The notes beneath the pieces are model-generated. The model ran no database searches. It was not told the origin of the DNA and saw nothing but the letters and a program-made list of their open reading frames with translations. This document shows, piece by piece, positions 1 through 64,000 of a DNA stretch of 64,000 bases (the stretch's first letter is position 1; the number at the start of each line of letters is the position of its first letter). The DNA comes from Bacteroidota bacterium. Its GTDB lineage: Bacteria; Bacteroidota; Bacteroidia; AKYH767-A; 2013-40CM-41-45. The position numbers were made by a program, and so were the translations under genes. The stretch lies in NCBI GenBank assembly GCA_004295015.1, contig SHNE01000035.1:62001-126000 (forward strand), read 5' to 3'.

Positions 1-1274
1 ATTACTCCAATACACAGGATCTGGCAGAAGAAAATTTAAAAAGCAGTTTGCATACTATTATCACGAATGGATATGTGTCGCTTATTTATGGCCCGGCGCG
101 TGATGAAATGTTTATGGTTATAGACAATCAGGCTGTCAACGGCCAGGGGGCTTCTCAAAACACACTGGAAAGTATTTACACCGGACAGCTTGCAGTTGGC
201 TATACTTCCCGCACAGATGCACAGAATACTTTTCTGTTTAATACGGAGCATACATTTCCTCAGTCTTTATTTACCAGTCTTGAGCCAATGAAATCCGATT
301 TGCATCATTTGTTTCCGACGGATGATGTCTCTAACAGCAATCGAGCAGATAATCCTTTCGGAGTTGTAACTAATCCAAGCTGGACCGGTGGGGGGTCTAA
401 ATCTAACGGAACTATTTTTGAGCCACGTGACATACAAAAAGGGAGATCCGCACGGGCGATGTTTTACTTTGTTCTGCGGTATGAAAACTATTCTAATTTT
501 TTGAATTCACAGGAAAGTATTTTACGCAATTGGCACAGCACCTATTCCCCGGATGCCATAGATATAAAACGAAACAATGATATTTTTTCATTTCAGAATA
601 ATAGAAATCCATTTATAGACTACCCCCAATTCATAGATAGAATCACCTCTTTGTCAACTTTATCGATTGCTCCGCAGCTAAGCTCGCTTGATATCACCCA
701 GGATACCTTGGTTTACGGAACGGTTCCATCAAACAGCAATACTGATTTTCGATTGGTGCTTGTGAATAAGGGAAATACAGCCATCACTTTTAGTCAGTTT
801 AGTTTATCTCATCCCGGAAAGCTTTCTTTCCAAAGTTCAGGAAATGATACAACTCTGAATCCGGGCGAGGCGCTTACTTTAGACATTCGGTATTTCTCCA
901 CTACAACAGACTCTTTGCGCGGGTGGCTGAGTTTTCAGACAAATGTGAATGGTATGAGTCAGGTGAACATACCGATTTTTGTGAACGACCTTATCTTTAC
1001 AGGAATTTCTACAGTTGGGACGAAGTTGTTTAGCCTATACCCCAATCCTTCAGGAGACATTGTTCATTTGAATTTTGGGAATGAAGTGCAAGGTAATGCT
1101 GACATAAAGCTTTTCTCTATGAGTGGCATCCTGCTGAAGCAATACCTGGTTCAAGACCACTCACGAGATTTTGAAATTGAATTAGGCGACATTGCTGCAG
1201 GTGTTTATTTTGTTCAATACATCAACCGACTGTCAGGGGCGCAAAACACACATCGATTCATCAAATTGAATTAA
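1..1274 (+). CDS. Secreted endonuclease I family nuclease with T9SS sorting domain (5' truncated)
   Basis: The reading frame is open to the left edge (first whole codon at 3-5), so the N-terminus and signal peptide lie outside the window. The TTG at 48 is not a convincing start because coding sequence continues upstream of it. Around 240-330 the protein has the endonuclease I (PF04231) signature: TEHTFPQSLF with the catalytic-type His, then MKSDLHHLFPTD. Around 420-480 comes FEPRDIQKGRSARAMFYF. The family cleaves DNA or RNA non-specifically outside the cytoplasm. A beta-sandwich region follows, then a type A sorting domain that starts near SLYPNPSG and ends with VYFVQYI and a basic tail, which predicts export through T9SS. 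Nutrient scavenging or degradation of extracellular DNA is inferred. Confidence 0.85.
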   Translation, partial: YSNTQDLAEENLKSSLHTIITNGYVSLIYGPARDEMFMVIDNQAVNGQGASQNTLESIYTGQLAVGYTSRTDAQNTFLFNTEHTFPQSLFTSLEPMKSDLHHLFPTDDVSNSNRADNPFGVVTNPSWTGGGSKSNGTIFEPRDIQKGRSARAMFYFVLRYENYSNFLNSQESILRNWHSTYSPDAIDIKRNNDIFSFQNNRNPFIDYPQFIDRITSLSTLSIAPQLSSLDITQDTLVYGTVPSNSNTDFRLVLVNKGNTAITFSQFSLSHPGKLSFQSSGNDTTLNPGEALTLDIRYFSTTTDSLRGWLSFQTNVNGMSQVNIPIFVNDLIFTGISTVGTKLFSLYPNPSGDIVHLNFGNEVQGNADIKLFSMSGILLKQYLVQDHSRDFEIELGDIAAGVYFVQYINRLSGAQNTHRFIKLN

Positions 1275-1490
1275 TTTTTTTGGTCCCTGGTTTCAGGAAT
1301 TCCCGCTATAGTACAAGTTGAATTAAATGACAAACGGATACTGCTCTTAGCCAAAGCTTCTCCTGAAGCATAAAAATTAATAGTTATATACAGTTGATTA
1401 TCAATCTATTATTTGCGAGCCGAAATGTCCTTATTGTAGTATTTTATGCTTTTTCCTAATTTGTATGCCTAACCTAAAACACACAAACAC

Positions 1491-2096
1491 ATGAAAAAAA
1501 TTTTCACAAACCTGCTGATGATGATGTTCTTGTTATCAGTGACCAATGTAATTGCGCAAGAGAAAGCTGAAGAGGCTGTCGGTGCGCAAAATGCGGCAGC
1601 TAGTGCTGAAGGAGCTGCATGGGAAAAGTACATGGCTGTTGGCGATATGCATAGAATGCTGGCTGAGGCGGATGGTGACTGGAAAGCTGAGATGGAATTT
1701 TGGTCAGCGCCAGGAGCGCCTTCTGAGAAATCGACGGCCAGTTGTAAAAACGAAATGATTCTTGGAGGTCGTTACCAACAATCGACTTTTGAGGGTTCGG
1801 TGATGGGTATGCCATTTGAAGGCAAGGGTCTGATAGGCTATGATAATTTGAAGAAAGTATTTATTAATACATGGATAGATAATATGGGAACAGGCGTATC
1901 CTATTCAGAAGGAACTTATGATCCTAAAACAAAGTCCATTACTTTTAAAGGTGACACCATGGATCCTATGTCAGGTAAAATGGTCAAGACCCGTTCCGTT
2001 TATAAGTTCGTGGATGACGCCCACCATCTTTTTGAAATGTACATGACCTATGATGGAAAAGAGGTAAAAACCATGGCTATAAATTATACCAGGTAA
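1491..2096 (+). CDS. DUF1579 family exported protein
   Basis: This 201-residue protein starts with a clear signal peptide (MKKIFTNLLMMMFLLSV... cleaved after VIAQ). The mature part has the DUF1579 (PF07617) pattern: a GDW-type motif (ADGDWKAEMEFW), then GGRYQQSTFEG, GIGY-like GLIGYDN and WIDNMGTG. The family is a small lipocalin-like beta barrel with no established substrate. It stands alone, with a possible large stem-loop after the stop. The start is the only Met before the signal sequence. Family assignment is fairly safe; the function is unknown. Confidence 0.8.
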   Translation: MKKIFTNLLMMMFLLSVTNVIAQEKAEEAVGAQNAAASAEGAAWEKYMAVGDMHRMLAEADGDWKAEMEFWSAPGAPSEKSTASCKNEMILGGRYQQSTFEGSVMGMPFEGKGLIGYDNLKKVFINTWIDNMGTGVSYSEGTYDPKTKSITFKGDTMDPMSGKMVKTRSVYKFVDDAHHLFEMYMTYDGKEVKTMAINYTR

Positions 2097-2118
2097 TTTC
2101 AGCTTTTAGAGCATTAAG

Positions 2119-2167
2119 TAAACCGTAATATCTTTTCGGGCTCTTTGACCGGAAGCGTTACGGTTTA
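2119..2167 (+). terminator. Stem-loop downstream of the DUF1579 gene, possible terminator
   Basis: A perfect 10-bp inverted repeat (TAAACCGTAA at 2119-2128, TTACGGTTTA at 2158-2167) encloses a 29-base loop and is followed by an AT-rich run with several T's. The long loop and the weak T-tract make terminator activity uncertain. Confidence 0.4.
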
Positions 2168-2278
2168 TTTATTATATTGTCTTTTATGCAAAAAGGATTT
2201 TAATAAACATGAATTGAGGCATCAAATTCTTTTTCTTGCTTTTTTCAATTATCATTTACACTCAAAGGTCAGATATAT

Positions 2279-2692
2279 ATGCAGGAACGATCGCTCATTT
2301 TGATAAGAGGACTTCCGGGTTCCGGGAAAACGAGTCTTGCCAGACTACTGTCTGAAAATGCGAAGTATCCGGTTTTCTCCATTGATGATTATTTCACTGA
2401 TGTCGAAAGCGGAAGCTATTGTTTCGATCATAAGGCAAATCATTTAGCTTATGCAGCATGTGAAAGGAACACGGAATTGAGCATGCAAGAAAAAGTGGAG
2501 AAAGTGCTGGTAGATAATACTTTCACCTTAGAATGGGAAATGAGTCCTTATTTTCTTCTTGCAAAGGAATATGGTTATAGGGTGTTTGTGATTACTGTGG
2601 AGAACAGGCATGGTTCCGAGAATATTCATGGTATATCAAAAGAGCAAATTGAGAAAATGGCTTCAAAATACAAGGTAATTCTTCATCCATAA
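2279..2692 (+). CDS. Small P-loop ATPase/kinase, AAA_33 / N4BP2-like
   Basis: A 137-residue cytoplasmic protein with a Walker A motif at residues 10-17 (GLPGSGKT), followed by SIDDYF, typical of the AAA_33/zeta-toxin-like kinase fold in N4BP2-like proteins. VLVDNTF at about residues 79-85 is the conserved strand of these proteins (DNT motif). The family phosphorylates small molecules or polynucleotide ends, but the substrate here is unknown. There is no antitoxin-like neighbour, so a toxin role is not supported. It lies just upstream of the cyclophilin gene on the same strand (58-base gap) and may be co-transcribed with it. Confidence 0.75.
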   Translation: MQERSLILIRGLPGSGKTSLARLLSENAKYPVFSIDDYFTDVESGSYCFDHKANHLAYAACERNTELSMQEKVEKVLVDNTFTLEWEMSPYFLLAKEYGYRVFVITVENRHGSENIHGISKEQIEKMASKYKVILHP

Positions 2693-2750
2693 AGGGAAAT
2701 GCCTTCAAATTCATTAACTTCGCATTCTTAAAATTAAACACAATTTCAGG

Positions 2751-3191
2751 ATGAAAACAGCGATAATGCATACCAGTAAAGGGTTGATGAAAATTGAACT
2801 CTATGAAAAAGATGCTCCCGGCACAGTAAAGAATTTTGTAGATCTGATTCAGAAGGGATTTTATAATGGCTTAACCTTTCACCGGGTAATTCCTGACTTC
2901 GTGATTCAGGGAGGCTGTCCACAAGGTACCGGGACTGGTGGTCCGGGATACAAAATAAAATGTGAGTTGGATGGAGAGAATCAGCGCCATGACCGTGGTG
3001 TGTTGTCTATGGCTCATGCCGGAAAAGATACCGGGGGGTCGCAGTTTTTCATCTGTCATAGTCGTACCAACACAGCTCATTTGGACAGGAAGCACACCTG
3101 CTTTGGCAAGGTGATCGAAGGGCTGGAGGTTATAGATCAGATTCGGCAGGGCGATGAGATTGAAAAGATCGAAGTGCTTGAACAAGCTTAA
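2751..3191 (+). CDS. ppiB: Peptidyl-prolyl cis-trans isomerase, cyclophilin type
   Basis: A 146-residue single-domain cyclophilin with no signal peptide, so it should be cytoplasmic. The active-site motif [19 protein letters not shown] is present, followed by [19 protein letters not shown] with the conserved SMA and GSQFFI elements and by [15 protein letters not shown]. The family catalyses prolyl isomerisation during folding. The length is normal for bacterial PpiB, at the short end. A strong intrinsic terminator follows 75 bases after the stop. Confidence 0.93.
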
Positions 3192-3265
3192 TGGAAGATC
3201 AGATACTGATTGAAATATATTTTCCCGAAAAGGAAATGCAGATACATCCATACTATAGTTGAACG

Positions 3266-3297
3266 AAGAGGTGCTGTTTGATGCACCTCTTTTTTTA
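3266..3297 (+). terminator. Intrinsic terminator of the cyclophilin gene
   Basis: A 9-bp stem (AAGAGGTGC at 3266-3274 with GCACCTCTT at 3283-3291), an 8-base loop and a run of seven T's from 3290 make a textbook Rho-independent terminator. Confidence 0.9.
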
Positions 3298-3479
3298 TCT
3301 GCATTTTAAAATATTAACAAAGCGAGCAGCAATTTTTTAATGGCCATTTCGTTCAATTTTTTTACAGTCAATTATTAGAAGTGTTTTGTTGATAAATTGT
3401 AAGTTCTACAATGAAATGGGCACCGTGTGCCTTTAATTTCGCCTATATTATTTATTAAAGGTTTTAATTCTGCCCGGAA

Positions 3480-3887
3480 ATGTTTTTTAAAGATCATTTG
3501 GTTTATAAAAGTGTTTTGTTGATCGATGATAGTGAGTCAGACAATCTGATTAATCGTTCAATCATACTCCAAAACAATTTTGCTTCGAGTGTTTCCAGTG
3601 TGACTTCAGCACTGCAGGGTATCGAGTACCTAAAGAATGAGTATAGTTTCCATGGAAAAAGGCCTGATTTAATTTTTCTGGATATCAAAATGCCTGATGT
3701 GGATGGTTTCGGATTTTTGAAACTTTTTGACAAGCTGGACAATTCAATACGTCATCAAACAAGTATAATCATGCTGAGTTCTTCCACAGACCTGATTGAT
3801 TATTACCGGGCCATTCGAAATCCCTATGTTTTGAATTACCTTAAGAAGCCCTTGAATATCGTAGAACTGATGTCCATTGCTGCCTAG
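3480..3887 (+). CDS. Single-domain response regulator (CheY-like receiver)
   Basis: A 135-residue stand-alone receiver domain. It has the acidic pair in LLIDDSESDN (about residues 15-20), the phospho-acceptor Asp in LIFLDIKMPDVDGF (around residue 62), the Ser of IIMLSSS and the conserved Lys of NYLKKPLN. No output domain is present. Such proteins in Bacteroidota are usually phosphorylated by hybrid kinases encoded elsewhere, and no kinase is adjacent. The variant resembles the Rcp1-like subgroup with DDSESDN. The start follows a TAATTTCG near-match to a -7 box at about 3433. A 15-base stretch from its 5' end is duplicated upstream (see findings). Confidence 0.85.
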   Translation: MFFKDHLVYKSVLLIDDSESDNLINRSIILQNNFASSVSSVTSALQGIEYLKNEYSFHGKRPDLIFLDIKMPDVDGFGFLKLFDKLDNSIRHQTSIIMLSSSTDLIDYYRAIRNPYVLNYLKKPLNIVELMSIAA

Positions 3888-4027
3888 GTAGCTAGAATCC
3901 AATTTAGAAAAAGCCGGGACAATTGAAGTTCATTCGGACGTAATTTCTCTACCATCCGAGGGTATTAGTGAATTTTTATTGGCAGGTTTGATTAGAAGAT
4001 GGATAAATCGTATATTTCATAATGTTC

Positions 4028-4076
4028 ATGCTCAGCAGAGTTAAAACACCTGTTGAGCATCCCAAATAATTTTTGG
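4028..4076. other. Two consecutive hairpins in the 3888-4205 intergenic region
   Basis: The 318-base gap between the receiver gene and the repeat protein holds no gene. It contains an 11-bp stem with one G-T pair (ATGCTCAGCAG at 4028-4038 and CTGTTGAGCAT at 4050-4060). Immediately after is a 5-bp CCAAA/TTTGG stem (4062-4066 and 4072-4076). This may be a terminator or leader element for the flanking genes. No long T-tract follows. Confidence 0.35.
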
Positions 4077-4106
4077 TCTTGAAAAGCCAATGATAAATAA
4101 ACATGT

Positions 4107-4114
4107 TATTTTTG
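4107..4114 (+). promoter_or_regulatory. Candidate -7 box for the repeat-protein gene
   Basis: TATTTTTG fits the Bacteroidota -7 consensus TAnnTTTG and would give a leader of about 85-90 bases. No well-spaced TTG or TTTG -33 element was seen, so support is partial. Confidence 0.35.
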
Positions 4115-4205
4115 TTCATGTTTTCACATTGAATGAAAACGGAACATTCTTCTCTCAAAATAGTAAGAAGCTCTACGCTACACCATACTAACCATACCAC
4201 GCTGC

Positions 4206-6500
4206 ATGAAAACCACCAACTTTCCATTTAAGGTTTCTGTTTTACCAATAGTGTCTTTGTTTTTTTTGCTAAGCTTCAGCATTCCGGTCAGAACGCTTGC
4301 TATTGAGCCCCTCACTCCATCATCCCTCATAACTTTTAGTGTTACCAGCTGTAATGAAGTAGATATAAGTTGGGTTCAGGGGGATGGATTTAGACGACTT
4401 GTCGTGGGTTCAGTGGGTGTTCCGGTAAGTAGTTTCCCTGTTGATGGAGTGAGTTATGTTGCAGGTAGTATTTTTGGTTCAGGATCAAATCTTGGCAACA
4501 ACAATTATGTAGTTTATAGTGCTACCGGTAACAATGTGACAGTCACAACGCTTAACGCTAATAAGACTTACTACTTTGCAATATTCGAATATAACGGAAC
4601 CGGTGGGAGCAGTGATTATCTTACTTCAATATATCCTGAAGCAGATACGATTCCTTTTGGTGTGAGTATTCAAATTGTAGCCTCTGATACAATTTTGTGT
4701 AATGGTGCTTCGGTTACACTTGATGCATCCGGAGCCAACAGTTACACCTGGTCACCGCCTAGTGGCTTGTCAGGCACAAGCGGTCCGTCCGTGACCGCTT
4801 CTCCATCGGCAACGACACGATATTCTGTGCTGGGTACAGACCTATCAGGATGTCAGGCATATGAACGAATTACACTTACTGTCAATCCCCGGCCTACGGT
4901 CACATTGGCAAATCAACCGAGTTCTTGTATAGACGACAATGACAGAGTCTTGACCGGCGGTTCACCTTCGGGCGGTGTTTATAGCGGCCCCGGTGTAAGC
5001 GGAGGTATGTTTGATCCGTCGGCGGCGGGCACAGGATTCCATACAATTACATATACCTATACCAATGCGCAAGGATGTTCTTCGGCAGCAACAAAGACTA
5101 TTACGGTTTATGGCTTGCCGACAGTTACCCTTTCGAACTTTCCAAGTCGTTGTTTTAATGCCGGAGAAGTTACCTTGAGTGGAGGAAATCCCAGCGGAGG
5201 AACGTACAGCGGTCCGGGAATCACCGCCGGCGTTTTCGATCCTGCAGCAGCCGGTGTCGGCACACATACAGTAACGTATAATTATTCCGATTCTCATGGT
5301 TGTTCAAGTTCCGCAACTTCCTCGATTGTGGTTAATCCCGCACCTACTGTAACCTTGGCCAGCTTTAATGTAGTTTGTATAAACACAGCAGCCTTCCCAT
5401 TGACAGGCGGCAGTCCAAGTGGAGGCTTGTATAGTGGTACAGGTGTCTCTGCAGGAAATTTTGATCCCTCAGTTGCCGGTGTAGGAACACATACAATTTC
5501 TTATCGCTTCACCAATGCTCAAGGATGTTCCGATTCTGCAACAGCCACTATACAGGTAGGTGGTCTGCCTGCCGTTACACTTAATCCGTTTAGCGAGGTT
5601 TGTCTGAGTGCAGCATCATTTACTTTAAGTGGAGGAAATCCACTGGGTGGTGTTTTCAGCGGAGATGGGGTAAGTTCAAATGTTTTTTCACCTTCAGTAG
5701 CAGACACAGGGAGTCACGTTATAGTATATACTTATACAAACGCAAATGGCTGTGTGAACAGCGCCAGCTCCTCTATCACTGTAAATCCGGCACCAACGGT
5801 TTCTATAGGTACCTTTAATGATGTGTGCGCTAACACCGGACCGGTAAGCCTGACAAGTGGCATGCCTTCCGGGGGGATCTATAGTGGGACTGCTGTTGCA
5901 GGAACAACCTTCTATACAGGTATTGCGGGACCAGGGACTTTCACTATCAATTATACAGTGACAGATTCTAATTCATGTTCGGCTACTGCTTCCCAAAGTA
6001 TAAATGTTCGTCCGGTTCCTGTGGTGAATTTGGGCCCCGATTCGACAATTTGTATGGATATGAATATTGTATTGAATGCAGGACCGGGATTTAGCAGTTA
6101 TGCATGGAATACCGGATCGAATTCTCAGACAATCACAGTAGATACAACGGGCAGAGGCACCGGGACATTTTCATTCAGAGTCAGTGTATCCAGTATTTAT
6201 GGTTGTGTCGGAAAGGATACCGTTGAAGTAACTATTGATATTTGTACCGGTCTAGATGAAGTTGGATCAGCGAGGAAAGATTTTATGCTCTATCCTAATC
6301 CGTTCAGTACGACCTTTCAATTGGAGAGTGAAGAGATGCTGAGCTTATTTGTATACGATCAGACAGGACGTCTGTTAGAGATAATCGAGAATCGGAATGG
6401 AACTATTCATGCCGGAAAAAATTTGGCAACAGGAATATATCTGGTGGAAATCCGAACCAAAGATTTTTCGAAGGCAATGTTGATGGTTAAAACAGATTAA
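4206..6500 (+). CDS. T9SS-secreted repeat protein (five 75-residue Ig/PKD-like repeats)
   Basis: A 764-residue exported protein. Residues 1-33 are a signal peptide. Residues 35-150 resemble a fibronectin III-like module (ITFSVTSCNEVDISW). About 155-229 is a first PKD-like domain with two Cys. Residues 230-604 are five tandem repeats of exactly 75 residues, beginning PTVTL/PAVTL/PTVSI, each with Cys at repeat positions 12 and 62 and a central SGG.PSGG.YSG motif. A further PVVNLGPD domain follows, then a type A sorting domain (LYPNPFSTTFQLE ... GKNLATGIYLVEI) ending in a basic tail. A role as a cell-surface adhesin or filament is inferred from architecture. No enzymatic domain was seen. Confidence 0.88.
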   Translation: MKTTNFPFKVSVLPIVSLFFLLSFSIPVRTLAIEPLTPSSLITFSVTSCNEVDISWVQGDGFRRLVVGSVGVPVSSFPVDGVSYVAGSIFGSGSNLGNNNYVVYSATGNNVTVTTLNANKTYYFAIFEYNGTGGSSDYLTSIYPEADTIPFGVSIQIVASDTILCNGASVTLDASGANSYTWSPPSGLSGTSGPSVTASPSATTRYSVLGTDLSGCQAYERITLTVNPRPTVTLANQPSSCIDDNDRVLTGGSPSGGVYSGPGVSGGMFDPSAAGTGFHTITYTYTNAQGCSSAATKTITVYGLPTVTLSNFPSRCFNAGEVTLSGGNPSGGTYSGPGITAGVFDPAAAGVGTHTVTYNYSDSHGCSSSATSSIVVNPAPTVTLASFNVVCINTAAFPLTGGSPSGGLYSGTGVSAGNFDPSVAGVGTHTISYRFTNAQGCSDSATATIQVGGLPAVTLNPFSEVCLSAASFTLSGGNPLGGVFSGDGVSSNVFSPSVADTGSHVIVYTYTNANGCVNSASSSITVNPAPTVSIGTFNDVCANTGPVSLTSGMPSGGIYSGTAVAGTTFYTGIAGPGTFTINYTVTDSNSCSATASQSINVRPVPVVNLGPDSTICMDMNIVLNAGPGFSSYAWNTGSNSQTITVDTTGRGTGTFSFRVSVSSIYGCVGKDTVEVTIDICTGLDEVGSARKDFMLYPNPFSTTFQLESEEMLSLFVYDQTGRLLEIIENRNGTIHAGKNLATGIYLVEIRTKDFSKAMLMVKTD
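4893..6017 (+). repeat. Five in-frame tandem repeats of 225 bp
   Basis: Repeat units start at 4893, 5118, 5343, 5568 and 5793, each exactly 225 bases (75 codons). A diverged related domain begins at 6018. Amino-acid patterns are strongly conserved while the DNA is diverged, so the array is old and under selection for length. Confidence 0.95.
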
Positions 6501-6541
6501 GCAAGCGAATAATTTTTCAGCTTTAAAATGATCTGAAAGGA

Positions 6542-8011
6542 TTATATTTTTTCGAGAGCTTCCAGTAATCGTACCATTGCCAGCGTATCCATTTTGCAAT
6601 AGGCCAAAAGTTGTTTTCTTATTGCATCGACATCGGCATTCTTATCATAGATCAATTGTTCAAAAGCAAGGCTTGCTGAACCGCCATCAGCAATTTCCAG
6701 TGCGTCGTAGTTCATTTCAGGAACGACTGCCGGCAACACTTGTTTGATCGAATAAGAACCATTCATCTCAGGTTTATAATACCAGCCTTTTCTGAAAGGA
6801 GGCATAAGGTCTATCAGGCGCTCACATCGATCTTCTATTTCGTTTTTATATTTAGGGAAGTCCCTGGCAATTGACTCAAGTATTGAGCGTTCAAAGCTGA
6901 CATTGTATGCAAGAATACTTCCTGAAGATCCGGTGTCTTCCAATAATTGCTCAATGAATGGAATGCGTGGATCACCTGTGATCGGGGCTAAAAACTCGGT
7001 GTGTTTTAATGAAGCCGATTTGGATTTTTTATAGTGCAGGGAATATTGAAAAGCAATTTGTTGGTATGGTTTGCTTTTGGGATACAATGGGACTGCGGGC
7101 TGAAATGTTTCGAAGTCCATGAAGTAAAGAGGATATGAGAATTCTTTCAGAAAATTTCTGACAGATACTGAGTCAATATTGGTTTTCCCGTTTAAATGAC
7201 ACTCAACTTGCATCGATTGGTACTCATTGAGAACAATTTCTTCAGTAAGATCTTCGAAACGGAGGATTCCGTTTTCATAAAGTTCAAATTTTTTATTTGA
7301 ACGAAGTCCCGAAATTGAAAACACGGAAGGCTCCGGAATATGCTTCCAGCAATGATGCATAAATTCACATGAATAAGGCTCGAAACAATGGGTGCCAATA
7401 CCAATTTTTGGTTCCTTCTTTGATTCAATCAATAATTTTAATTCAGATATTTTATTTTTTATAAAAGATTGCTGATCGACGGCTTCGTCTTTTACAGATT
7501 CCATGAAGAATAATTCTTCAAGTACCAGGTTTTTTTTTCGAACGTATTCATTGTTCAGATGAACAATAAATATATCTGCGAGCTCTATTTCTGATTTGGT
7601 GATAACATGATATTGTAAGGCTGCATCGAGGATATTTACATCCTTGACACTTGTTGAGCTCTTTACCTCGTATGCCTTCCACTTGCCATTTTTTTTCACA
7701 AGAATGTCTACTGCTGCCAGCACTCCCTGATACTGAAAGGCTGCCTCATAAATTATTTTTACGCCTTGATCAATGAGGTCTTTGGTTAGCTTAACGGATT
7801 TCTGGTACTCGAATGGAGTTTCGGGTGAAGCATCTGTTCCCCCCGGGAATAATTCGCGGGCTAGCTGACCAACAGAAGTCCCTCTGTCAAAAACAGCCTG
7901 CTGCATTTCAGAAACCTCTAATCTTAGATCTCTTCTGAATTTATTAAAATAAAGTCTTTTAAGACATTGTGTTCCGTATAGAAAAGTGGACTTAGATAGA
8001 ATATGGCGCAT
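6542..8011 (-). CDS. DUF2779 protein: Fe-S PD-(D/E)XK nuclease fused to a DEDD exonuclease
   Basis: This 489-residue protein matches the DUF2779 (PF11074) family. The N-terminal half looks like a Cas4/RecB-type nuclease: D102 followed by E115-V-K117 as the catalytic core. Four Cys that could bind a 4Fe-4S cluster are C16, C209, C215 and C221, in a C-x5-C-x5-C context ending HHCW. The C-terminal half resembles a DEDDy 3'-5' exonuclease: D299-F-E301, N370-x-x-F-E374, and Y471-x-x-x-D475 at the C-terminus. All key residues are intact. The family has no settled function. Its promoter region carries the same operator-like site as the WYL regulator gene upstream (gap 133 bases), so it is probably controlled by that regulator. 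Confidence 0.85.
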   Translation of the reverse strand: MRHILSKSTFLYGTQCLKRLYFNKFRRDLRLEVSEMQQAVFDRGTSVGQLARELFPGGTDASPETPFEYQKSVKLTKDLIDQGVKIIYEAAFQYQGVLAAVDILVKKNGKWKAYEVKSSTSVKDVNILDAALQYHVITKSEIELADIFIVHLNNEYVRKKNLVLEELFFMESVKDEAVDQQSFIKNKISELKLLIESKKEPKIGIGTHCFEPYSCEFMHHCWKHIPEPSVFSISGLRSNKKFELYENGILRFEDLTEEIVLNEYQSMQVECHLNGKTNIDSVSVRNFLKEFSYPLYFMDFETFQPAVPLYPKSKPYQQIAFQYSLHYKKSKSASLKHTEFLAPITGDPRIPFIEQLLEDTGSSGSILAYNVSFERSILESIARDFPKYKNEIEDRCERLIDLMPPFRKGWYYKPEMNGSYSIKQVLPAVVPEMNYDALEIADGGSASLAFEQLIYDKNADVDAIRKQLLAYCKMDTLAMVRLLEALEKI

Positions 8012-8030
8012 AAACTAAAATGTTTGACTT

Positions 8031-8038
8031 CAAAGATA
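8031..8038 (-). promoter_or_regulatory. -7 box of the DUF2779 gene
   Basis: On the minus strand this reads TATCTTTG, a full match to TAnnTTTG, 19 bases upstream of the ATG at 8011. The predicted leader is about 14 bases. The operator-like element at 8048-8065 covers the place where the -33 element should be. Confidence 0.6.
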
Positions 8039-8047
8039 ATGCAGAAG

Positions 8048-8065
8048 TACGCAACCTATATGCGT
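8048..8065 (-). promoter_or_regulatory. Operator-like element A (shared with the WYL gene promoter)
   Basis: Minus-strand sequence ACGCATATAGGTTGCGTA. It has inverted arms ACGCA/TGCGT separated by 7 bases. Sixteen of 18 positions match the element upstream of the WYL gene at 9170-9187. It lies about 10 bases upstream of the -7 box, over the -33 region, which suits a repressor or an activator site. Binding by the adjacent WYL protein is inferred. Confidence 0.6.
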
Positions 8066-8144
8066 TAGGGTAGTTTATCAAGTAACGTAAAAAACAGGTA
8101 TAACTGACTTGTGAAGAAACAAAAGTTGCAAAATGGGTGAGAAA

Positions 8145-9155
8145 TTATTTCGAATAATTTTTCAAAGCCTTTTTCAATGTATCCTGAATTTCGTTTTTCA
8201 ATTGTAATGGTTTAATAATTTTTACGTTTTCCCCATAGCTTAAAAGTTGCATGCTTAATTCATGCGAAGGAATTACATTGATGCTAATTCGAAATTCCTT
8301 TTTATTGTCTTTGATAATTTTTTGTGTATGGTGAATTGGTTGCGCTTTAATGTAAAGGCCTTCCAGGGGTGTGAAGGACAATTCTACTTTCACCGGAACT
8401 AAATCGTTCACTGTTATGCCAAAGGAATGGTAAAAGAACTTCCTGGCGTCGAAGTCGGATTTTTTTGTAAAGGGAGTTCGGGTTACATGCAGATTGCTAA
8501 TGCGATCGAGACCAAAAGTAAGGATTCGCTCATGTGTTGGCGAATATCCCGTGAGGTACCAACGATTTCTGTATTCACGAACAAGATAGGGCTGAATTTT
8601 ATGTTGACTCGTTTTGGCTTTACTGAAATTATGGTAATAAAAAATAATTTCTACAGGATCAGTAATTGCCTTCAGAATTTTTTCCAGATGGTTTGTTCCT
8701 TCCGAGTGTGAAGGTTTTTCAACTTGAATAATATCGGTAATTTCTGTACCATATAAGGAGCGACTGATTTGAACTGCCTGAAGGAGTCGTCCTATTGTAT
8801 TGTCAAACTCCTGAAGAATCGGGAAGTCCTTGAATTGCCTGAGCATACCTGCAGCAAATTCTAAGGCATACAGATCTTCTTGTTTTAAGGGAAGCTTAGA
8901 AATGGAGTATTGCGGATCGGTATAATAATAACCTTTTTGGGCTTTGTGGTAGTCTATGGGCGCGAAGAAATTTAAGCCTTCGTCAAAACGCATGGCATAA
9001 ATGTCTTTTTGTATTGTTGATTCCGATATTCTTTTTCCCAGCATGTTTCCACACTTATCCGCAAGTTCAGAAAGCGGAGGATAAGGCTTTTGTTTGTTTT
9101 TCAGCGCTTCATCAATCAGGCGATAGCGGGTATAGGCATCTTTATTCTTAGGCAT
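8145..9155 (-). CDS. WYL-domain transcriptional regulator
   Basis: A 336-residue regulator. Residues 1-60 form a winged helix-turn-helix-like region (LSELADKC..., RISESTIQKDIYAMR). Residues about 165-225 are the WYL domain, with IIFYYHN, then REYRNRWYLTGY (W199-Y200-L201) and the LDRISN motif, which bind small or nucleic-acid ligands in characterised members. The C-terminal WCX-like region runs to the end. WYL proteins of this length often control phage-defence or DNA-damage genes (BrxR and CapW are known cases). It sits directly upstream of the DUF2779 nuclease gene on the same strand. A shared operator-like sequence lies 15 bases before its own start codon, which predicts autoregulation and control of the nuclease. 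Confidence 0.88.
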   Translation of the reverse strand: MPKNKDAYTRYRLIDEALKNKQKPYPPLSELADKCGNMLGKRISESTIQKDIYAMRFDEGLNFFAPIDYHKAQKGYYYTDPQYSISKLPLKQEDLYALEFAAGMLRQFKDFPILQEFDNTIGRLLQAVQISRSLYGTEITDIIQVEKPSHSEGTNHLEKILKAITDPVEIIFYYHNFSKAKTSQHKIQPYLVREYRNRWYLTGYSPTHERILTFGLDRISNLHVTRTPFTKKSDFDARKFFYHSFGITVNDLVPVKVELSFTPLEGLYIKAQPIHHTQKIIKDNKKEFRISINVIPSHELSMQLLSYGENVKIIKPLQLKNEIQDTLKKALKNYSK

Positions 9156-9169
9156 AAAAAAAGATTAGA

Positions 9170-9187
9170 GCGCAGATAGGTTGCGTA
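9170..9187 (+). promoter_or_regulatory. Operator-like element B upstream of the WYL gene
   Basis: Sequence GCGCAGATAGGTTGCGTA, with inverted arms CGCA/TGCG around 7 bases. It differs at two positions from the minus-strand element at 8048-8065. It begins 15 bases upstream of the WYL ATG, where it would lie between promoter and start, a position expected for autorepression. The rest of the gap to 9551 (about 360 bases) shows no gene, repeat or clear promoter. Confidence 0.6.
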
Positions 9188-9551
9188 TGTGCATCTGTTA
9201 TTTGCAAAATGAGAAATGATTGTAGTGCAAACACGCTTCGTGTGGATTAATGCTTATGTACGAAGGTAAACGCTTTTTAACGATAGAGCAAGAGAATTAA
9301 TTTAATATAGAGATAATTTAATCTAAAATAATTATGAAATAAAAAGATTCCGGGTGTTTCAATTCGATGGTTTAACGTTTTTTAATTGCTTGTGGTAAAG
9401 CTCCAGTTTATACAAGCAAACCTGAGTTTTTCGGGCATCGAAGGAGTTAAAGTTTTAGCCGCTCCCGGGCTTTTTATTAATTGGATGATAAATTGGTTTA
9501 AATAGAAATTGGCCGATGAAAATAGTTGTCGAAGAATGACAATTTGAAAAA

Positions 9552-10211
9552 CTATTGATATGCTGTTTCGTCCAGCTTCAATCCTCTTGTACCTCTAAGG
9601 CGCTCCCAAAAAGTTTCACGCTCTACGAGAGAAACAAAATTTTTATTGAAGGCTTCGGTAAAATCAAGTTTCGGATCAATCATTACAGGCTCCATAGCCC
9701 GGAGCGTGTCCAGTACAATCGGGATTAATCCTATGTGTTCACTAACTTTTTTTCTGGTAAATCTTTTAAGCAATTTGGTTTGAAATGGATCTGAAGCAAG
9801 AGCGATTCTTTTAAAGCCGATTAACTTTGCTTTTTTATAGGAGTAGTAAATATTTTCTGTGCTGTGTTCGGCCTTTGTTTCGACAAAAATATTTTGTTTT
9901 GGAATCCCAATGGCTTCTGCAAACATGGCCATGACTTTTGCTTCATAGTATGGAGTGTAGACTGATGATCCGGAGTACATGATGTTTTTGGCAATGCCGG
10001 CATCAAACAAGTACTTAGACCAATATACTCTTGCTTTCATCGTTTGGCTCCAGCTGTCGCCTTCCAAAGGGACACCAGGGACCACAACAATATCATATGG
10101 TTCATCCATGGATTCCACTAAAAAATCTCTGCTGGTGCGGTTTGTAAAAGCACATGACGAGATAGAAACTATGATAATAAGAAGAAAGAAAGTGGAAACA
10201 GATCTGAGCAT
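9552..10211 (-). CDS. YdcF/SanA-like DUF218 lipoprotein
   Basis: A 219-residue protein with a lipoprotein signal (MLRSVSTFFLLIIIVSISSC, lipobox Cys20) and a DUF218 (PF02698) domain. The family motifs are the early DIVVVPGVP, then YSGSSVYTPYYEAKVMA, then the Glu/Asn-rich AEHSTENIYYS, then IALASDPFQTKLLKRF. DUF218 proteins (ElyC, SanA, YdcF) act at the cell envelope and are linked to envelope integrity, but the reaction is not settled. It is monocistronic, downstream in orientation of crtZ (gap 81 bases) with no obvious link. Confidence 0.82.
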   Translation of the reverse strand: MLRSVSTFFLLIIIVSISSCAFTNRTSRDFLVESMDEPYDIVVVPGVPLEGDSWSQTMKARVYWSKYLFDAGIAKNIMYSGSSVYTPYYEAKVMAMFAEAIGIPKQNIFVETKAEHSTENIYYSYKKAKLIGFKRIALASDPFQTKLLKRFTRKKVSEHIGLIPIVLDTLRAMEPVMIDPKLDFTEAFNKNFVSLVERETFWERLRGTRGLKLDETAYQ

Positions 10212-10292
10212 AATGATTAACGTGAAGAATGGTTATATCATTTGCTGAAACAAAAAATAATTATAAAAGTTTTATTTTTCCCGGACGCAATG

Positions 10293-10760
10293 CTAATTTG
10301 CCGTATTTCGATTTTTTTTGAAGTATTTAAACGGAACAAGCAGCATTCCAAAGCATTCTCCATCTTCTTTTCCGAGGTGTTTATGATGGGCTTTGTGCGC
10401 TTTTCTCACGGCAGTGATATATCTGTTATTGCTTCTCTTTAGAAACTTCAATCGTTGATGGATGATTACTTCATGAACTAAAAAGTATGCGATTCCGTAA
10501 ATTGCAATCCCTATTCCGATCCACATACGATAGTCGCATCCTGCCATAATACCAAACATCATAAATAACCAACTCGGGATAGCGAATATGAAAAAAAATA
10601 AATCGTTGCGTTGAAAAAAATTTTTCGTTCCGGTATGGTGATCTTTATGAATCTTCCACAAAAAACCATGCATTAAAAATTTGTGAGAAGTCCATGCTAC
10701 CCCTTCCATGGCAATAAAGCTTCCAAGCAGAATTAAAATATTAATTATAATGTCCGACAT
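10293..10760 (-). CDS. crtZ: Beta-carotene hydroxylase, CrtZ type
   Basis: A 155-residue integral-membrane di-iron hydroxylase of the fatty-acid hydroxylase superfamily. The His clusters are complete: H26-x4-H31, H38-x2-H41-H42, H96-x4-H101-Q-R and H122-x2-H125-H126. The spacing and the VHEVIIHQR element are typical of CrtZ, which hydroxylates the beta-ionone ring at C3 to give zeaxanthin. The ATG at 10760 is preferred over one at 10796 because the latter overlaps the upstream coding sequence. From 10760 the gap is 8 bases. It appears co-transcribed with the secreted hypothetical protein before it. No crtB or crtY is in the window, so the substrate comes from a pathway encoded elsewhere. Confidence 0.9.
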   Translation of the reverse strand: MSDIIINILILLGSFIAMEGVAWTSHKFLMHGFLWKIHKDHHTGTKNFFQRNDLFFFIFAIPSWLFMMFGIMAGCDYRMWIGIGIAIYGIAYFLVHEVIIHQRLKFLKRSNNRYITAVRKAHKAHHKHLGKEDGECFGMLLVPFKYFKKNRNTAN

Positions 10761-10768
10761 GTATATTA

Positions 10769-11311
10769 TCAGGAGATTAACAAATTTGCAGCCCATTTTT
10801 TCTCGGCCTCGGAAAATCTGTCACATATACCTATGTAATTGATGATTGATTTTTTTAGCTTAGGAAAAGGAATCGCCTCAAGGTTTGACAGGATATATTG
10901 TTTATCAGCGCTAAGTTCTTTGTTGTAGCCGAGAAATGAAGGACTGTGATCTTGTACGGTAAATCGCAGAAAGCGAATTTCAATATTATCTGGTGCTGAC
11001 AGTACACAATTATCTAGTAGCGCTTTGCCTTCTTTGAAATACTGATACTTACTTAAAGGGTTCAAGGTGTACTTTGCTTTGGTTATGGTAAGTGTTGCTT
11101 TGTATGCCATCCATACAGGGTCATTAATGTTCGGTGCGGCATCCATTCGCGTGCATAAATTGTCACAAGCTATTTCATCATGTATAGCTTGCGAAAAAGC
11201 TGAACGCACTTGATCTATACTCAGGCTTTGACATTCTGATGTTAATGGCGAAAGACAGAAAGAAAGGACCAGTAGGCTTAGAAATAGAGTAATACTTTGT
11301 CTTTTTTTCAT
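10769..11311 (-). CDS. Exported hypothetical protein, upstream of crtZ
   Basis: A 180-residue protein with a signal peptide (MKKRQSITLFLSLLVLSFCL, cleavage near SECQS). I do not recognise a named domain. The mature part is helical in character (SIDQVRSAFSQAIHDEIACDNLCTRMD; LLDNCVLSAPDNIEIRFLRF; SKYQYFKEG), reminiscent of tetratricopeptide-like helices. Its stop is 8 bases before crtZ, so the two form a short operon. A -7 box (TAATTTTG on the minus strand) is at 11343-11350. Function unknown. Confidence 0.8.
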   Translation of the reverse strand: MKKRQSITLFLSLLVLSFCLSPLTSECQSLSIDQVRSAFSQAIHDEIACDNLCTRMDAAPNINDPVWMAYKATLTITKAKYTLNPLSKYQYFKEGKALLDNCVLSAPDNIEIRFLRFTVQDHSPSFLGYNKELSADKQYILSNLEAIPFPKLKKSIINYIGICDRFSEAEKKWAANLLIS

Positions 11312-11342
11312 TTAAGATAACTGAGTTTATCTTCCCGGCACA

Positions 11343-11350
11343 CAAAATTA
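11343..11350 (-). promoter_or_regulatory. -7 box for the hypothetical-crtZ pair
   Basis: Minus-strand TAATTTTG, a full TAnnTTTG match, 31 bases upstream of the ATG at 11311. No convincing -33 TTG at suitable spacing was seen. Confidence 0.4.
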
Positions 11351-11366
11351 AGCAAGAATTTCAGTT

Positions 11367-11385
11367 TAGCACTGAAAAAGTGCTA
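11367..11385 (-). terminator. Hairpin overlapping the DUF5686 stop codon
   Basis: A 7-bp perfect stem TAGCACT/AGTGCTA with a 5-base loop (11367-11373 and 11379-11385) includes the TAG stop codon on the minus strand. No T-tract follows, so terminator function is weakly supported. Confidence 0.3.
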
Positions 11386-13866
11386 GAATTTGAAAAAGAA
11401 GGATGGTTTTACCATGAAATAGTAGATCCCGGGCTTTTCGGTATAATTCATTCGCCAGATAAAATCTACTCTTGAAATCTTGAAGATATTTTCAATACCG
11501 AACCCAAGCTCAGAATAAGGCTCGGACAAAGCACCAATGCCGTAGGGTTTTATAATGGAACTATTCAGATTTTGAGGATTTAAAGAACCCGCATACATTT
11601 TAGCGAAAATAAATTCCCTCCATTTCAGCTGATTTATTCCGGGAATACGGTTAAAAACAAGTCCTTCGAAATGCTGTTCAATCATGATTCTAACAAATTG
11701 ATCAGAAACAAACTCCATATAGTTCATCAGGTTGAATGCCGTTTCATCATTGAATATTACCTGATTGGCATAGGGAGTTTCAAGCAATGGCCAGTCGGCC
11801 TCTCCCCAGATTTTTCCCGCTTCAATTCTTATAAGTGAATAGCCGGCTTTTTTCAGCCGCAATTTTTGTTCGATTCTGATTCTCAATTTTTGAAAATCAT
11901 AATCTGAATTGAAAAGTTCTTTCACATTTTTAATATAATCTATACTAATCACCGGATATTTTGGGAAGTACAATGATTCCAATCCATCGCCATATTTAGC
12001 TGTTAAATTTCTTTCTCCATAAGCAAAGCGCGAGGAGAGTTGAAAACCCGAATTTTTTATAGCAGCAAGAGTGTTCAAGCTTCCATCTCCATTAATTTGC
12101 CAGTATTTATAAGCACCAAATGGCTGCCACTTCGTTCTGAAATATGTTAACCGGGACGATAAGCCGGTAAGCCATTGTCTTTCCAGGTAAATATTTTGTT
12201 CTTCTGAATAGATCCTGAAATTCGTGGCAGCAGTGCTAGTGAAGGAATTGAAAATATGATCCAGCGTAAACATGTTTTCACTTCTCCCCGGTTGGATTGC
12301 ATCTCTTTTTACTGATGCCCCTATGAGATTTTTTTTACTTCCTTGCCTGGAAAGTATCCCGCTTGCTTCAGTAAAATATTTGAAGCGTTCATCATAGGTC
12401 CCATAAGCCACATATGTTTTAAGATGAAACCGGTCATTTGAATTTTTACCGATCCTGAATCCAAACTTCACCCTTGATCTTTCAACATTATTGTAACTGT
12501 AAAAAGTATAAAGATTGCCAATACCAATTTTATATAATGGAAGCCATCCGGTTGTGAGAGTATTTACTGAGGTTTTTAGAAGGTTGAATTTAGGATTTTT
12601 ATTTAGCGTATCAATCATGCTGAAGACAGATTGTTCTTGTCTGGTCAGGCTATCTTTTCTTGTTTCGAACCAGTAATCATCTGTTCGGATGGCGCTGCTG
12701 TCGTGGAAGCTTACGATCTCCAGTCCTTTGTAAAAAGAATCATCTCTAGGTTGATTAATAATATAGTTGCGGAATGAAGAGGTTTTTCTTCCAAAAAAAC
12801 CGGTAAGCTCTTTGGAATTTTCTGCAACGGTAAAATCTGCAATAACCTGACTTTTAACAATCATGTTGTGAATACCATCAACCTTCTCGTACTCCTGTCT
12901 GATCCAGTAATTTCTTACAAAGTTTACATTTGCTTCAATGCTGAACTGTAAATCTATTCGCTTGACAGAATATGTTGAATCCTCGATATACATTTCCCCG
13001 CTGAATGCAATATCCTGCTTAACGCGTGGGGAGAATTGAATGTAATAGCATCTGTCCTTGCCAAGATACAAGCTGTCGATCAGATAAAATTTATAATTGG
13101 CTTTATAATTATCATTTAAAGGACTTGGAAAATTCTTATCCAGAATAAATACATAGTTGTCGTAAATGTTCGGGTGCAGATACATGTCTTGCACAAATTG
13201 CAAGATTTTTGGGCCCTTAAGTCCAACTGATCTTCTTCCAAGAACAATTTCTCTTTTTAATTTCGGACTCTTTCTATAGTAGATGTCCGAGGCCGACTCA
13301 TTAAATAATATCGGGAGATAGGTTACACCATCCGCTGTAGTGTCTGTATTGTCAAAAATAAAATTGAATGAACGCAGGAAAATATTCTGCTTGATCTTTT
13401 CGGTAAAATGATTGAGATCAAATTCTACTTTGTGATAGGCATTATATTCATAGGCTTGTAATTCATCCGGATTATTTTGGGGTTTATTGGCAATAACTTT
13501 CCTGAGAATTTCAAAGGCCGGATTTTCGCCCGGTCGGATTGTTACTTCACTCAACGTATATTCAGTTGGAACAAGCCGAATAATGAGCGTTTGATCTGAT
13601 AAAGGAGAAACAGGAACTGCCAGGGAATGATAACCCATTGCTGAAACCAGAATTGTATCAGGTCTCCCGGTACCGCTGAGTTTGAATTTCCCGAGACTGT
13701 CGCATGAAGCTCCCTGGCTGCTTCCTTTGATTAAAACATTTGCAAAAGGAATGGCCTCGTCGTTTTGTTCGCTGAGTACTCTGCCCCGGATGTGTGAACT
13801 TTGTGCCAATCCGTCGATGGAAAGCCGGATGACAAATAAAATAAGGAGGCACAAGAATTTTTTCAC
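11383..13866 (-). CDS. DUF5686 outer-membrane protein with carboxypeptidase-like regulatory domain
   Basis: About 827 residues. A signal peptide is followed by a carboxypeptidase-D regulatory-like (CarboxypepD_reg) domain at about residues 25-110 (HIRGRVLSEQNDEAIPFANVLIKG). The DUF5686 region (EILRKVIANKPQN..., long beta-strand stretches) continues to a C-terminal Phe, as for an outer-membrane beta barrel. The family is Bacteroidota-specific with no known substrate. The best start is GTG at 13866, which gives MKKFLCLLILFVIRL as signal sequence. A TTG at 13875 would add three residues and would lie inside a -7 box. It is monocistronic, and a 7-bp hairpin overlaps its stop codon. Confidence 0.85.
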   Translation of the reverse strand: MKKFLCLLILFVIRLSIDGLAQSSHIRGRVLSEQNDEAIPFANVLIKGSSQGASCDSLGKFKLSGTGRPDTILVSAMGYHSLAVPVSPLSDQTLIIRLVPTEYTLSEVTIRPGENPAFEILRKVIANKPQNNPDELQAYEYNAYHKVEFDLNHFTEKIKQNIFLRSFNFIFDNTDTTADGVTYLPILFNESASDIYYRKSPKLKREIVLGRRSVGLKGPKILQFVQDMYLHPNIYDNYVFILDKNFPSPLNDNYKANYKFYLIDSLYLGKDRCYYIQFSPRVKQDIAFSGEMYIEDSTYSVKRIDLQFSIEANVNFVRNYWIRQEYEKVDGIHNMIVKSQVIADFTVAENSKELTGFFGRKTSSFRNYIINQPRDDSFYKGLEIVSFHDSSAIRTDDYWFETRKDSLTRQEQSVFSMIDTLNKNPKFNLLKTSVNTLTTGWLPLYKIGIGNLYTFYSYNNVERSRVKFGFRIGKNSNDRFHLKTYVAYGTYDERFKYFTEASGILSRQGSKKNLIGASVKRDAIQPGRSENMFTLDHIFNSFTSTAATNFRIYSEEQNIYLERQWLTGLSSRLTYFRTKWQPFGAYKYWQINGDGSLNTLAAIKNSGFQLSSRFAYGERNLTAKYGDGLESLYFPKYPVISIDYIKNVKELFNSDYDFQKLRIRIEQKLRLKKAGYSLIRIEAGKIWGEADWPLLETPYANQVIFNDETAFNLMNYMEFVSDQFVRIMIEQHFEGLVFNRIPGINQLKWREFIFAKMYAGSLNPQNLNSSIIKPYGIGALSEPYSELGFGIENIFKISRVDFIWRMNYTEKPGIYYFMVKPSFFFKF

Positions 13867-13872
13867 GTCAGG

Positions 13873-13880
13873 CAAAAATA
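13873..13880 (-). promoter_or_regulatory. -7 box of the DUF5686 gene
   Basis: Minus-strand TATTTTTG ends 6 bases before the GTG at 13866. Initiation 5-7 bases after the box would put the mRNA 5' end at or beside the start codon, which predicts a leaderless transcript. Confidence 0.5.
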
Positions 13881-13967
13881 ATGATTGCTACGATGTTAAT
13901 TGATTCAGCCGGATAATTTATTAAACCAATGTTGATGGATAAAGACTATATAACAGGCAATAAGAAA

Positions 13968-13999
13968 TTGTTGTGATACAGCTTTTCTATGTAGTTTTG
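13968..13999 (+). promoter_or_regulatory. Promoter of the sulfotransferase gene
   Basis: A -33 TTG (13968-13970), a 21-base spacer and a -7 box TAGTTTTG (13992-13999) match the Bacteroidota promoter form. The TTG start codon at 14010 follows 10 bases later, which supports that unusual start. Confidence 0.6.
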
Positions 14000-14009
14000 A
14001 GAAAAAAAA

Positions 14010-15137
14010 TTGAAATTCGGACTAAGGACTTATTTGTCAGTCTATACACATCCTGCGCATGGTTCCGGTTTTTCTGCCTGGTTCAGAACCTTGTCACAGA
14101 ATGGATTTGCGGTTGATTTTGCTTTTATTCCTAAGGTACTATTTATCACAATCACGATTGTTCTTGCCGGTCCTTTCAGATGCTATGAATGGCTTAGGTA
14201 TAATAAAAGAGTAAGAAAAGTAAAGGTACTTCCTCCGGTTTTTATTCTTGGACATCCCCGTAGCGGAACTACCTTTTTGCATTATTTGATAAGTAAGGAT
14301 CCTGCCTTTGGATATTGTACTACCGTTCAGGCAATGGTACCTCATTTGTTTCTAAGCGGAACAAAAATATTTTCAGCCATACTTTCAAGAGCTTTGCCGG
14401 GAAATCGTCCAATGGATAATTTAAAAATGGGCACGGAATTACCCAAGGAGGAAGAGTTTGCTATGGCATTATCAGGTTCAGAAAGTCTTGTAGCGGGATA
14501 TTATTTTCCACGTCGTTTTTTAAAGAACTTGAAAAGGTATGTTTGTTTTGAAGGGGGAAAATCTTCAGACGAACAAAATTGGAAATTTAATTATGATTAT
14601 TTTTTGAGAAAGCTAAGCTACGTTAATCCCGGAAAAAACCTGCTCATGAAGAGTCCGGGTAATACAGGACGAATTAAGCAGCTTCTGGAATTATATCCTG
14701 AAGCCAGATTTGTGCACATTTCCAGAAATCCTTTTGATGTTTATCAAAGTAATGTGCATTTGTATAAAAAAATCCTGCCACTTTTTTCTTTTCAACATGT
14801 AAAGCAGGAAGAAGTGGAAGCTTTTGTTCTGGAAGGCTATAAAGTTTTATTGAAAAAATATTTGAAGGATAAGGAGCTTATTCCACCGAACAAACTTGTT
14901 GAGATTCGGTATGAAGAGTTTGTAGCAGATCCACTGACAGAAATGGAGAAGTTGTATGCCAAGTTGGGCCTGGGTGAGTTTTCTAAAGCAAAGGAATATA
15001 TTGCCGGAGAATTGAATGATTATAAGAATTACGAAAGAAATAAATTTGAACTCAGTGCTATAGACAAAGAAAAAGTCTCTTCGCATTGGAAATTTGCATT
15101 CGATGCGTTTGCTTATTCTGTTGAGATCAAGCTCTGA
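14010..15137 (+). CDS. PAPS-dependent sulfotransferase family protein
   Basis: A 375-residue protein of the sulfotransferase_3-like family (PF13469). The 5'-phosphosulfate-binding loop is at residues 82-88 (HPRSGTT, within FILGHPRSGTTFLHYLIS), and the 3'-phosphate motif is FVHISRNPFDVYQSN. LLMKSPGNTGRI is the conserved middle element. A hydrophobic segment at about residues 41-54 may anchor it to the membrane. There is no ATG upstream of residue ~107 and a stop codon lies at 13998, so TTG at 14010 is the start; a promoter immediately precedes it. The gene is convergent with the ligase operon and overlaps its last gene by 11 bases. The acceptor is unknown; transfer to the product of the adjacent operon is a hypothesis. 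Confidence 0.85.
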   Translation: MKFGLRTYLSVYTHPAHGSGFSAWFRTLSQNGFAVDFAFIPKVLFITITIVLAGPFRCYEWLRYNKRVRKVKVLPPVFILGHPRSGTTFLHYLISKDPAFGYCTTVQAMVPHLFLSGTKIFSAILSRALPGNRPMDNLKMGTELPKEEEFAMALSGSESLVAGYYFPRRFLKNLKRYVCFEGGKSSDEQNWKFNYDYFLRKLSYVNPGKNLLMKSPGNTGRIKQLLELYPEARFVHISRNPFDVYQSNVHLYKKILPLFSFQHVKQEEVEAFVLEGYKVLLKKYLKDKELIPPNKLVEIRYEEFVADPLTEMEKLYAKLGLGEFSKAKEYIAGELNDYKNYERNKFELSAIDKEKVSSHWKFAFDAFAYSVEIKL

Positions 15138-16563
15138 CGGTTTTACCGGTTTTTGTTTTTTCAATTTGACTTACAAAAGTGATGCGCTGAGGTATTTTGA
15201 TGCCGGAAAGATGTTCTCTGCAGAATGAAATGATTTCTGTGCCGGATGCAGTGAAATCTTTTTTCAATACAACTTCTGCCTCTACGATTTGTCCTGTGAG
15301 TTTGTGTTGCCCACTATAAACACGGACATCTGAAACGGCAGGGTAGAGTCTGATTACGCTTTCTACTTCTTCCGGAAAAACTTTATTCCCGGAAACATTG
15401 ATGACTGATTTTTCTCTCCCTGAAATAGTAACGAATCCTTCTTCATCTATTCTGGCAATATCGCCTGTAAGGAACCACGATTTGTACAATAAATTTTCTG
15501 CTTTTTGAAATGGCCAGAGGTATCCTGAAAACATTCCCGGTCCTTTAATCGCAAATACACCTTCAGAATTTGGTGCCAATTGTTTCATTTCATTGTCAAA
15601 GACGGCAAGCTCATAATTTTTCAATGCTTGTCCGACACTATACGGTTTTGCAGCGTCTTTATTATTGTTGATGAGAGGCAAACCAATTTCAATTATTCCA
15701 TAAGCCTGGCTTAACGGAAGATTATATTTTTCAGCAAAGGTTTTTATTGTTTCATTCTCAATTCCTGCGGAGGTACATATTGCTTTTTTAAGGGTATTGA
15801 ATTTTGATTCTCCTTTATATGATGCCAGCAGACGATAATGCAAAGGGGAAGCATAAAGCAATGTTGCTTTGTGCTTATTTGATAGCCGGATAATAGTTTC
15901 TGCATAAAAATCATTACTGATTATCAGCGCAGCGCCGTTTCGAATGTACAGGCATATTGATACAATAAAGTGAAAAGCCATTGGCAATACCCATAGAACC
16001 AGGTCTGTGCTACCCAGTTTAAGTCCGGTATTTGCCGCTTCAATTCTGTCCTTTACTGCCTGATGAGAAATTACGACGCCTTTCGAACTACCTGTTGTTC
16101 CGGAACTTGGTCTGATAAAGGCGGCATCCGGAAATTTTTGTGTAATATTTTCGGAAGGAATATTTGGAAAAATAATCAGATCAAAGAATTCATCTATGTG
16201 TCCTCGTCGATGCATACCGGGAAATTCGATGCTCATTGATTTTTCAATCAACAATAAATTTATGGATGCCGGCGTTAAACTTTCTTCAATTTCTTTTGAA
16301 TTGAGTCCGTGCCATACGGGCATAACTACAAAGCCGGATGCCGAGGAAGCAAAGAGTCCGGTGATAAAATGTTTGTTGTTACCTGTCACTAAAGCTATGC
16401 CTTGTCCAGATTCCTTAATATAAGTAGAAAGTATTTGAGTAAGCTTTTCGGTTTCGTTGTAGAGAGCGTCATAAGTGATTTCAACATCACCGTCAAAAAG
16501 GGCATTTGATTCGGGCCATTTTTGTGCAGCATCTTTGAGCAGATCAATTGTTTTGAAACTCAT
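15127..16563 (-). CDS. AMP-forming acyl/aminoacyl ligase (ANL superfamily)
   Basis: A 478-residue adenylate-forming enzyme, a little shorter than typical (500-550). The P-loop-like A3 motif is at about residues 152-162 (PSSGTTGSSKG), followed by VVISHQA. LSQAYGIIEIG is the A5 motif, YKSWFLTGDIARIDEEGFVTISGREKSVIN covers A7-A8, and KTKTGKTVRA at the extreme C-terminus contains the A10 Lys (K474). It should activate a carboxylic acid as an adenylate and load it on CoA or, given the operon, on the acyl carrier protein. Substrate specificity cannot be read by eye. Its ATG overlaps the stop of the FAD oxidoreductase gene by one base (TAATG), indicating translational coupling. It is last in the operon. 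Confidence 0.88.
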   Translation of the reverse strand: MSFKTIDLLKDAAQKWPESNALFDGDVEITYDALYNETEKLTQILSTYIKESGQGIALVTGNNKHFITGLFASSASGFVVMPVWHGLNSKEIEESLTPASINLLLIEKSMSIEFPGMHRRGHIDEFFDLIIFPNIPSENITQKFPDAAFIRPSSGTTGSSKGVVISHQAVKDRIEAANTGLKLGSTDLVLWVLPMAFHFIVSICLYIRNGAALIISNDFYAETIIRLSNKHKATLLYASPLHYRLLASYKGESKFNTLKKAICTSAGIENETIKTFAEKYNLPLSQAYGIIEIGLPLINNNKDAAKPYSVGQALKNYELAVFDNEMKQLAPNSEGVFAIKGPGMFSGYLWPFQKAENLLYKSWFLTGDIARIDEEGFVTISGREKSVINVSGNKVFPEEVESVIRLYPAVSDVRVYSGQHKLTGQIVEAEVVLKKDFTASGTEIISFCREHLSGIKIPQRITFVSQIEKTKTGKTVRA

Positions 16564-17807
16564 TACTGTGATGATAATATAGTCGATTGAATAAAATGAA
16601 TGGCATCGGCTTCCGGTTTGTTTTGGGATTTATAGGCAGCTAAAACTCCTGCGGCATAACCTGTCCCCAGGCAGGTTCCGATGACTCTGGCACTTGCGAT
16701 AGCTTTTTCGGTAGCTGAGATTAGCTTCCCTGCGAAAAACAAATTCTTTATTTCATCCGATATCAGAGAGCCTGCAGGAATGGAGTAATTATCGTATTCA
16801 GAAAAATAAGTCATCTCCACTTTTTTATTTCCGGTTTCCCAGAATTCGATTGGCCAGCCGCCATTACAAATTGTTTCTTTTGATTTTAAACAGGAGAGGA
16901 CCTCATGTTCATTCAGGACCTGTCTGCATTTTGGTCTTATTCCTGTGCGTTGTCCCATTTCCTTTGCTATCCATGATATGCGGGAGTCTTTGAATGGAGG
17001 AACCGAGGCCTGAAGATACAGATAAACATCATGAATAAAATCTATTGCTTTTTTTTCAGGGGGATTGGAATTCTCTTTTGCGTTCCATGGAATTCCAACC
17101 TTCAGTAGTAGTGACTGATCACGAATGGATGAAGGAATGATGCTAATGAGATTATAGTGTTCAGGAATAATTCCTTGTTGGATATGATGGGTGATGTATT
17201 TGAGAAGGATGTGATGCAATTTAAATTCATCGTCGGTAACTACATCATCCAAACAAAACACCATAGCTGAAGCCTGTTGTTTTTCCTCTTGAGGTAAACA
17301 AGAATGATTAGAAAGAGGAATTGTTGCCCCGATACCGGAGCAATCGATGACAGTCCCGGGGGAAATGGATAATACCTCGGTTGCTGTTTTAACCTCGGCA
17401 TGATTAATTTCAGAATTATTAATATTGATACTTTTTAATTCGGAATTAAAAATTGTCTGAATATTATTTTTTTTAAGAAAAAAATTTGCCGTTGCTTCAA
17501 AGTCTGAAGGAAGGCATGGAATAAACCATAATTTATCAGCGAAAGGTACAGGATCATTTTTACCGGGTACGATAAGTTTCTGTGCAAAATCTTTTGGAAA
17601 GCCACTCATCAGAAATTTCGCCTGCTCGCCTCTGAAATAAGTTCCGCAAACTGTTCCAACGGCAGAGGCTGTGGCTCTTCCTCCCGGATAGTTTAATTTT
17701 TCGATAAGGGTTACCTTTGCTCCACAATCTGCAGCGCCGACTGCAGCACCAATTCCGGCTGCACCTGCACCAATGATAAGAACATCAGTTTCCGGTCTTC
17801 TCTTCAA
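16563..17807 (-). CDS. FAD-dependent oxidoreductase in the ACP operon
   Basis: A 414-residue flavoprotein of the FAD_oxidored type (PF12831-like). The Rossmann motif is G13-A-G15-A-A-G18 with E36 binding ribose, followed by NYPGGRATASAVGTVCG. The C-terminal FAD contact region is FFAGKLISATEKAIASARVIGTCLGTGYAAG. The family oxidises diverse substrates and is related in fold to geranylgeranyl-reductase and halogenase-like enzymes; no halogenase WxWxIP motif was noticed. The start is TTG at 17807, which overlaps the upstream TGA as TTGA. It is translationally coupled on both sides. Oxidation of an ACP-bound acyl chain is inferred from context only. Confidence 0.85.
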   Translation of the reverse strand: MKRRPETDVLIIGAGAAGIGAAVGAADCGAKVTLIEKLNYPGGRATASAVGTVCGTYFRGEQAKFLMSGFPKDFAQKLIVPGKNDPVPFADKLWFIPCLPSDFEATANFFLKKNNIQTIFNSELKSININNSEINHAEVKTATEVLSISPGTVIDCSGIGATIPLSNHSCLPQEEKQQASAMVFCLDDVVTDDEFKLHHILLKYITHHIQQGIIPEHYNLISIIPSSIRDQSLLLKVGIPWNAKENSNPPEKKAIDFIHDVYLYLQASVPPFKDSRISWIAKEMGQRTGIRPKCRQVLNEHEVLSCLKSKETICNGGWPIEFWETGNKKVEMTYFSEYDNYSIPAGSLISDEIKNLFFAGKLISATEKAIASARVIGTCLGTGYAAGVLAAYKSQNKPEADAIHFIQSTILSSQ

Positions 17808-19036
17808 TTTCTTGTGAGGTTATTTTTTATATCGAGCAATAAAGAGTTTAGTTCTTTCTGACTGATTCTTTTTTGGTCATAAGCTGTTGTAATTTTTAAA
17901 CCGTCATTGACCTCTTCAAATACTACATTCAAAGCGGGAGGGGAAAGAAATGGCGGGTAATGAGTATAGTCTAATACTTTGTAATCCATAAAACTACCAT
18001 TGGCTAAAAAGGACTTGGGTAATGCGGAAAAGGCAAAAGTAGAACTTTTCCCTTTGGATGGAAGATTTATAAATGCATCATATATCCAGGCTGGTAAATA
18101 GGAGAAAAGATTCATAAGAGACTGAAATTTTGCCGGAATATTTCTTTTCGCCTGAAGCAGAATTTGCTGCAATAATAGTTTTCTGGTTTTTTCCACATCC
18201 ACCAGATCCTTAGATTGTATTTTAAAAAAAAGAAAAGACAAATGATTTGAAAGCAATGTGTTTTTTAGTTCGGCTGTTCTTCTGTCGAGCGGAGTGGGTA
18301 CAAACATGTCTAAGCCCGGTTTTTCTAAGAGATGTGGATGGTCATTTAATGATTTGCAGACGCCTGCCAAATAGAGGGCAAGTCCTTTGTGTTTGTGCCT
18401 TGAATCAGGCCATTCTGAGTTCAATAACAGAATAGATTGACTTGCCGGAATTGCCGGGGAGTCAGATTTCTTCAAGGCTTGAATCGCCCAACCTGATCGG
18501 GCAGCAACAAAGAATGTCACCTGAACTGTTTCAATAAATTTTTTAATGAATGAATTTGGTTTATTGGTTTTCTTTTCAAGATCTGAAATCATTTCATTTG
18601 TGGAAATCGATTGGAGAAGTAGTTCAATACCGGTATAGTCCAGTAAAGAGTGATTTACAGTCAGTATTACATGGGTTCTCTCTTTTTTCTCATACACGAC
18701 ATCAATATGAATTTGTTTGTTTTGCAAAAAATCACAGTCATGCTTTAGCAACTTTTCAATTATTGGTGTTGGCTCGTCGACGGTATGCAGACTCAGAACT
18801 TCGTCTGTCTTTTGCCTTGATGATTTAGTCCAGTAATATTTTGTTGAAAACCATTTCCTTTTTGGATTGATACTGTTCAGAAATTTGACGGCAGTATTTT
18901 GAAATATTCTGGATTTAATAACTTCAGCTGGAATCATCCCTTGAACACATATATGCGTTCTAACCACATTACCGATTCCATTTTTTTTTCGGCCGGAATT
19001 ATCGAGACTTAGCTGAAAACGATCTGCACCATTCAT
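17804..19036 (-). CDS. Condensation-domain / WS-DGAT-like acyltransferase
   Basis: A 410-residue protein with the hallmark of the CoA-dependent acyltransferase fold: H129-x-x-x-D133-x-x-G136 (VNHSLLDYTG), where His is the catalytic base. Further features fit NRPS condensation, WS/DGAT or alcohol acetyltransferase members: FVPTPLDRRTAELKNTLLSNHLSFLFF in the middle and NVVFEEVNDGLKITTAYDQKRI near the end. It probably joins an acyl group, likely from the neighbouring carrier protein, to an amine or alcohol. It starts 12 bases after the ACP stop and overlaps the next gene by four bases. No adenylation or PCP domain is fused to it. The subfamily is uncertain. Confidence 0.7.
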   Translation of the reverse strand: MNGADRFQLSLDNSGRKKNGIGNVVRTHICVQGMIPAEVIKSRIFQNTAVKFLNSINPKRKWFSTKYYWTKSSRQKTDEVLSLHTVDEPTPIIEKLLKHDCDFLQNKQIHIDVVYEKKERTHVILTVNHSLLDYTGIELLLQSISTNEMISDLEKKTNKPNSFIKKFIETVQVTFFVAARSGWAIQALKKSDSPAIPASQSILLLNSEWPDSRHKHKGLALYLAGVCKSLNDHPHLLEKPGLDMFVPTPLDRRTAELKNTLLSNHLSFLFFKIQSKDLVDVEKTRKLLLQQILLQAKRNIPAKFQSLMNLFSYLPAWIYDAFINLPSKGKSSTFAFSALPKSFLANGSFMDYKVLDYTHYPPFLSPPALNVVFEEVNDGLKITTAYDQKRISQKELNSLLLDIKNNLTRN

Positions 19037-19048
19037 AGAATCCGGTTT

Positions 19049-19318
19049 TTACTGTGAGGACTCGTCATGAAATTGGAACATGCAGGCTATTATTGAATCT
19101 ACACTCTTCAAATTTTCAGCGGTGTATGAGGTTTCAGGGAATGAAATATTGAATTTATTTTCAACAAAGAGGATCAGTTCAATGATTTTGAAGGAGTCTA
19201 TTCCAAAATCTTTCAGTGATTTTTCTGCGGAAAAAACCTGTTCAGAAAGACCATGACTGTCTTTAAGAAATAAAAGCATTTCCTTCCTGATTGCAGAAGC
19301 ATTCAACTGATGGGCCAT
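19049..19318 (-). CDS. Acyl/peptidyl carrier protein
   Basis: An 89-residue carrier protein. The 4'-phosphopantetheine site is S42 in FGIDSFKIIEL (a DSF variant of the usual DSL), followed by the helix III acidic surface and NKFNISFPE. The start is taken at the ATG at 19318, not at 19369. The shorter form has the usual length, and a -33/-7 promoter (19336-19369) lies between the two, so a transcript would not contain the longer frame. It is the first gene of a tightly packed four-gene operon with the acyltransferase, FAD oxidoreductase and ligase. Its role would be to carry the intermediate. Confidence 0.85.
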   Translation of the reverse strand: MAHQLNASAIRKEMLLFLKDSHGLSEQVFSAEKSLKDFGIDSFKIIELILFVENKFNISFPETSYTAENLKSVDSIIACMFQFHDESSQ

Positions 19319-19335
19319 TAGAAATAATATTTTGT

Positions 19336-19369
19336 CAAAATTAACATTTAAAGACATATGGCCTTTCAA
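19336..19369 (-). promoter_or_regulatory. Promoter of the ACP operon
   Basis: On the minus strand: -33 TTG (19369-19367), 23-base spacer, -7 TAATTTTG (19343-19336), then the ACP ATG at 19318 after 17 bases. Both elements fit the Bacteroidota promoter form. Confidence 0.55.
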
Positions 19370-19546
19370 TGTCAGGATATGTTTGGAACAGAAGATAGTA
19401 ATGGTTCAAATAGATTCTGTTTCAATGAATTGATATTTTCACAAAGCCCCGAAGCGGAAAATTCATTTGTGCTGAATTGCGATTAAAGAAAATCCTTTTA
19501 ATAGATTTACAGCGTGATATCTGATATAAGGTCCGATTAATTTAGA

Positions 19547-21040
19547 ATGGGGAAGGGGTTAAAATCAAGTACTTGTTTGGTTATCGGTTCCGGGATTGCC
19601 GGTCTGGCTGCGGCCATTCGCCTGTCTTCCATGGGAATGCATGTGAAGCTGTTTGAAGCAAATTCAACCTTGGGTGGAAAAATTGCAGAAAAAAAACTGG
19701 CCGGTTATCGGTTTGATATCGGACCCTCCGTATTGACGAAGCCGGACTACATCATGGAGCTTTTTCTGATACATGGCAAGAATCCGGATAATTATATTCA
19801 ATTCGAAAAACTTGATCGATTATTTAATTTTTATTTTCCTGATGGGACCACTATCAACTCTTTTGCTGATCCTGCCAGAATGGAACAGGAAATAAGGGAA
19901 AAGTCAGATGAGCCGGTCGGGAATGTGAGCCGGGTTTTAAATGATTCAAAAAAAATATACAGAGTTACACGCGAAGTATTTCTTGAGCGCTCCTTACACA
20001 AAACAAAAAATTATTTTAACTGGCCTACGCTTCGAGGCGTACTGCAGTTTAACAGGGTAAGAGCATTTCAAACAATGCATAGTTATAACAGCAAGAGGCT
20101 TAATGATAAACGCCTTGTTCAGATTTTTGACCGCTATGCCAGTTACATAGGCTCTAATCCGTTTGAGGCACCTGCCACATTAAATATAATTAATCATTTT
20201 GAAATAAATGAAGGTGCGTATTTTCCTGTTGGAGGCATGTATAAAATTGTAGAAGCATTGGTAAAATTGGCCGGAGAGTGTGGCGTAGAAATATTTTCCG
20301 GAGTAGCAGTAAAGGAAATTATAGTAGAAGGGAAGAAAGTGAAGGGTATTCAAACGTCTGATGGATTTAAAGAAAGTGCTTGTGTTATTTGCAATGCCGA
20401 TATTCACCTGGCTTATGAGAAACTATTGCCCGGAAAGATAAAACCCGAGTTTATTTTGAGCCAACCGAGATCAAGTTCTGTGATTGTTTTTCTCTGGGGC
20501 ATTAATAAAAAATTTCCCCAAATTGGTTTACACAATACATGTTTTGGTGAAAATGATCGTGAAGAGTACGATGCAATTTTTAATCGTAAGACAATTTCTG
20601 AAGACCCGAACGTTTATTTCTACAATTCATCCTCTAACTATTCTGCTGACGCACCGCAAGGAAAATCCAATTTGTTCGCAATGATTTCGGCTCCTTATGA
20701 GGACGGTCAAAACTGGGAAGATCTTGTTTCCTTAGCCAGAACTGTCGTGATAAAAAAGTTGAGCACACTGGTTGGAGAAGATATAGGAAAGCTTATTGAA
20801 GTGGAAGAAGTGCTTAATCCGAAAACTATTGAATCCCACACGGGCTCCTGGAAAGGTTCAGTTTATGGAAACAGCAGCAACGGTATGTTTTCGGCATTTC
20901 TCCGGCACCCAAATTTTAGCAAAAGAATTGAGGGCCTTTATTTTTGTGGAGGCAGTGTTCATCCCGGTTCAGGAATTCCATTGTGTCTGCTTTCAGCTAA
21001 GATTGCAGCTGATTTAATAAAAGGTGATTTTAAACTCTAG
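19547..21040 (+). CDS. CrtI/CrtD-like phytoene desaturase family oxidoreductase
   Basis: A 497-residue FAD enzyme with the N-terminal dinucleotide motif G14-S-G16-I-A-G19, E37, and GGK at 43-45. It has FDIGPSVLTKPDYIMELF, typical of carotenoid desaturases, and a C-terminal LYFCGGSVHPGSGIPLCLLSAKIAADLI. The family introduces double bases into phytoene or related chains, or acts on other polyenes (CrtI, CrtD, CrtN branches). The branch cannot be decided by eye. No phytoene synthase is adjacent, so CrtD-like or non-carotenoid use is possible. It is divergent from the ACP operon across about 230 bases. Its stop is two bases from the stop of the convergent helicase gene. Confidence 0.83.
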   Translation: MGKGLKSSTCLVIGSGIAGLAAAIRLSSMGMHVKLFEANSTLGGKIAEKKLAGYRFDIGPSVLTKPDYIMELFLIHGKNPDNYIQFEKLDRLFNFYFPDGTTINSFADPARMEQEIREKSDEPVGNVSRVLNDSKKIYRVTREVFLERSLHKTKNYFNWPTLRGVLQFNRVRAFQTMHSYNSKRLNDKRLVQIFDRYASYIGSNPFEAPATLNIINHFEINEGAYFPVGGMYKIVEALVKLAGECGVEIFSGVAVKEIIVEGKKVKGIQTSDGFKESACVICNADIHLAYEKLLPGKIKPEFILSQPRSSSVIVFLWGINKKFPQIGLHNTCFGENDREEYDAIFNRKTISEDPNVYFYNSSSNYSADAPQGKSNLFAMISAPYEDGQNWEDLVSLARTVVIKKLSTLVGEDIGKLIEVEEVLNPKTIESHTGSWKGSVYGNSSNGMFSAFLRHPNFSKRIEGLYFCGGSVHPGSGIPLCLLSAKIAADLIKGDFKL

Positions 21041-21042
21041 AA

Positions 21043-22308
21043 TTATTTTTTTGCAGGGCCACTTTGTCCCTTCCCTTTACCGGGGCCTTTCTTACTGTTG
21101 GAGTTGCGTTTATGAAAGGGTCGTCCGGATCCGGATTTATGAGAGGAAAAATGCTTTTTTTGGGGTTGCCATTCAGGGCCTTCACCTAAGGCTGCAGGTA
21201 AAGGAAGTTTTGGAACCACTTTTTCAATGAGTTCCTCTATCTGTGAAAAGCGGCGCTGATCTTTTTCATTTATTAATGTGATGGCCTCGCCTGTTGAAGC
21301 AGCACGGGCGGTTCGTCCGACCCGGTGAACATAATCTTCAGCATCACCTGGAACATCGTAATTAATAACGAGTCCGATATTTTCTATGTCGATGCCGCGG
21401 GAAAGAATATCTGTCGCAACAAGAATTTTCGTATTCCTGTTTCTAAAGCTAAGCAGCACATTCTCTCTTTCAGATTGTGTAAGGTCACTATGAATGGCCT
21501 TTGCCGAAAGTTTCATTCTAAGTAATTCCTTCTCTAAAGCTTTTACTCCTGATTTTGTAGAGGCGAAGATTAGTACACTGTCAAGATTTTTTTCAATCAG
21601 AATATCACGGGTAAGCGGAATTTTTTGCGTGTCGTAAACGAGGTAGGCATTTTGAAGAATTCCTGCAGCAGGTTTGCTGATAGCAATATTTACTTCTGTG
21701 GGATTATGTAAAATTCTTTTTGCCAGCTCACGCATTTTTGATGGCATGGTAGCACTGAAAAGCAGGTTTTGCCTGCGTTGTGGCAGGTAGCGAATGATGC
21801 GAAGAATGTCCTCATAAAAACCCATGTCGAGCATTTTATCCGCTTCATCCAATATCAATACATCAAGCTTGTCGAACTTTACATAGCCATTATTAAGATG
21901 ACTGAGGAGTCTTCCCGGTGTGGCAATGACTACTGAAGTGCCTTCACCCAATGCTTTTTTTTCACGTTCAAAAACCTGCCCGTCGCTTCCTCCATAGACA
22001 GCAATCGAACTCGCATGGGTAAAATAAGCGAAGCCCTGGAAGGCATTATCTATCTGTTGCGCCAATTCTCTTGTGGGCGCAACGATGAGTGCTGAAGTAT
22101 GAGGGATTTTATCAATGGCAATTCGATGCAATGTAGGAAGGAGATAAGCTGCCGTTTTTCCTGTCCCTGTTTGTGCACAGGCAATGAGGTCAGCCCCTTT
22201 TAGGATAACCGGAATTACTTGTTCCTGGATGGGGGTAGGCTGTGAGAAGCCCATTGCATCAAGCCCTTCAAGTAAGGAAGGGTAAAAATTAAAATCATCG
22301 AATGTCAA
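21043..22308 (-). CDS. rhlE: DEAD-box RNA helicase, RhlE type
   Basis: About 421 residues. Q motif (FSQPTPIQEQVIP), Walker A AQTGTGKT at about residues 45-52, PTRELAQQ, TPGRLLSH, DEAD (VLILDEADKM), SAT, VLIFASTKSG and the motif VI HRVGRTARA are all present. The C-terminal tail is basic and low-complexity (HKRNSNSKKGPGKGKG), as in RhlE-like helicases that bind structured RNA. Ribosome assembly or mRNA turnover are the usual roles. No ATG exists at the N-terminus. Of the TTG codons at 22332, 22314 and 22308, the last gives the usual MTFDDFNF start and lies 21 bases after a -7 box. Confidence 0.92.
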   Translation of the reverse strand: MTFDDFNFYPSLLEGLDAMGFSQPTPIQEQVIPVILKGADLIACAQTGTGKTAAYLLPTLHRIAIDKIPHTSALIVAPTRELAQQIDNAFQGFAYFTHASSIAVYGGSDGQVFEREKKALGEGTSVVIATPGRLLSHLNNGYVKFDKLDVLILDEADKMLDMGFYEDILRIIRYLPQRRQNLLFSATMPSKMRELAKRILHNPTEVNIAISKPAAGILQNAYLVYDTQKIPLTRDILIEKNLDSVLIFASTKSGVKALEKELLRMKLSAKAIHSDLTQSERENVLLSFRNRNTKILVATDILSRGIDIENIGLVINYDVPGDAEDYVHRVGRTARAASTGEAITLINEKDQRRFSQIEELIEKVVPKLPLPAALGEGPEWQPQKKHFSSHKSGSGRPFHKRNSNSKKGPGKGKGQSGPAKK

Positions 22309-22329
22309 GTGCAAAGTGTATTTAAGATT

Positions 22330-22337
22330 CAAAGATA
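22330..22337 (-). promoter_or_regulatory. -7 box of the RhlE-type helicase gene
   Basis: Minus-strand TATCTTTG, a full consensus match. It overlaps the first possible TTG codon (22332), so translation cannot begin there on a transcript made from this promoter. No -33 element was found at good spacing. Confidence 0.5.
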
Positions 22338-22464
22338 GGTTAAAGCGCCCTTTAATCCTAAATTATGAATTTGGTTTAGCTTCATTCAGACTATAATCTA
22401 CTTGGTTTTTCTGCTGAATTTTGGATTTGTGATCATGTTCCTTTAACCTGCTGCTGAATTTTTA

Positions 22465-22496
22465 TTGTTTTCTGAGCAATGGATGCTATATATTTG
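22465..22496 (+). promoter_or_regulatory. Promoter of the WG-repeat protein gene
   Basis: TTG at 22465-22467, a 21-base spacer and TATATTTG at 22489-22496. The ATG at 22509 follows 12 bases later. An earlier in-frame ATG at 22479 lies upstream of the -7 box and is rejected as start. Confidence 0.6.
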
Positions 22497-22508
22497 TCGC
22501 AATCGAAA

Positions 22509-24626
22509 ATGAAAATAATGACGCAACGCAGTGTAATAGTTTTTTTGTTTATCCTTTTCCAAAGCTTGCAAATTTTTGCCGGAAATCTGGACAAGGCTTT
22601 TGAGCGCTTAAGGGTTTATGATTATTTTAATGCACGGGAGCTTTTTTTAAAATCGATGAAAAAGGATGCTGCTGCTGCAGGCTTTGGCCTTGCCAGAATT
22701 CATTCTTCAAACGACAATCCATTTTACAATCTTGATTCAGCACGTCAATTTATATTGATTAGTGATTCAGTATTTATACTTCTGAAAGAAAAAACAAAGC
22801 AGGAATATTTGGAATATGGAGTGAGAGCTGAAAGCATCAATCAGTTAAAAGACAGCATTTGCACCTTGGCATTCAGTAGTGCTGAACAGAGCGCATCTCT
22901 TGAAAAACTCGACCATTATTTAATGGCATTTGCATTTTGCGGGAAAAAAGATGAAGCAACAAACCTGCGAAATTCAATTGCATTTCAGATTGCGAAAAAT
23001 GCCAATACTTCTGTGGCATATTCACATTTTCTTCAAAGCTATCCTGAGGCAGAAGAATTCAAAGATGCACAGAACAGATTTTATGAAAGGGTTTTTGAAG
23101 AAGAAACGCAAAGTCAACAGCTAGGTGCTTATGAGCGATTTTTATCTCTCTATCCGGAGAGCCCTTATAAAATGCAGGCAGAAAGAATGATTTACAGCTT
23201 GTCGACTTCACAGGGAATACTTGCGGAGTATAAAGCATTTATCAGCCGCTATCCAGACAACAGGTATGTTCGTGAGGCGTGGCGGGAAATCTACAGAATA
23301 AGTATGCAAGATTATGATGAGCAAACTTATTTGCAATTCAAATTTGATTATCCAAACTATCCATTTATGGATGAATTGGAAAATGATTATTTGCGCCAAA
23401 CTTCTTTGTTCCTTCCATTTAATAATAATTCTCATTGGGGATTTATCAATGAAAGCGGTGCAGAAATGATTCCGGCCGTTTATGATGAAGTTAATTATTT
23501 CTCAGAAGGCCTGGCGGCTGTTTCTAAAGATGGGAAATATGGATACGTAAATAAAAGCGGTAAGGTGATGATACCTTTTATGTGGGACGATGCTGAAGCT
23601 TTTAAAAACAATAGCGCAGTAGTAAGCAAGGGAAATAAATCCGGATTAATAAATAAGAGTGGAGAGTTTCTTGTTCCGGTGGAATACGATGAAATAACCG
23701 AGCCCGTCGAAGATATTTGTGTTGTGGTTAAAAATGATAAGGCAGGATATGTACACAAGACCGGACAAGCATTAACCAAACTGGATTTTGATATTGCCTC
23801 CGATTTTCGTGACGGTTTTGCAATTGTTGGTATAGATGAATTATTCGGACTAATCAGTGCTCAGGGCAATATGGTTGTCGAAGCGATTTATGAGAATTTA
23901 TCATGGGCCTCATCTGAATTATTAAAAGTCGGCCTTAATGATAAGTGGGGATTGATTAACAGAGTTGGTGAAGTAGTGCTCCCTATCGAGTACGATGGTG
24001 TTGGAGATTTTCACAATGGTCGTGCATTAATCGCAAAGAATGGGAAATGTGGTTTTATCAATACACACGTTGAGATAGTGATCTCGCCTGTATATCGTTA
24101 TACAGAAAATTTATTGAGCTCAGCTATTTTTATCAATGGCTTTGTTGTTCTATCGACAAAAGGAAAGAATGTTGTTCTTGATACTTTGGGAAGGAAAATT
24201 GAGTTTCCCGGATATGAAAATACAGACAGGCCGAATGAAGGATTGATCCCTGTTCAAAAAAACAAAAAATGGGGTTATGTAGATTATAGCGGGCGCTTAA
24301 GAATTTCCTGCACTTTCAAAGATGCAAATCCATTTCAGGGGGGAACTGCTATTGTTAAATCTGAAAATGGATACGGTATAATAAATACCGAAGGTGCCTG
24401 GCTCTTAGCACCTGCATTTGATGATATCAGCAGAAGCGGGGAGAACTTTTTACTTGTTCAACATGGAATGTTTGGTCTTGCTTCTAAGTCTGGCGGCCTA
24501 TTGACTGCCTGTGAATTTGACAGAATAGAAATTCTTTTTGACAAAGTAGCAATGTTGCAAAGGGAGGATAGTAGAAGTTATATTTCTCTTAGCACAGGTA
24601 AGGTGATTTGGGGAGATCTGCAGTAG
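22509..24626 (+). CDS. Exported WG-repeat protein with helical N-terminal region
   Basis: About 705 residues. A signal peptide (MKIMTQRSVIVFLFILFQSLQIFAG) is followed by a helical region of about 270 residues with tetratricopeptide-like features (FNARELFLKSMKKDAAAAGFGLARIHSS; FLSLYPESPYKMQAERM; FISRYPDNRYVREAW). From about residue 305 to the end there are roughly ten WG repeats of 33-50 residues (HWGFINESGAEMIPAVYDEV, KYGYVNKSGKVMIPFMWDDA, KWGLINRVGEVVLPIEYDGV). WG repeats form beta-rich scaffolds and are common in Bacteroidota envelope proteins of unknown function. No sorting domain or lipobox was seen, so it is probably periplasmic. Confidence 0.85.
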   Translation: MKIMTQRSVIVFLFILFQSLQIFAGNLDKAFERLRVYDYFNARELFLKSMKKDAAAAGFGLARIHSSNDNPFYNLDSARQFILISDSVFILLKEKTKQEYLEYGVRAESINQLKDSICTLAFSSAEQSASLEKLDHYLMAFAFCGKKDEATNLRNSIAFQIAKNANTSVAYSHFLQSYPEAEEFKDAQNRFYERVFEEETQSQQLGAYERFLSLYPESPYKMQAERMIYSLSTSQGILAEYKAFISRYPDNRYVREAWREIYRISMQDYDEQTYLQFKFDYPNYPFMDELENDYLRQTSLFLPFNNNSHWGFINESGAEMIPAVYDEVNYFSEGLAAVSKDGKYGYVNKSGKVMIPFMWDDAEAFKNNSAVVSKGNKSGLINKSGEFLVPVEYDEITEPVEDICVVVKNDKAGYVHKTGQALTKLDFDIASDFRDGFAIVGIDELFGLISAQGNMVVEAIYENLSWASSELLKVGLNDKWGLINRVGEVVLPIEYDGVGDFHNGRALIAKNGKCGFINTHVEIVISPVYRYTENLLSSAIFINGFVVLSTKGKNVVLDTLGRKIEFPGYENTDRPNEGLIPVQKNKKWGYVDYSGRLRISCTFKDANPFQGGTAIVKSENGYGIINTEGAWLLAPAFDDISRSGENFLLVQHGMFGLASKSGGLLTACEFDRIEILFDKVAMLQREDSRSYISLSTGKVIWGDLQ

Positions 24627-24730
24627 CTAAGCTGATTGTAATTTCATTCCTCTCTGTCTTTCCCATATTATTTAGCAGTAAATTAGCTTTCAGTGGTATT
24701 TAGATTTCTTGCTTTTAGAACCAATAACAC

Positions 24731-26467
24731 CTATCGCTTAATAAATTTCCCCGCTGAAGAATTGCCTTTATCAGAGGAGATATTGTAGACGTATATTCCA
24801 AATGCTAAATCAGAGATGTCGATTTGGAAGCTGCGTAAGATTGATTCGTTTAATGTCTTTACAAGCTTTCCGAGGGAGTTGTAAATCTTCACTGAATATT
24901 TATTTCCGTTAGCATAAGGAAGTTCAAAGCTAATTGTTGAATGAGCAGGATTTGGGAAGACCAACATTTTTTCAAAATCAACAGATTGGATTCCTACTAA
25001 ATTCAGGTCATAACAATTGTCTGCCAAATTTTGAATAAGGTCATCTGCTCGTCGCAGTGCATTTCTGGAATAAAAGGGACCGCCTGCAGAATCTCTCGCC
25101 CAGATGGCTCCAACATTGACATAATTCACCGCACCCGGAAGCATAGTAAATTTCCCGGAGGATTGAAGAAATCTCCTGTCACCGGCAACGTTAGTTTGTC
25201 CCGGCGTAGAATTTATTTCTGACCAGTTGTATCCGGGATCAAGGCCTGCAGTACCCCAATGCATGGAATCTGAATTATCAGGAAACATAAAATCGCAAGT
25301 AGTTCCGATGGAATTATTTCCTGTGCCTCCATATGTTAATTGTCTCCCATCCTTCCAAATGCCGCGCATGTAATCATAGTAATGTTGTGCCAAAGACGGA
25401 TTGCCAATATTTGTGAAATCGTTTTCGTAGTACATAAACTTTGACATGAGACACTGTTCTCCCGCTTCATCAATCACACCATTCCTGTTATTATCAATTC
25501 CGTCGCCTGCATCGGCAAATGGTCCGTTGAAAATGTCAATACCAATTGCAGGCGGGTAATTGCCATATCCATAAGATCCATCATCATTGTTGTCGCCGTT
25601 GTATGCATAAGCCATATTTCTTCCTACATCACAACCCACATAATCGTCTAAGTAATTTCCCAGATCAACATCAGTCCAACATCCAAAGTAGCTATCGTTC
25701 AAAGTAAGAGATGAACGGTTGATTATTTTATATTCATAGAAAGTGGCATTTGCAATATCCTGATTGCTGCTGTTGAATGCAAAAGCCTGACATTGTATTT
25801 CCAGTCCGATTGAAAACATCGAGCCTGTTTCAGTATGAATATTACCCACATCATTGAATACCCACCAAATGCTTTGGTCTCCGTGCAAGGAACCGTGGCA
25901 GGTAAATGATCCATTGATGCCATCAAATTTTGGATAGTCACCATCGGCAACATTATAATGTCCGTCATTATTTACATCTTCAAAAGGGGCAAGATAATGA
26001 GCCTGCCCATTGAATGCGCTCCCGTTTCCCGGCCAAGTGGACATGTCTACCGTCGGAGCTGCGCTGCTATTGATGAAGTCAAGAACATCTTGTTTGTTGA
26101 TTTTCCAGAAACGATCGTATTGTGAGCAAACAGCAGGGCTTACCGTTGCATTAATAGTATCTATAGGACCTGGCCAGAAATCGTTTCCGGATTGACGATA
26201 TGTTTGAGCAGCTACTCTTAAATTGCCCCCTCCATCTATTCCGCCAATCCAAATGCCTCCGGCGAAGAGAGAATATTTTCCTGAACCTTTTGGCACTTCG
26301 TACCTTGCATTTCCAATAAGATCCCACCACATATCACCACCATTGTGTAGTTGTGCGCGTACATTGGCAATGTCAAGATCTATGGTAGAAGTGGATGGTG
26401 GACATTGTGCATTTAGTTGAATAGATACAAAGAAGATAATAGAATAAAAAAGTATTGTTTTTTTCAT
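24731..26467 (-). CDS. T9SS type A sorting domain protein, unknown function
   Basis: A 578-residue secreted protein with a signal peptide (MKKTILFYSIIFFVSIQLNAQ). The N-terminal region has the pattern NGGDMWWDLIGNARYEVPKGSGKYSLFAGGIWIGG, which recurs in large Bacteroidota T9SS cargo proteins. Asp/Asn-rich calcium-binding-like loops are frequent (FEDVNNDGHYNVADGDYPK, GIDNNRNGVIDEAGE), similar to dockerin or thrombospondin type 3 loops. The end is a type A sorting domain (MLVFPNPAHSTISFELPY ... FGIYVYNISSD ... GKFIKR). No catalytic domain was recognised. A calcium-stabilised surface protein is the best description. Confidence 0.82.
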   Translation of the reverse strand: MKKTILFYSIIFFVSIQLNAQCPPSTSTIDLDIANVRAQLHNGGDMWWDLIGNARYEVPKGSGKYSLFAGGIWIGGIDGGGNLRVAAQTYRQSGNDFWPGPIDTINATVSPAVCSQYDRFWKINKQDVLDFINSSAAPTVDMSTWPGNGSAFNGQAHYLAPFEDVNNDGHYNVADGDYPKFDGINGSFTCHGSLHGDQSIWWVFNDVGNIHTETGSMFSIGLEIQCQAFAFNSSNQDIANATFYEYKIINRSSLTLNDSYFGCWTDVDLGNYLDDYVGCDVGRNMAYAYNGDNNDDGSYGYGNYPPAIGIDIFNGPFADAGDGIDNNRNGVIDEAGEQCLMSKFMYYENDFTNIGNPSLAQHYYDYMRGIWKDGRQLTYGGTGNNSIGTTCDFMFPDNSDSMHWGTAGLDPGYNWSEINSTPGQTNVAGDRRFLQSSGKFTMLPGAVNYVNVGAIWARDSAGGPFYSRNALRRADDLIQNLADNCYDLNLVGIQSVDFEKMLVFPNPAHSTISFELPYANGNKYSVKIYNSLGKLVKTLNESILRSFQIDISDLAFGIYVYNISSDKGNSSAGKFIKR

Positions 26468-26691
26468 AGTTGATACGAATTAATTAATTAAAATTCACCA
26501 GAGTAAAATTTTCAATAGGACAATGTATTAATTATTTAGCTTATTGATTCTGAATTTTTGTAAAATTACAGTATCATCGGTGTAAGGTGGCTACCGCATA
26601 GCTATTTATGAAGTTTCTGTGACAGACCACCTGCCGAATTTCAAACCGTGTTTTAAAAGAGCTGTTTTGAGTCTCTGGAGTACTTGGTTAA

Positions 26692-26726
26692 TTTGATTTA
26701 GTAATTCAATCCGTCCTCTATTTTTG
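26692..26726 (+). promoter_or_regulatory. Promoter of polA
   Basis: TTTG at 26692-26695, a 23-base spacer and TATTTTTG at 26719-26726. The polA ATG at 26761 follows 34 bases later. Confidence 0.55.
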
Positions 26727-26760
26727 GTAAATTGCATTCCTCATTTAGATTAGATACGAT

Positions 26761-29592
26761 ATGGCTTCCGAAAAGAAATTATTTTTACTGGATGCAATGG
26801 CATTGATTTACCGTGCCTATTTTGCTTTTAGTAATAATCACAGGATAAACTCAAAGGGGCAAAACACTTCAGCTGTTTTTGGCTTCACGAATACTTTGTT
26901 GGATGTATTAAAAAAAGAAAAGCCTAGTCATATCGCGGTGGTTTTTGATACGGCTGCACCGACTTCACGTCACGAGGAATTCTCCGATTACAAGGCCGGT
27001 CGGGAAGAAATACCGGAGGATCTGGCCTCAGCTATTCCAATAGTTGTGCAATTGTGTGAGGCATTTCGCATTCCTGTTTTGGCGGTGGATGGTTATGAAG
27101 CTGATGACGTGATCGGGACTTTAGCTGTCCGTGCAGAGCAAGAGGGATTTGAAACTTATATGATGACTCCCGATAAGGACTATGGACAATTAGTCGATGA
27201 GCATACATTCATTTACAAGCCGGCAAGAAGCGGGGTTGGCGCTGAAGTTATGGGGGTAAAAGAGATTTGTGCAAAATGGGAAATTGAAAGAGTTGATCAG
27301 TTGAAAGATATTCTCGGATTAATGGGAGATAAGGTTGATAATATTCCGGGTATCCCCGGTGTTGGAGAGAAGACGGCTATTGCATTAATTAAGCAATTTG
27401 GTTCGATGGAAAACCTTTTAGAGAATACTGATCAGCTGAAAGGAAAACTTAAAGAAAAAGTTGAAGCAAATAAAGAGAAAGCGATTCAGTCAAAATGGCT
27501 TGCTACCATCATCACCGATGTACCTCTTGATGTAAAGCTCGATGAGTTGATAGCTCAGGATTCTGATAAAGAAGCTTTGTCAAACTTATTTTCAGAGCTT
27601 GAATTTCGTCGGCTTGCAGATCAGTTGAATCTTACGGCTACTGAAGCAGAGCCGGTAAAAAAGAGTTCTCCGAAGCCGGCCAAATTAATTTCTTCTCAGG
27701 CCACATTGTTTGGAACTGAGGAGGTCGAAGAAGAGGAAGTTTTTCAGGAAGAGCCGGAAGCTCCTCCGGTTTCATCGTTAAAAAATATTTCTGAAGTAGA
27801 ACATCGTTATGAATTGGTGGATACCAGGGAAAAGCGGAAGAAGCTCATCGATTATTTACTAAGTCAAAAGGTTTTCAGTTTTGATACAGAAACCACGGGC
27901 TTAGACAGTCATACTGCCGAGTTGGTTGGAATGTCTTTTGCTGCCAAACGTGCTGAGGCATTTTATGTGCCGGTTCCTGAAAACCAGGAAGAGGCCAAGA
28001 AGCTTGTCGAAGAATTCAAAGATGTATTTAAGAAAGACGGAATTGTGAAAGTTGCACAGAATCTGAAATACGATTTATCTGTTTTAAAAAGATACGGCAT
28101 TGAATTCAAGGGAGCTTTTTTTGATACGATGATTTCCCATTTTCTTATTCGTCCGGAGATGCGACATTCGATGAATGTTTTGGCGGAAACTTATCTACAC
28201 TATTCACCTGTGTCCATTGAAAATCTGATTGGAAAGAAAGGGAAAGACCAGTTAAGTATGCGGGATGTTCCATACGAAGTGATCTCTGAATATGCTGCCG
28301 AAGATGCAGATATTACTTTGCAATTGTATGAAGTGTTTGAACCCAAGTTAAAAAATTCAGGAGCAGAGAAATTATTTTATGAGGTTGAAATGCCCTTAGT
28401 GCCTGTTCTTTCTGCTATGGAAGCAGAAGGAATTACACTGGATAAAAAAGCATTGAATGTTTTATCTGAAGAGCTCGCAGGGGATATTGCCGGCGTTGAA
28501 AAGGAAATCCAAACGATGGCAGGAGAAGATTTTAATATCTCATCTCCTAAACAAGTTGGGGAGATATTGTTCAATAAACTGAAGATTATCGACAAGCCGG
28601 CCAAAACAAAAACCGGCCAGTTTTCTACCGGCGAAGATGTGCTGAGTAAACTCGAAAACAAACACCCGATCGTCAGAAAGATTCTTGACTACCGTGAATT
28701 GGTTAAGTTGAAAAACACCTATGTAGACGTGCTGCCGAATCTTGTCAATCCGCAAACCGGAAAGATTCACACGTCTTACAACCAGATTGTAGCTGTTACA
28801 GGTCGATTAAGTTCTGATAATCCCAATTTGCAAAATATACCGATTCGTACAGAACGTGGTAGAGAAATCCGGAAGGCATTTGTTCCAAGAGGAAAAGATT
28901 TTCTCTTGCTTTCGGCTGACTATTCACAAATAGAGCTTCGTATTATAGCGGAATTAAGTGGGGACGAAGGAATGCTTGATGCTTTTCGAAGTGGTGAGGA
29001 CATTCATGCTGCCACAGCTGCAAAAGTATATGGTGTACCCATAAAGGAGGTAGATGCGGACATGAGGAGAAATGCGAAGATGGTTAACTTTGGAATTATC
29101 TATGGAATCTCTGCATTTGGGTTGGCGGACCGACTGAATATATCGCGCACAGAAGCTAAAGGGATCATCGACAATTATTTTCAGCAGTATCCCGGGGTTC
29201 GTGATTATATGGATAGGAGCATTGAAAAAGCAAAGAAGAAGGGTTTTGTTGAAACGATCATGGGAAGGCGCAGGTATTTAAGAGATATTAACTCTGCCAA
29301 CGCTACTGTGAGAGGCTTTGCAGAACGCAATGCCATCAATGCACCGATTCAGGGAAGTGCAGCTGACATGATAAAAATTGCCATGATAAGGATAGCCGAT
29401 GATCTTGAAAAAAAGAAACTTCGATCCAAAATGTTACTGCAGGTTCATGACGAATTGATTTTTGATGCGCACCTCGAGGAGCTGGACGAAGTGAAAGCAC
29501 TTGTTGAAGACAGGATGAAGAATGCCATTGTTTTAAAGGTACCTATTGAAGTAGGGATAGGTTCCGGAAAAAACTGGTTGGAGGCACATTAA
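26761..29592 (+). CDS. polA: DNA polymerase I
   Basis: A 943-residue three-domain polymerase I. Residues 1-300 are the 5' nuclease (LFLLDAMALIYRAYF; DGYEADDVIGTLA; GLMGDKVDNIPGIPGVGEKTA). Residues about 350-530 are the 3'-5' exonuclease with D375-T-E377 and AEDADITLQLYE, so proofreading appears intact. Residues about 560-943 are the polymerase with motif A (SADYSQIELRI, D720), motif B (RRNAKMVNFGIIYG) and motif C (VHDEL, D897). It fills gaps in repair and removes Okazaki primers. An acidic linker (TEEVEEEEVFQEEPE) separates the nuclease domains. It is monocistronic with its own promoter and a strong terminator. Confidence 0.97.
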   Translation: MASEKKLFLLDAMALIYRAYFAFSNNHRINSKGQNTSAVFGFTNTLLDVLKKEKPSHIAVVFDTAAPTSRHEEFSDYKAGREEIPEDLASAIPIVVQLCEAFRIPVLAVDGYEADDVIGTLAVRAEQEGFETYMMTPDKDYGQLVDEHTFIYKPARSGVGAEVMGVKEICAKWEIERVDQLKDILGLMGDKVDNIPGIPGVGEKTAIALIKQFGSMENLLENTDQLKGKLKEKVEANKEKAIQSKWLATIITDVPLDVKLDELIAQDSDKEALSNLFSELEFRRLADQLNLTATEAEPVKKSSPKPAKLISSQATLFGTEEVEEEEVFQEEPEAPPVSSLKNISEVEHRYELVDTREKRKKLIDYLLSQKVFSFDTETTGLDSHTAELVGMSFAAKRAEAFYVPVPENQEEAKKLVEEFKDVFKKDGIVKVAQNLKYDLSVLKRYGIEFKGAFFDTMISHFLIRPEMRHSMNVLAETYLHYSPVSIENLIGKKGKDQLSMRDVPYEVISEYAAEDADITLQLYEVFEPKLKNSGAEKLFYEVEMPLVPVLSAMEAEGITLDKKALNVLSEELAGDIAGVEKEIQTMAGEDFNISSPKQVGEILFNKLKIIDKPAKTKTGQFSTGEDVLSKLENKHPIVRKILDYRELVKLKNTYVDVLPNLVNPQTGKIHTSYNQIVAVTGRLSSDNPNLQNIPIRTERGREIRKAFVPRGKDFLLLSADYSQIELRIIAELSGDEGMLDAFRSGEDIHAATAAKVYGVPIKEVDADMRRNAKMVNFGIIYGISAFGLADRLNISRTEAKGIIDNYFQQYPGVRDYMDRSIEKAKKKGFVETIMGRRRYLRDINSANATVRGFAERNAINAPIQGSAADMIKIAMIRIADDLEKKKLRSKMLLQVHDELIFDAHLEELDEVKALVEDRMKNAIVLKVPIEVGIGSGKNWLEAH

Positions 29593-29618
29593 TTTTACAA
29601 ACCTACACAGTATTCTCC

Positions 29619-29670
29619 TCCCGAGAGGGATTATCCGTCGGGAATGAATACAGAGAAAGGACTTCTCTGT
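29619..29670. other. Two hairpins between polA and its terminator
   Basis: TCCCGA/TCGGGA (29619-29624, 29638-29643) and ACAGAGAA/TTCTCTGT (29650-29657, 29663-29670, 5-base loop) precede the terminator at 29694. Together they make the polA 3' untranslated region unusually structured. Confidence 0.4.
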
Positions 29671-29693
29671 TACAAAGAGTACATTGAATAGTA

Positions 29694-29734
29694 ATAAAAG
29701 AGCCGTTTCATCCTAAATGAAACGGCTCTTTTAT
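29694..29734. terminator. Bidirectional intrinsic terminator between polA and the convergent gene
   Basis: A perfect 18-bp inverted repeat (29694-29711 and 29717-29734) with a 5-base loop. A-rich and T-rich ends give a U-tract on both strands, fitting termination of polA (+) and of the convergent gene ending at 29832 (-). Confidence 0.92.
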
Positions 29735-29831
29735 ATTTGAATGTTTTCTGTGCGTTTGGTTCGATAGGAACAGTCGATATTTAGTGAGACACCGGTGAGA
29801 AAACGTCAGGAGTTATTCCGGCAATTATTAA

Positions 29832-30509
29832 TTAAAATGAAATCCTGAATTTGGCACCTGCTCTCAAAGCCGGGCGAATGAAAAAGCGTTCGTCTTCAAA
29901 GTCGAGGGTAGTAACCGCTGTGGTATCAAATTCATTTTTTCGGTAGATGTCTGTCCTAACGGAAGTGGTTGCTCTTAATCCTACCCCATAAAATAACTCC
30001 AAAGCAAAAGTTTGGTTGAAGTTGTAGACCTTTCCCCACAAGAATTCAAAACCAAATTTACTTCTGTATCGATGCTGAAACAAACTCTCTGTAAATTTTA
30101 TACCGGCTGAGTCTTTTTCATTTTCAAACCACTGATTGTTGAAGTAAAGATATTTATACATGATTGCCGGAGCAATGTAATCTCTCCATTTTGAGTCAGG
30201 CACAGGTCTTTTATATAATTTAAATGCAGCACGAAAACTAAAACCATGTTCAGAAAAATAGTGGGAATTACTTAAGCCTTCGGAGAGGGATTCAAGTGCA
30301 TCATTTACATAAATCAATCCGGCTGATAACTCCAGGCTTTTTCTGGAACTGAAGAAGTGTTCGTAATTGAGATTTATCTCATTGCTTGCCATTTGGGTTA
30401 TGTCAATGGCAAAGGCATTCTTTTTGAATTCAGGCTCCTCCTGAGAGAATACGCTTGACTGAATCAAAAGAAACGGGAGAAAAAGGAGTGCTGAGCGGTA
30501 AAATGACAT
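29832..30509 (-). CDS. Outer-membrane beta-barrel protein, unknown function
   Basis: A 225-residue protein with a signal peptide (MSFYRSALLFLPFLLIQSSVFSQ) and alternating amphipathic strands (KSLELSAGLIYVND; HGFSFRAAFKLYKRP; FALELFYGVGLRATTS; FIRPALRAGAKFRISF). It ends in Phe, as outer-membrane barrels do. The pattern resembles small DUF3575-like barrels, but family membership is not certain. It is monocistronic and convergent with polA. Confidence 0.75.
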   Translation of the reverse strand: MSFYRSALLFLPFLLIQSSVFSQEEPEFKKNAFAIDITQMASNEINLNYEHFFSSRKSLELSAGLIYVNDALESLSEGLSNSHYFSEHGFSFRAAFKLYKRPVPDSKWRDYIAPAIMYKYLYFNNQWFENEKDSAGIKFTESLFQHRYRSKFGFEFLWGKVYNFNQTFALELFYGVGLRATTSVRTDIYRKNEFDTTAVTTLDFEDERFFIRPALRAGAKFRISF

Positions 30510-30578
30510 TATATAGATATGAACCCCTGCAAATCTTCAAAAAAAAAAGGATATGCCCAATTATTTATTTGATTATTT

Positions 30579-30586
30579 CAAAAATA
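30579..30586 (-). promoter_or_regulatory. -7 box for the beta-barrel gene at 29832-30509
   Basis: Minus-strand TATTTTTG, a full consensus match 69 bases before the ATG at 30509. No -33 element at good spacing was seen. Confidence 0.35.
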
Positions 30587-30690
30587 CGAGGTTAAAAAAA
30601 TTATGTTGCGGTTTTTAACTCTGAAGCTTACAAGTCATTCTCATTCTTGAGAAGCTCCATCGATGAATAAATTGTTGAATGCGTGGATAT

Positions 30691-30719
30691 AAAAAACCCC
30701 CGGTTTTAAACCGGGGGTT
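30691..30719 (-). terminator. Intrinsic terminator of the M43 metalloprotease gene
   Basis: On the minus strand a GC-rich stem AACCCCCGG/CCGGGGGTT closes a short TTTAAAA-type loop and is followed by a run of T's (the A's at 30691-30696). It lies 15 bases after the stop codon. Confidence 0.9.
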
Positions 30720-30733
30720 AAGTTTTCAGAGAA

Positions 30734-32812
30734 TTATTCGCCCGGAATCACCAGTTTCCTTGCATGAAATTTACCATTCACGATAAGGTTGATAAGGTAT
30801 ATTCCGGGAGTTTCAATACGAACAGGTAATTCATGAAGACCTGAAGTGAGGGTTTCGTTTACGACAGTTTGAATAAGTCTGCCGGTAAGATCTGTTACCT
30901 GCACAGTGACAGGAAGTGTCTTAGATAATTTAAACTGAACTTTTGTTTCACTTGCAGCCGGGTTAGGGTAGAGGGCGAATCCAAGATCAATTTCGCTCAC
31001 TTCATCAACATTCACCAGATTTCCGATAATGTTTATATCATCTATAAAAATGTTGTTTCCACGATCGCTTGTATTTCTGAATTTGAAACGAACGCGTGCT
31101 TTCTGTGCATATGTATGAGCAGCAACTGAAACCTGAGCCCACTGATTGATATTGTTGGGAGTATAACTGATAGAAACCACCCCTGCTGTGGACAAGCTGG
31201 AACCGTAATTAGACCAAAGGCTGCTCCAGGTCTCTCCACAATTGCTTGTTCCAAACAATGCCAAATCATCAGCGGATGTGCTGCTTCGTTGAGCATGAGA
31301 ATAGTAGAAGTTAAAATAAACAGGCACCATTACATTCGACATGTCAATCGCAGGCATGGTCCATTCATCAACAGCATAGGTTGAATTGATGTAATTGTTA
31401 ATTCTGATACATGAAGTTCCGCTATATCCTACGCCGGTGATTCTTGTCCAGGTCTGACCATTGTCAGGATTGTAAATATATCCATCTGTTCCCGGGAATG
31501 ATCCGGCTGTTTCGAAGTCTTCAAAGTATGGGATGGTATCATTAGCTGCTCCTGATACACGTACATAACCGACACGGCTAAGACTATCTGTACCTGTTGC
31601 GTTTGACGGAACAAATAATACATCATACAATCCCGCAGTAGTGTACTGAACCACAGGCATTGAATCTGTAGAAGTACTCGGCGTTCCACCCGGAAATTCC
31701 CAATACCATGAAGTTGCTTTCCCGTTCCAGGAAATGTCTGTGAAGGTTACTGTTCTTCCTGCGCATATTTCTTTTCTGTTTGAAGAGAAGTCAGCATTAG
31801 GAGAGCAAATGTTTATAGGTGAGCCATCAGTTCCGGTTGCGATGAGATTGGAATTCGTCCATAAATTGTTTCTTCCGGATAAGCCTGAATTCAAAGCGGC
31901 AAACATGCGGGTTTTCTGATCCGTGGTGAACATCACATCACAGTAGGAATAATCCATAAAATTTTGGTAGTTCTCAACGATTGGAGGATTGCAAACGACT
32001 GCAGAAGATTGAGTCTGGCAAGTGCTAAATCCTTTTGTAATGGGTGTGTCATTTACAAAATCATCGCCACAAACAGTGCCGACTTCATTGCCGCCACCCC
32101 AAGGATGGAGCAGGTTTAATACATGACCAAGTTCATGCGTAAGAGTACGTTTATTGTTTGGAGAACTCGTTCCAATACTGCCTGTATAGTTGTGGCGGGT
32201 AAGGATACCATCAATATTTCCCGGGGTAGAAGCAGAAGGGAGGTAAGCGTAAGCGGCAGCTCCGGTTCTTTCGAGGGTGTGTGCAACCCAGATGTTGATG
32301 TATTTCTGATTAGGCCATGGATTTAATTTCGACGCATCATTCGCATTATAGGTAAGGTTTGTTACAATCCTGTCGATTCCATTGGTGCAATTTCCATTAG
32401 GATCAATATTGGCAAGTCGGAACTCAATCTGAGCATCTGTTGCAATGGATAAAAATGGAGGAATGATTTGAGATGTATCTGCATTTCTCTTGGCATAGTC
32501 ATCGTTGATTACTCGAATAGCATCAAGAACTTGTGCGTCAGAGATGTTCTCCGGACCATAATTGTGGAGGATGTGAAATACCACAGGGATAATGTACAGT
32601 GGAGTTCCTGAGGACGTGAGTCTTTGGTTGGCCTGATCTCTCACATAGTCAGCCGTAAAGTCTTCCAACTGTTGACGCACTCTGAGAATATCCGGATTGT
32701 TTTTTATTAATTCCTGATTCACTTCATCAGTGTGACAACGTAAATCCTGCTGCGCCATTGCCGTGTTGCCGAAAAATGCAGTCAGCAACGCTAAGAGTAG
32801 TATTTTCTTCAT
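30734..32812 (-). CDS. T9SS-secreted M43 (pappalysin-like) zinc metalloprotease
   Basis: A 692-residue protein. It has a signal peptide (MKKILLLALLTAFFGNTAMAQ) and a metallopeptidase domain at about residues 60-320 with H226-E-L-G-H230-x5-H236 and a Met-turn (NFMDYSYC, M286), diagnostic of family M43B. CGDDFVNDTP and paired Cys follow the pattern of cytophagalysin-type enzymes. A PKD domain follows (PNADFSSNRKEICAGRTVTFTDIS). A lectin-like jelly-roll region runs from about residue 430 to 610 (VPVYFNFYYSHAQRS, IFIDDINIIGN). A type A sorting domain is last (FALYPNPAASETKVQF ... KLVIPGE). It should be an extracellular or surface protease. A -7 box lies upstream at 32861-32868. Confidence 0.92.
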   Translation of the reverse strand: MKKILLLALLTAFFGNTAMAQQDLRCHTDEVNQELIKNNPDILRVRQQLEDFTADYVRDQANQRLTSSGTPLYIIPVVFHILHNYGPENISDAQVLDAIRVINDDYAKRNADTSQIIPPFLSIATDAQIEFRLANIDPNGNCTNGIDRIVTNLTYNANDASKLNPWPNQKYINIWVAHTLERTGAAAYAYLPSASTPGNIDGILTRHNYTGSIGTSSPNNKRTLTHELGHVLNLLHPWGGGNEVGTVCGDDFVNDTPITKGFSTCQTQSSAVVCNPPIVENYQNFMDYSYCDVMFTTDQKTRMFAALNSGLSGRNNLWTNSNLIATGTDGSPINICSPNADFSSNRKEICAGRTVTFTDISWNGKATSWYWEFPGGTPSTSTDSMPVVQYTTAGLYDVLFVPSNATGTDSLSRVGYVRVSGAANDTIPYFEDFETAGSFPGTDGYIYNPDNGQTWTRITGVGYSGTSCIRINNYINSTYAVDEWTMPAIDMSNVMVPVYFNFYYSHAQRSSTSADDLALFGTSNCGETWSSLWSNYGSSLSTAGVVSISYTPNNINQWAQVSVAAHTYAQKARVRFKFRNTSDRGNNIFIDDINIIGNLVNVDEVSEIDLGFALYPNPAASETKVQFKLSKTLPVTVQVTDLTGRLIQTVVNETLTSGLHELPVRIETPGIYLINLIVNGKFHARKLVIPGE

Positions 32813-32860
32813 GAAATATTAGGTAGTTTTTATCAGATGGTTAGATCCTTCGATGAGATA

Positions 32861-32868
32861 CAAAGATA
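32861..32868 (-). promoter_or_regulatory. -7 box of the M43 metalloprotease gene
   Basis: Minus-strand TATCTTTG, identical to the boxes before the DUF2779 and helicase genes. It is 48 bases upstream of the ATG at 32812. Confidence 0.4.
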
Positions 32869-32974
32869 CTCAAACTTTTAAAATTTTCCCAGCAGCATAG
32901 CCTTTTGACAATCGAGTGACCTAATCACTTTGATTGATAAAAGCATGAATTTATCCTGAAATGAACGATTTTAA

Positions 32975-34126
32975 TTAGCCAATCGCCTGCTTGAGGTCCG
33001 CTAACAAATCTTTAACATCCTCAATTCCGACACTGAGTCTCAATAATGAGTCAAGTACGCCTGCTTTTTCACGGGTTTCTTTTGGAATGGATGCATGTGT
33101 CATGCTTGCCGGGTGTCCGATTAATGATTCAACACCACCCAATGATTCTGCCAATGAAAACACCTTGGTTCGACTTGCCATAGCAAAAGCTTCTTCTTTC
33201 GAATTGCCTTTGAGAGTGAAAGATATCATTCCTCCAAAATCTTTCATTTGTGCCTTTGCCACAGCATGATTTGGATGATCTGTAAAGCCCGGCCAGTAAA
33301 CTTTGTCAACTTTGGGATGCGCCCGCAGGTATTCAGCTACTGCTTTTCCATTGATGCAATGTCTGTCCATCCGGACATGAAGTGTTTTCAATCCACGGAG
33401 AACAAGGAAGCTGTCCATTGGTCCCGGAACAGCACCACAAGAATTGGCAATAAAAGCTAAATCTTCATGGAGTTTATCGTCGTTTGTACACAAAGCACCG
33501 AGGATTACATCTGAGTGTCCTCCGAGATATTTTGTTGCTGAGTGGGTCACGATATGAGCGCCCAGGTCAAGAGGATTTTGAAGATACGGCGAGGCAAAAG
33601 TATTGTCGACAACGAGGAGAAGCTTGTGTTCATTAGCAATAGCTGCACATGCCCTGATGTCAATAATTTTCATCACAGGGTTGGTTGGAGTTTCCACCCA
33701 AATCATCTTGGTTTTCGGATTGATGGCTTTTTTCATTTCAGCCATGTCGTGCATGTTAACAAAGCGAAAAGTTATTCCAAAAGGTTCAAATATTTTGGTA
33801 AACATCCGGTATGAACCACCATATAAATCATCGGTAGCTATCACTTCATCGCCGGGGCGCAAAAGTTTTATGATTGCATCTTCTGCTCCTTGTCCGCTGG
33901 AAAAGCATAATCCATGCTTAGCATTTTCCAATGATGCGATACATTTTTCGAGTGCAATTCGTGTTGGATTTTTTCCTCTTGCATAAGAATATCCCTTGTT
34001 TTTTCCGGGACTTTCCTGTACATATGTGGAAGTCTGATAAATAGGTGTCATGATGGCCCCGGTGCTTGGGTCAGGCTCCTGCCCTGCGTGGATGGCTCTT
34101 GTTCCGAATTCTTGCTTTTCGTTCAT
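32975..34126 (-). CDS. Cystathionine gamma-synthase/gamma-lyase family PLP enzyme
   Basis: About 383 residues of the Cys/Met metabolism PLP family. The start MNEKQEFGTRAIHAGQEPDP is typical. The phenolic Tyr region YSYARGKNPTR, GLCFSSGQGA, the PLP-stacking DLYGGSYRMF, VDNTFASPYLQNPLDLGAHIV and the PLP-Lys in HSATKYLGGHSD are all present. Members are cystathionine gamma-synthase (MetB) or gamma-lyase. DNTFASPYLQNPL fits both, so the exact reaction is left open. An upstream in-frame start at 34192 would add 22 residues not seen in the family and is not used. No SAM riboswitch-like leader was recognised. Confidence 0.92.
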   Translation of the reverse strand: MNEKQEFGTRAIHAGQEPDPSTGAIMTPIYQTSTYVQESPGKNKGYSYARGKNPTRIALEKCIASLENAKHGLCFSSGQGAEDAIIKLLRPGDEVIATDDLYGGSYRMFTKIFEPFGITFRFVNMHDMAEMKKAINPKTKMIWVETPTNPVMKIIDIRACAAIANEHKLLLVVDNTFASPYLQNPLDLGAHIVTHSATKYLGGHSDVILGALCTNDDKLHEDLAFIANSCGAVPGPMDSFLVLRGLKTLHVRMDRHCINGKAVAEYLRAHPKVDKVYWPGFTDHPNHAVAKAQMKDFGGMISFTLKGNSKEEAFAMASRTKVFSLAESLGGVESLIGHPASMTHASIPKETREKAGVLDSLLRLSVGIEDVKDLLADLKQAIG

Positions 34127-34232
34127 GGGGATAAAGTTAAGAGAAATTATTCGTTCCGTTAAAAGAAGGCTTGTTTCAGATTTGCCGGACAAAAAAAGCC
34201 AAGGCAGAGTTTTATTGGATATTCCTTTAAAA

Positions 34233-34805
34233 CTATTTGTAGAAGTTCATCTCTTCCAAATAATTCCAGGCTGATTCCGGGAGCATATACCTGACATCCT
34301 TTTTTGCCTTGATGGCATCACGGATAAAAGTTGAAGATAATTCCATCAAAGGCGCATCGATCAATTTTACTTTCGGATGCTGAAGAAGCGGACCTCCCTC
34401 CGACCCTTTTCGCGGATATACATAAAGTTCATTGTGTTCAAGAATTTGCTCATAGTTTTTCCACTTGTGAAATGTTTCCAGGTTATCGCTTCCCAGAATA
34501 AGTGCAAACTGATGTTCAGGAAACTTCTCATGTAAATAAGCCAGAGTGACTACGGTAAAACTGGGTTTATCCAATTTGAATTCTATGTCACTTGCTTTTA
34601 TTTTTCGATTGTCTCCCAAAGCTATTTTCACCAGAGCAAGTCTGTGGTGGTCCTGGAGAAGCGTTCTTTTTAGTTTGTGTGGATTGTGAGGCGAGACCAT
34701 AAGCCAGACCTGGTCCAGATCGCTGAACTCGGAAAGGTAACCGGCAATGATCAGGTGTCCGTTGTGAATTGGATTGAATGACCCGAAGAATAAACCGATT
34801 TTCAT
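34233..34805 (-). CDS. nadD: Nicotinate-nucleotide adenylyltransferase
   Basis: A 190-residue nucleotidyltransferase. GLFFGSFNPIHNGHLIIAGYL contains the FNPIHNGH active-site signature, and SSTFIRDAIKAKKDVRYMLPE has the ISSTxIR motif near the C-terminus. It makes deamido-NAD from nicotinate mononucleotide and ATP in NAD biosynthesis. It is the last gene of the yicC-gmk-nadD operon, starting 14 bases after the gmk stop. This order is common in Bacteroidota. Confidence 0.95.
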   Translation of the reverse strand: MKIGLFFGSFNPIHNGHLIIAGYLSEFSDLDQVWLMVSPHNPHKLKRTLLQDHHRLALVKIALGDNRKIKASDIEFKLDKPSFTVVTLAYLHEKFPEHQFALILGSDNLETFHKWKNYEQILEHNELYVYPRKGSEGGPLLQHPKVKLIDAPLMELSSTFIRDAIKAKKDVRYMLPESAWNYLEEMNFYK

Positions 34806-34819
34806 GTTGTTCTGTCTTT

Positions 34820-35395
34820 TTAGGAATTGTAGAGAAATTTTTCCATAATTCTTTCAGCATCGGCTAATGCATCTTCCAGTTGATCATTTTTTATTACCTG
34901 ATCAAATCGAAAAGCATAAGTAAGCTCGTGTTCGGATTTGGCAATTCGTGCTTCAAAGGAAGCAGCAGTTTCAGAATTTCTTGTCCGCAAACGATTATGA
35001 AGTTCATCAACGGAAGGCGGCATCACAAAAACAGAAAGCAATCTGTCGCCAAATATTTTTTTCATTTTTAATCCCCCTTCAACATCCACGTCAAAGACGG
35101 CAATTCCGTTGTTCATCCAGATTTTTTCAATTTCAGATTTGAGAGTTCCGTAAAAACGATCCTTGTATACTTCCTCCCATTCTACAAATTCATTAGCTTC
35201 AATTTTCTTCTTGAACTCATCAACGGATAGAAAATGATAGTCAACTCCGTTTTTTTCAGTTTCTCTCATCGGCCGGGTAGTAGCGGAAACGGAAAACTTC
35301 AAGCGCGGATGAATCTTCAACAGATGGTGAACAAGAGTTGTTTTGCCACTGCCGGAGGGGCCACAGAATAAAAGCAATTTACCGGTAATATCCAT
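34820..35395 (-). CDS. gmk: Guanylate kinase
   Basis: A 191-residue kinase with P-loop GPSGSGKTT near residues 12-20. The GMP-binding region is SVSATTRPMRETEKNGVDYHFLS, and EWEEVYKDRFYGT is also present. It converts GMP to GDP. Its ATG overlaps the yicC stop by one base (TAATG), so the two are translationally coupled. Confidence 0.96.
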   Translation of the reverse strand: MDITGKLLLFCGPSGSGKTTLVHHLLKIHPRLKFSVSATTRPMRETEKNGVDYHFLSVDEFKKKIEANEFVEWEEVYKDRFYGTLKSEIEKIWMNNGIAVFDVDVEGGLKMKKIFGDRLLSVFVMPPSVDELHNRLRTRNSETAASFEARIAKSEHELTYAFRFDQVIKNDQLEDALADAERIMEKFLYNS

Positions 35396-36267
35396 TACAG
35401 AACATTCAACAATAATTCCTTCACCTTTTCAAGTTCGTCTTTCAGGTTGACAACAATTTTTTGCATTTCTGCATCATTTGCTTTGGAGCCGATGGTGTTT
35501 ATTTCACGACCAATTTCCTGAGAAATGAATGCCAGTTTTTTTCCATTAGAAGAATCGGATTTCAGTGTTTCCAGAAAATATTCGCAGTGTGTTCTCAGTC
35601 GCACCTTTTCTTCGGATATATCAAATTTCTCAACAAAGAAAATTAGTTCCTGTTCCAATCGATTCCTGTCTATGTTTTGTGTTTGGATGAACTCTTCAAG
35701 ACTTCCCATAAGTCTTTTTCGAACCTGCTCGATTCTGCCACCTTCAAATTTTTCAACTTCAATTAATTTATCAGTGATCGAAGTTATCCTGTCTTCCAGA
35801 TCTTTTTGCATGGAAGCTCCTTCGGCAAGTCTGAATTCGTTGAATGCCTCCAGGCTTAAGTCTAAAATGCTCTTGACTTGTTTCCATTCTTCTTCTGTAA
35901 CAGCTTGCTTATCGTTGCTCATCACATCAGGTAAACTCAAAATGATCCTCATCAAATCAGAATCTCCTGTCTTGTATTGTTGCTGTATATTCTTCAGGTC
36001 ATCATAATAAGCTTTGAAAAGGGGAGCGTTGATACTGGTCTTTTTTGTGGCTTCGGGTGAATCAACACTGAAGGAAACATCCACTTTTCCTCTCTCTATC
36101 GCCCTCGATAAATCACTGCGAAGCTCATATTCTTTCTCCCTGTACATAGATGGAAGCCGGAGAGTAAGGTCAAAAAACTTGCTATTCACCGATTTAACTT
36201 CAATCGTGATGCTTTTGTTTAGGTAGGTGGCAGTTGCAGTGCCGAAACCTGTCATGGAACGAATCAT
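35395..36267 (-). CDS. yicC: YicC family endoribonuclease
   Basis: A 290-residue protein with the N-terminal IRSMTGFGTA signature of YicC (PF03755), VNSKFFDLTLRLP, and the C-terminal DUF1732 region with EKVRLRTHCEYFLETLKS and GKKLAFISQEIGREINTIGSKAND. Characterised members are metal-dependent endoribonucleases that affect RNA turnover. First gene of the yicC-gmk-nadD operon. Confidence 0.95.
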   Translation of the reverse strand: MIRSMTGFGTATATYLNKSITIEVKSVNSKFFDLTLRLPSMYREKEYELRSDLSRAIERGKVDVSFSVDSPEATKKTSINAPLFKAYYDDLKNIQQQYKTGDSDLMRIILSLPDVMSNDKQAVTEEEWKQVKSILDLSLEAFNEFRLAEGASMQKDLEDRITSITDKLIEVEKFEGGRIEQVRKRLMGSLEEFIQTQNIDRNRLEQELIFFVEKFDISEEKVRLRTHCEYFLETLKSDSSNGKKLAFISQEIGREINTIGSKANDAEMQKIVVNLKDELEKVKELLLNVL

Positions 36268-36300
36268 AGGAATATATTGAAAAGAAAGGACAAAAATAGT

Positions 36301-37197
36301 TTAAGATTCGGTCTTCACAAGTGTACGCCGGTTTACGCAGTAGACACCTGCAAAAATCAGAATACAGGCAAGTACCTGCACAGAACTGACCATTTCATTA
36401 GTGATGAAGCGTGAAATGAGTGTGGCGAAGATGGGCTGTAAATAAATATAGTAACTGACCACGGAAGGGCTCAGGTGCTTTAGGCCAAAGGTGTTCAGTA
36501 AATAGGCGGCAAAGGTTGTAAAAAGCAAGACAAAAGCCACCGAAAACCAGGCTGCCGCTGTAAAGTCAGACCATTGAACTTTTTGCAATTCAGGTGCACC
36601 GAAAGGAATAACGAATAATGTTCCGAATATAAAAGTCCATTTAATTACCTGAATGGTTCCATATTTTTTCATGAGAGGTTTTGCTCTAACCATGAACAAG
36701 GCGTAAGATGCAGCATTGAGCAAAACCATTAAGTCACCGAGGGCGGTAGGGGAACCACTGGCAGTTTTATACTGAAGAATAAGTGTAACAGCTCCACTGA
36801 GTCCAAGTAAAATACCCAGTCCCTGCATTGGAGTCAGGCGGTTTTTTAACAGGAGAAAAGCCATACCTGTTACAAGAATCGGAGTTGAAGTCATGATCAA
36901 AGCAGCATTAATGTTGGATGTTCGGCTGAGTCCTTCGAAAAACAAAAGCTGATTTATGGCAACTCCAAACAAGCCAAGCTGAATAAAGCGGAATACATCT
37001 TTTCGTTCAATAGGTCTTACTGAAGGAGAAAGCCTGTCCAGAATGATAAAAAGCAGAGTGGCAAAAATCACTCTGAGCATAATAAAGCCTGAAGGACTAA
37101 GAAATTGCGGCATGGCTATGCGTGCAATGCTGAAGTTGGCCCCGTAAATCAGGTTAGCAAAAAAAATGGAGGCATGAGCCTGATTGCGTTCTGTCAT
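36301..37197 (-). CDS. EamA-type drug/metabolite transporter
   Basis: A 298-residue inner-membrane protein with about ten transmembrane helices in two EamA (PF00892) repeats. GANFSIARIAMP is in the first helix, SGFIMLRVIFATLLFIIL in repeat 1, and SYYIYLQPIFATLISRFI in repeat 2. The family exports amino acids or metabolites; the substrate is unknown. The ATG overlaps the stop of the ArsC-like gene upstream (ATGA), so the two form an operon. Confidence 0.9.
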   Translation of the reverse strand: MTERNQAHASIFFANLIYGANFSIARIAMPQFLSPSGFIMLRVIFATLLFIILDRLSPSVRPIERKDVFRFIQLGLFGVAINQLLFFEGLSRTSNINAALIMTSTPILVTGMAFLLLKNRLTPMQGLGILLGLSGAVTLILQYKTASGSPTALGDLMVLLNAASYALFMVRAKPLMKKYGTIQVIKWTFIFGTLFVIPFGAPELQKVQWSDFTAAAWFSVAFVLLFTTFAAYLLNTFGLKHLSPSVVSYYIYLQPIFATLISRFITNEMVSSVQVLACILIFAGVYCVNRRTLVKTES

Positions 37198-37550
37198 TTT
37201 TTATGCAGTGCCACTTTAGCAGCAGCCACAACTTTTGCGGAATTGCCGATAAATAGTTGATCATCGACCAAAACCACAGGGCGTTTCAGAAAAGTATATT
37301 CCTGGAGTATATATTTCCTGTAATCCTTCTCTGACAGCTTCATTGTATTCAAACCCATACTACGGTATTTCATGGCAACACGACTGAAAAGGGCCTCATG
37401 GCTGCCTGCTCTTGTAAGCATCTCGTCCAATTGCTTTGCTGTGATTTTCTCAGTTTTAATATCCTGCAATTCGACATCCTTCCCTGGTTTTAATTCTTTT
37501 AAAATTCGCTGACATGTGCTGCAGGTGCTGAGGTGATAGATTTTTTTCAT
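37194..37550 (-). CDS. ArsC/Spx-like thioredoxin-fold protein
   Basis: A 118-residue protein of the ArsC family (PF03960): YHLSTCSTCQRILKEL with CxxC at the N-terminus, LTRAGSHEALFSRVAMKYRSMG, and KRPVVLVDDQLFIG. The second Cys and context resemble the YffB/Spx side of the family, so an arsenate-reductase role is not implied. It precedes the EamA transporter in an overlapping two-gene operon. Confidence 0.85.
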   Translation of the reverse strand: MKKIYHLSTCSTCQRILKELKPGKDVELQDIKTEKITAKQLDEMLTRAGSHEALFSRVAMKYRSMGLNTMKLSEKDYRKYILQEYTFLKRPVVLVDDQLFIGNSAKVVAAAKVALHKK

Positions 37551-37652
37551 GTGATTTATTCTGCAATATTACTCTTTTCCGGCCGATTTTGTTTTGAACA
37601 GTTCATCGTTCAATTTTTTATATGCGAAGGTTTTTTCTGATGAATTGAGTCA

Positions 37653-37666
37653 TACCTTTAAAGGTA
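37653..37666. promoter_or_regulatory. Perfect 14-bp palindrome upstream of the tandem T9SS paralogues
   Basis: TACCTTTAAAGGTA, a perfect palindrome, 10 bases before a -7 box (TAAATTTG at 37677-37684). Its position over the expected -33 region suits an operator. The regulator is unknown. Confidence 0.35.
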
Positions 37667-37676
37667 ATTTGGCATA

Positions 37677-37684
37677 TAAATTTG
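37677..37684 (+). promoter_or_regulatory. -7 box for the first T9SS paralogue
   Basis: TAAATTTG, a full consensus match, 50 bases before the ATG at 37735. The -33 position is occupied by part of the 14-bp palindrome. Confidence 0.45.
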
Positions 37685-37734
37685 GACCGGTAGATAATAA
37701 GGATTCATGAAGTAAGGGTTCTTGGATTGACTAA

Positions 37735-39168
37735 ATGATTTATCACTTGAAATACAATTTCCTTTTTTTATTGCTTTGTTTTGCCTCATTATTTTATTCA
37801 GAGCGTGCACAAGCAAACCATGCAGTCGGTGCGGAGTTAACTTATGAATGCCTTGGCTCGAACCAGTACAGGTTAAGATATGCTTTTTACCGCGATTGTT
37901 CCAGTACGGCTGCTCCAAGTTCTGTTCCGATCAATTACTCCTCCGCTTGTTTTAGCGGGGGAAGTATCAATTTAATTCCTGTTGCCGGAACTCCCACACA
38001 AATTTCTACGGTTTGTCCCTCTTTGAATAGCTCCTGCAATGGAGGAACGTATACCGGAATTGAGGAATGGATTTATACCGGTGTTGTAACTTTGCCCGGC
38101 CTTTGTTCAGACTGGCTTTTTTCATACGGACTTTGTTGCAGGAATGGTGGAATCACAACAGTAAGTAATCCAACAACCTATCAACTCTTTGTTTTTGCCT
38201 TGTTGAATAATGTGGATGGTATTTGTAATAATTCACCCAGATTCAATAACAGGCCATTTATTTATGCCTGCATCGGTGAAACTGTCTGCTTCGATAACGG
38301 AGTATCTGATGTCGACGGTGATTCTGTGAGATACCAGATCATCACTCCATTGGCGGCTGCCGGAAACTCGATTATTTATGATTTCCCTTATTCAAATTCC
38401 CAGCCTGTTTCGTCTTCACCGCCCGTGATGTTTAATCCTGCGGATGGAAGTTTTTGCATGAAACCAACCGCATCGGAGGTTAGTCCATATGGTCTCTTAG
38501 TCAGCGAGTACCGTGACGGAATTCTTATAGGCCAGGTGGAAAGAGATATTCAAATCGAAACAAGGGCCTGCACTAATGCAAGTCCGTCTTTGACAGGAAT
38601 AAACGGAACACCGATTAAAAGTATGAATATCTGTTCGAATATTCCCACGGAATTTTACATATTAAGTGATGATAATGATAGTATGGATCAAACTACCATC
38701 AGCTGGAATGATGGCATACCCGGAGCTCAATTTATATCATGGGGAGGCATGCATGATTCGGCGACATTTGCCTGGACACCATCTGTTGGGGATGCACTCA
38801 GTAATCCACATTGTTTCTCAGCGACCGTAAATGATGATCACTGTCCTTATATAAATCAGAGCAGTGCAAATTATTGTATGTATGTGCTGGATTCAACGGA
38901 TAGCAGATGTCTGACGAGTTCTATACCGGAACAAAGAAAAAAGTCCGATGTAAGAGCTTTCCGGGTTGATAATAAATACATGCTGGAGTGGACAGGAAAA
39001 AATGTTTATAGCAATTGCAGAGTCTACGATTCCACAGGTAGAATTATTTATGATCATGAGATCGATGGTATGAATACGGAGATCGATATTGCAGGGTTTC
39101 GAGGAGGTCTTTATCTGATTTGTTTGAATGGTCTTGATAATTGGTGTAAGTCTTTCGTTAAAGAATAG
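37735..39168 (+). CDS. T9SS-secreted protein, first of two tandem paralogues
   Basis: A 477-residue exported protein with a signal peptide (LLLCFASLFYSERAQA). It opens with NHAVGAELTYECLGSNQYRLRYAFYRDC, a pattern that recurs in Bacteroidota secreted proteins and in larger gliding-motility-associated ones. Many Cys pairs (CPSLNSSCNGG, GLCCRNGG, ICNNSP) suggest a disulfide-stabilised outer domain. VSDVDGDSVRYQI and DDNDSMDQTTISW suggest calcium-binding cadherin-like folds. The C-terminus (RVYDSTGRIIYDHEI ... GGLYLICLNGLDNWCKSFVKE) is sorting-domain-like. It lies head-to-tail with its paralogue at 39247. No enzymatic function was seen. Confidence 0.82.
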   Translation: MIYHLKYNFLFLLLCFASLFYSERAQANHAVGAELTYECLGSNQYRLRYAFYRDCSSTAAPSSVPINYSSACFSGGSINLIPVAGTPTQISTVCPSLNSSCNGGTYTGIEEWIYTGVVTLPGLCSDWLFSYGLCCRNGGITTVSNPTTYQLFVFALLNNVDGICNNSPRFNNRPFIYACIGETVCFDNGVSDVDGDSVRYQIITPLAAAGNSIIYDFPYSNSQPVSSSPPVMFNPADGSFCMKPTASEVSPYGLLVSEYRDGILIGQVERDIQIETRACTNASPSLTGINGTPIKSMNICSNIPTEFYILSDDNDSMDQTTISWNDGIPGAQFISWGGMHDSATFAWTPSVGDALSNPHCFSATVNDDHCPYINQSSANYCMYVLDSTDSRCLTSSIPEQRKKSDVRAFRVDNKYMLEWTGKNVYSNCRVYDSTGRIIYDHEIDGMNTEIDIAGFRGGLYLICLNGLDNWCKSFVKE

Positions 39169-39246
39169 AAACACTTGCACGATAGAGTTGTATTGTCTCA
39201 AGAGTTTTCAGCCGCTGATTTGTGTCAATTTAAAATTTAAGAATTA

Positions 39247-40692
39247 ATGGGAATCCTTTATTTAAAAATGCGGAGTATTTTTTTATTTATTTTATTGGCG
39301 TGCACAATCATTCCAATGGAACTTTCTGCGAGCCATACAATAGGCGGAGAACTTACTTATATATGTACTGGAGTAAACCAATTTGAAGTCACCTACAAAT
39401 TTTACAGAGACTGTACTGGAATTTCTGCACCATTGGATGTAACGCTGATTTCAACTTCTTCCTGTTACCCTTCCGTGAACCTTATATTAGACCCTACAGC
39501 ATGGAGTCCACTTCCTGTTACTACTACCTGTCCATCTGCAAGTACATCTTGCAACGGAGGCGTCTATGCTGGCATTGAGCTTTGGGTATATACAGGCATT
39601 TTAACCTTGCCCGGCCTTTGTACAGATTGGCGATTTGGAGTAAGTGTTTGTTGTCGAAATGTTGCAATCACAACATCAGACACAGCATCTAGCTCTAACA
39701 TATATACAGAGTGTTTACTCAATAATCAGGATGCAATTTGCAATAATTCACCGGTGTTTACTGATGACCCATATCCCTTTGGTTGTGTCGGACAAAAAAG
39801 TTGTTTTAGTAATGAGGCTTATGATGCAGACGGCGATTCACTCAGCTACCGGTTGATTGAACCAAAGACAACAGCAACACTTACCCTTTTATATAATCCT
39901 CCCTATTCAGGAACACAGCCGGTACTTTCATCTCCACCTGCTCAAATGAATTCATTAACAGGCGAATTCTGTACGTATCCAACACAACCGGATGTTTCAG
40001 TGTATGCGATACAGGTAAGCGAGTACCGAAATGGAATTTTAATTGGTCAAATTGAACGCGATATTCAATTTAGGATAATTAATTGTTCAAATATTCCGCC
40101 AACATTAAGCGGACTCAATGGAACATCAGGTTTTAATGCTACACTATGTGTTGGCACAAGCTATGATTTTAGCATTTATAGCAGCGATCCTGATATCGGA
40201 CAAAACACCAATATTCAATGGAACTGGGGAATTAATACTGCTTCATTCGTTAGTTATGGAAGTGCTAGAGATTCGGCACATTTTATATGGACGCCGACCT
40301 TGTCTGATGTTAATACAAATCCGCATTGTTTCGTTGCAAAAGTTAGTGATGATAACTGCCCATACTTTGCTAATGCATCTGCCTATTATTGTTTCACTGT
40401 AATCGATTCATCGGATATATTATGCGGAAATGTATCTGTAGCCGAGGAAATTGTTCCACCACTCGTCAGGATTTATACCAGCACAGGCTTGAACGTTTAT
40501 AATTTAGAATGGAATAGCTTCGCCGGTTTTACAAGTTTGCAAGTCTATGATGCTGCCGGCCGACTTCTTGTGGATGAAAATGTTAGTTCGCATTCGATTT
40601 CATCCATCAATCTCGAGAACCTGAGCAGAGGTATATATTATGTGTACCTCCGGGGTAAAGATTACTGGAGCAAAAGCCTGGTTCGCCACTAA
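39247..40692 (+). CDS. T9SS-secreted protein, second tandem paralogue
   Basis: A 481-residue protein collinear with the preceding gene: SHTIGGELTYICTGVNQFEVTYKFYRDC, CPSASTSCNGGVYAGIELWVYTGI, CCRNVAI, YDADGDSLSYRLIEP, VSEYRNGILIGQIERDIQF, DDNCPYFANASAYYC. The end is VYDAAGRLLVDENV ... LSRGIYYVYLRGKDYWSKSLVRH. The best start may be the Met at 39268 (MRSIFLFILLACTI), which leads straight into the signal peptide; the ATG at 39247 adds seven residues. The 78-base gap suggests co-transcription with its paralogue. Confidence 0.82.
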   Translation: MGILYLKMRSIFLFILLACTIIPMELSASHTIGGELTYICTGVNQFEVTYKFYRDCTGISAPLDVTLISTSSCYPSVNLILDPTAWSPLPVTTTCPSASTSCNGGVYAGIELWVYTGILTLPGLCTDWRFGVSVCCRNVAITTSDTASSSNIYTECLLNNQDAICNNSPVFTDDPYPFGCVGQKSCFSNEAYDADGDSLSYRLIEPKTTATLTLLYNPPYSGTQPVLSSPPAQMNSLTGEFCTYPTQPDVSVYAIQVSEYRNGILIGQIERDIQFRIINCSNIPPTLSGLNGTSGFNATLCVGTSYDFSIYSSDPDIGQNTNIQWNWGINTASFVSYGSARDSAHFIWTPTLSDVNTNPHCFVAKVSDDNCPYFANASAYYCFTVIDSSDILCGNVSVAEEIVPPLVRIYTSTGLNVYNLEWNSFAGFTSLQVYDAAGRLLVDENVSSHSISSINLENLSRGIYYVYLRGKDYWSKSLVRH

Positions 40693-40834
40693 GACTGATC
40701 AAATTGGACAAGCATCAGGCAGCTGCATTTTCTGGCACCCGCCTCTGTGTGCTTAGAATTTGACTCTTTAATGCTCAGTGCCTTGTATTTCAGGCCTTTC
40801 AACAAGTCCTAATCCATGGCTTTTTCCGAAAAAA

Positions 40835-41602
40835 ATGACTAAGTTTGAAGCCTATTCAATCCCCGTGGAAAAAGTATTTGAAATCAAACTCCCGCAGTTT
40901 GAAGGCCCTTTTGACTTATTACTATTCTTCATCGAAAGAGATGAGGTAGATATCCATCACATTGAGATCTCCAAGATCACCAATGACTTTTTGGATTATA
41001 TCCATCAGATGACGGAGCTCAATATTGAACTTGCAAGTGAATTTATACTCGTTGCCGCAACTTTGATGCGCATCAAAGCGAGACTTTTATTGCCTCGTCC
41101 GGAAATCGATGATCAGGGTAATGAAGTTGATCCTAGAAAAGATTTAATTGAGAGACTATTGTTGTATAAACAATATAAAGAGGCTTGTGAAGAGATGCGC
41201 GAGATGGAAGATGACCGTGGCATGAAAGCGCAACGCGGAAACATTCAGCGGGAGCTTGCAGAGATCGCCATGCAGAATTCTCAGGCCGAGGAAATGGTTA
41301 ATCTTTCTTTGTATCAATTGCTCAATACCTTCAATAAAGTGATGAAGCGTTTTGAAGTGGAGAAAAATAAGGTGCACCATAAAATTGTTCAGTATCCTTA
41401 TACGATTGCCGAACAAAAAGAGAGTGTGAGAACGATGCTTCGTGGTCGCGATAAGGTTCCCTTTCAAGATATTATTTTTACTTGTGAGAATAAGGTTCAG
41501 GCAATTTTCACCTTCCTAGGAATTCTTGAACTTCTGCAAGAGCAGATCGTCAGGATTACATTGGGAATGGGATTCAATAATTTCTGGCTCAGCGAAAGCT
41601 GA
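40835..41602 (+). CDS. scpA: Segregation and condensation protein A
   Basis: About 255 residues of the kleisin ScpA (PF02616). IKLPQFEGPFDLLLFFIERDEVDIHHIEISKI is the characteristic N-terminus, followed by ASEFILVAATLMRIKARLLLP and a C-terminal winged helix (VQAIFTFLGILELLQEQIVRITL). It bridges SMC heads in chromosome compaction. The ATG at 40835 is chosen because an earlier frame from 40778 adds 19 residues (Pro/Ser-rich) absent from the family. The YbhN-like flippase gene follows 23 bases later. Confidence 0.93.
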   Translation: MTKFEAYSIPVEKVFEIKLPQFEGPFDLLLFFIERDEVDIHHIEISKITNDFLDYIHQMTELNIELASEFILVAATLMRIKARLLLPRPEIDDQGNEVDPRKDLIERLLLYKQYKEACEEMREMEDDRGMKAQRGNIQRELAEIAMQNSQAEEMVNLSLYQLLNTFNKVMKRFEVEKNKVHHKIVQYPYTIAEQKESVRTMLRGRDKVPFQDIIFTCENKVQAIFTFLGILELLQEQIVRITLGMGFNNFWLSES

Positions 41603-41625
41603 TCGGTGATTCCTTTATTTCTTTT

Positions 41626-42711
41626 ATGCAACCCGATAGCAGGCAACTATTAAATACGTTCCGGCCTTCCCGGATTTTCTTGCCGATCATAATTGGATTG
41701 GGTGCAGCTACATTTCTTCTCCTTAGAAATTTCGACAAAGAAGCTTTTGAAAATATTAACTGGTCATGGAACAGTTCCTTTTGGATTCTGATGGCTTTGT
41801 TAATGATGGTGGTACGAGACGGTGCCTACATGATCAGAATTCGGGCACTCACCGACGGACAACTTAACTGGAGAAATTCATTTAATGTTATTATGCTCTG
41901 GGAGTTCGCCTCAGCGCTGGCTCCCGGGATGCTGGGAGGCGGATTTATATTCGCCATTTTTATTTTGAATAAAGAAAAGATCAACATGGGTCGGAGTATC
42001 ACCGCGATCATGCTCTCTTCTTTTCAGGATGGAGTTTTCCTGGCCATCATGGCTCCCTTGGTTTATTTTACTGTTGGCAGGGAGAGGTTGTTTTCAACGC
42101 TAGATGTCGACAATATCAGTCCGGTAACTTTTGGAACAGGATTCTTCTATTCTTTTTGGGCAGTTTATTTTATCATCCTGGCATATAAACTTTTTGTTGC
42201 ATACGCCTTGTTTATCAATCCGCGTTTTATAAAATGGTTGCTGATTAAAATGTTTTCACTGCCATTATTAAAACGATGGAAGCCATCAGCCCTCGAAACA
42301 GGAAATCAATTGATCGTTGCTTCTAAAGGGTTAAAAAACAAAAGCACTAAATTCTGGACTCATTCCTTTGGTGGTACCTTTGTTTCGTGGACAGCCAGAT
42401 ATACTATTGTAAACTGCCTTATTTTTGCCTTTCATGATGTGCCAGTTGATCAGTTCATCGTATTTGCCCGCCAGGTAGTGATGGGAATAATAATTTTATT
42501 CAGCCCGACTCCCGGAGGAAGCGGACTGGCTGAATTTATGTTTACCGATTTTCTGGGAGAGTTTATTCCGAAAGGACTGTCTGCTTCGCTTGGATTGCTA
42601 TGGAGATTAGTATCATATTACCCATATCTTTTCATAGGAGCCATTCTGCTTCCAAGATGGATTCGGAAACGTTTTTCAAAAGCCGAGGTTGAAGAGGTAA
42701 TGAAGCCTTGA
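41626..42711 (+). CDS. YbhN/LPG-synthase-TM-like flippase family membrane protein
   Basis: A 361-residue polytopic inner-membrane protein of the UPF0104/LPG_synthase_TM family (PF03706). WEFASALAPGMLGGGFIFAIFILNKE and LFSPTPGGSGLAEFMF are the two family signatures, flanked by about eight transmembrane segments. It lacks the lysyltransferase domain of MprF. Members are thought to move or modify lipids; the substrate is unknown. Short spacing after scpA suggests co-transcription. Confidence 0.85.
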   Translation: MQPDSRQLLNTFRPSRIFLPIIIGLGAATFLLLRNFDKEAFENINWSWNSSFWILMALLMMVVRDGAYMIRIRALTDGQLNWRNSFNVIMLWEFASALAPGMLGGGFIFAIFILNKEKINMGRSITAIMLSSFQDGVFLAIMAPLVYFTVGRERLFSTLDVDNISPVTFGTGFFYSFWAVYFIILAYKLFVAYALFINPRFIKWLLIKMFSLPLLKRWKPSALETGNQLIVASKGLKNKSTKFWTHSFGGTFVSWTARYTIVNCLIFAFHDVPVDQFIVFARQVVMGIIILFSPTPGGSGLAEFMFTDFLGEFIPKGLSASLGLLWRLVSYYPYLFIGAILLPRWIRKRFSKAEVEEVMKP

Positions 42712-42724
42712 AGAGTTAGGCTTA

Positions 42725-43450
42725 TCAGCTCCAGATCTGTTCCAAAACTTTATGTGATTTAATATTTCCGAATCCGGAGATATGCAACTGATAAAATTCA
42801 AGCATTCGTTCAATCAGTTCGCGTTTTTCGTTAGCAGGAATTTTCAGGTTCACCGAAAAATCGGGAAGGTGGGAGAGGATTGCATAGAAATGTTTGCTTA
42901 ATGCACCGGAAAGAAAGAACGGATGTGCAGGGCTGATTGATTGAAAGCTCCCTTCCTGAAGATTGAAAATGTTGTTGCTTTCTGAAAAATTATCAGTAGG
43001 ATAGAAGCCGAGGTATTTACTTAGTTGTAATAAAAACAGAAGATGGAAGTCCGGATTGGCGGGCTCATGTACATCGAGCCATTGAATGGAATGAAAAAGA
43101 AAATCAAAAAGCTGCGGATTTGCTTCTTCCTCACGAATTGATTTGTAGAGCACCTCATTCAAAAAAAGTGTCATGGAGCTTTTTAACACATCGAAAGGAA
43201 TGCTTTTCAAAACGGGCGACTGACGGATTTCGGATATGCGTTGCAATCCGCTTCTTTCTTTGTGATAGACGACCATTTCCACTAAGCTCAGTGACTGGAA
43301 AACAGAAGGCCTGAACTTTGCATTTTTTTTTCGCACACTGTTCACCATGTACGACTGCAGACCATAAAGTTCAGTATATATTTTTACTACAATACTCGTC
43401 TCGGAAAAATCCGTCGTGTGAAAAATAATACCACGGGTTTTGTGCAGCAT
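42725..43450 (-). CDS. recO: DNA repair protein RecO
   Basis: A 241-residue RecO. The N-terminal OB fold (TRGIIFHTTDFSETSIVVKIYTELYGLQSYMV) is followed by RPSVFQSLSLVEMVVYHKE and a helical C-terminal domain. The zinc-binding Cys of some RecO proteins are absent, as often in Bacteroidota. It loads RecA with RecR at gaps. Its ATG overlaps the porZ stop by one base (TAATG), so the pair is translationally coupled, a conserved arrangement in this phylum. Confidence 0.92.
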   Translation of the reverse strand: MLHKTRGIIFHTTDFSETSIVVKIYTELYGLQSYMVNSVRKKNAKFRPSVFQSLSLVEMVVYHKERSGLQRISEIRQSPVLKSIPFDVLKSSMTLFLNEVLYKSIREEEANPQLFDFLFHSIQWLDVHEPANPDFHLLFLLQLSKYLGFYPTDNFSESNNIFNLQEGSFQSISPAHPFFLSGALSKHFYAILSHLPDFSVNLKIPANEKRELIERMLEFYQLHISGFGNIKSHKVLEQIWS

Positions 43451-45816
43451 TAATTCGCCATTAAAAATTTCGTGACGCAGGTTTGGCTTCCGTCAGAATT
43501 GCTCACAAAAACAGTATAGACGCCTGTTTTTACTCGCTCACCACTGAAATTATTACCGTTCCATATAGCCTGCCCGCCATTTGCTATAGCATGATAAACG
43601 AGGTTACCGGCAACATCAGTAATTTTTACGTCGGCATTTTCCAGTAGTCCGCGAATTGCAATCGGGCCGTAATAATCGTGTTTTACAGGATTAGGAAAAA
43701 CGAGGTAGTCATCGCAAACTTCTCCGCCTTCAGTTGCATCTCCCCGGTATGATATAATACCTTTTTCCGTTCCAAAAAATACTTCACCGCTTTTTTCATC
43801 AATGGCAATGCTGCTGATATAATTTGAAGGCAGGGGAGAGTTGGATGTATTGAAATTTAAAAGTTGCTTGGTTCCGTCGGATGACATGAGGAATACTCCT
43901 CCATTCGTTGTCCCAAACCATTTTCGGTTTGCCCCATCAATGGTAATGGCGGTAACGGCTTCTGTTTCCAGTAAGTATTGTGCAATGCCATCTTGTTCGA
44001 GAATGATGCGTTGTGAATCAAATGAGCTTCCTGAGAAAACATTTCCCGGGTTATAAATTACAGAAACACCTTTGTCTGTTCCAATCCAGATGGCACCATC
44101 TTTATCTTTGGCAAGACAACGCACAAATATATTTGGCAGAGCTCCCTGTCCGGTTGCGTCAGTAATTCGTCTAAACTGATCATCGCCGGCTGTTGCCGGA
44201 TCGTTCTCGTTGAAAACACCGATGCCTTGTCCCTGACTGGCACCTTCACGTAATATAAACCATTTTTGATTGAGGTCATCAACTAATATTTGCAGCACAG
44301 CGAAACGGGCCAGATCCACAACCGGAATTACAAATGATTGCCAGCTACCATCGGGACGACGAACTGAAATAGGTGAAGTGTTTCCACCTGCGCCTACCCA
44401 AAGATTATTGTTTTCATCGAAAGTAACTCCTCCGGCAATTATATAATCTTCTAATCCGGTACGACCAAACAAGGTGCTGTTTGATCTCTTATAAATTTCA
44501 ATACCACCGGATTTTCTGCATTCCATTACACCGACACCCCAACATGCGAAAAATGCATGATCAGGATCGGAAGGGTCTACTGCAACAGAAATCAAAGCAG
44601 GACTGCCCGCTGCAATCAGGGCATTGTATGTATTATCGTTACTCGTGTTATATGTATTCCATTGGTTTCCCGAGAACAGGTACCATCCATTTTTTTGGCT
44701 GTAGTTTATTTCATCCAATTTCAAAGCTCCGGATGCCACCCAAATATCACCGTGCCTGCTATCCATAGCCCAGACGGCTGCAGATCTTGGTCCGTTGGGT
44801 GCAATTTCCTGCAGAGAATAAGGGGAAACGGAAACTCTGATAAGTCCTTTGTTTTGATCGGCCACCCAAAATACTCCCTGATTATCAACGAAGCCATTCA
44901 TAATACTTGCATTGTAATACATGGAAACATCCACCCGATACACTTCGTTTTTGGAAGCGTCAAGGGCTGATATTTTAAAATTATTTCTATACAAGAGAAA
45001 GTTATTGTAAGAATCAACACGGCCACCCTCATAATCATCGTTAAAATATGAGCTCCATACTCCGGAATTATATTCAAGCACAGAGTCAAGAGAAAATGCA
45101 GGATTGGTTTTAACGACATAGAACTTTCCGTTCAAAGAGGTAGCTGAAGTGTAATTAGCATTTGGTGCAACTACATTTGTTTCACGATGCCAGGCAGTAT
45201 AATTGAAAATGTTAGGGTCATTGTAATTGGCCATATACATTCCGCTGTCTGTCACTGCAAGCATCTGCGTGCCATTAAAAGCCAGTGCATTGACATTTGT
45301 GTTTTGGCCATTTTGCCCGATGTAATAAGTATCACTTACTTCGCGTCGGGAAAGGTCTATTACGACAATCCCGAACTCACAGGATAAATAAGCATGACCA
45401 CCGGCAAAAAGTATATGATTGATTCGCTTTCCACCAACAATATTTTTTCGTTTAATATCGGGAAGGTTTATAATAGTCTTGTCAGGCAGAATAAGGTCAA
45501 CATTAGAGGTTATGTAAGCTACTACAACGATACCGCTGTTTTTATCGGCACGTATCCCGGAAATTTCATAATCCGAAAGGCCGCTCAGACGGGTAACTAA
45601 ATTAATCTCACCATCGGTTTTTGAATACGTAAAAATACCGTACTGACCGGCTGCGTAAACAGTTTCTCCTACTTCTGCGACTCCGATCACAATGTTAAAT
45701 GGAATGTGCTCACGCCATTGACCAATTGAGATGTCGGGATTTTGAGCAGAGCTCGAAAAGCTATTGATGAAGGCCAGACTTATGAGAAGCCAAATTCCGG
45801 TAAGGATTTTTTTCAT
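43450..45816 (-). CDS. porZ: Type IX secretion system protein PorZ
   Basis: A 788-residue protein. A signal peptide is followed by two seven-bladed beta-propeller regions: first IGQWREHIPFNIVIGVAEVGETVYAAGQYGIFTYSK (PorZ N-terminal, DUF), later FGRTGLEDYIIAGGVTFDENNNLWVGAGG and AIWIGTDKGVSVIYNPG. A type A C-terminal domain ends it (YLVFPNPVKHDYYGPIAIRG ... CVTKFLMAN). PorZ is a surface component of the T9SS attachment complex that helps link cargo to A-LPS. The gene is first in a two-gene operon with recO. Its presence fits the many T9SS cargo proteins in this window. Confidence 0.92.
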   Translation of the reverse strand: MKKILTGIWLLISLAFINSFSSSAQNPDISIGQWREHIPFNIVIGVAEVGETVYAAGQYGIFTYSKTDGEINLVTRLSGLSDYEISGIRADKNSGIVVVAYITSNVDLILPDKTIINLPDIKRKNIVGGKRINHILFAGGHAYLSCEFGIVVIDLSRREVSDTYYIGQNGQNTNVNALAFNGTQMLAVTDSGMYMANYNDPNIFNYTAWHRETNVVAPNANYTSATSLNGKFYVVKTNPAFSLDSVLEYNSGVWSSYFNDDYEGGRVDSYNNFLLYRNNFKISALDASKNEVYRVDVSMYYNASIMNGFVDNQGVFWVADQNKGLIRVSVSPYSLQEIAPNGPRSAAVWAMDSRHGDIWVASGALKLDEINYSQKNGWYLFSGNQWNTYNTSNDNTYNALIAAGSPALISVAVDPSDPDHAFFACWGVGVMECRKSGGIEIYKRSNSTLFGRTGLEDYIIAGGVTFDENNNLWVGAGGNTSPISVRRPDGSWQSFVIPVVDLARFAVLQILVDDLNQKWFILREGASQGQGIGVFNENDPATAGDDQFRRITDATGQGALPNIFVRCLAKDKDGAIWIGTDKGVSVIYNPGNVFSGSSFDSQRIILEQDGIAQYLLETEAVTAITIDGANRKWFGTTNGGVFLMSSDGTKQLLNFNTSNSPLPSNYISSIAIDEKSGEVFFGTEKGIISYRGDATEGGEVCDDYLVFPNPVKHDYYGPIAIRGLLENADVKITDVAGNLVYHAIANGGQAIWNGNNFSGERVKTGVYTVFVSNSDGSQTCVTKFLMAN

Positions 45817-45947
45817 GGTAAATTAAAAGTGGAGATTTGATGCCAACGATAGAAGAGTGATTATATTGTCAAACTCCTGCCCGATTAGTGCATAAAATTA
45901 CGAATTTTGTCCCAAGCTCAAGAATAATAATCCTGTTGAATTTCTCT

Positions 45948-47054
45948 ATGAGGCGTTTTTTTCAAAGCATTGATCGATTTTGTCTTCTTATGGAGGATAA
46001 ACTGGGTCTAAAGCTGAGTAGTATATTGATCGGATTAATTTTGCTGGGCCTGGCAGCCTTGTTTACCAGTCCTCGCTGGGAGCTTTTCTTTCATGGTAAA
46101 GGTTTTTCAAGATTGTCTCTCGCTCCCTTTGATTTATCTGTGGAAAGTAGCCTTCGTTACAGGATTCTTTCACCTTTGCTCGGTTACCTTCTCTTTTTGA
46201 AAGGAGCACTGTTCAAGTATTTTATGCTGGCAGCCCTTGCAATATTTCATATGCTCGTTTATTTTTTCCACCGACGCAAAGGATTCAGTCCGCTTGAAAG
46301 TCTTGGCATTGGTATGCTTCTTTCTTTGTCTACGCTAAGTTTTTTTCAATTGTATTTTCCCGGTTATACCGATCCGGTCTCTTACATCTTACTTTTAATT
46401 CTGCTATTCAATCGCGAAAGAAATGTGCTTGTGATGACTTGCCTTGCACTCATGATCTTTAATCACGACAACACAGTATTTCTGTTCCCGTTTTTGTATT
46501 TGTTTCTCTTAGGGAACGATTTTTCTTTTCAAAGGCTGGCAAAAACATTTCTACTCTTTATACCGGCTATCATTTTGTATGCAACCTATAGATTTGTGCT
46601 TGGCTCCATCACCGAGGTGGGCTTTGATACCGGCTATTATTTTTCACAAGAGAATTTACGTTGGACATGGGATCATGTATCAGAACATCTCGCAGAGGGG
46701 ATTTTTCAGGCTTTCAGAATGGGCTGGATCTTGCCACTTGTTGCGCTGTTAATCAATATCAGAGACAAAAGGTATTATGAAATAGTGTTAATACTTACCT
46801 GCTTCTTTTTTGTCGCCTCTCAGTTTTTCATTGCTTACGATATTTCCAGGCTCAGTGGCCTGGCTTTCCCCCTGATTATTTTGAGTGGGTGGCGATTTAA
46901 AGAGTCGCTAAGTCCTCGTACTTTTAGGGGATTGCTATGGGCAGCAGTGATTATTAATTTGTTTGTGCCATCGCTCTGTGTAGGTGCTCTGGAGCCTACG
47001 CCATATCCTCCGTTTTGGTGGCCTGAATTAAAGGAATGGATTTTTTCTAATTAA
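45948..47054 (+). CDS. Polytopic membrane protein, unknown function
   Basis: About 368 residues with roughly ten hydrophobic segments (SSILIGLILLGLAALFTSP, LIGYLLFLKG-like, ALIIFNHDNTVFLFPFLYLFLLG, FLLFIPAIILYATYRFVLGS, LPLVALLINI, FFFVASQFFIAYDI). WELFFHGKGFSRLSLAPFDLSVESSLRYRILSP is a distinctive loop with no recognised motif. It could belong to a GT-C or EpsG-like glycan family. The start at 45948 gives MRRFFQS; an earlier in-frame codon at 45888 is less likely. It converges with the glycan operon on the other strand. Confidence 0.65.
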   Translation: MRRFFQSIDRFCLLMEDKLGLKLSSILIGLILLGLAALFTSPRWELFFHGKGFSRLSLAPFDLSVESSLRYRILSPLLGYLLFLKGALFKYFMLAALAIFHMLVYFFHRRKGFSPLESLGIGMLLSLSTLSFFQLYFPGYTDPVSYILLLILLFNRERNVLVMTCLALMIFNHDNTVFLFPFLYLFLLGNDFSFQRLAKTFLLFIPAIILYATYRFVLGSITEVGFDTGYYFSQENLRWTWDHVSEHLAEGIFQAFRMGWILPLVALLINIRDKRYYEIVLILTCFFFVASQFFIAYDISRLSGLAFPLIILSGWRFKESLSPRTFRGLLWAAVIINLFVPSLCVGALEPTPYPPFWWPELKEWIFSN

Positions 47055-47071
47055 ATTTAGCTGATCGGGAA

Positions 47072-47977
47072 TTAATTAAACCGCTTCATTTGTTTTTTTT
47101 TGAGCACAATCGTCAGTTCTTCATTCCCCAACAAATACCAATAGCGAAAAATTTTGGTGAAGAATCCTATAACCATTTTTTGAAAAAATCCGGGTTCCTT
47201 ATTGTTGTTTCTAAATGAAAAGAGATTGATAAAATTAAGAAGTAGCATGAGGCTGTCGCCACCTTTGATGCGTATATGAGTTTTTTTGTAACCGGATGAA
47301 TTTGCCAGTTCGCTTAGTGATTGTTCATTGAAATGATTGATATGCACAGGAACCTGCCACCAGCCCCAGTACTTGCCGAAAATTTTAGGACTGATTGATT
47401 TGTAATTTGGAACAAGAATATAAATCATTCCGCCTGGATTAAGGTGGTTTTGCAAGTCAAGCATTACTTCGTCGGGCTTCAGCAAATGTTCAAGTACATG
47501 AGAAAGCACGATGACATCAAATTTTTCGTTCGAGTTGGCAATAAAATTTTCAATGCTCATGTCATCCACATCGAGGCCGTGATTTCTGCAGTATTTAACA
47601 GCATCTCTGCCTATATCAATTCCTTTAACTTTGTATTCTTCCTGTAGTGATTGCAAGAGGTACCCAAACATGCAACCAACTTCGAGAACTTTTGGATGTG
47701 TGTTTGCCGGAGAATTCTGTTTGATGAAATTCGCCATGGCCCTTGCCCGGTATTTTTTTTCACCCAATGCGAGCAAATGAACCGGATATAAATAAGTCTC
47801 TGAGTAAATTTGATTTAGTTCAGCCTTGTTTACCGTAGGGTATGTAATTCCGTTACTACAACGGGTGCAAATAGCCACAGAGTATGGCTTGCTTGTATAA
47901 ACAGAATTTAATCCTGAATACAAAACTGTAGCTTCAGTATTTTTACAGCAGGAACAAGAAACAGGAATCACGGTCAT
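47072..47977 (-). CDS. Class I SAM-dependent methyltransferase with N-terminal zinc ribbon
   Basis: A 301-residue protein. Cys-rich N-terminus (CSCCKN and CTRC) followed by KVLEVGCMFGYLLQSL (SAM motif I), VKGIDIG (acidic end of strand 2), FDVIVLSHVLEHLLKPDEVM and LNPGGMIYILVPN. NHFNEQSLSELANSSGY is seen in C-methyltransferase-like and glycan-modifying enzymes. Its ATG overlaps the stop of the GT9 gene (TAATG), so it likely methylates a surface glycan or sugar nucleotide made by the operon. Confidence 0.85.
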   Translation of the reverse strand: MTVIPVSCSCCKNTEATVLYSGLNSVYTSKPYSVAICTRCSNGITYPTVNKAELNQIYSETYLYPVHLLALGEKKYRARAMANFIKQNSPANTHPKVLEVGCMFGYLLQSLQEEYKVKGIDIGRDAVKYCRNHGLDVDDMSIENFIANSNEKFDVIVLSHVLEHLLKPDEVMLDLQNHLNPGGMIYILVPNYKSISPKIFGKYWGWWQVPVHINHFNEQSLSELANSSGYKKTHIRIKGGDSLMLLLNFINLFSFRNNNKEPGFFQKMVIGFFTKIFRYWYLLGNEELTIVLKKKQMKRFN

Positions 47978-49242
47978 TAGCTTCTTTCAACTAGTCCAAG
48001 CGTTGTCAATCCGTTAGCGAGCGCGAATTGCTGAGGAAATGCCGGAAATTCCGGAGGAGATATAAATTCATCATGCAATAATCGCTTTGTCAACAGTTCC
48101 ACTTCTTCAACGCTGATTAATTTCATACATTGATTATCTCCTTTGCATGGAGGAGTAAGAAACTCATGTACACATGGGGAGCAGTAAATATTTTTATATA
48201 GACCAAAAGCATAGGGGTTCTGGCCATATTGCGATGGTGATGCCGGGCCGAATAAACATACCGTAGGTTTTTTTAAGGAGAATGAAATGTGCATAGGACC
48301 TGTGTCATTGGTGACGGTCAGGCTTGCGCCGGATATCAGTGCAAATAATTCTCCTAAAGTAAATTTGCCCGCTGTATTAAATACTTTATCACGCACTCCG
48401 TCCGTAATCATTTGATTCAGTTCTTCTACCCATTCATACTCGCTTTTTGAGCCAATGAGATAAAAATTTAGCTTAGGAAATTCATGTGAGAGCCTCGAAA
48501 TGAGAGAGGCAAAATTCTCAAGTGGCCAGCGTCGTTCAACGCGTAAGTCAGATGCATTTGGATTAATAACAATATAACGTGTTGTGTTATCCGGATTTAG
48601 CTCCCCCGTGATTTTAATGCAGCTCTCCCTGTCTTTATCGCTAACTTTATAGGGGAATAAACCGGTTTCGATTTCCCGGCAACCTACAAGCCTGCCCATT
48701 TGTAAGTAAGATTCTGCGATTGGTGCACGAGGATTAAAAAACATCATGTGCGTGTAAACACCAAGCCGGATATTTCGTTCGGCTCTGTAAAACCCCAGCC
48801 TGTTCCTGCTTAAGCTTAAGGTTGCGATGGCAGTACTGTAATATGAATAGGTCTCCAGGTCAATGTAAAGGTCCGCCTTTTTCTTCCATAGTTTTCTTAG
48901 CAGTTTCCATGTGCTGCTTAAAATACCGGAAATATTTCTGTCGTCGATACACCATACTTCATTGATGCAATGGGTTTTTTTGAGTAGCGCTTCATTTGCC
49001 TTTGCAGTTACAAAGTATATTTGTGCTCTGGGAAAACTTTTCCGTAATGTTTGCAGCAGTGGTGTCGTTTGAATGATACTACCCATCCCCAGGAACTTAC
49101 ACACAACTATCCGTTCAGGTATTTTATCAAAGGAATGATTAATGCCCAGGATTTTCCCCAGAATTCTCGCAAAAATATTCAAAATGTTCACGGCGAGACG
49201 ACCGATCCACTCATCAAGTAAAACTTTTGATTTTGTTTTCAA
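47977..49242 (-). CDS. Glycosyltransferase family 9 (heptosyltransferase-like)
   Basis: A 421-residue GT9 protein. RIVVCKFLGMGSIIQTTPLLQTLRKSFP is the N-terminal GT-B signature, and YIVINPNASDLRVERRWPLENFASLI and LTVTNDTGPMHISFSLKKPTVCLFGPASP are the nucleotide-sugar part. PCVHEFLTPPCKGDNQC is Cys-rich. It should transfer heptose or a related sugar to LPS core or another glycan. No ATG is available; the start is TTG at 49242, preceded by a good Shine-Dalgarno (AAAGGAG, 49250-49256, 7-base spacing), rare for this phylum. Two bases separate it from the preceding gene. Confidence 0.9.
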   Translation of the reverse strand: MKTKSKVLLDEWIGRLAVNILNIFARILGKILGINHSFDKIPERIVVCKFLGMGSIIQTTPLLQTLRKSFPRAQIYFVTAKANEALLKKTHCINEVWCIDDRNISGILSSTWKLLRKLWKKKADLYIDLETYSYYSTAIATLSLSRNRLGFYRAERNIRLGVYTHMMFFNPRAPIAESYLQMGRLVGCREIETGLFPYKVSDKDRESCIKITGELNPDNTTRYIVINPNASDLRVERRWPLENFASLISRLSHEFPKLNFYLIGSKSEYEWVEELNQMITDGVRDKVFNTAGKFTLGELFALISGASLTVTNDTGPMHISFSLKKPTVCLFGPASPSQYGQNPYAFGLYKNIYCSPCVHEFLTPPCKGDNQCMKLISVEEVELLTKRLLHDEFISPPEFPAFPQQFALANGLTTLGLVERS

Positions 49243-49244
49243 TT

Positions 49245-52200
49245 TCAGTCTCCTTTTTCGATTTCAATATGTTCCAGTTGGATTGCAGAACCAATTGAAT
49301 AAACAGAAATCCATTCTACTTCATTTGACGACCAGTTATATTGCGAGCTCATTCTGATTTTGTAGTTTTGAGGCTGCTGGCCATGTTTCATAGTAAATAT
49401 AAACCCGCCTTGTTTTTTGTTTTTTGTGCCATAATTTAATACAACATCGACATCCTTATCGCCCCCGGCCTGTCCTCTTAAAATCACATAATTGCCATCT
49501 CCTGTATTCATTTTTGTGGGAATGTTGATCCTTGTTTCCCTGTCAGCTTCCAATGTATAAGATTGGTTCAGCAATAGTATTTCTTCGCCACTGCTTTTTT
49601 CTCCACTGATTTCATCAAAACTTCCCCAAACATACGGAATGAATTTTAAGGAATGTTCTACAGGCTGAATCGAAACCCTGTCAGGATAATAGTCGCTTTC
49701 GTTTAATTGAATTGTGTTGATGGAATAAGCGGCAGAAGGCGGGAGTTGCAATTCCAGGGATTGAATGAATGCTTCGCCCTCTTTTGTTTCAAGCATGATA
49801 AATGGCTCCGAGTAACCTCCTTGTATTCGAATGTCCGTTTTTCTGGTTTCAGAACCGTGCTGTCCACTGTATGTAGTGACTACAGAAAAAATTCCCTGTG
49901 TTCCTGATACAATGGAGATATTAAGATGGTATTTTTTATTCTTTTTCAGTAAGACCGGCGATTTGATGATGTTTTTTACTCTGATGTTTTCATCCGGATT
50001 TGCCTGTAAGCTAATGCTGTCAGGCTGTTGTCCTCCGCGAATATCTAATCCATTCAAATTATTCAGTGAGATTAAAGAAGAAGATGCAAGAGCCGGAGGA
50101 TTACTGTTTCGCTTTAGCCATACTGAATGATTGTTTATGATTGCGAAGGGCTTATAGTTTTTGTAAATGTATTCACTGATTCTGTAGTGCCTCAGTGTGT
50201 TAGGTATCCCGTCAAGGTAATCCCAAAAGCTGGCCGGAACATTGGAAAATATAACTACAGGTATATCATACTTGTTTAAATTAGTTAAAAAATCTCTCTG
50301 TAATTTCTCATTATGTGCCGTATGCGGAATCTGACAAAAATAATTTGGCGTGATCCGGTGCAGATAGTAGTACAGCATAGGGCTATTGCTGAAATCTAAG
50401 AAGGTACTCGAATCCGGAAAATTATTTTTTAGAAATTGATCAAGATCTTTGTATTTAAGTTCTGTTCCTGCTTGTTCAGGTGTTCTGTTTAATACAACTG
50501 CAGCAGGAGTAATAAATAATCCTTGTGCTTCCTGCTGTTTCGCAAAAAGGTATGTGTTGCTTCGGCTGAGTTCCGGAGAATTAAATTTATAGTTAATAAC
50601 CAGTAATGTTGCGAGTGAAGTGAAAGCAAAAAAGCCAAGGGCTTTGTTTTTTTGAAAACGAGAATTGAAAAATACTGTTGAAGCGAGAATGAAAAAGCCA
50701 TAGGAGGTAAGTGCCGTATCCCATTGCTCTGCCAGAGTATGTCTGACCAAACCGCGTTGAAAATTGGCAAAGTAAAAAATGCTTAAAAATAGAATGGCTA
50801 ATGCAAGCTTATTGTTTTGTTTTGTGTTTTCCTTGTTGCTGACTAATCTGTAAAAAGCGTAGGCTGCTGCAGTAAATACCAGAATTGGTAATACGAAATA
50901 GAGAGAATAGTATTTTATGTCTTTTTGTGGAGATAAATCCTTTAGTCCGTACGACTGGAAAGATGAAATATATCCCAAAACTTCTGAAATTCTCAGGAAC
51001 AAGTTGCCTTGATAAGTTATAGCAGTTATAAGAAATAGTATAAAGGATGCTGCTGAAACTAATCCGAGTCCTTTCCATAGCATTTTCGAATCAGTTTTAT
51101 ATCCGGGAGTGGCGTAACATAGAATAAGCAATCCGATAATACCTGCAACGAGATTGGCTGAGCCCAAATCAATTCTCCAAAAAATCATCAGAACGATTAG
51201 CAGAAAATAAACAACATAGTTACCTGTACTCTGTTTTCGGTAAAGGTTAAACAGTGCCAGAATGCTGACCGGAATTAAATTGTAATAAGTCGGCAGAATG
51301 AAATCCGAGTAAGGATAAAATAATGCTATGAAAGCAGCGATCAAGCCATTCTCAGTGATCCTGAAAACAAGGTAGTAGATAACCAGGGTGACTATGACCG
51401 GGATGATAAATTGGTAGACAAAGCCACCAAGTGGATTATAGCCATTTAAAAAAGAGAATAATGCTCCGGGAGCAAAGTCAGAAAAAGCATGTGAGCTGAA
51501 GGTGTCAAGAAAAGGAATCTTCCCAAAGTCATGAAACTGTTGAAGAGGCAAGATTCGATTGGCGTCTTCAAACCAATCTATTCCGGGTACTACAATTGGT
51601 TTATATGTTGCCAATGCAGCGATCCCAACACAAAGAATGGGAAACCATGAACGATTTAAAGAATAAAATAAATCTGAAGGCTTAGTTTGAATTTCTTTTC
51701 TCCATTTTTTTCTTCTGTATGCCATCCATATAACCAACAGCATTAACAGGCTGCCAAATATGAATTTTATATCGAGCTGATGTATTTGATGCTGGTTTAA
51801 AATCATATAGATTTCATTGCTCACAACACTTAAGAGCGGGATAAATGCCAGCGGAGCACTTATACGTATTTTCCCTTCAACAGACGATGCACTGATTGGT
51901 TCTATGCGTTGAGTCAGGAAGTAAAACAATAATAAAACTGCGGAAAAGGAGAATACGAAAATGGGTAATGACTGACTGCCATTTATCCCTGCCAACTGAA
52001 ACAGTTGAACCTGCAGAAAGAAGAGGCTAAATGATAAACTTATTATCCACACCAGCAAAGGCGTATAGGTGTTTTCGCCGTCATCGAAATTCCATTTAGA
52101 CTTCATCGCCATGCCAGCAATGAATAGCAATTGAATAGCGATGATCAGATGAAGGCTGGGTTGTATATTTCCGCCAAGGACTTGAAAGAATAAAAGACAA

Positions 52201-52523
52201 ATTCCGGCAGCAGAAATAGAATTTAGTAGTTTCAAATCCTTACCTGAGAATATCGAATTGAAACGTGCGATCACATATGTAAATGCAAAGGTAAGGATCA
52301 CGAAGACAAAGAAACCATTGTAAAAAGTGTTTACCCGTTTTGCAATATCGATGCCTTCGTAGGTCGCAATCGATATGGATCTCCCATTAAACATTTCCAA
52401 TTCAAAACCGGAGTCATGAAAGAAATGGTAAACAAGGTATAAAGAGAAAAAAAGTGGAATGAAAATAATTTCTGTCCAGTCAATTTCCCTGTTGAATCTA
52501 AAAAGCTTGTTCTTGTCAATCAT
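49245..52523 (-). CDS. Large polytopic membrane protein with C-terminal extracytoplasmic domain
   Basis: A 1092-residue protein. About the first 650 residues contain some 15-17 hydrophobic helices. The loop VVPGIDWFEDANRILPLQQFHDFGKIPFLDTFSSHAF resembles the acidic first-loop motif of GT-C membrane glycosyltransferases. The remaining 430 residues are soluble, with YKNYKPFAIINNHSVWLKRN (a pattern common at the end of GT-C-like proteins) and a beta-sandwich-like end (VVTTYSGQHGSETRKT; NTGDGNYVILRGQAGGDKD). The family is not recognised with certainty. It lies in an operon with GT9 and a methyltransferase, so a glycan role is probable. Confidence 0.65.
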   Translation of the reverse strand: MIDKNKLFRFNREIDWTEIIFIPLFFSLYLVYHFFHDSGFELEMFNGRSISIATYEGIDIAKRVNTFYNGFFVFVILTFAFTYVIARFNSIFSGKDLKLLNSISAAGICLLFFQVLGGNIQPSLHLIIAIQLLFIAGMAMKSKWNFDDGENTYTPLLVWIISLSFSLFFLQVQLFQLAGINGSQSLPIFVFSFSAVLLLFYFLTQRIEPISASSVEGKIRISAPLAFIPLLSVVSNEIYMILNQHQIHQLDIKFIFGSLLMLLVIWMAYRRKKWRKEIQTKPSDLFYSLNRSWFPILCVGIAALATYKPIVVPGIDWFEDANRILPLQQFHDFGKIPFLDTFSSHAFSDFAPGALFSFLNGYNPLGGFVYQFIIPVIVTLVIYYLVFRITENGLIAAFIALFYPYSDFILPTYYNLIPVSILALFNLYRKQSTGNYVVYFLLIVLMIFWRIDLGSANLVAGIIGLLILCYATPGYKTDSKMLWKGLGLVSAASFILFLITAITYQGNLFLRISEVLGYISSFQSYGLKDLSPQKDIKYYSLYFVLPILVFTAAAYAFYRLVSNKENTKQNNKLALAILFLSIFYFANFQRGLVRHTLAEQWDTALTSYGFFILASTVFFNSRFQKNKALGFFAFTSLATLLVINYKFNSPELSRSNTYLFAKQQEAQGLFITPAAVVLNRTPEQAGTELKYKDLDQFLKNNFPDSSTFLDFSNSPMLYYYLHRITPNYFCQIPHTAHNEKLQRDFLTNLNKYDIPVVIFSNVPASFWDYLDGIPNTLRHYRISEYIYKNYKPFAIINNHSVWLKRNSNPPALASSSLISLNNLNGLDIRGGQQPDSISLQANPDENIRVKNIIKSPVLLKKNKKYHLNISIVSGTQGIFSVVTTYSGQHGSETRKTDIRIQGGYSEPFIMLETKEGEAFIQSLELQLPPSAAYSINTIQLNESDYYPDRVSIQPVEHSLKFIPYVWGSFDEISGEKSSGEEILLLNQSYTLEADRETRINIPTKMNTGDGNYVILRGQAGGDKDVDVVLNYGTKNKKQGGFIFTMKHGQQPQNYKIRMSSQYNWSSNEVEWISVYSIGSAIQLEHIEIEKGD

Positions 52524-52639
52524 TAATGTTCAGCGATTTCCTTTTCAAGGAATTAATCGGTTAAATTATAAAAAACCAGCTGGGCAATGGCGATAGTATT
52601 ATTGAATTATAAGCCTTGAATGTGGATAAACAAGGTTCA

Positions 52640-54109
52640 TTATGGAATCACTTTATACACAACGAATTCCTCGTTCACCCATTGTGTCTGAAGGTTTGTT
52701 GTGTAAAGACTGACATATTTCGATAAGGCTGCATCAAAAAGCGGGCTTTGCTCATTTTTCTTTGGAAGTATCAGGTATTGAACCTTTAGTCTGTTGAATA
52801 AATCTGCGTTTTCACTCACAGATTTCTGCTGTAAAAGATAGCTAACCGGCCGTCCGGTATAAAGAGCCATTGCCCTGGCCCGGGGAAACACGAGTAGGTC
52901 AGTCGGACCGGTGTTGTGGCGGATGTAATCAAACATTTCCACTGCATGAGGACTTTGTGGTCCTTCGCTAAGTTGAGATCTTTCAGTCCAGGTATGCTTA
53001 AGGTTAAAAAGCTGCTGAAGCAATAACAAGGACACAATCACATAAATAATTTTTCTTTCGGAGGATTTGCTCAGTACTTTAATAAGAGTACTTAATCCTT
53101 CAACAAAATAAATAATCAGAAATGGGAAAACAGGAAATAAAAACCTGAAACCTCCGGATGTATAAGGATATAAGCAAAGGATGAGCAAATAAAAAACAAC
53201 AAACCATTGCACAATGCCATTCCTTTTTAAGAATGTCCGGATAAAACCTATAAGTACAAGGCAGGAGCTGATAATGCCCCAGATGGATATGTGTAATCCG
53301 GGCAGTGCAAAGGCTGCGCCAATTTGTTCAATGTATATAGCAAGATTTTTAGTTAAACTAAATTGATGCCCGGTCAATACATCCTGATAGAATCCTCCAA
53401 AATCTCTGATGTCAAAGTCAAATAATATGCTGTTGAGAAACAGAAAAAATGCCGATGAAACCAGGCTAAGTATTAGAAATATCTTCAGACTAAATTTTTT
53501 TCCTTCTTCGTTTTTACCGCTTAAATAATTATAGAGCAGATAGGCTCCGGTGGCCGGTATGATAAGTAATCCAACTATCCGAATGGAGGCAAGTATTGCG
53601 CACAGAATCGCACAGAGGAACCATAGCCGCATGTTTGTTTTCGCTGCATTAAACAGAAGTGCAATGGCAACAAGAGTCAAGCTAAAAGGGATTTCGGAAA
53701 GTACCTGTGCTTTAAGATTCAGGCTTTGAAAATGATAGGCTAAGAAGACACTTAAGAGGAAAGACAGTCCGGGAGAAAAAAATGTTTTGAAGTATAAAAA
53801 ACAAAGTAATGTCAGAGAAATTAACAATACGCTTTCAAGAATTAAGAGCGGCTTTATGCTTATTCCGCTGATGGCCACAAGTGGAGAAAGCAGCAATGGA
53901 AATCCCACAGGATAAGCTTTAACAGCATAGTTTCCGGAGTTTTCATCAAATTGCAGTAGCGTACTTTTTTGCGGTTTCCCTTCAATAATATTTTTAGCCT
54001 GGATCAGGTATTGCGCAAAGTCGTCACCCCAGTCATGACTCTCCTTCACATTGATGAGCAGCAATGGAAGGAGGAGCAGAATAAGTAGAAGAAGGTAAGG
54101 TTTTGGCAT
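52640..54109 (-). CDS. GT-C (family 39/ArnT-like) membrane glycosyltransferase
   Basis: A 489-residue polytopic protein. The first luminal loop contains HDWGDDFAQYLIQAKNIIEGK, where the acidic pair (D-D) is the usual catalytic site of GT-C enzymes. About ten transmembrane helices follow, and the tail is a short soluble part with LVFPRARAMALYTGRP and QYLILPKKNEQS. Polyprenyl-phosphate sugars are the usual donors and the acceptor is unknown. It is upstream of the large membrane protein gene on the same strand (116-base gap). Confidence 0.78.
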   Translation of the reverse strand: MPKPYLLLLILLLLPLLLINVKESHDWGDDFAQYLIQAKNIIEGKPQKSTLLQFDENSGNYAVKAYPVGFPLLLSPLVAISGISIKPLLILESVLLISLTLLCFLYFKTFFSPGLSFLLSVFLAYHFQSLNLKAQVLSEIPFSLTLVAIALLFNAAKTNMRLWFLCAILCAILASIRIVGLLIIPATGAYLLYNYLSGKNEEGKKFSLKIFLILSLVSSAFFLFLNSILFDFDIRDFGGFYQDVLTGHQFSLTKNLAIYIEQIGAAFALPGLHISIWGIISSCLVLIGFIRTFLKRNGIVQWFVVFYLLILCLYPYTSGGFRFLFPVFPFLIIYFVEGLSTLIKVLSKSSERKIIYVIVSLLLLQQLFNLKHTWTERSQLSEGPQSPHAVEMFDYIRHNTGPTDLLVFPRARAMALYTGRPVSYLLQQKSVSENADLFNRLKVQYLILPKKNEQSPLFDAALSKYVSLYTTNLQTQWVNEEFVVYKVIP

Positions 54110-54233
54110 TGGCTACGAATATACGATACCGCCAATCAAATAATCCCGCCTGTTTTAATGCTTAGGCTATTAATTTTTAAGGATATCGTTAATATTTTAG
54201 CTTTTGGAGCTCTGTCATACACTCGCTTTTCCG

Positions 54234-54241
54234 TACATTTG
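54234..54241 (+). promoter_or_regulatory. -7 box of the threonine dehydrogenase gene
   Basis: TACATTTG, a full consensus match, ends 5 bases before the ATG at 54247. Initiation 5-7 bases after the box would place the 5' end at the A of the ATG, predicting a leaderless mRNA. The -33 element is not clear. Confidence 0.5.
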
Positions 54242-54246
54242 TTGCC

Positions 54247-55212
54247 ATGATTTCAGCTAAGCAAGAATCTATCCTTGTGATAGGAGCAAATGGACAAATC
54301 GGTTCCGAATTGGTGGAGGAGCTGCGTCGGATTTATGGTTCCTCCAATGTCATTGCTACGGATATTAAAGAACCGAGCACTGAGGTGAAGAACGGAGGTC
54401 CTTTCTTTCAGTTGGATGTTCTGGATTTTCCTAAAGTCCATGAGTTGATTCGGAAGAATAATGTGTCACAGGTTTATCTTTTGGCTGCCTTATTATCTGC
54501 TACTGCAGAACAAAAAATAAAATCGGCATGGAAGCTTAACATGGAAGGCTTACTTGGCTTGTTGGAATTGGCAAGGGAAGAAAAGTTCAAATTATTCTGG
54601 CCGAGTTCTATTGCCGTATTTGGTTCAAATACACCTAAAAAGCAAACGCCTCAATTTACCATAACAGAACCATCGACCGTCTATGGCATCAGTAAGCTGG
54701 CCGGTGAACGTTGGTGCGAGTACTATTTCACACATTTTGGTGTAGACGTAAGAAGCATCCGTTATCCGGGCCTGATTGGTTACAAGACAGATCCGGGAGG
54801 CGGAACAACTGATTATGCTGTAACTATTTTTCATGAAGCTATTCGTAATAAAAAGTACACATCCTTTTTATCAGAGAAGTCTACTCTCCCAATGATGTAT
54901 ATGCCGGATGCTTTGCGTGCGACGATTTCTTTGATGGAGGCTGATGCATCTACAGTTAGTGTGCGTTCAAGCTATAACGTTGCGGGAATGAGTTTCAGTC
55001 CTGAGGAATTGGCTGCTGAGATCTGCAAGCACATTCCGGATTTTCGAATTAATTATTCGCCAGATATTAGACAGAAGTATGCTGATTCATGGCCGCAAAG
55101 TATTGATGACAGTGTGGCATTTAAAGATTGGGGATGGAAAGCAGAATATGATTTGTGTAGAATGACCGAAGACATGTATAACCATATTCAACATGCTTTG
55201 GTCTCTCACTAA
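54247..55212 (+). CDS. tdh: L-threonine 3-dehydrogenase, SDR/epimerase type
   Basis: A 321-residue extended short-chain dehydrogenase. Rossmann motif G13-A-N-G16-Q-I-G19, then DIKEP (NAD specificity Asp), LLSATAEQK, WPSSIAVFG and catalytic Y146-G-I-S-K150. The substrate-binding pattern YPGLIGYKTDPGGGTTDYAVTIFHEA is that of the single-domain, non-zinc threonine dehydrogenase known from Flavobacterium and Cupriavidus. It makes 2-amino-3-ketobutyrate from L-threonine with NAD. No kbl partner is adjacent. The gene has its own promoter. Confidence 0.85.
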   Translation: MISAKQESILVIGANGQIGSELVEELRRIYGSSNVIATDIKEPSTEVKNGGPFFQLDVLDFPKVHELIRKNNVSQVYLLAALLSATAEQKIKSAWKLNMEGLLGLLELAREEKFKLFWPSSIAVFGSNTPKKQTPQFTITEPSTVYGISKLAGERWCEYYFTHFGVDVRSIRYPGLIGYKTDPGGGTTDYAVTIFHEAIRNKKYTSFLSEKSTLPMMYMPDALRATISLMEADASTVSVRSSYNVAGMSFSPEELAAEICKHIPDFRINYSPDIRQKYADSWPQSIDDSVAFKDWGWKAEYDLCRMTEDMYNHIQHALVSH

Positions 55213-55266
55213 AAATTCTTTTGTACAAGTATTTATCCATCTACCTTCTTTTAAAATAATAGCCAT

Positions 55267-56745
55267 ATGGTGAATGAAATATATTTAACCAATTCTTTAT
55301 CGCGGAAAAAGGAATTGTTCGTCCCCCTTGTTCCCGGTTTTGTCGGGATGTATGTATGCGGACCAACAGTCTATGGAGCACCGCATCTTGGTCATGCACG
55401 GCCATATATTACTTTTGATGTTCTCTATCGCTTTCTGAATCATCTCGGATACCGTGTCAGATATGTGCGGAACATTACGGATGTCGGACATCTCGTTGAT
55501 GATGCCGATGAGGGAGAAGATAAAATTGCTAAGCGGGCCCGCATCGAAAAACTTGAGCCAATGGAGGTCGTGGAATTATACACCGATAAATTCCATGAAG
55601 CCATGCGTGCCCTGAATAATACCCATGTAAGCATTGAGCCTCGTGCATCCGGCCATATCATTGAACAAATTGAGATGATACAAAGAATCATGGATAATGG
55701 ATGGGCTTATGTCTCCAATGGTTCTGTGTATTTTGATGTGTTGAAATACAGTAAGTCGCATGATTACGGTAAACTAAGTGGACGGATTATTGAAGACCTT
55801 ATCGCCGGTGCGGGAAATGAGCGTCGGGAGTTGGAAGGACAGGAGGAAAAACAGAATCCTGCTGATTTTGCTTTATGGAAGAAAGCAGCGCCGGAACACA
55901 TAATGCATTGGCCTTCTCCATGGAGTGAAGGTTTCCCCGGCTGGCATATTGAATGTTCGGCAATGAGTACCAAATATCTGGGAGAAACGTTTGACATACA
56001 TGGCGGAGGGATGGATCTTCTTTTTCCTCATCATGAGAGCGAAATAGCCCAGTCGAAAGGCGCCTGTGGAAAGTCTCCTGTTCGCTATTGGGTTCATAAT
56101 AATATGATCACCATTAACGGTCAGAAGATGGGGAAATCGCTGGGTAATTTTATTAATCTGGAAGAACTGTTTACCGGAGAACATAAATTACTCGAACAGG
56201 CATATTCTCCAATGACCATCCGGTTTTTTATTCTTCAGGCGCATTACAGAAGCACACTTGATTTCAGTAATGATGGGCTGAAAGCTGCCGAAAAAGGCTT
56301 GGTTAAACTGATGAATGCATCCGAGGTTTTAAATAAACTTCATGCTTCTGAGAAATCGACCTCTGATATTCCTGCATGGAGAAAAGCTTGTTATGATGCG
56401 CTGGCCGATGATTTGAATACAGCGATCACCATTGCACATCTTTTTGAAGCGGTACGAATTATTAATTCTGTAAATGCAGGTACAGAAACAATAAGCGCGA
56501 ATGACCTAGATGTACTCAAAAAAACATTTAACGATTTTGTATTCGGTATACTCGGACTCATCCGTGAGACGAATGATAGCGGTGCCGATACGGATAAGCT
56601 GATGAAATTTATTCTGTCGTTACGAAACGATGCTAAGTCGAAAAAGGACTTTGCAACTTCAGACAAAATCAGAGATGAGTTGGCGGCTTATGGTTTTAAA
56701 ATAAAGGATGAGAAAGACGGAACGGTAAGCTGGACAAAAGATTAA
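55267..56745 (+). CDS. cysS: Cysteinyl-tRNA synthetase
   Basis: A 492-residue class I synthetase. Zn and Cys recognition: C31, C230 (GWHIEC), H255-H256-E257 (FPHHESE). The HIGH motif is H40-L-G-H43 and the KMSKS motif is K287-M-G-K-S291. It charges tRNA(Cys). It follows tdh by 54 bases and precedes the peptidase lipoprotein gene by 46 bases, all on the plus strand. Confidence 0.97.
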
Positions 56746-56791
56746 TTCTTGTATTCTGTGCTCAATGACATAATTTAATAGTAGGTATTGT

Positions 56792-57814
56792 ATGAATTTC
56801 ACTTCTCGGTTAGCTTCAAGGCTTCTTAGTATTCTGACACTTGTTTTTTTTCTTGTACTAAGTGCTTGCAGTTCTTCGGAGAAGGACAAGCAGCAATCTG
56901 AAACTATAATTCCGGCATCCGAAAGTCTACCTGTAATTACAGTTCCGGTTTTCAATGAGGATACTGCCTATGCTTTTGTAAAGGCACAATGTGATTTTGG
57001 CCCTCGTGTTCCGGGTACAACAGCACATAAGAACTGCGCTGACTATCTGGTGGACATACTAAAAAGGTATACACCATCTGTTATGGTTCAAGAAGGAAAG
57101 GTTTCCACTTACGACGGAGTTAATCTTGATTTGAAGAATATTATAGCTGCATTCAATCCTGAAAGCAAGAACAGGATTCTTCTTTTTGCCCATTGGGACA
57201 CCCGCCCCTGGGCTGATCACGGGTCTGAAAGAAAATCAGAACCTAACCTTGGGGCTGATGACGGAGCAAGTGGAGTAGCTGTGCTTCTTGAGATTGCCAG
57301 GCAGTTTTCATTGCAGAGCCCTTCTGTTGGTGTGGATATAATTTTCTTTGACGTGGAAGACTGGGGAAAGAGTGGTGGAGGCGCAGAGTCAGAAGACTCA
57401 TACTGCCTCGGAACACAGTATTGGACGAAAAACCTGCATGTCCCGGGTTATCTGGCAAATTATGGAATTCTTCTCGATATGGTTGGTGGACGAAATTCTA
57501 AATTCCGCCTGGAAGGAAACTCGAAACAGTTCGCCCCTCATATACTTGACAAAGTATGGAAAACCGGCGTCAATTTAGGATACTCTTCCTATTTTCTGTT
57601 CCAGGATGGTGGTTGGATTACCGATGATCACGTCTATGTGAATCGTATAAATATTCCTAGTATCGACATCATTGGCAGTGATGCCGGATCCGTAACCGGT
57701 TTCCCTGCTCACTGGCATACTCATGAAGATAACATGGATGTAATTGACAAAGGAACATTGAAGGCCGTTGGACAAACGGTGCTTCATGTTGTTTATTCCG
57801 AGCAAGGAATTTGA
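56792..57814 (+). CDS. M28 family metallopeptidase lipoprotein (glutaminyl cyclase-like)
   Basis: A 340-residue protein with a lipoprotein signal (LVLSAC, Cys26). The M28 domain has the zinc-ligand motifs FAHWDTRPWADHG, LGADDGASGVAVLLEIARQF and IIFFDVEDWG. GTQYWTKNLH and GYSSYFLFQDGGWITDDHVYVNRINIPSIDII complete the pattern of the group that includes glutaminyl-peptide cyclotransferases and aminopeptidases. The role cannot be fixed further. It should be anchored at the envelope facing the periplasm or surface. Confidence 0.88.
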   Translation: MNFTSRLASRLLSILTLVFFLVLSACSSSEKDKQQSETIIPASESLPVITVPVFNEDTAYAFVKAQCDFGPRVPGTTAHKNCADYLVDILKRYTPSVMVQEGKVSTYDGVNLDLKNIIAAFNPESKNRILLFAHWDTRPWADHGSERKSEPNLGADDGASGVAVLLEIARQFSLQSPSVGVDIIFFDVEDWGKSGGGAESEDSYCLGTQYWTKNLHVPGYLANYGILLDMVGGRNSKFRLEGNSKQFAPHILDKVWKTGVNLGYSSYFLFQDGGWITDDHVYVNRINIPSIDIIGSDAGSVTGFPAHWHTHEDNMDVIDKGTLKAVGQTVLHVVYSEQGI

Positions 57815-57839
57815 AATAGTGTAATAGGTTTTTGGAGTC

Positions 57840-59399
57840 TTAGTGTAATTCAATGATCTCTACTTCGGGAATTTTAATCATACTAAGCTCAATGTGTTTT
57901 TGATGTGCCTTGGATTTAAATTCCTGGAAAATTTCAAGTACATCCCGGTCAATATAATCACTGCTTGATCCATCAATCACAACAATAGAATACTCCGGTA
58001 TTTTATCGAGCAGTTCAATAAATCTTTTTTTGCTGAGAAAACTTACATTCATGGCAAGCTTTATAGTGAATTGAACAGAATGGCCTTCTGATTTTTGAGA
58101 GACGGTATATCCTGCGAGGTATGTATGTTTAATGCTATAATAGATAGCATGAATAACTCCTATCAACACTCCAACTAATAAATCTGTAAATAGGATTGCT
58201 ATTACAGTTACAAGAAAGGGTAAAAATTGCTCGCGCCCTTGTTTGTATATTGCCCGGATCATAGTTGGTTTCACAAGGTTATAGCCGGTCCGAACTAAAA
58301 TAACTGACAACACGCAGTATGGTATAAGTTTGATTACAGGAATCGCAAAACTTATCGCCAGCAGAATCCATAATCCGTGAAAGAAGGCGGAGAGCTTGGT
58401 TTTTGCTTTTGCTTCAGCATTCGCAGAGCTTCGCACAATTACAGCCGTGATGGGCAAGCCTCCTACTAATCCGCTTAAAAAATTTCCTGTGCCCTGTGCA
58501 ATCAGTTCATTGTTTTGTGGGGAGATTCTATTGTATGGATCCAGTTTGTCAATAGCAGCCAGGCTTAGTAATGTTTCTAAAGATGCGACAAAACAAATGA
58601 TCATTCCGGTTTTCCAAATAGAAGCATTGTTGAAGAGAAGACTAAAGTCCGGGAGTTTAATTTGAGAGCTTATATCTTCGGGTATGTTTACAAATTGGGA
58701 AGGAGACAGTTGAATGGAAGGAAAATAGAAATGTAAAACCTGACTTAGAATAATGCCAAGAAAAACGACAAGGAAAGAAGCTGGTATAAAGGAGATTTTT
58801 TTTGACAAGGTCCTTTTCCACCAAATAAAAAATGACATTGAAATTAGTGTGATTAATACCGCTCCGGCAGATGTATGATGATACAAATCATTCACATTTT
58901 TGAAGGCATGATTAAAAGTAAGAATATTGAAAAGTTCATTGGTCCAGAATTCAGGCTTGTCATAGCCGATAAGCGGAGGAATTTGTTTTGAAATAAGAAT
59001 GATTCCGATCGCTGAGAGCATCCCTTTTATTACAGTTGATGGAATAAAATGGGTAAAGCCCCCAAGCTTCAATAATCCTAAGGCCATTTGTAAGACCCCG
59101 GCAAGAGCAACAGACAGAAAAAACATTTCTAATCCTCCCATTTGAGTAATGGCTGTTGCGCAAATAGCAGTGAGCCCGGCAGCGGGTCCGCTCACACTCA
59201 AGTGGGACTTACTAAACAATGTAACAACTAAGCCTCCTATGACTCCGGCAATGAGTCCCGAATAAACAGGCGCATTCGACGCAAGAGCTATTCCAAGACA
59301 AAGAGGAAGCGCAACAAAAAAAACGGTGATACTTGCCTTGAAGTCGTGTTTGAGAAATGACAGAAAATAAAATCTTGTCTTTCTGTTAATGATACTCAT
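57840..59399 (-). CDS. SulP family anion transporter with STAS domain
   Basis: A 519-residue transporter. About twelve transmembrane helices cover residues 20-400 (DFKASITVFFVALPLCLGIALAS, LSVSGPAAGLTAICA, FVASLETLLSLAAIDKLDP). The STAS domain is at about residues 435-519 (VSFLSKKRFIELLDKIPEYSIVVIDGSSSDYIDRDVLEIFQEFKSKA). Family members carry sulfate, bicarbonate or other anions; the transported ion is not determinable here. It is convergent with the peptidase lipoprotein gene (25-base gap). Confidence 0.92.
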   Translation of the reverse strand: MSIINRKTRFYFLSFLKHDFKASITVFFVALPLCLGIALASNAPVYSGLIAGVIGGLVVTLFSKSHLSVSGPAAGLTAICATAITQMGGLEMFFLSVALAGVLQMALGLLKLGGFTHFIPSTVIKGMLSAIGIILISKQIPPLIGYDKPEFWTNELFNILTFNHAFKNVNDLYHHTSAGAVLITLISMSFFIWWKRTLSKKISFIPASFLVVFLGIILSQVLHFYFPSIQLSPSQFVNIPEDISSQIKLPDFSLLFNNASIWKTGMIICFVASLETLLSLAAIDKLDPYNRISPQNNELIAQGTGNFLSGLVGGLPITAVIVRSSANAEAKAKTKLSAFFHGLWILLAISFAIPVIKLIPYCVLSVILVRTGYNLVKPTMIRAIYKQGREQFLPFLVTVIAILFTDLLVGVLIGVIHAIYYSIKHTYLAGYTVSQKSEGHSVQFTIKLAMNVSFLSKKRFIELLDKIPEYSIVVIDGSSSDYIDRDVLEIFQEFKSKAHQKHIELSMIKIPEVEIIELH

Positions 59400-59709
59400 A
59401 GATCATGTAAAATTGAAAAGAAATTGGAGTCGATTTGGTTTATTCCATCTGAATTATCAACCACTCTGTTTATTCAAATTGAAAGAAATGTCTGTAAAAT
59501 GTTGAAAAGGACTGTTTGGTTTAAAAGCAACCCTGTCTTTTATTGATTGTTCTTTGATTTATTGCCGATGAATAGAATCAAATGACCGAAAAAGGAAGAA
59601 ATTATTCAATAGTGAATGGAATGTCAATTTTGTAAGGTTTAGTTCCAAATTATAATTTTTGTCATGAGATGAGCATGTATGTTTGAAATTATTATTCAAC
59701 ATCAGTTCC
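59400..59709. other. Intergenic region without recognised features
   Basis: 310 bases between the divergent SulP and beta-barrel genes. No gene, repeat or strong hairpin was seen. A TAATTTTTG near-match (one base too long) at about 59650 could be the -7 element of the beta-barrel gene. Confidence 0.5.
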
Positions 59710-60228
59710 ATGAAAAAAATCTTTACACTTATTTCTCTAATTATTTCTTTGTTGTTCCTGAACGTCTGTGTAGTTAATGCACAATATACCACCGGCGTAG
59801 GAGTACGAGTGGGTAAATTTGCATCAGGTGTTGATGTCAAGCATTTTTTAGATGCCAATGGTAATACCGGTTTTCAATTGATGGCCGGAATAACCCGTGA
59901 AGCAAAAGGAGGGTATATTGCTAAAGGTTATTTCGTGAAACAAGTTCCAATCATGAATTCCTTGCTCAGAATTCCAATCGATATCGTTTTTGGAATTGGT
60001 GGTCATGCAAGTTATTTTAAGTATGACTACTACACCATTAAAGAAGGAAATCCTGTCTATTATAAGGATCAGACTATAGCAGCCGGTTTCGATGCAATGA
60101 TAGGATTGGAATATGACACACGGAAAATTCCATTCACCATTACCTTAGATGCAAATCCATTTTACAGTATTTTGAAACCCGGTCCGGAGTGGATGGATTT
60201 CGGAATAACAGGACGTTTGAAATTCTAA
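59710..60228 (+). CDS. Small outer-membrane beta-barrel protein
   Basis: A 172-residue protein starting at 59710 (MKKIFTLISLIISLLFLNVCVVNAQ signal peptide; an upstream ATG at 59683 adds nine residues before the signal and is rejected). It has amphipathic strands (TTGVGVRVGKFASGVDVKHFL; GFQLMAGITREAKGGYIAKGYF; DIVFGIGGHASYF; MIGLEYDTRKIPFTITLDANPFY) and a C-terminal Phe. No named family was recognised. It converges with asnS with a 10-base gap. Confidence 0.75.
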   Translation: MKKIFTLISLIISLLFLNVCVVNAQYTTGVGVRVGKFASGVDVKHFLDANGNTGFQLMAGITREAKGGYIAKGYFVKQVPIMNSLLRIPIDIVFGIGGHASYFKYDYYTIKEGNPVYYKDQTIAAGFDAMIGLEYDTRKIPFTITLDANPFYSILKPGPEWMDFGITGRLKF

Positions 60229-60238
60229 GCGTATTATT

Positions 60239-61621
60239 TTAAAACTCCGCATTTTTCGGAGTGCGGGGGAATGGGATCACATCACGGATGTTTGTCATTC
60301 CTGTAACAAAGAGCATTAATCGTTCAAAGCCTAAACCAAATCCGGAATGTTCACAGGTTCCGTATTTGCGCGTTTCTAAATACCACCAAAGTTCTTCTTC
60401 GTGAATTTTCATTTCCTTGATTCTTGCCTGAAGTTTTTCAAAGTTTTCTTCACGTTGTGAACCACCAATGATCTCTCCTATCCAGGGAAATAAAATATCC
60501 ATGGCACGTACCGTTTTTCCGTCTTCGTTTTGCTTCATATAAAACGATTTGATTTCCTTCGGATAATCTGATAAGATCACCGGTCGCTTAAAATGATCGA
60601 CAAGATAATTTTCATGCTCCTTTTGTAAATCAGTTCCCCAGCTAACAGGGAATTCAAATTTTTTGTTTGAAGAGGAAAGCACCTCAACTGCTTCGGTATA
60701 TGTTAGTCTTTTAAAATCCTGGCTTACGACCGACTGAAGACGATTCAATAATTCTTTGTCATATAAATTGGTCAGAAATTCCAGATCATCTTTGCAGTGC
60801 TCGAGAGCATAAGAAATCAGAAACTTTAAAAAGTCTTCGGCCAGATCCATGTTGTCTTTCAGATTGTAGAAAGCCATCTCCGGTTCGATCATCCAGAATT
60901 CAGCGAGGTGGCGTGGCGTGTTGGAGTTTTCTGCACGGAAGGTTGGACCAAAGGTGTAGACCAATCCCAATGCCATCGCACCTAATTCTCCTTCAAGCTG
61001 TCCGGAGACTGTAAGGTTGGTAGCCTTTCCAAAAAAATCTTCTTTATAATTTATCGTCCCATCCGGATTGCGGGGAAGTTTATCAAAATCCAGTGTGGTT
61101 ACCTGGAACATTTCTCCTGCACCCTCTGCATCTGAACCTGTAATGATAGGAGAGTGAAGATTAAAAAATCCGCGATCATTAAAATATTTATGAATAGCGA
61201 AAGTCATATGATGTCGCATCCGTAAAACTGCGCCAAATGTATTTGTGCGTGGCCTGAGGTGTGCTATCTCCCGTAGAAATTCAAGGGAATGTCCTTTCTT
61301 TTGCAAAGGATACGTTTCATCGGCTCCCCCTAACACTTCAATGCTCCCGGCCTGAATTTCTACACTCTGGCCTTGCCCCTGAGATGCCACTAATTTTCCT
61401 TTCACCGCAATACAAGCTCCGGTCGTAATGCTTTTCATTAGCTCGTCACCAAATTTTTCAATTTCAGCGACTACCTGAATAGAATGTATAATCGAACCAT
61501 CATTGATGGCGATAAAGGCAATTTGTTTGTTTCCACGGCGGGTACGTACCCATCCCTTTAAAAAAACATCAATTCCTGTTTCGGTCGACTGCAATAGGTC
61601 TGCGACCCGTCTTGATTTCAT
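60239..61621 (-). CDS. asnS: Asparaginyl-tRNA synthetase
   Basis: A 460-residue class IIb synthetase. The N-terminal OB fold ([25 protein letters not shown]) is followed by catalytic domain motif 1 ([38 protein letters not shown]), motif 2 ([24 protein letters not shown]) and motif 3 ([15 protein letters not shown]). EMAF with this motif-2 loop fits AsnRS rather than AspRS. It charges tRNA(Asn). A CATTTTTG near-match to the -7 box lies just upstream. Confidence 0.96.
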
Positions 61622-61784
61622 AGCTTAATTAATATTCGGCAAAAATGACAATTAATAGGGGCTTAGCCAAATACCGAGCGATTGAATTGAACAAAACATT
61701 GAAAATCCTGTTCCTGCTTGTGCCAAATTTCTGTTGAATGAAGGAGAATAATGCCATAGAGCCCTCCGTTCCAATGAATCTTTC

Positions 61785-61792
61785 TATATTTG
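61785..61792 (+). promoter_or_regulatory. -7 box of dxs
   Basis: TATATTTG, a full consensus match, 13 bases before the ATG at 61806. AAGGA at 61796-61800 could be a weak ribosome site. The expected leader is under 10 bases. Confidence 0.45.
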
Positions 61793-61805
61793 TATAAGGA
61801 AAAAT

Positions 61806-63728
61806 ATGATGGATTATAAGCCGGGGGATTTATTGAAATTGATTAATAAGCCGGAAGATCTGCGAAAACTCCCGGAATCAGATTTGCTACGGGTTTGTAG
61901 TGATCTGAGAGACTATATCATTGATATTGTGTCAGTTAATGGTGGTCATTTCGGCGCCTCCTTAGGGGTCGTTGAACTTACAGTTGCACTTCATTATGTT
62001 TTCAATACCCCCTTTGATCAGCTGGTTTGGGATGTTGGCCATCAGGCTTATGGACATAAAATACTGACAGGCAGGAAGGATAGTTTCCATACCAACCGTA
62101 TCTATAAAGGTATTAGCGGATTCCCAAAGCGGAGTGAAAGTGAATATGATACTTTTGGAGTTGGGCATTCTTCCACGTCTATTTCTGCTGCCTTGGGTAT
62201 GGCTGTTGCCTCCAGAATTAAAGGCGAAAAAGAACGCCAGCATATTGCAGTCATTGGGGATGGAGCTATGACAGCCGGACTTGCTTTTGAGGGATTAAAT
62301 CATGGCGGAGTAGAGAATTCCAACTTACTCGTTGTCTTGAATGACAATTGCATGAGCATCGATCCCAATGTTGGTGCACTTAAAGAATACCTTACAGATA
62401 TTACCACATCACATACGTATAATAAAGTTAAAGATGAAGTGTGGAAACTCCTTGGAGTCATTAGCCGCTTTGGTCCCAATGCTCAGGAAATTGCATCCAA
62501 TGTTGAGAATGCAATAAAAACTTCTCTGCTTAAACAAAGTAATTTTTTCGAATCACTTCGCTTCAGGTATTTCGGTCCTGTTGACGGCCACGATGTAAAT
62601 CGCCTGGTGAAAGTGATGAATGATCTTAAAGACATTCCCGGTCCGAAAATTTTGCATTGTCTTACCGTAAAAGGCAAAGGGTATGATCTGGCAGAAAAGG
62701 ATCAAACCAAATGGCATGCACCCGGATTGTTCGATAAAATTTCCGGGGAAATTGTAAAGCCTGCTAAGTCAGGACCACAGGCTCCAAAGTACCAGGATGT
62801 CTTTGGCCATAGCATTGTCGAACTTGCAAAACTCAATCCTAAAATAGTTGGAATTACTCCCGCCATGCCTTCCGGTTGCTCTCTCAATATTATGATGAAA
62901 GAAATTCCGGAGCGGGCTTTTGATGTTGGAATTGCTGAACAACACGCTGTAACTTTTTCTGCAGGACTTGCAACGCAGGGAATGATTCCTTTCTGCAATA
63001 TTTATTCTTCATTCATGCAACGGGGCTATGACCAGGTTGTGCATGATGTTGCATTGCAAAATCTTCATGTAGTTTTTTGTCTTGATCGAGGTGGTCTTGC
63101 GGGAGCAGACGGGCCAACACATCATGGTGCATTTGATATCGCTTATTTCCGCTGTATTCCTAATATGATTGTCTCTGCACCGATGGATGAAGTCGAGTTG
63201 AGAAATCTGATGTTCACTGCCCAGCTGGAAAGCACTAATGCGCCGTTCTCTATTCGTTATCCGAGAGGAAATGGAGTAACTATCGACTGGCGAAAAGCTT
63301 TTCAGGAAATTCAAATTGGAAAAGGCAGAAAAATTTGTGATGGAGATGAAGTCGCGATATTAACCATTGGTCACCCGGGGAATTTTGCTGTTCAGGCATG
63401 TCAGGAAATGGAATCTGAAGGAATCAATCCTGCTCATTTTGATATGCGTTTTGTAAAACCCATTGATGAAGAATTATTGCACCAGGTATTTAAGAAGTAT
63501 AAAAAAATTCTCACCGTTGAAGATGGATGTTTGATGGGAGGTTTTGGAAGTGCGGTAATCGAGTTCATGGCTGATAATTCTTACAATGCGACAGTGCTAC
63601 GTCTCGGCATTCCTGACAGATTTATTGAACATGGTGAGCAAAAGGAATTGTATGATGAATGCCATTTTAATTCCGATGCTATCAAGAATGCTGTAAGGCA
63701 TTTGGTAGATGAATCCGTGTTGGTTTAG
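61806..63728 (+). CDS. dxs: 1-deoxy-D-xylulose-5-phosphate synthase
   Basis: A 640-residue thiamine-dependent transketolase-family enzyme. The thiamine-diphosphate motif is GDGAMTAGLAFEGLNHGGVENSNLLVVLNDN (GDG...N). The pyrimidine/phosphate pocket is FGASLGVVELTVALHYVFN and GHQAYGHKILTGR. The transketolase middle part follows (DVGIAEQHAVTFSAGLATQG) and the C-terminal domain ends FIEHGEQKELYDECHF. It makes DXP, the first step of the MEP isoprenoid pathway, and so supplies precursors for carotenoids and quinones. It stands alone with its own promoter. Confidence 0.97.
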   Translation: MMDYKPGDLLKLINKPEDLRKLPESDLLRVCSDLRDYIIDIVSVNGGHFGASLGVVELTVALHYVFNTPFDQLVWDVGHQAYGHKILTGRKDSFHTNRIYKGISGFPKRSESEYDTFGVGHSSTSISAALGMAVASRIKGEKERQHIAVIGDGAMTAGLAFEGLNHGGVENSNLLVVLNDNCMSIDPNVGALKEYLTDITTSHTYNKVKDEVWKLLGVISRFGPNAQEIASNVENAIKTSLLKQSNFFESLRFRYFGPVDGHDVNRLVKVMNDLKDIPGPKILHCLTVKGKGYDLAEKDQTKWHAPGLFDKISGEIVKPAKSGPQAPKYQDVFGHSIVELAKLNPKIVGITPAMPSGCSLNIMMKEIPERAFDVGIAEQHAVTFSAGLATQGMIPFCNIYSSFMQRGYDQVVHDVALQNLHVVFCLDRGGLAGADGPTHHGAFDIAYFRCIPNMIVSAPMDEVELRNLMFTAQLESTNAPFSIRYPRGNGVTIDWRKAFQEIQIGKGRKICDGDEVAILTIGHPGNFAVQACQEMESEGINPAHFDMRFVKPIDEELLHQVFKKYKKILTVEDGCLMGGFGSAVIEFMADNSYNATVLRLGIPDRFIEHGEQKELYDECHFNSDAIKNAVRHLVDESVLV

Positions 63729-63903
63729 TAATTTTTTAGTAGATTTTTTTACAATTTTCACCAATGCATTTTGAGCTTTCACCAAGTTTTCAGGAAGATC
63801 TGTCCCTTAAAATCGATATGGGATCATTTTCTCTATACCTTACTATATTGATTGCTTTTCCGGAAACACCCCGGATACCCTAGTTTTATTGTTCAAAACG
63901 CAG

Positions 63904-64000
63904 ATGAACGTGTCCGCCAAATCTTTCTTTCCTCTTTTGTTGATGCTCTTTCTTTTGCTTCTACAAGAGACAAGTCATGCACAGACCTATACTATGACCT
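63904..64000 (+). CDS. N-terminus of an exported protein (truncated at the window edge)
   Basis: The ATG at 63904 opens a frame that runs off the window. The 32 visible residues form a signal peptide (KSFFPLLLMLFLLLLQ, probable cleavage after SHAQ). No domain is visible. TAGTTTTA at about 63880 is one base away from the -7 consensus. Confidence 0.65.
   Translation, partial: MNVSAKSFFPLLLMLFLLLLQETSHAQTYTMT

Follow-up and report, generated by a model that had tools for sequence, protein, structure and literature searches.

A candidate operator of a DriD-like WYL regulator at nuclease and recA promoters in Bacteroidota

We found that an 18-bp sequence shared by two promoter regions of a Bacteroidota bacterium is probably the operator of a DriD-like activator that turns on recA and a nuclease gene after DNA damage, independently of LexA, and for which we infer binding by a WYL protein, activation and a single-stranded DNA (ssDNA) signal. 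An earlier note on this DNA had taken the WYL protein for a repressor. The observation behind that note is real, important and larger than first noted, but its repressor reading probably has the direction of control reversed.

Two operator-like sites adjoin a WYL regulator gene

The window, the whole 64-kb stretch of DNA that we analysed, contains ACGCATATAGGTTGCGTA on the minus strand at 8048-8065 and GCGCAGATAGGTTGCGTA on the plus strand at 9170-9187, as the earlier note had described. The two are identical at 16 of 18 positions. The CGCA and TGCG arms noted at a distance of 7 bases were also borne out, as both sites have half-sites of the form (A/G)CGCA-N7-TGCG(T/C); the 19-bp dyad form of the first site is AACGCATATAGGTTGCGTA (8048-8066). 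Allowing up to three mismatches, we observed only these two matches in the 64 kb, in agreement with the reported lack of a third window copy, and a dyad-based scan of the window recovered the same two sites. A shuffled 64-kb window gave a mean of 0.12 matches at up to three mismatches, and never two.

The WYL regulator gene (8145..9155, minus strand) is a single gene with one HTH-WYL-WCX set. It encodes 336 aa: an N-terminal winged HTH with a recognition helix at approximately residues 45-57, middle helices, and WYL (PF13280) and WCX (PF25583) domains, both assigned by Pfam. Pfam did not find the S24 peptidase domain (PF00717) in this protein. The nuclease gene (6542..8011, minus strand) encodes 489 aa, with a Cas4-like PD-(D/E)XK region carrying four cysteines (Cys 16, 209, 215 and 221), followed by a DUF2779/RNase-H-like region.

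We observed that ACGCATATAGGTTGCGTA, a candidate operator by sequence match, covers the −33 region of the nuclease promoter, as claimed before. It is followed, at the distance of a sigma-A −7 box, by the predicted box TATCTTTG (8031..8038, minus strand; consensus match), in which TTTG begins 16 nt past the operator core. The candidate operator GCGCAGATAGGTTGCGTA does adjoin the WYL start codon, 15 bp 5′ of it, but its promoter-like geometry is directed rightward, away from the WYL gene. On this side TTTG (9201-9204) lies 16 nt past the core within an outward −7-like box, GTTATTTG (9197..9204, plus strand), which is kept in a relative of the same genus (G010). The outward-facing predicted promoter enters ~350 bp (9188-9551) in which we found no evident gene and no Rfam family. 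We rejected a small gene or RNA element in this position, as there was no Rfam match and no conserved open reading frame between G000 and G010.

Further sites occur in the same genome

The earlier statement that no copy occurs elsewhere holds within the window, but not for the genome itself (3.86 Mb, 56 contigs), which has further sites on contigs C36 (C36:13240 and C36:21010) and C4 (C4:191432). The genome contains the core pattern CGCANNCTATNTGCG in exact form four times, at both window sites and at both C36 sites. The C36:13240 site is identical; it follows xseA/xseB-like genes and precedes an ASCH-like gene interrupted by an early stop. The C36:21010 site lies ~33 bp before a HIRAN gene (PF08797, 4e-16, Pfam). 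The C4:191432 site, with one change from the core pattern, lies upstream of recA. We take the xseA/xseB, ASCH and recA genes of this genome to be such from their sequences. The ASCH-like gene with its early stop (L176, ~1600-1740), beside the xseA/xseB-like genes, appears to be a decayed regulon member. We discarded a match within coding sequence (C7:96755) and chance-like single-mismatch matches on C2, C5:172483, C33 and C34.

Sites keep a fixed distance to the −7 box

In the eleven promoters first inspected (nuclease, ASCH, HIRAN and recA of this genome, and recA of seven relatives), core and 8-bp −7 box were separated by a gap of 12 or 13. Because these promoters had guided the pattern, we repeated the analysis blind to the box, using exact-spacing ACG-N11-CGT dyads in WYL loci chosen regardless of promoters. 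We observed TTTG exactly 16 nt past the core in 36 of 45 dyad sites, and other TTTG offsets within 30 nt accounted for only six among the same 45; effective numbers are below 45, because some sites are from close relatives (L105-L111). Given a TAnnTTTG box at −12 to −5 (PMC9723704), the dyad centre falls near −31, on the position of the −33 element, and a −33 box is absent. The exact TTTG spacing therefore suggests that the site takes the place of the −33 box, as in DriD-activated promoters, which likewise have a fixed distance from the dyad to the downstream box. These data fit activation better than repression, because a repressor site needs no such exact spacing.

The WYL protein resembles DriD and PafBC

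DriD is an ssDNA-sensing WYL activator (PDB 8tp8, 8tpk and 9pfq). PafBC is a WYL activator of mycobacteria that controls a LexA-independent DNA-damage regulon, including recA, from promoters without a normal −35 element. A profile search with the WYL protein gave E-values of about 1e-16 for DriD and PafBC, against about 1e-3 for CapW/BrxR. Foldseek with an AlphaFold model (pLDDT 79.7, pTM 0.48) gave 1e-15 for DriD, 1e-13 for PafBC and 3e-9 for CapW/BrxR. The Foldseek alignment to DriD spans 343 columns, and the profile-matched region starts past the HTH. Within the WYL domain, R218 is kept and G215 replaces the first arginine of the ssDNA-binding R-x-x-R pair of PafB. Judged by sequence and modelled fold, the protein is best read as a variant of the DriD/PafBC type of damage activator.

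The earlier note had proposed that the WYL protein represses both itself and the nuclease. A repressor of the BrxR/CapW type, bound to an inverted repeat, would silence the two genes until a damage or phage signal released it. BrxR and CapW are WYL proteins that act at inverted repeats to repress defence loci (PMC9122601, PMC9122588), a site in this position would block the −33 region too, and one site lies near the WYL start. We nevertheless consider such repression unlikely: the exact −7 box spacing together with the lost −33 box suits activation better, the protein is closer to DriD and PafBC in profile and fold, BrxR sites have another layout (11-bp repeats with a 5-bp gap), the WYL-side site faces outward, and sites reach recA and the HIRAN gene. 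The proposal keeps its shared operator linking both genes and a likely DNA-damage signal, but loses its BrxR/CapW-type role. The site beside the WYL gene may also hinder WYL transcription.

Sites accompany WYL genes in relatives

WYL genes of the same family were present in 114 of 395 Bacteroidia genomes (E below 1e-40). The WYL loci scanned for dyads held 45 sites compared to about 2.5 expected, and 22 of these were within 300 bp of the WYL gene. All WYL-upstream sites having a −7 box (13/13) were directed away from the WYL gene, and all eight sites within 300 bp downstream of it were directed at the next gene. The exact core GCANNCTATNTGC had 11 copies in 19 kb of WYL-upstream DNA versus 9 in ~769 kb elsewhere in the same loci, and several of the latter also precede genes, e.g. 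Thg1-like and ATPase-like ones. In rumen Bacteroidales, whose WYL protein is ~30% identical, TACGCAAATAGGTTGCGCA lies ~60 bp before the WYL gene. A Thg1-like tRNA guanylyltransferase gene lies behind a site in this group (L105, 2469-3227), which suggests RNA repair in the regulon.

The arms differ by lineage yet stay symmetric (AACGTAAATAGATTACGTT, TTCGCAGATAGGTTGCGAA and AATGCAAATAGGCTGCATT; in other lineages AATGCA..TGCATT, CCGCA..TGCGG and AACGTAA..TTACGTT). Such joint change of the two arms is expected for the operator of a homodimer. The half-site type fitted recognition-helix residues 46 and 49 in 42 of 42 proteins, GCA sites occurring with Q49 or R46 and GTA sites with an acidic residue 49 and no R46; one genome with a GTA-type recA site (G358), placed in the GCA group on the basis of a distant site, was moved to the GTA group before this test, which is slightly less blind as a result. 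The fit is suggestive but no independent proof, because the tree needs only two changes.

The earlier note had suggested looking for the motif upstream of both genes in homologous loci. We observed sites near the WYL gene in many families, but none at the nuclease gene in G002 and G331. The WYL and nuclease genes of G002 are divergent with no site in between, and the G331 nuclease has no site; nuclease control is therefore not general. We rejected the REP-like palindrome CGCAAAGGCGCAAAG in the G002 gap (L020, 2290-2370) as the operator. The actual site of this locus lies downstream of the WYL gene, before an AAA ATPase gene.

Sites precede recA in WYL-positive genomes

In a scan blind to the box, the DNA upstream of recA contained a dyad in 20 of the 43 WYL-positive genomes, with 0.07 expected from shuffles; six of the 43 recA loci had been fetched for a known site, and without those the count was 14/37. 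Of these 20 sites, 14 had TTTG at an offset of 16 or 17. The same scan found recA without a site in about half of the WYL-positive genomes, and no recA upstream dyad in nine WYL-negative genomes (0/9). In some genomes the site precedes a peroxiredoxin-recA operon. Composite sites per genome averaged 1.33 in strongly WYL-positive genomes (control pattern 0.28) versus 0.27 in WYL-negative ones (control 0.17), as class-wide raw genome counts that ignore kinship. WYL-negative genomes with listed composite-site positions had none at recA.

These distributions also bear on whether the sites are those of a different regulator, such as a CI-like non-canonical LexA, with the WYL gene a mere regulon member. 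LexA proteins of this kind regulate recA and dinB in the phylum (PMC8565304), a homologue is present on contig C3 of the window's genome, and the dyad GTAA-N5-TTAC is similar in layout to CTAA-N5-TTAG. We give this explanation little weight, since the sites are concentrated at WYL genes and are commoner where a WYL gene is present, and since spacer bases are irrelevant for LexA (PMC8565304), yet the TA centre is conserved here. The WYL protein is also the better candidate binder because the DNA upstream of the LexA homologue has no site, here and in G010, and because G363, with three composite sites, lacks an S24 protein. The C3 gene (L325, 1564-2364) encodes a CI-like S24 protein, probably a non-canonical LexA homologue, and two damage regulators may coexist in this genome. 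Canonical LexA was rejected as the regulator: only 8 of 395 Bacteroidia genomes scored above the cut-off, and this genome was not among them.

Chance or a functionless dispersed repeat is highly improbable: the motif is short and REP-like palindromes occur in related loci (L020), but the sites exceed the expectations for the window (0.12) and for recA (0.07 versus 20 seen), the arms vary while staying symmetric, and the flanks are not repeated.

Discussion

Our preferred reading is that of a WYL activator. DNA damage would produce ssDNA, most likely held by the WYL domain; the ssDNA ligand is the least certain step, because one of the two PafB ssDNA arginines is missing. The WYL protein, probably as a homodimer, would bind the ACG-N11-CGT dyad centred near −31. 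The bound dimer would substitute for the −33 box and recruit sigma-A RNA polymerase to promoters that have a −7 box only, so that recA and nuclease expression would rise. In this genome, the putative targets comprise the DUF2779 nuclease, recA, the HIRAN-domain protein, the broken ASCH-like gene and the outward promoter beside the WYL gene.

In relatives, the genes right behind composite sites encode RmuC, a UvrD helicase, an RNase_T exonuclease, DUF6361, an AAA ATPase, and PARP-like and PIF1-like proteins, and also Cas9, reverse transcriptases and an N6 methylase, although single composite-site matches may be chance (about 0.2-0.3 per genome). The sites before Cas9 (L294, 1-1908), two retron-like reverse-transcriptase (L313, 9358-10842; L317, 2302-3588) and N6 methylase (L291, 2317-4101) genes hint at damage-induced immunity. 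A protein of 106-112 aa with no known family is encoded directly behind a site in three genomes (L281, 2116-2451; L286, 2106-2423; L287, 1721-2038) and is likely a recurrent regulon member. We lean, by a small measure, towards a LexA-independent regulon of many Bacteroidia in which a WYL activator drives recA and one composite promoter joins repair (RmuC, UvrD, HIRAN and nucleases) to immunity (Cas9, retron-type reverse transcriptases, a restriction-type methylase and DUF6361). If this is true, DNA damage switches on repair and phage defence together.

Bacteroidota were long believed to be without an SOS response; in 2021, CI-like repressors were shown to run one in some clades, whereas other clades have lost these repressors or keep them in reduced form (PMC8565304). 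A WYL activator whose promoter code at recA can be read would be a second, different answer and would explain damage control without LexA. The sequence rule (dyad, N11, TTTG at 16) would help to find damage-inducible repair and defence genes across Bacteroidota, a large, ecologically and medically important group. We found no description of a WYL regulator of recA in Bacteroidota in the open-access literature, to which our search extended, and as far as that literature goes a DriD/PafBC-type WYL damage activator is new for the phylum.

Among known systems, the non-canonical LexA of Bacteroidetes (PMC8565304) shares the phylum and control of recA after damage, which is inferred here; it differs as a CI-like repressor with an S24 peptidase, other motifs and no WYL domain. 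BrxR and CapW are likewise WYL regulators with inverted repeats beside defence genes. They differ in being repressors, more distant in sequence and fold, with another site layout, the BrxR repeats lying just downstream of its promoter.

PafBC is similar as a WYL regulator with a site at recA and promoters without a normal −35/−33 box, although activation in our case is a prediction. PafBC works as a heterodimer on an asymmetric −26 motif, whereas our system has one gene and a symmetric dyad.

DriD of Caulobacter crescentus has the consensus ATACGAC-N7-GTCGTAT, with sites on the −35 element at a constant distance to the −10 element, and the site at driD serves a divergent operon (PMC12340889). 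Our system differs from DriD in its phylum and TAnnTTTG promoters, in its inner half-site bases (CA or TA here, AC in DriD), in having recA among its putative targets, in a divergent gene that is not evident in the window's genome, and in protein sequence (about 19% identity, with one ssDNA-contacting arginine replaced). Both have one chain with HTH, middle helices, WYL and WCX, and a pseudo-palindrome of about 20 bp with half-sites 7 apart and ACG-N11-CGT. In both, the site lies on the −35/−33 element at a fixed distance from the downstream box, the site by the regulator's own gene faces the divergent direction (all 13 boxed upstream sites here), and the regulon, predicted in our case, includes nucleases.
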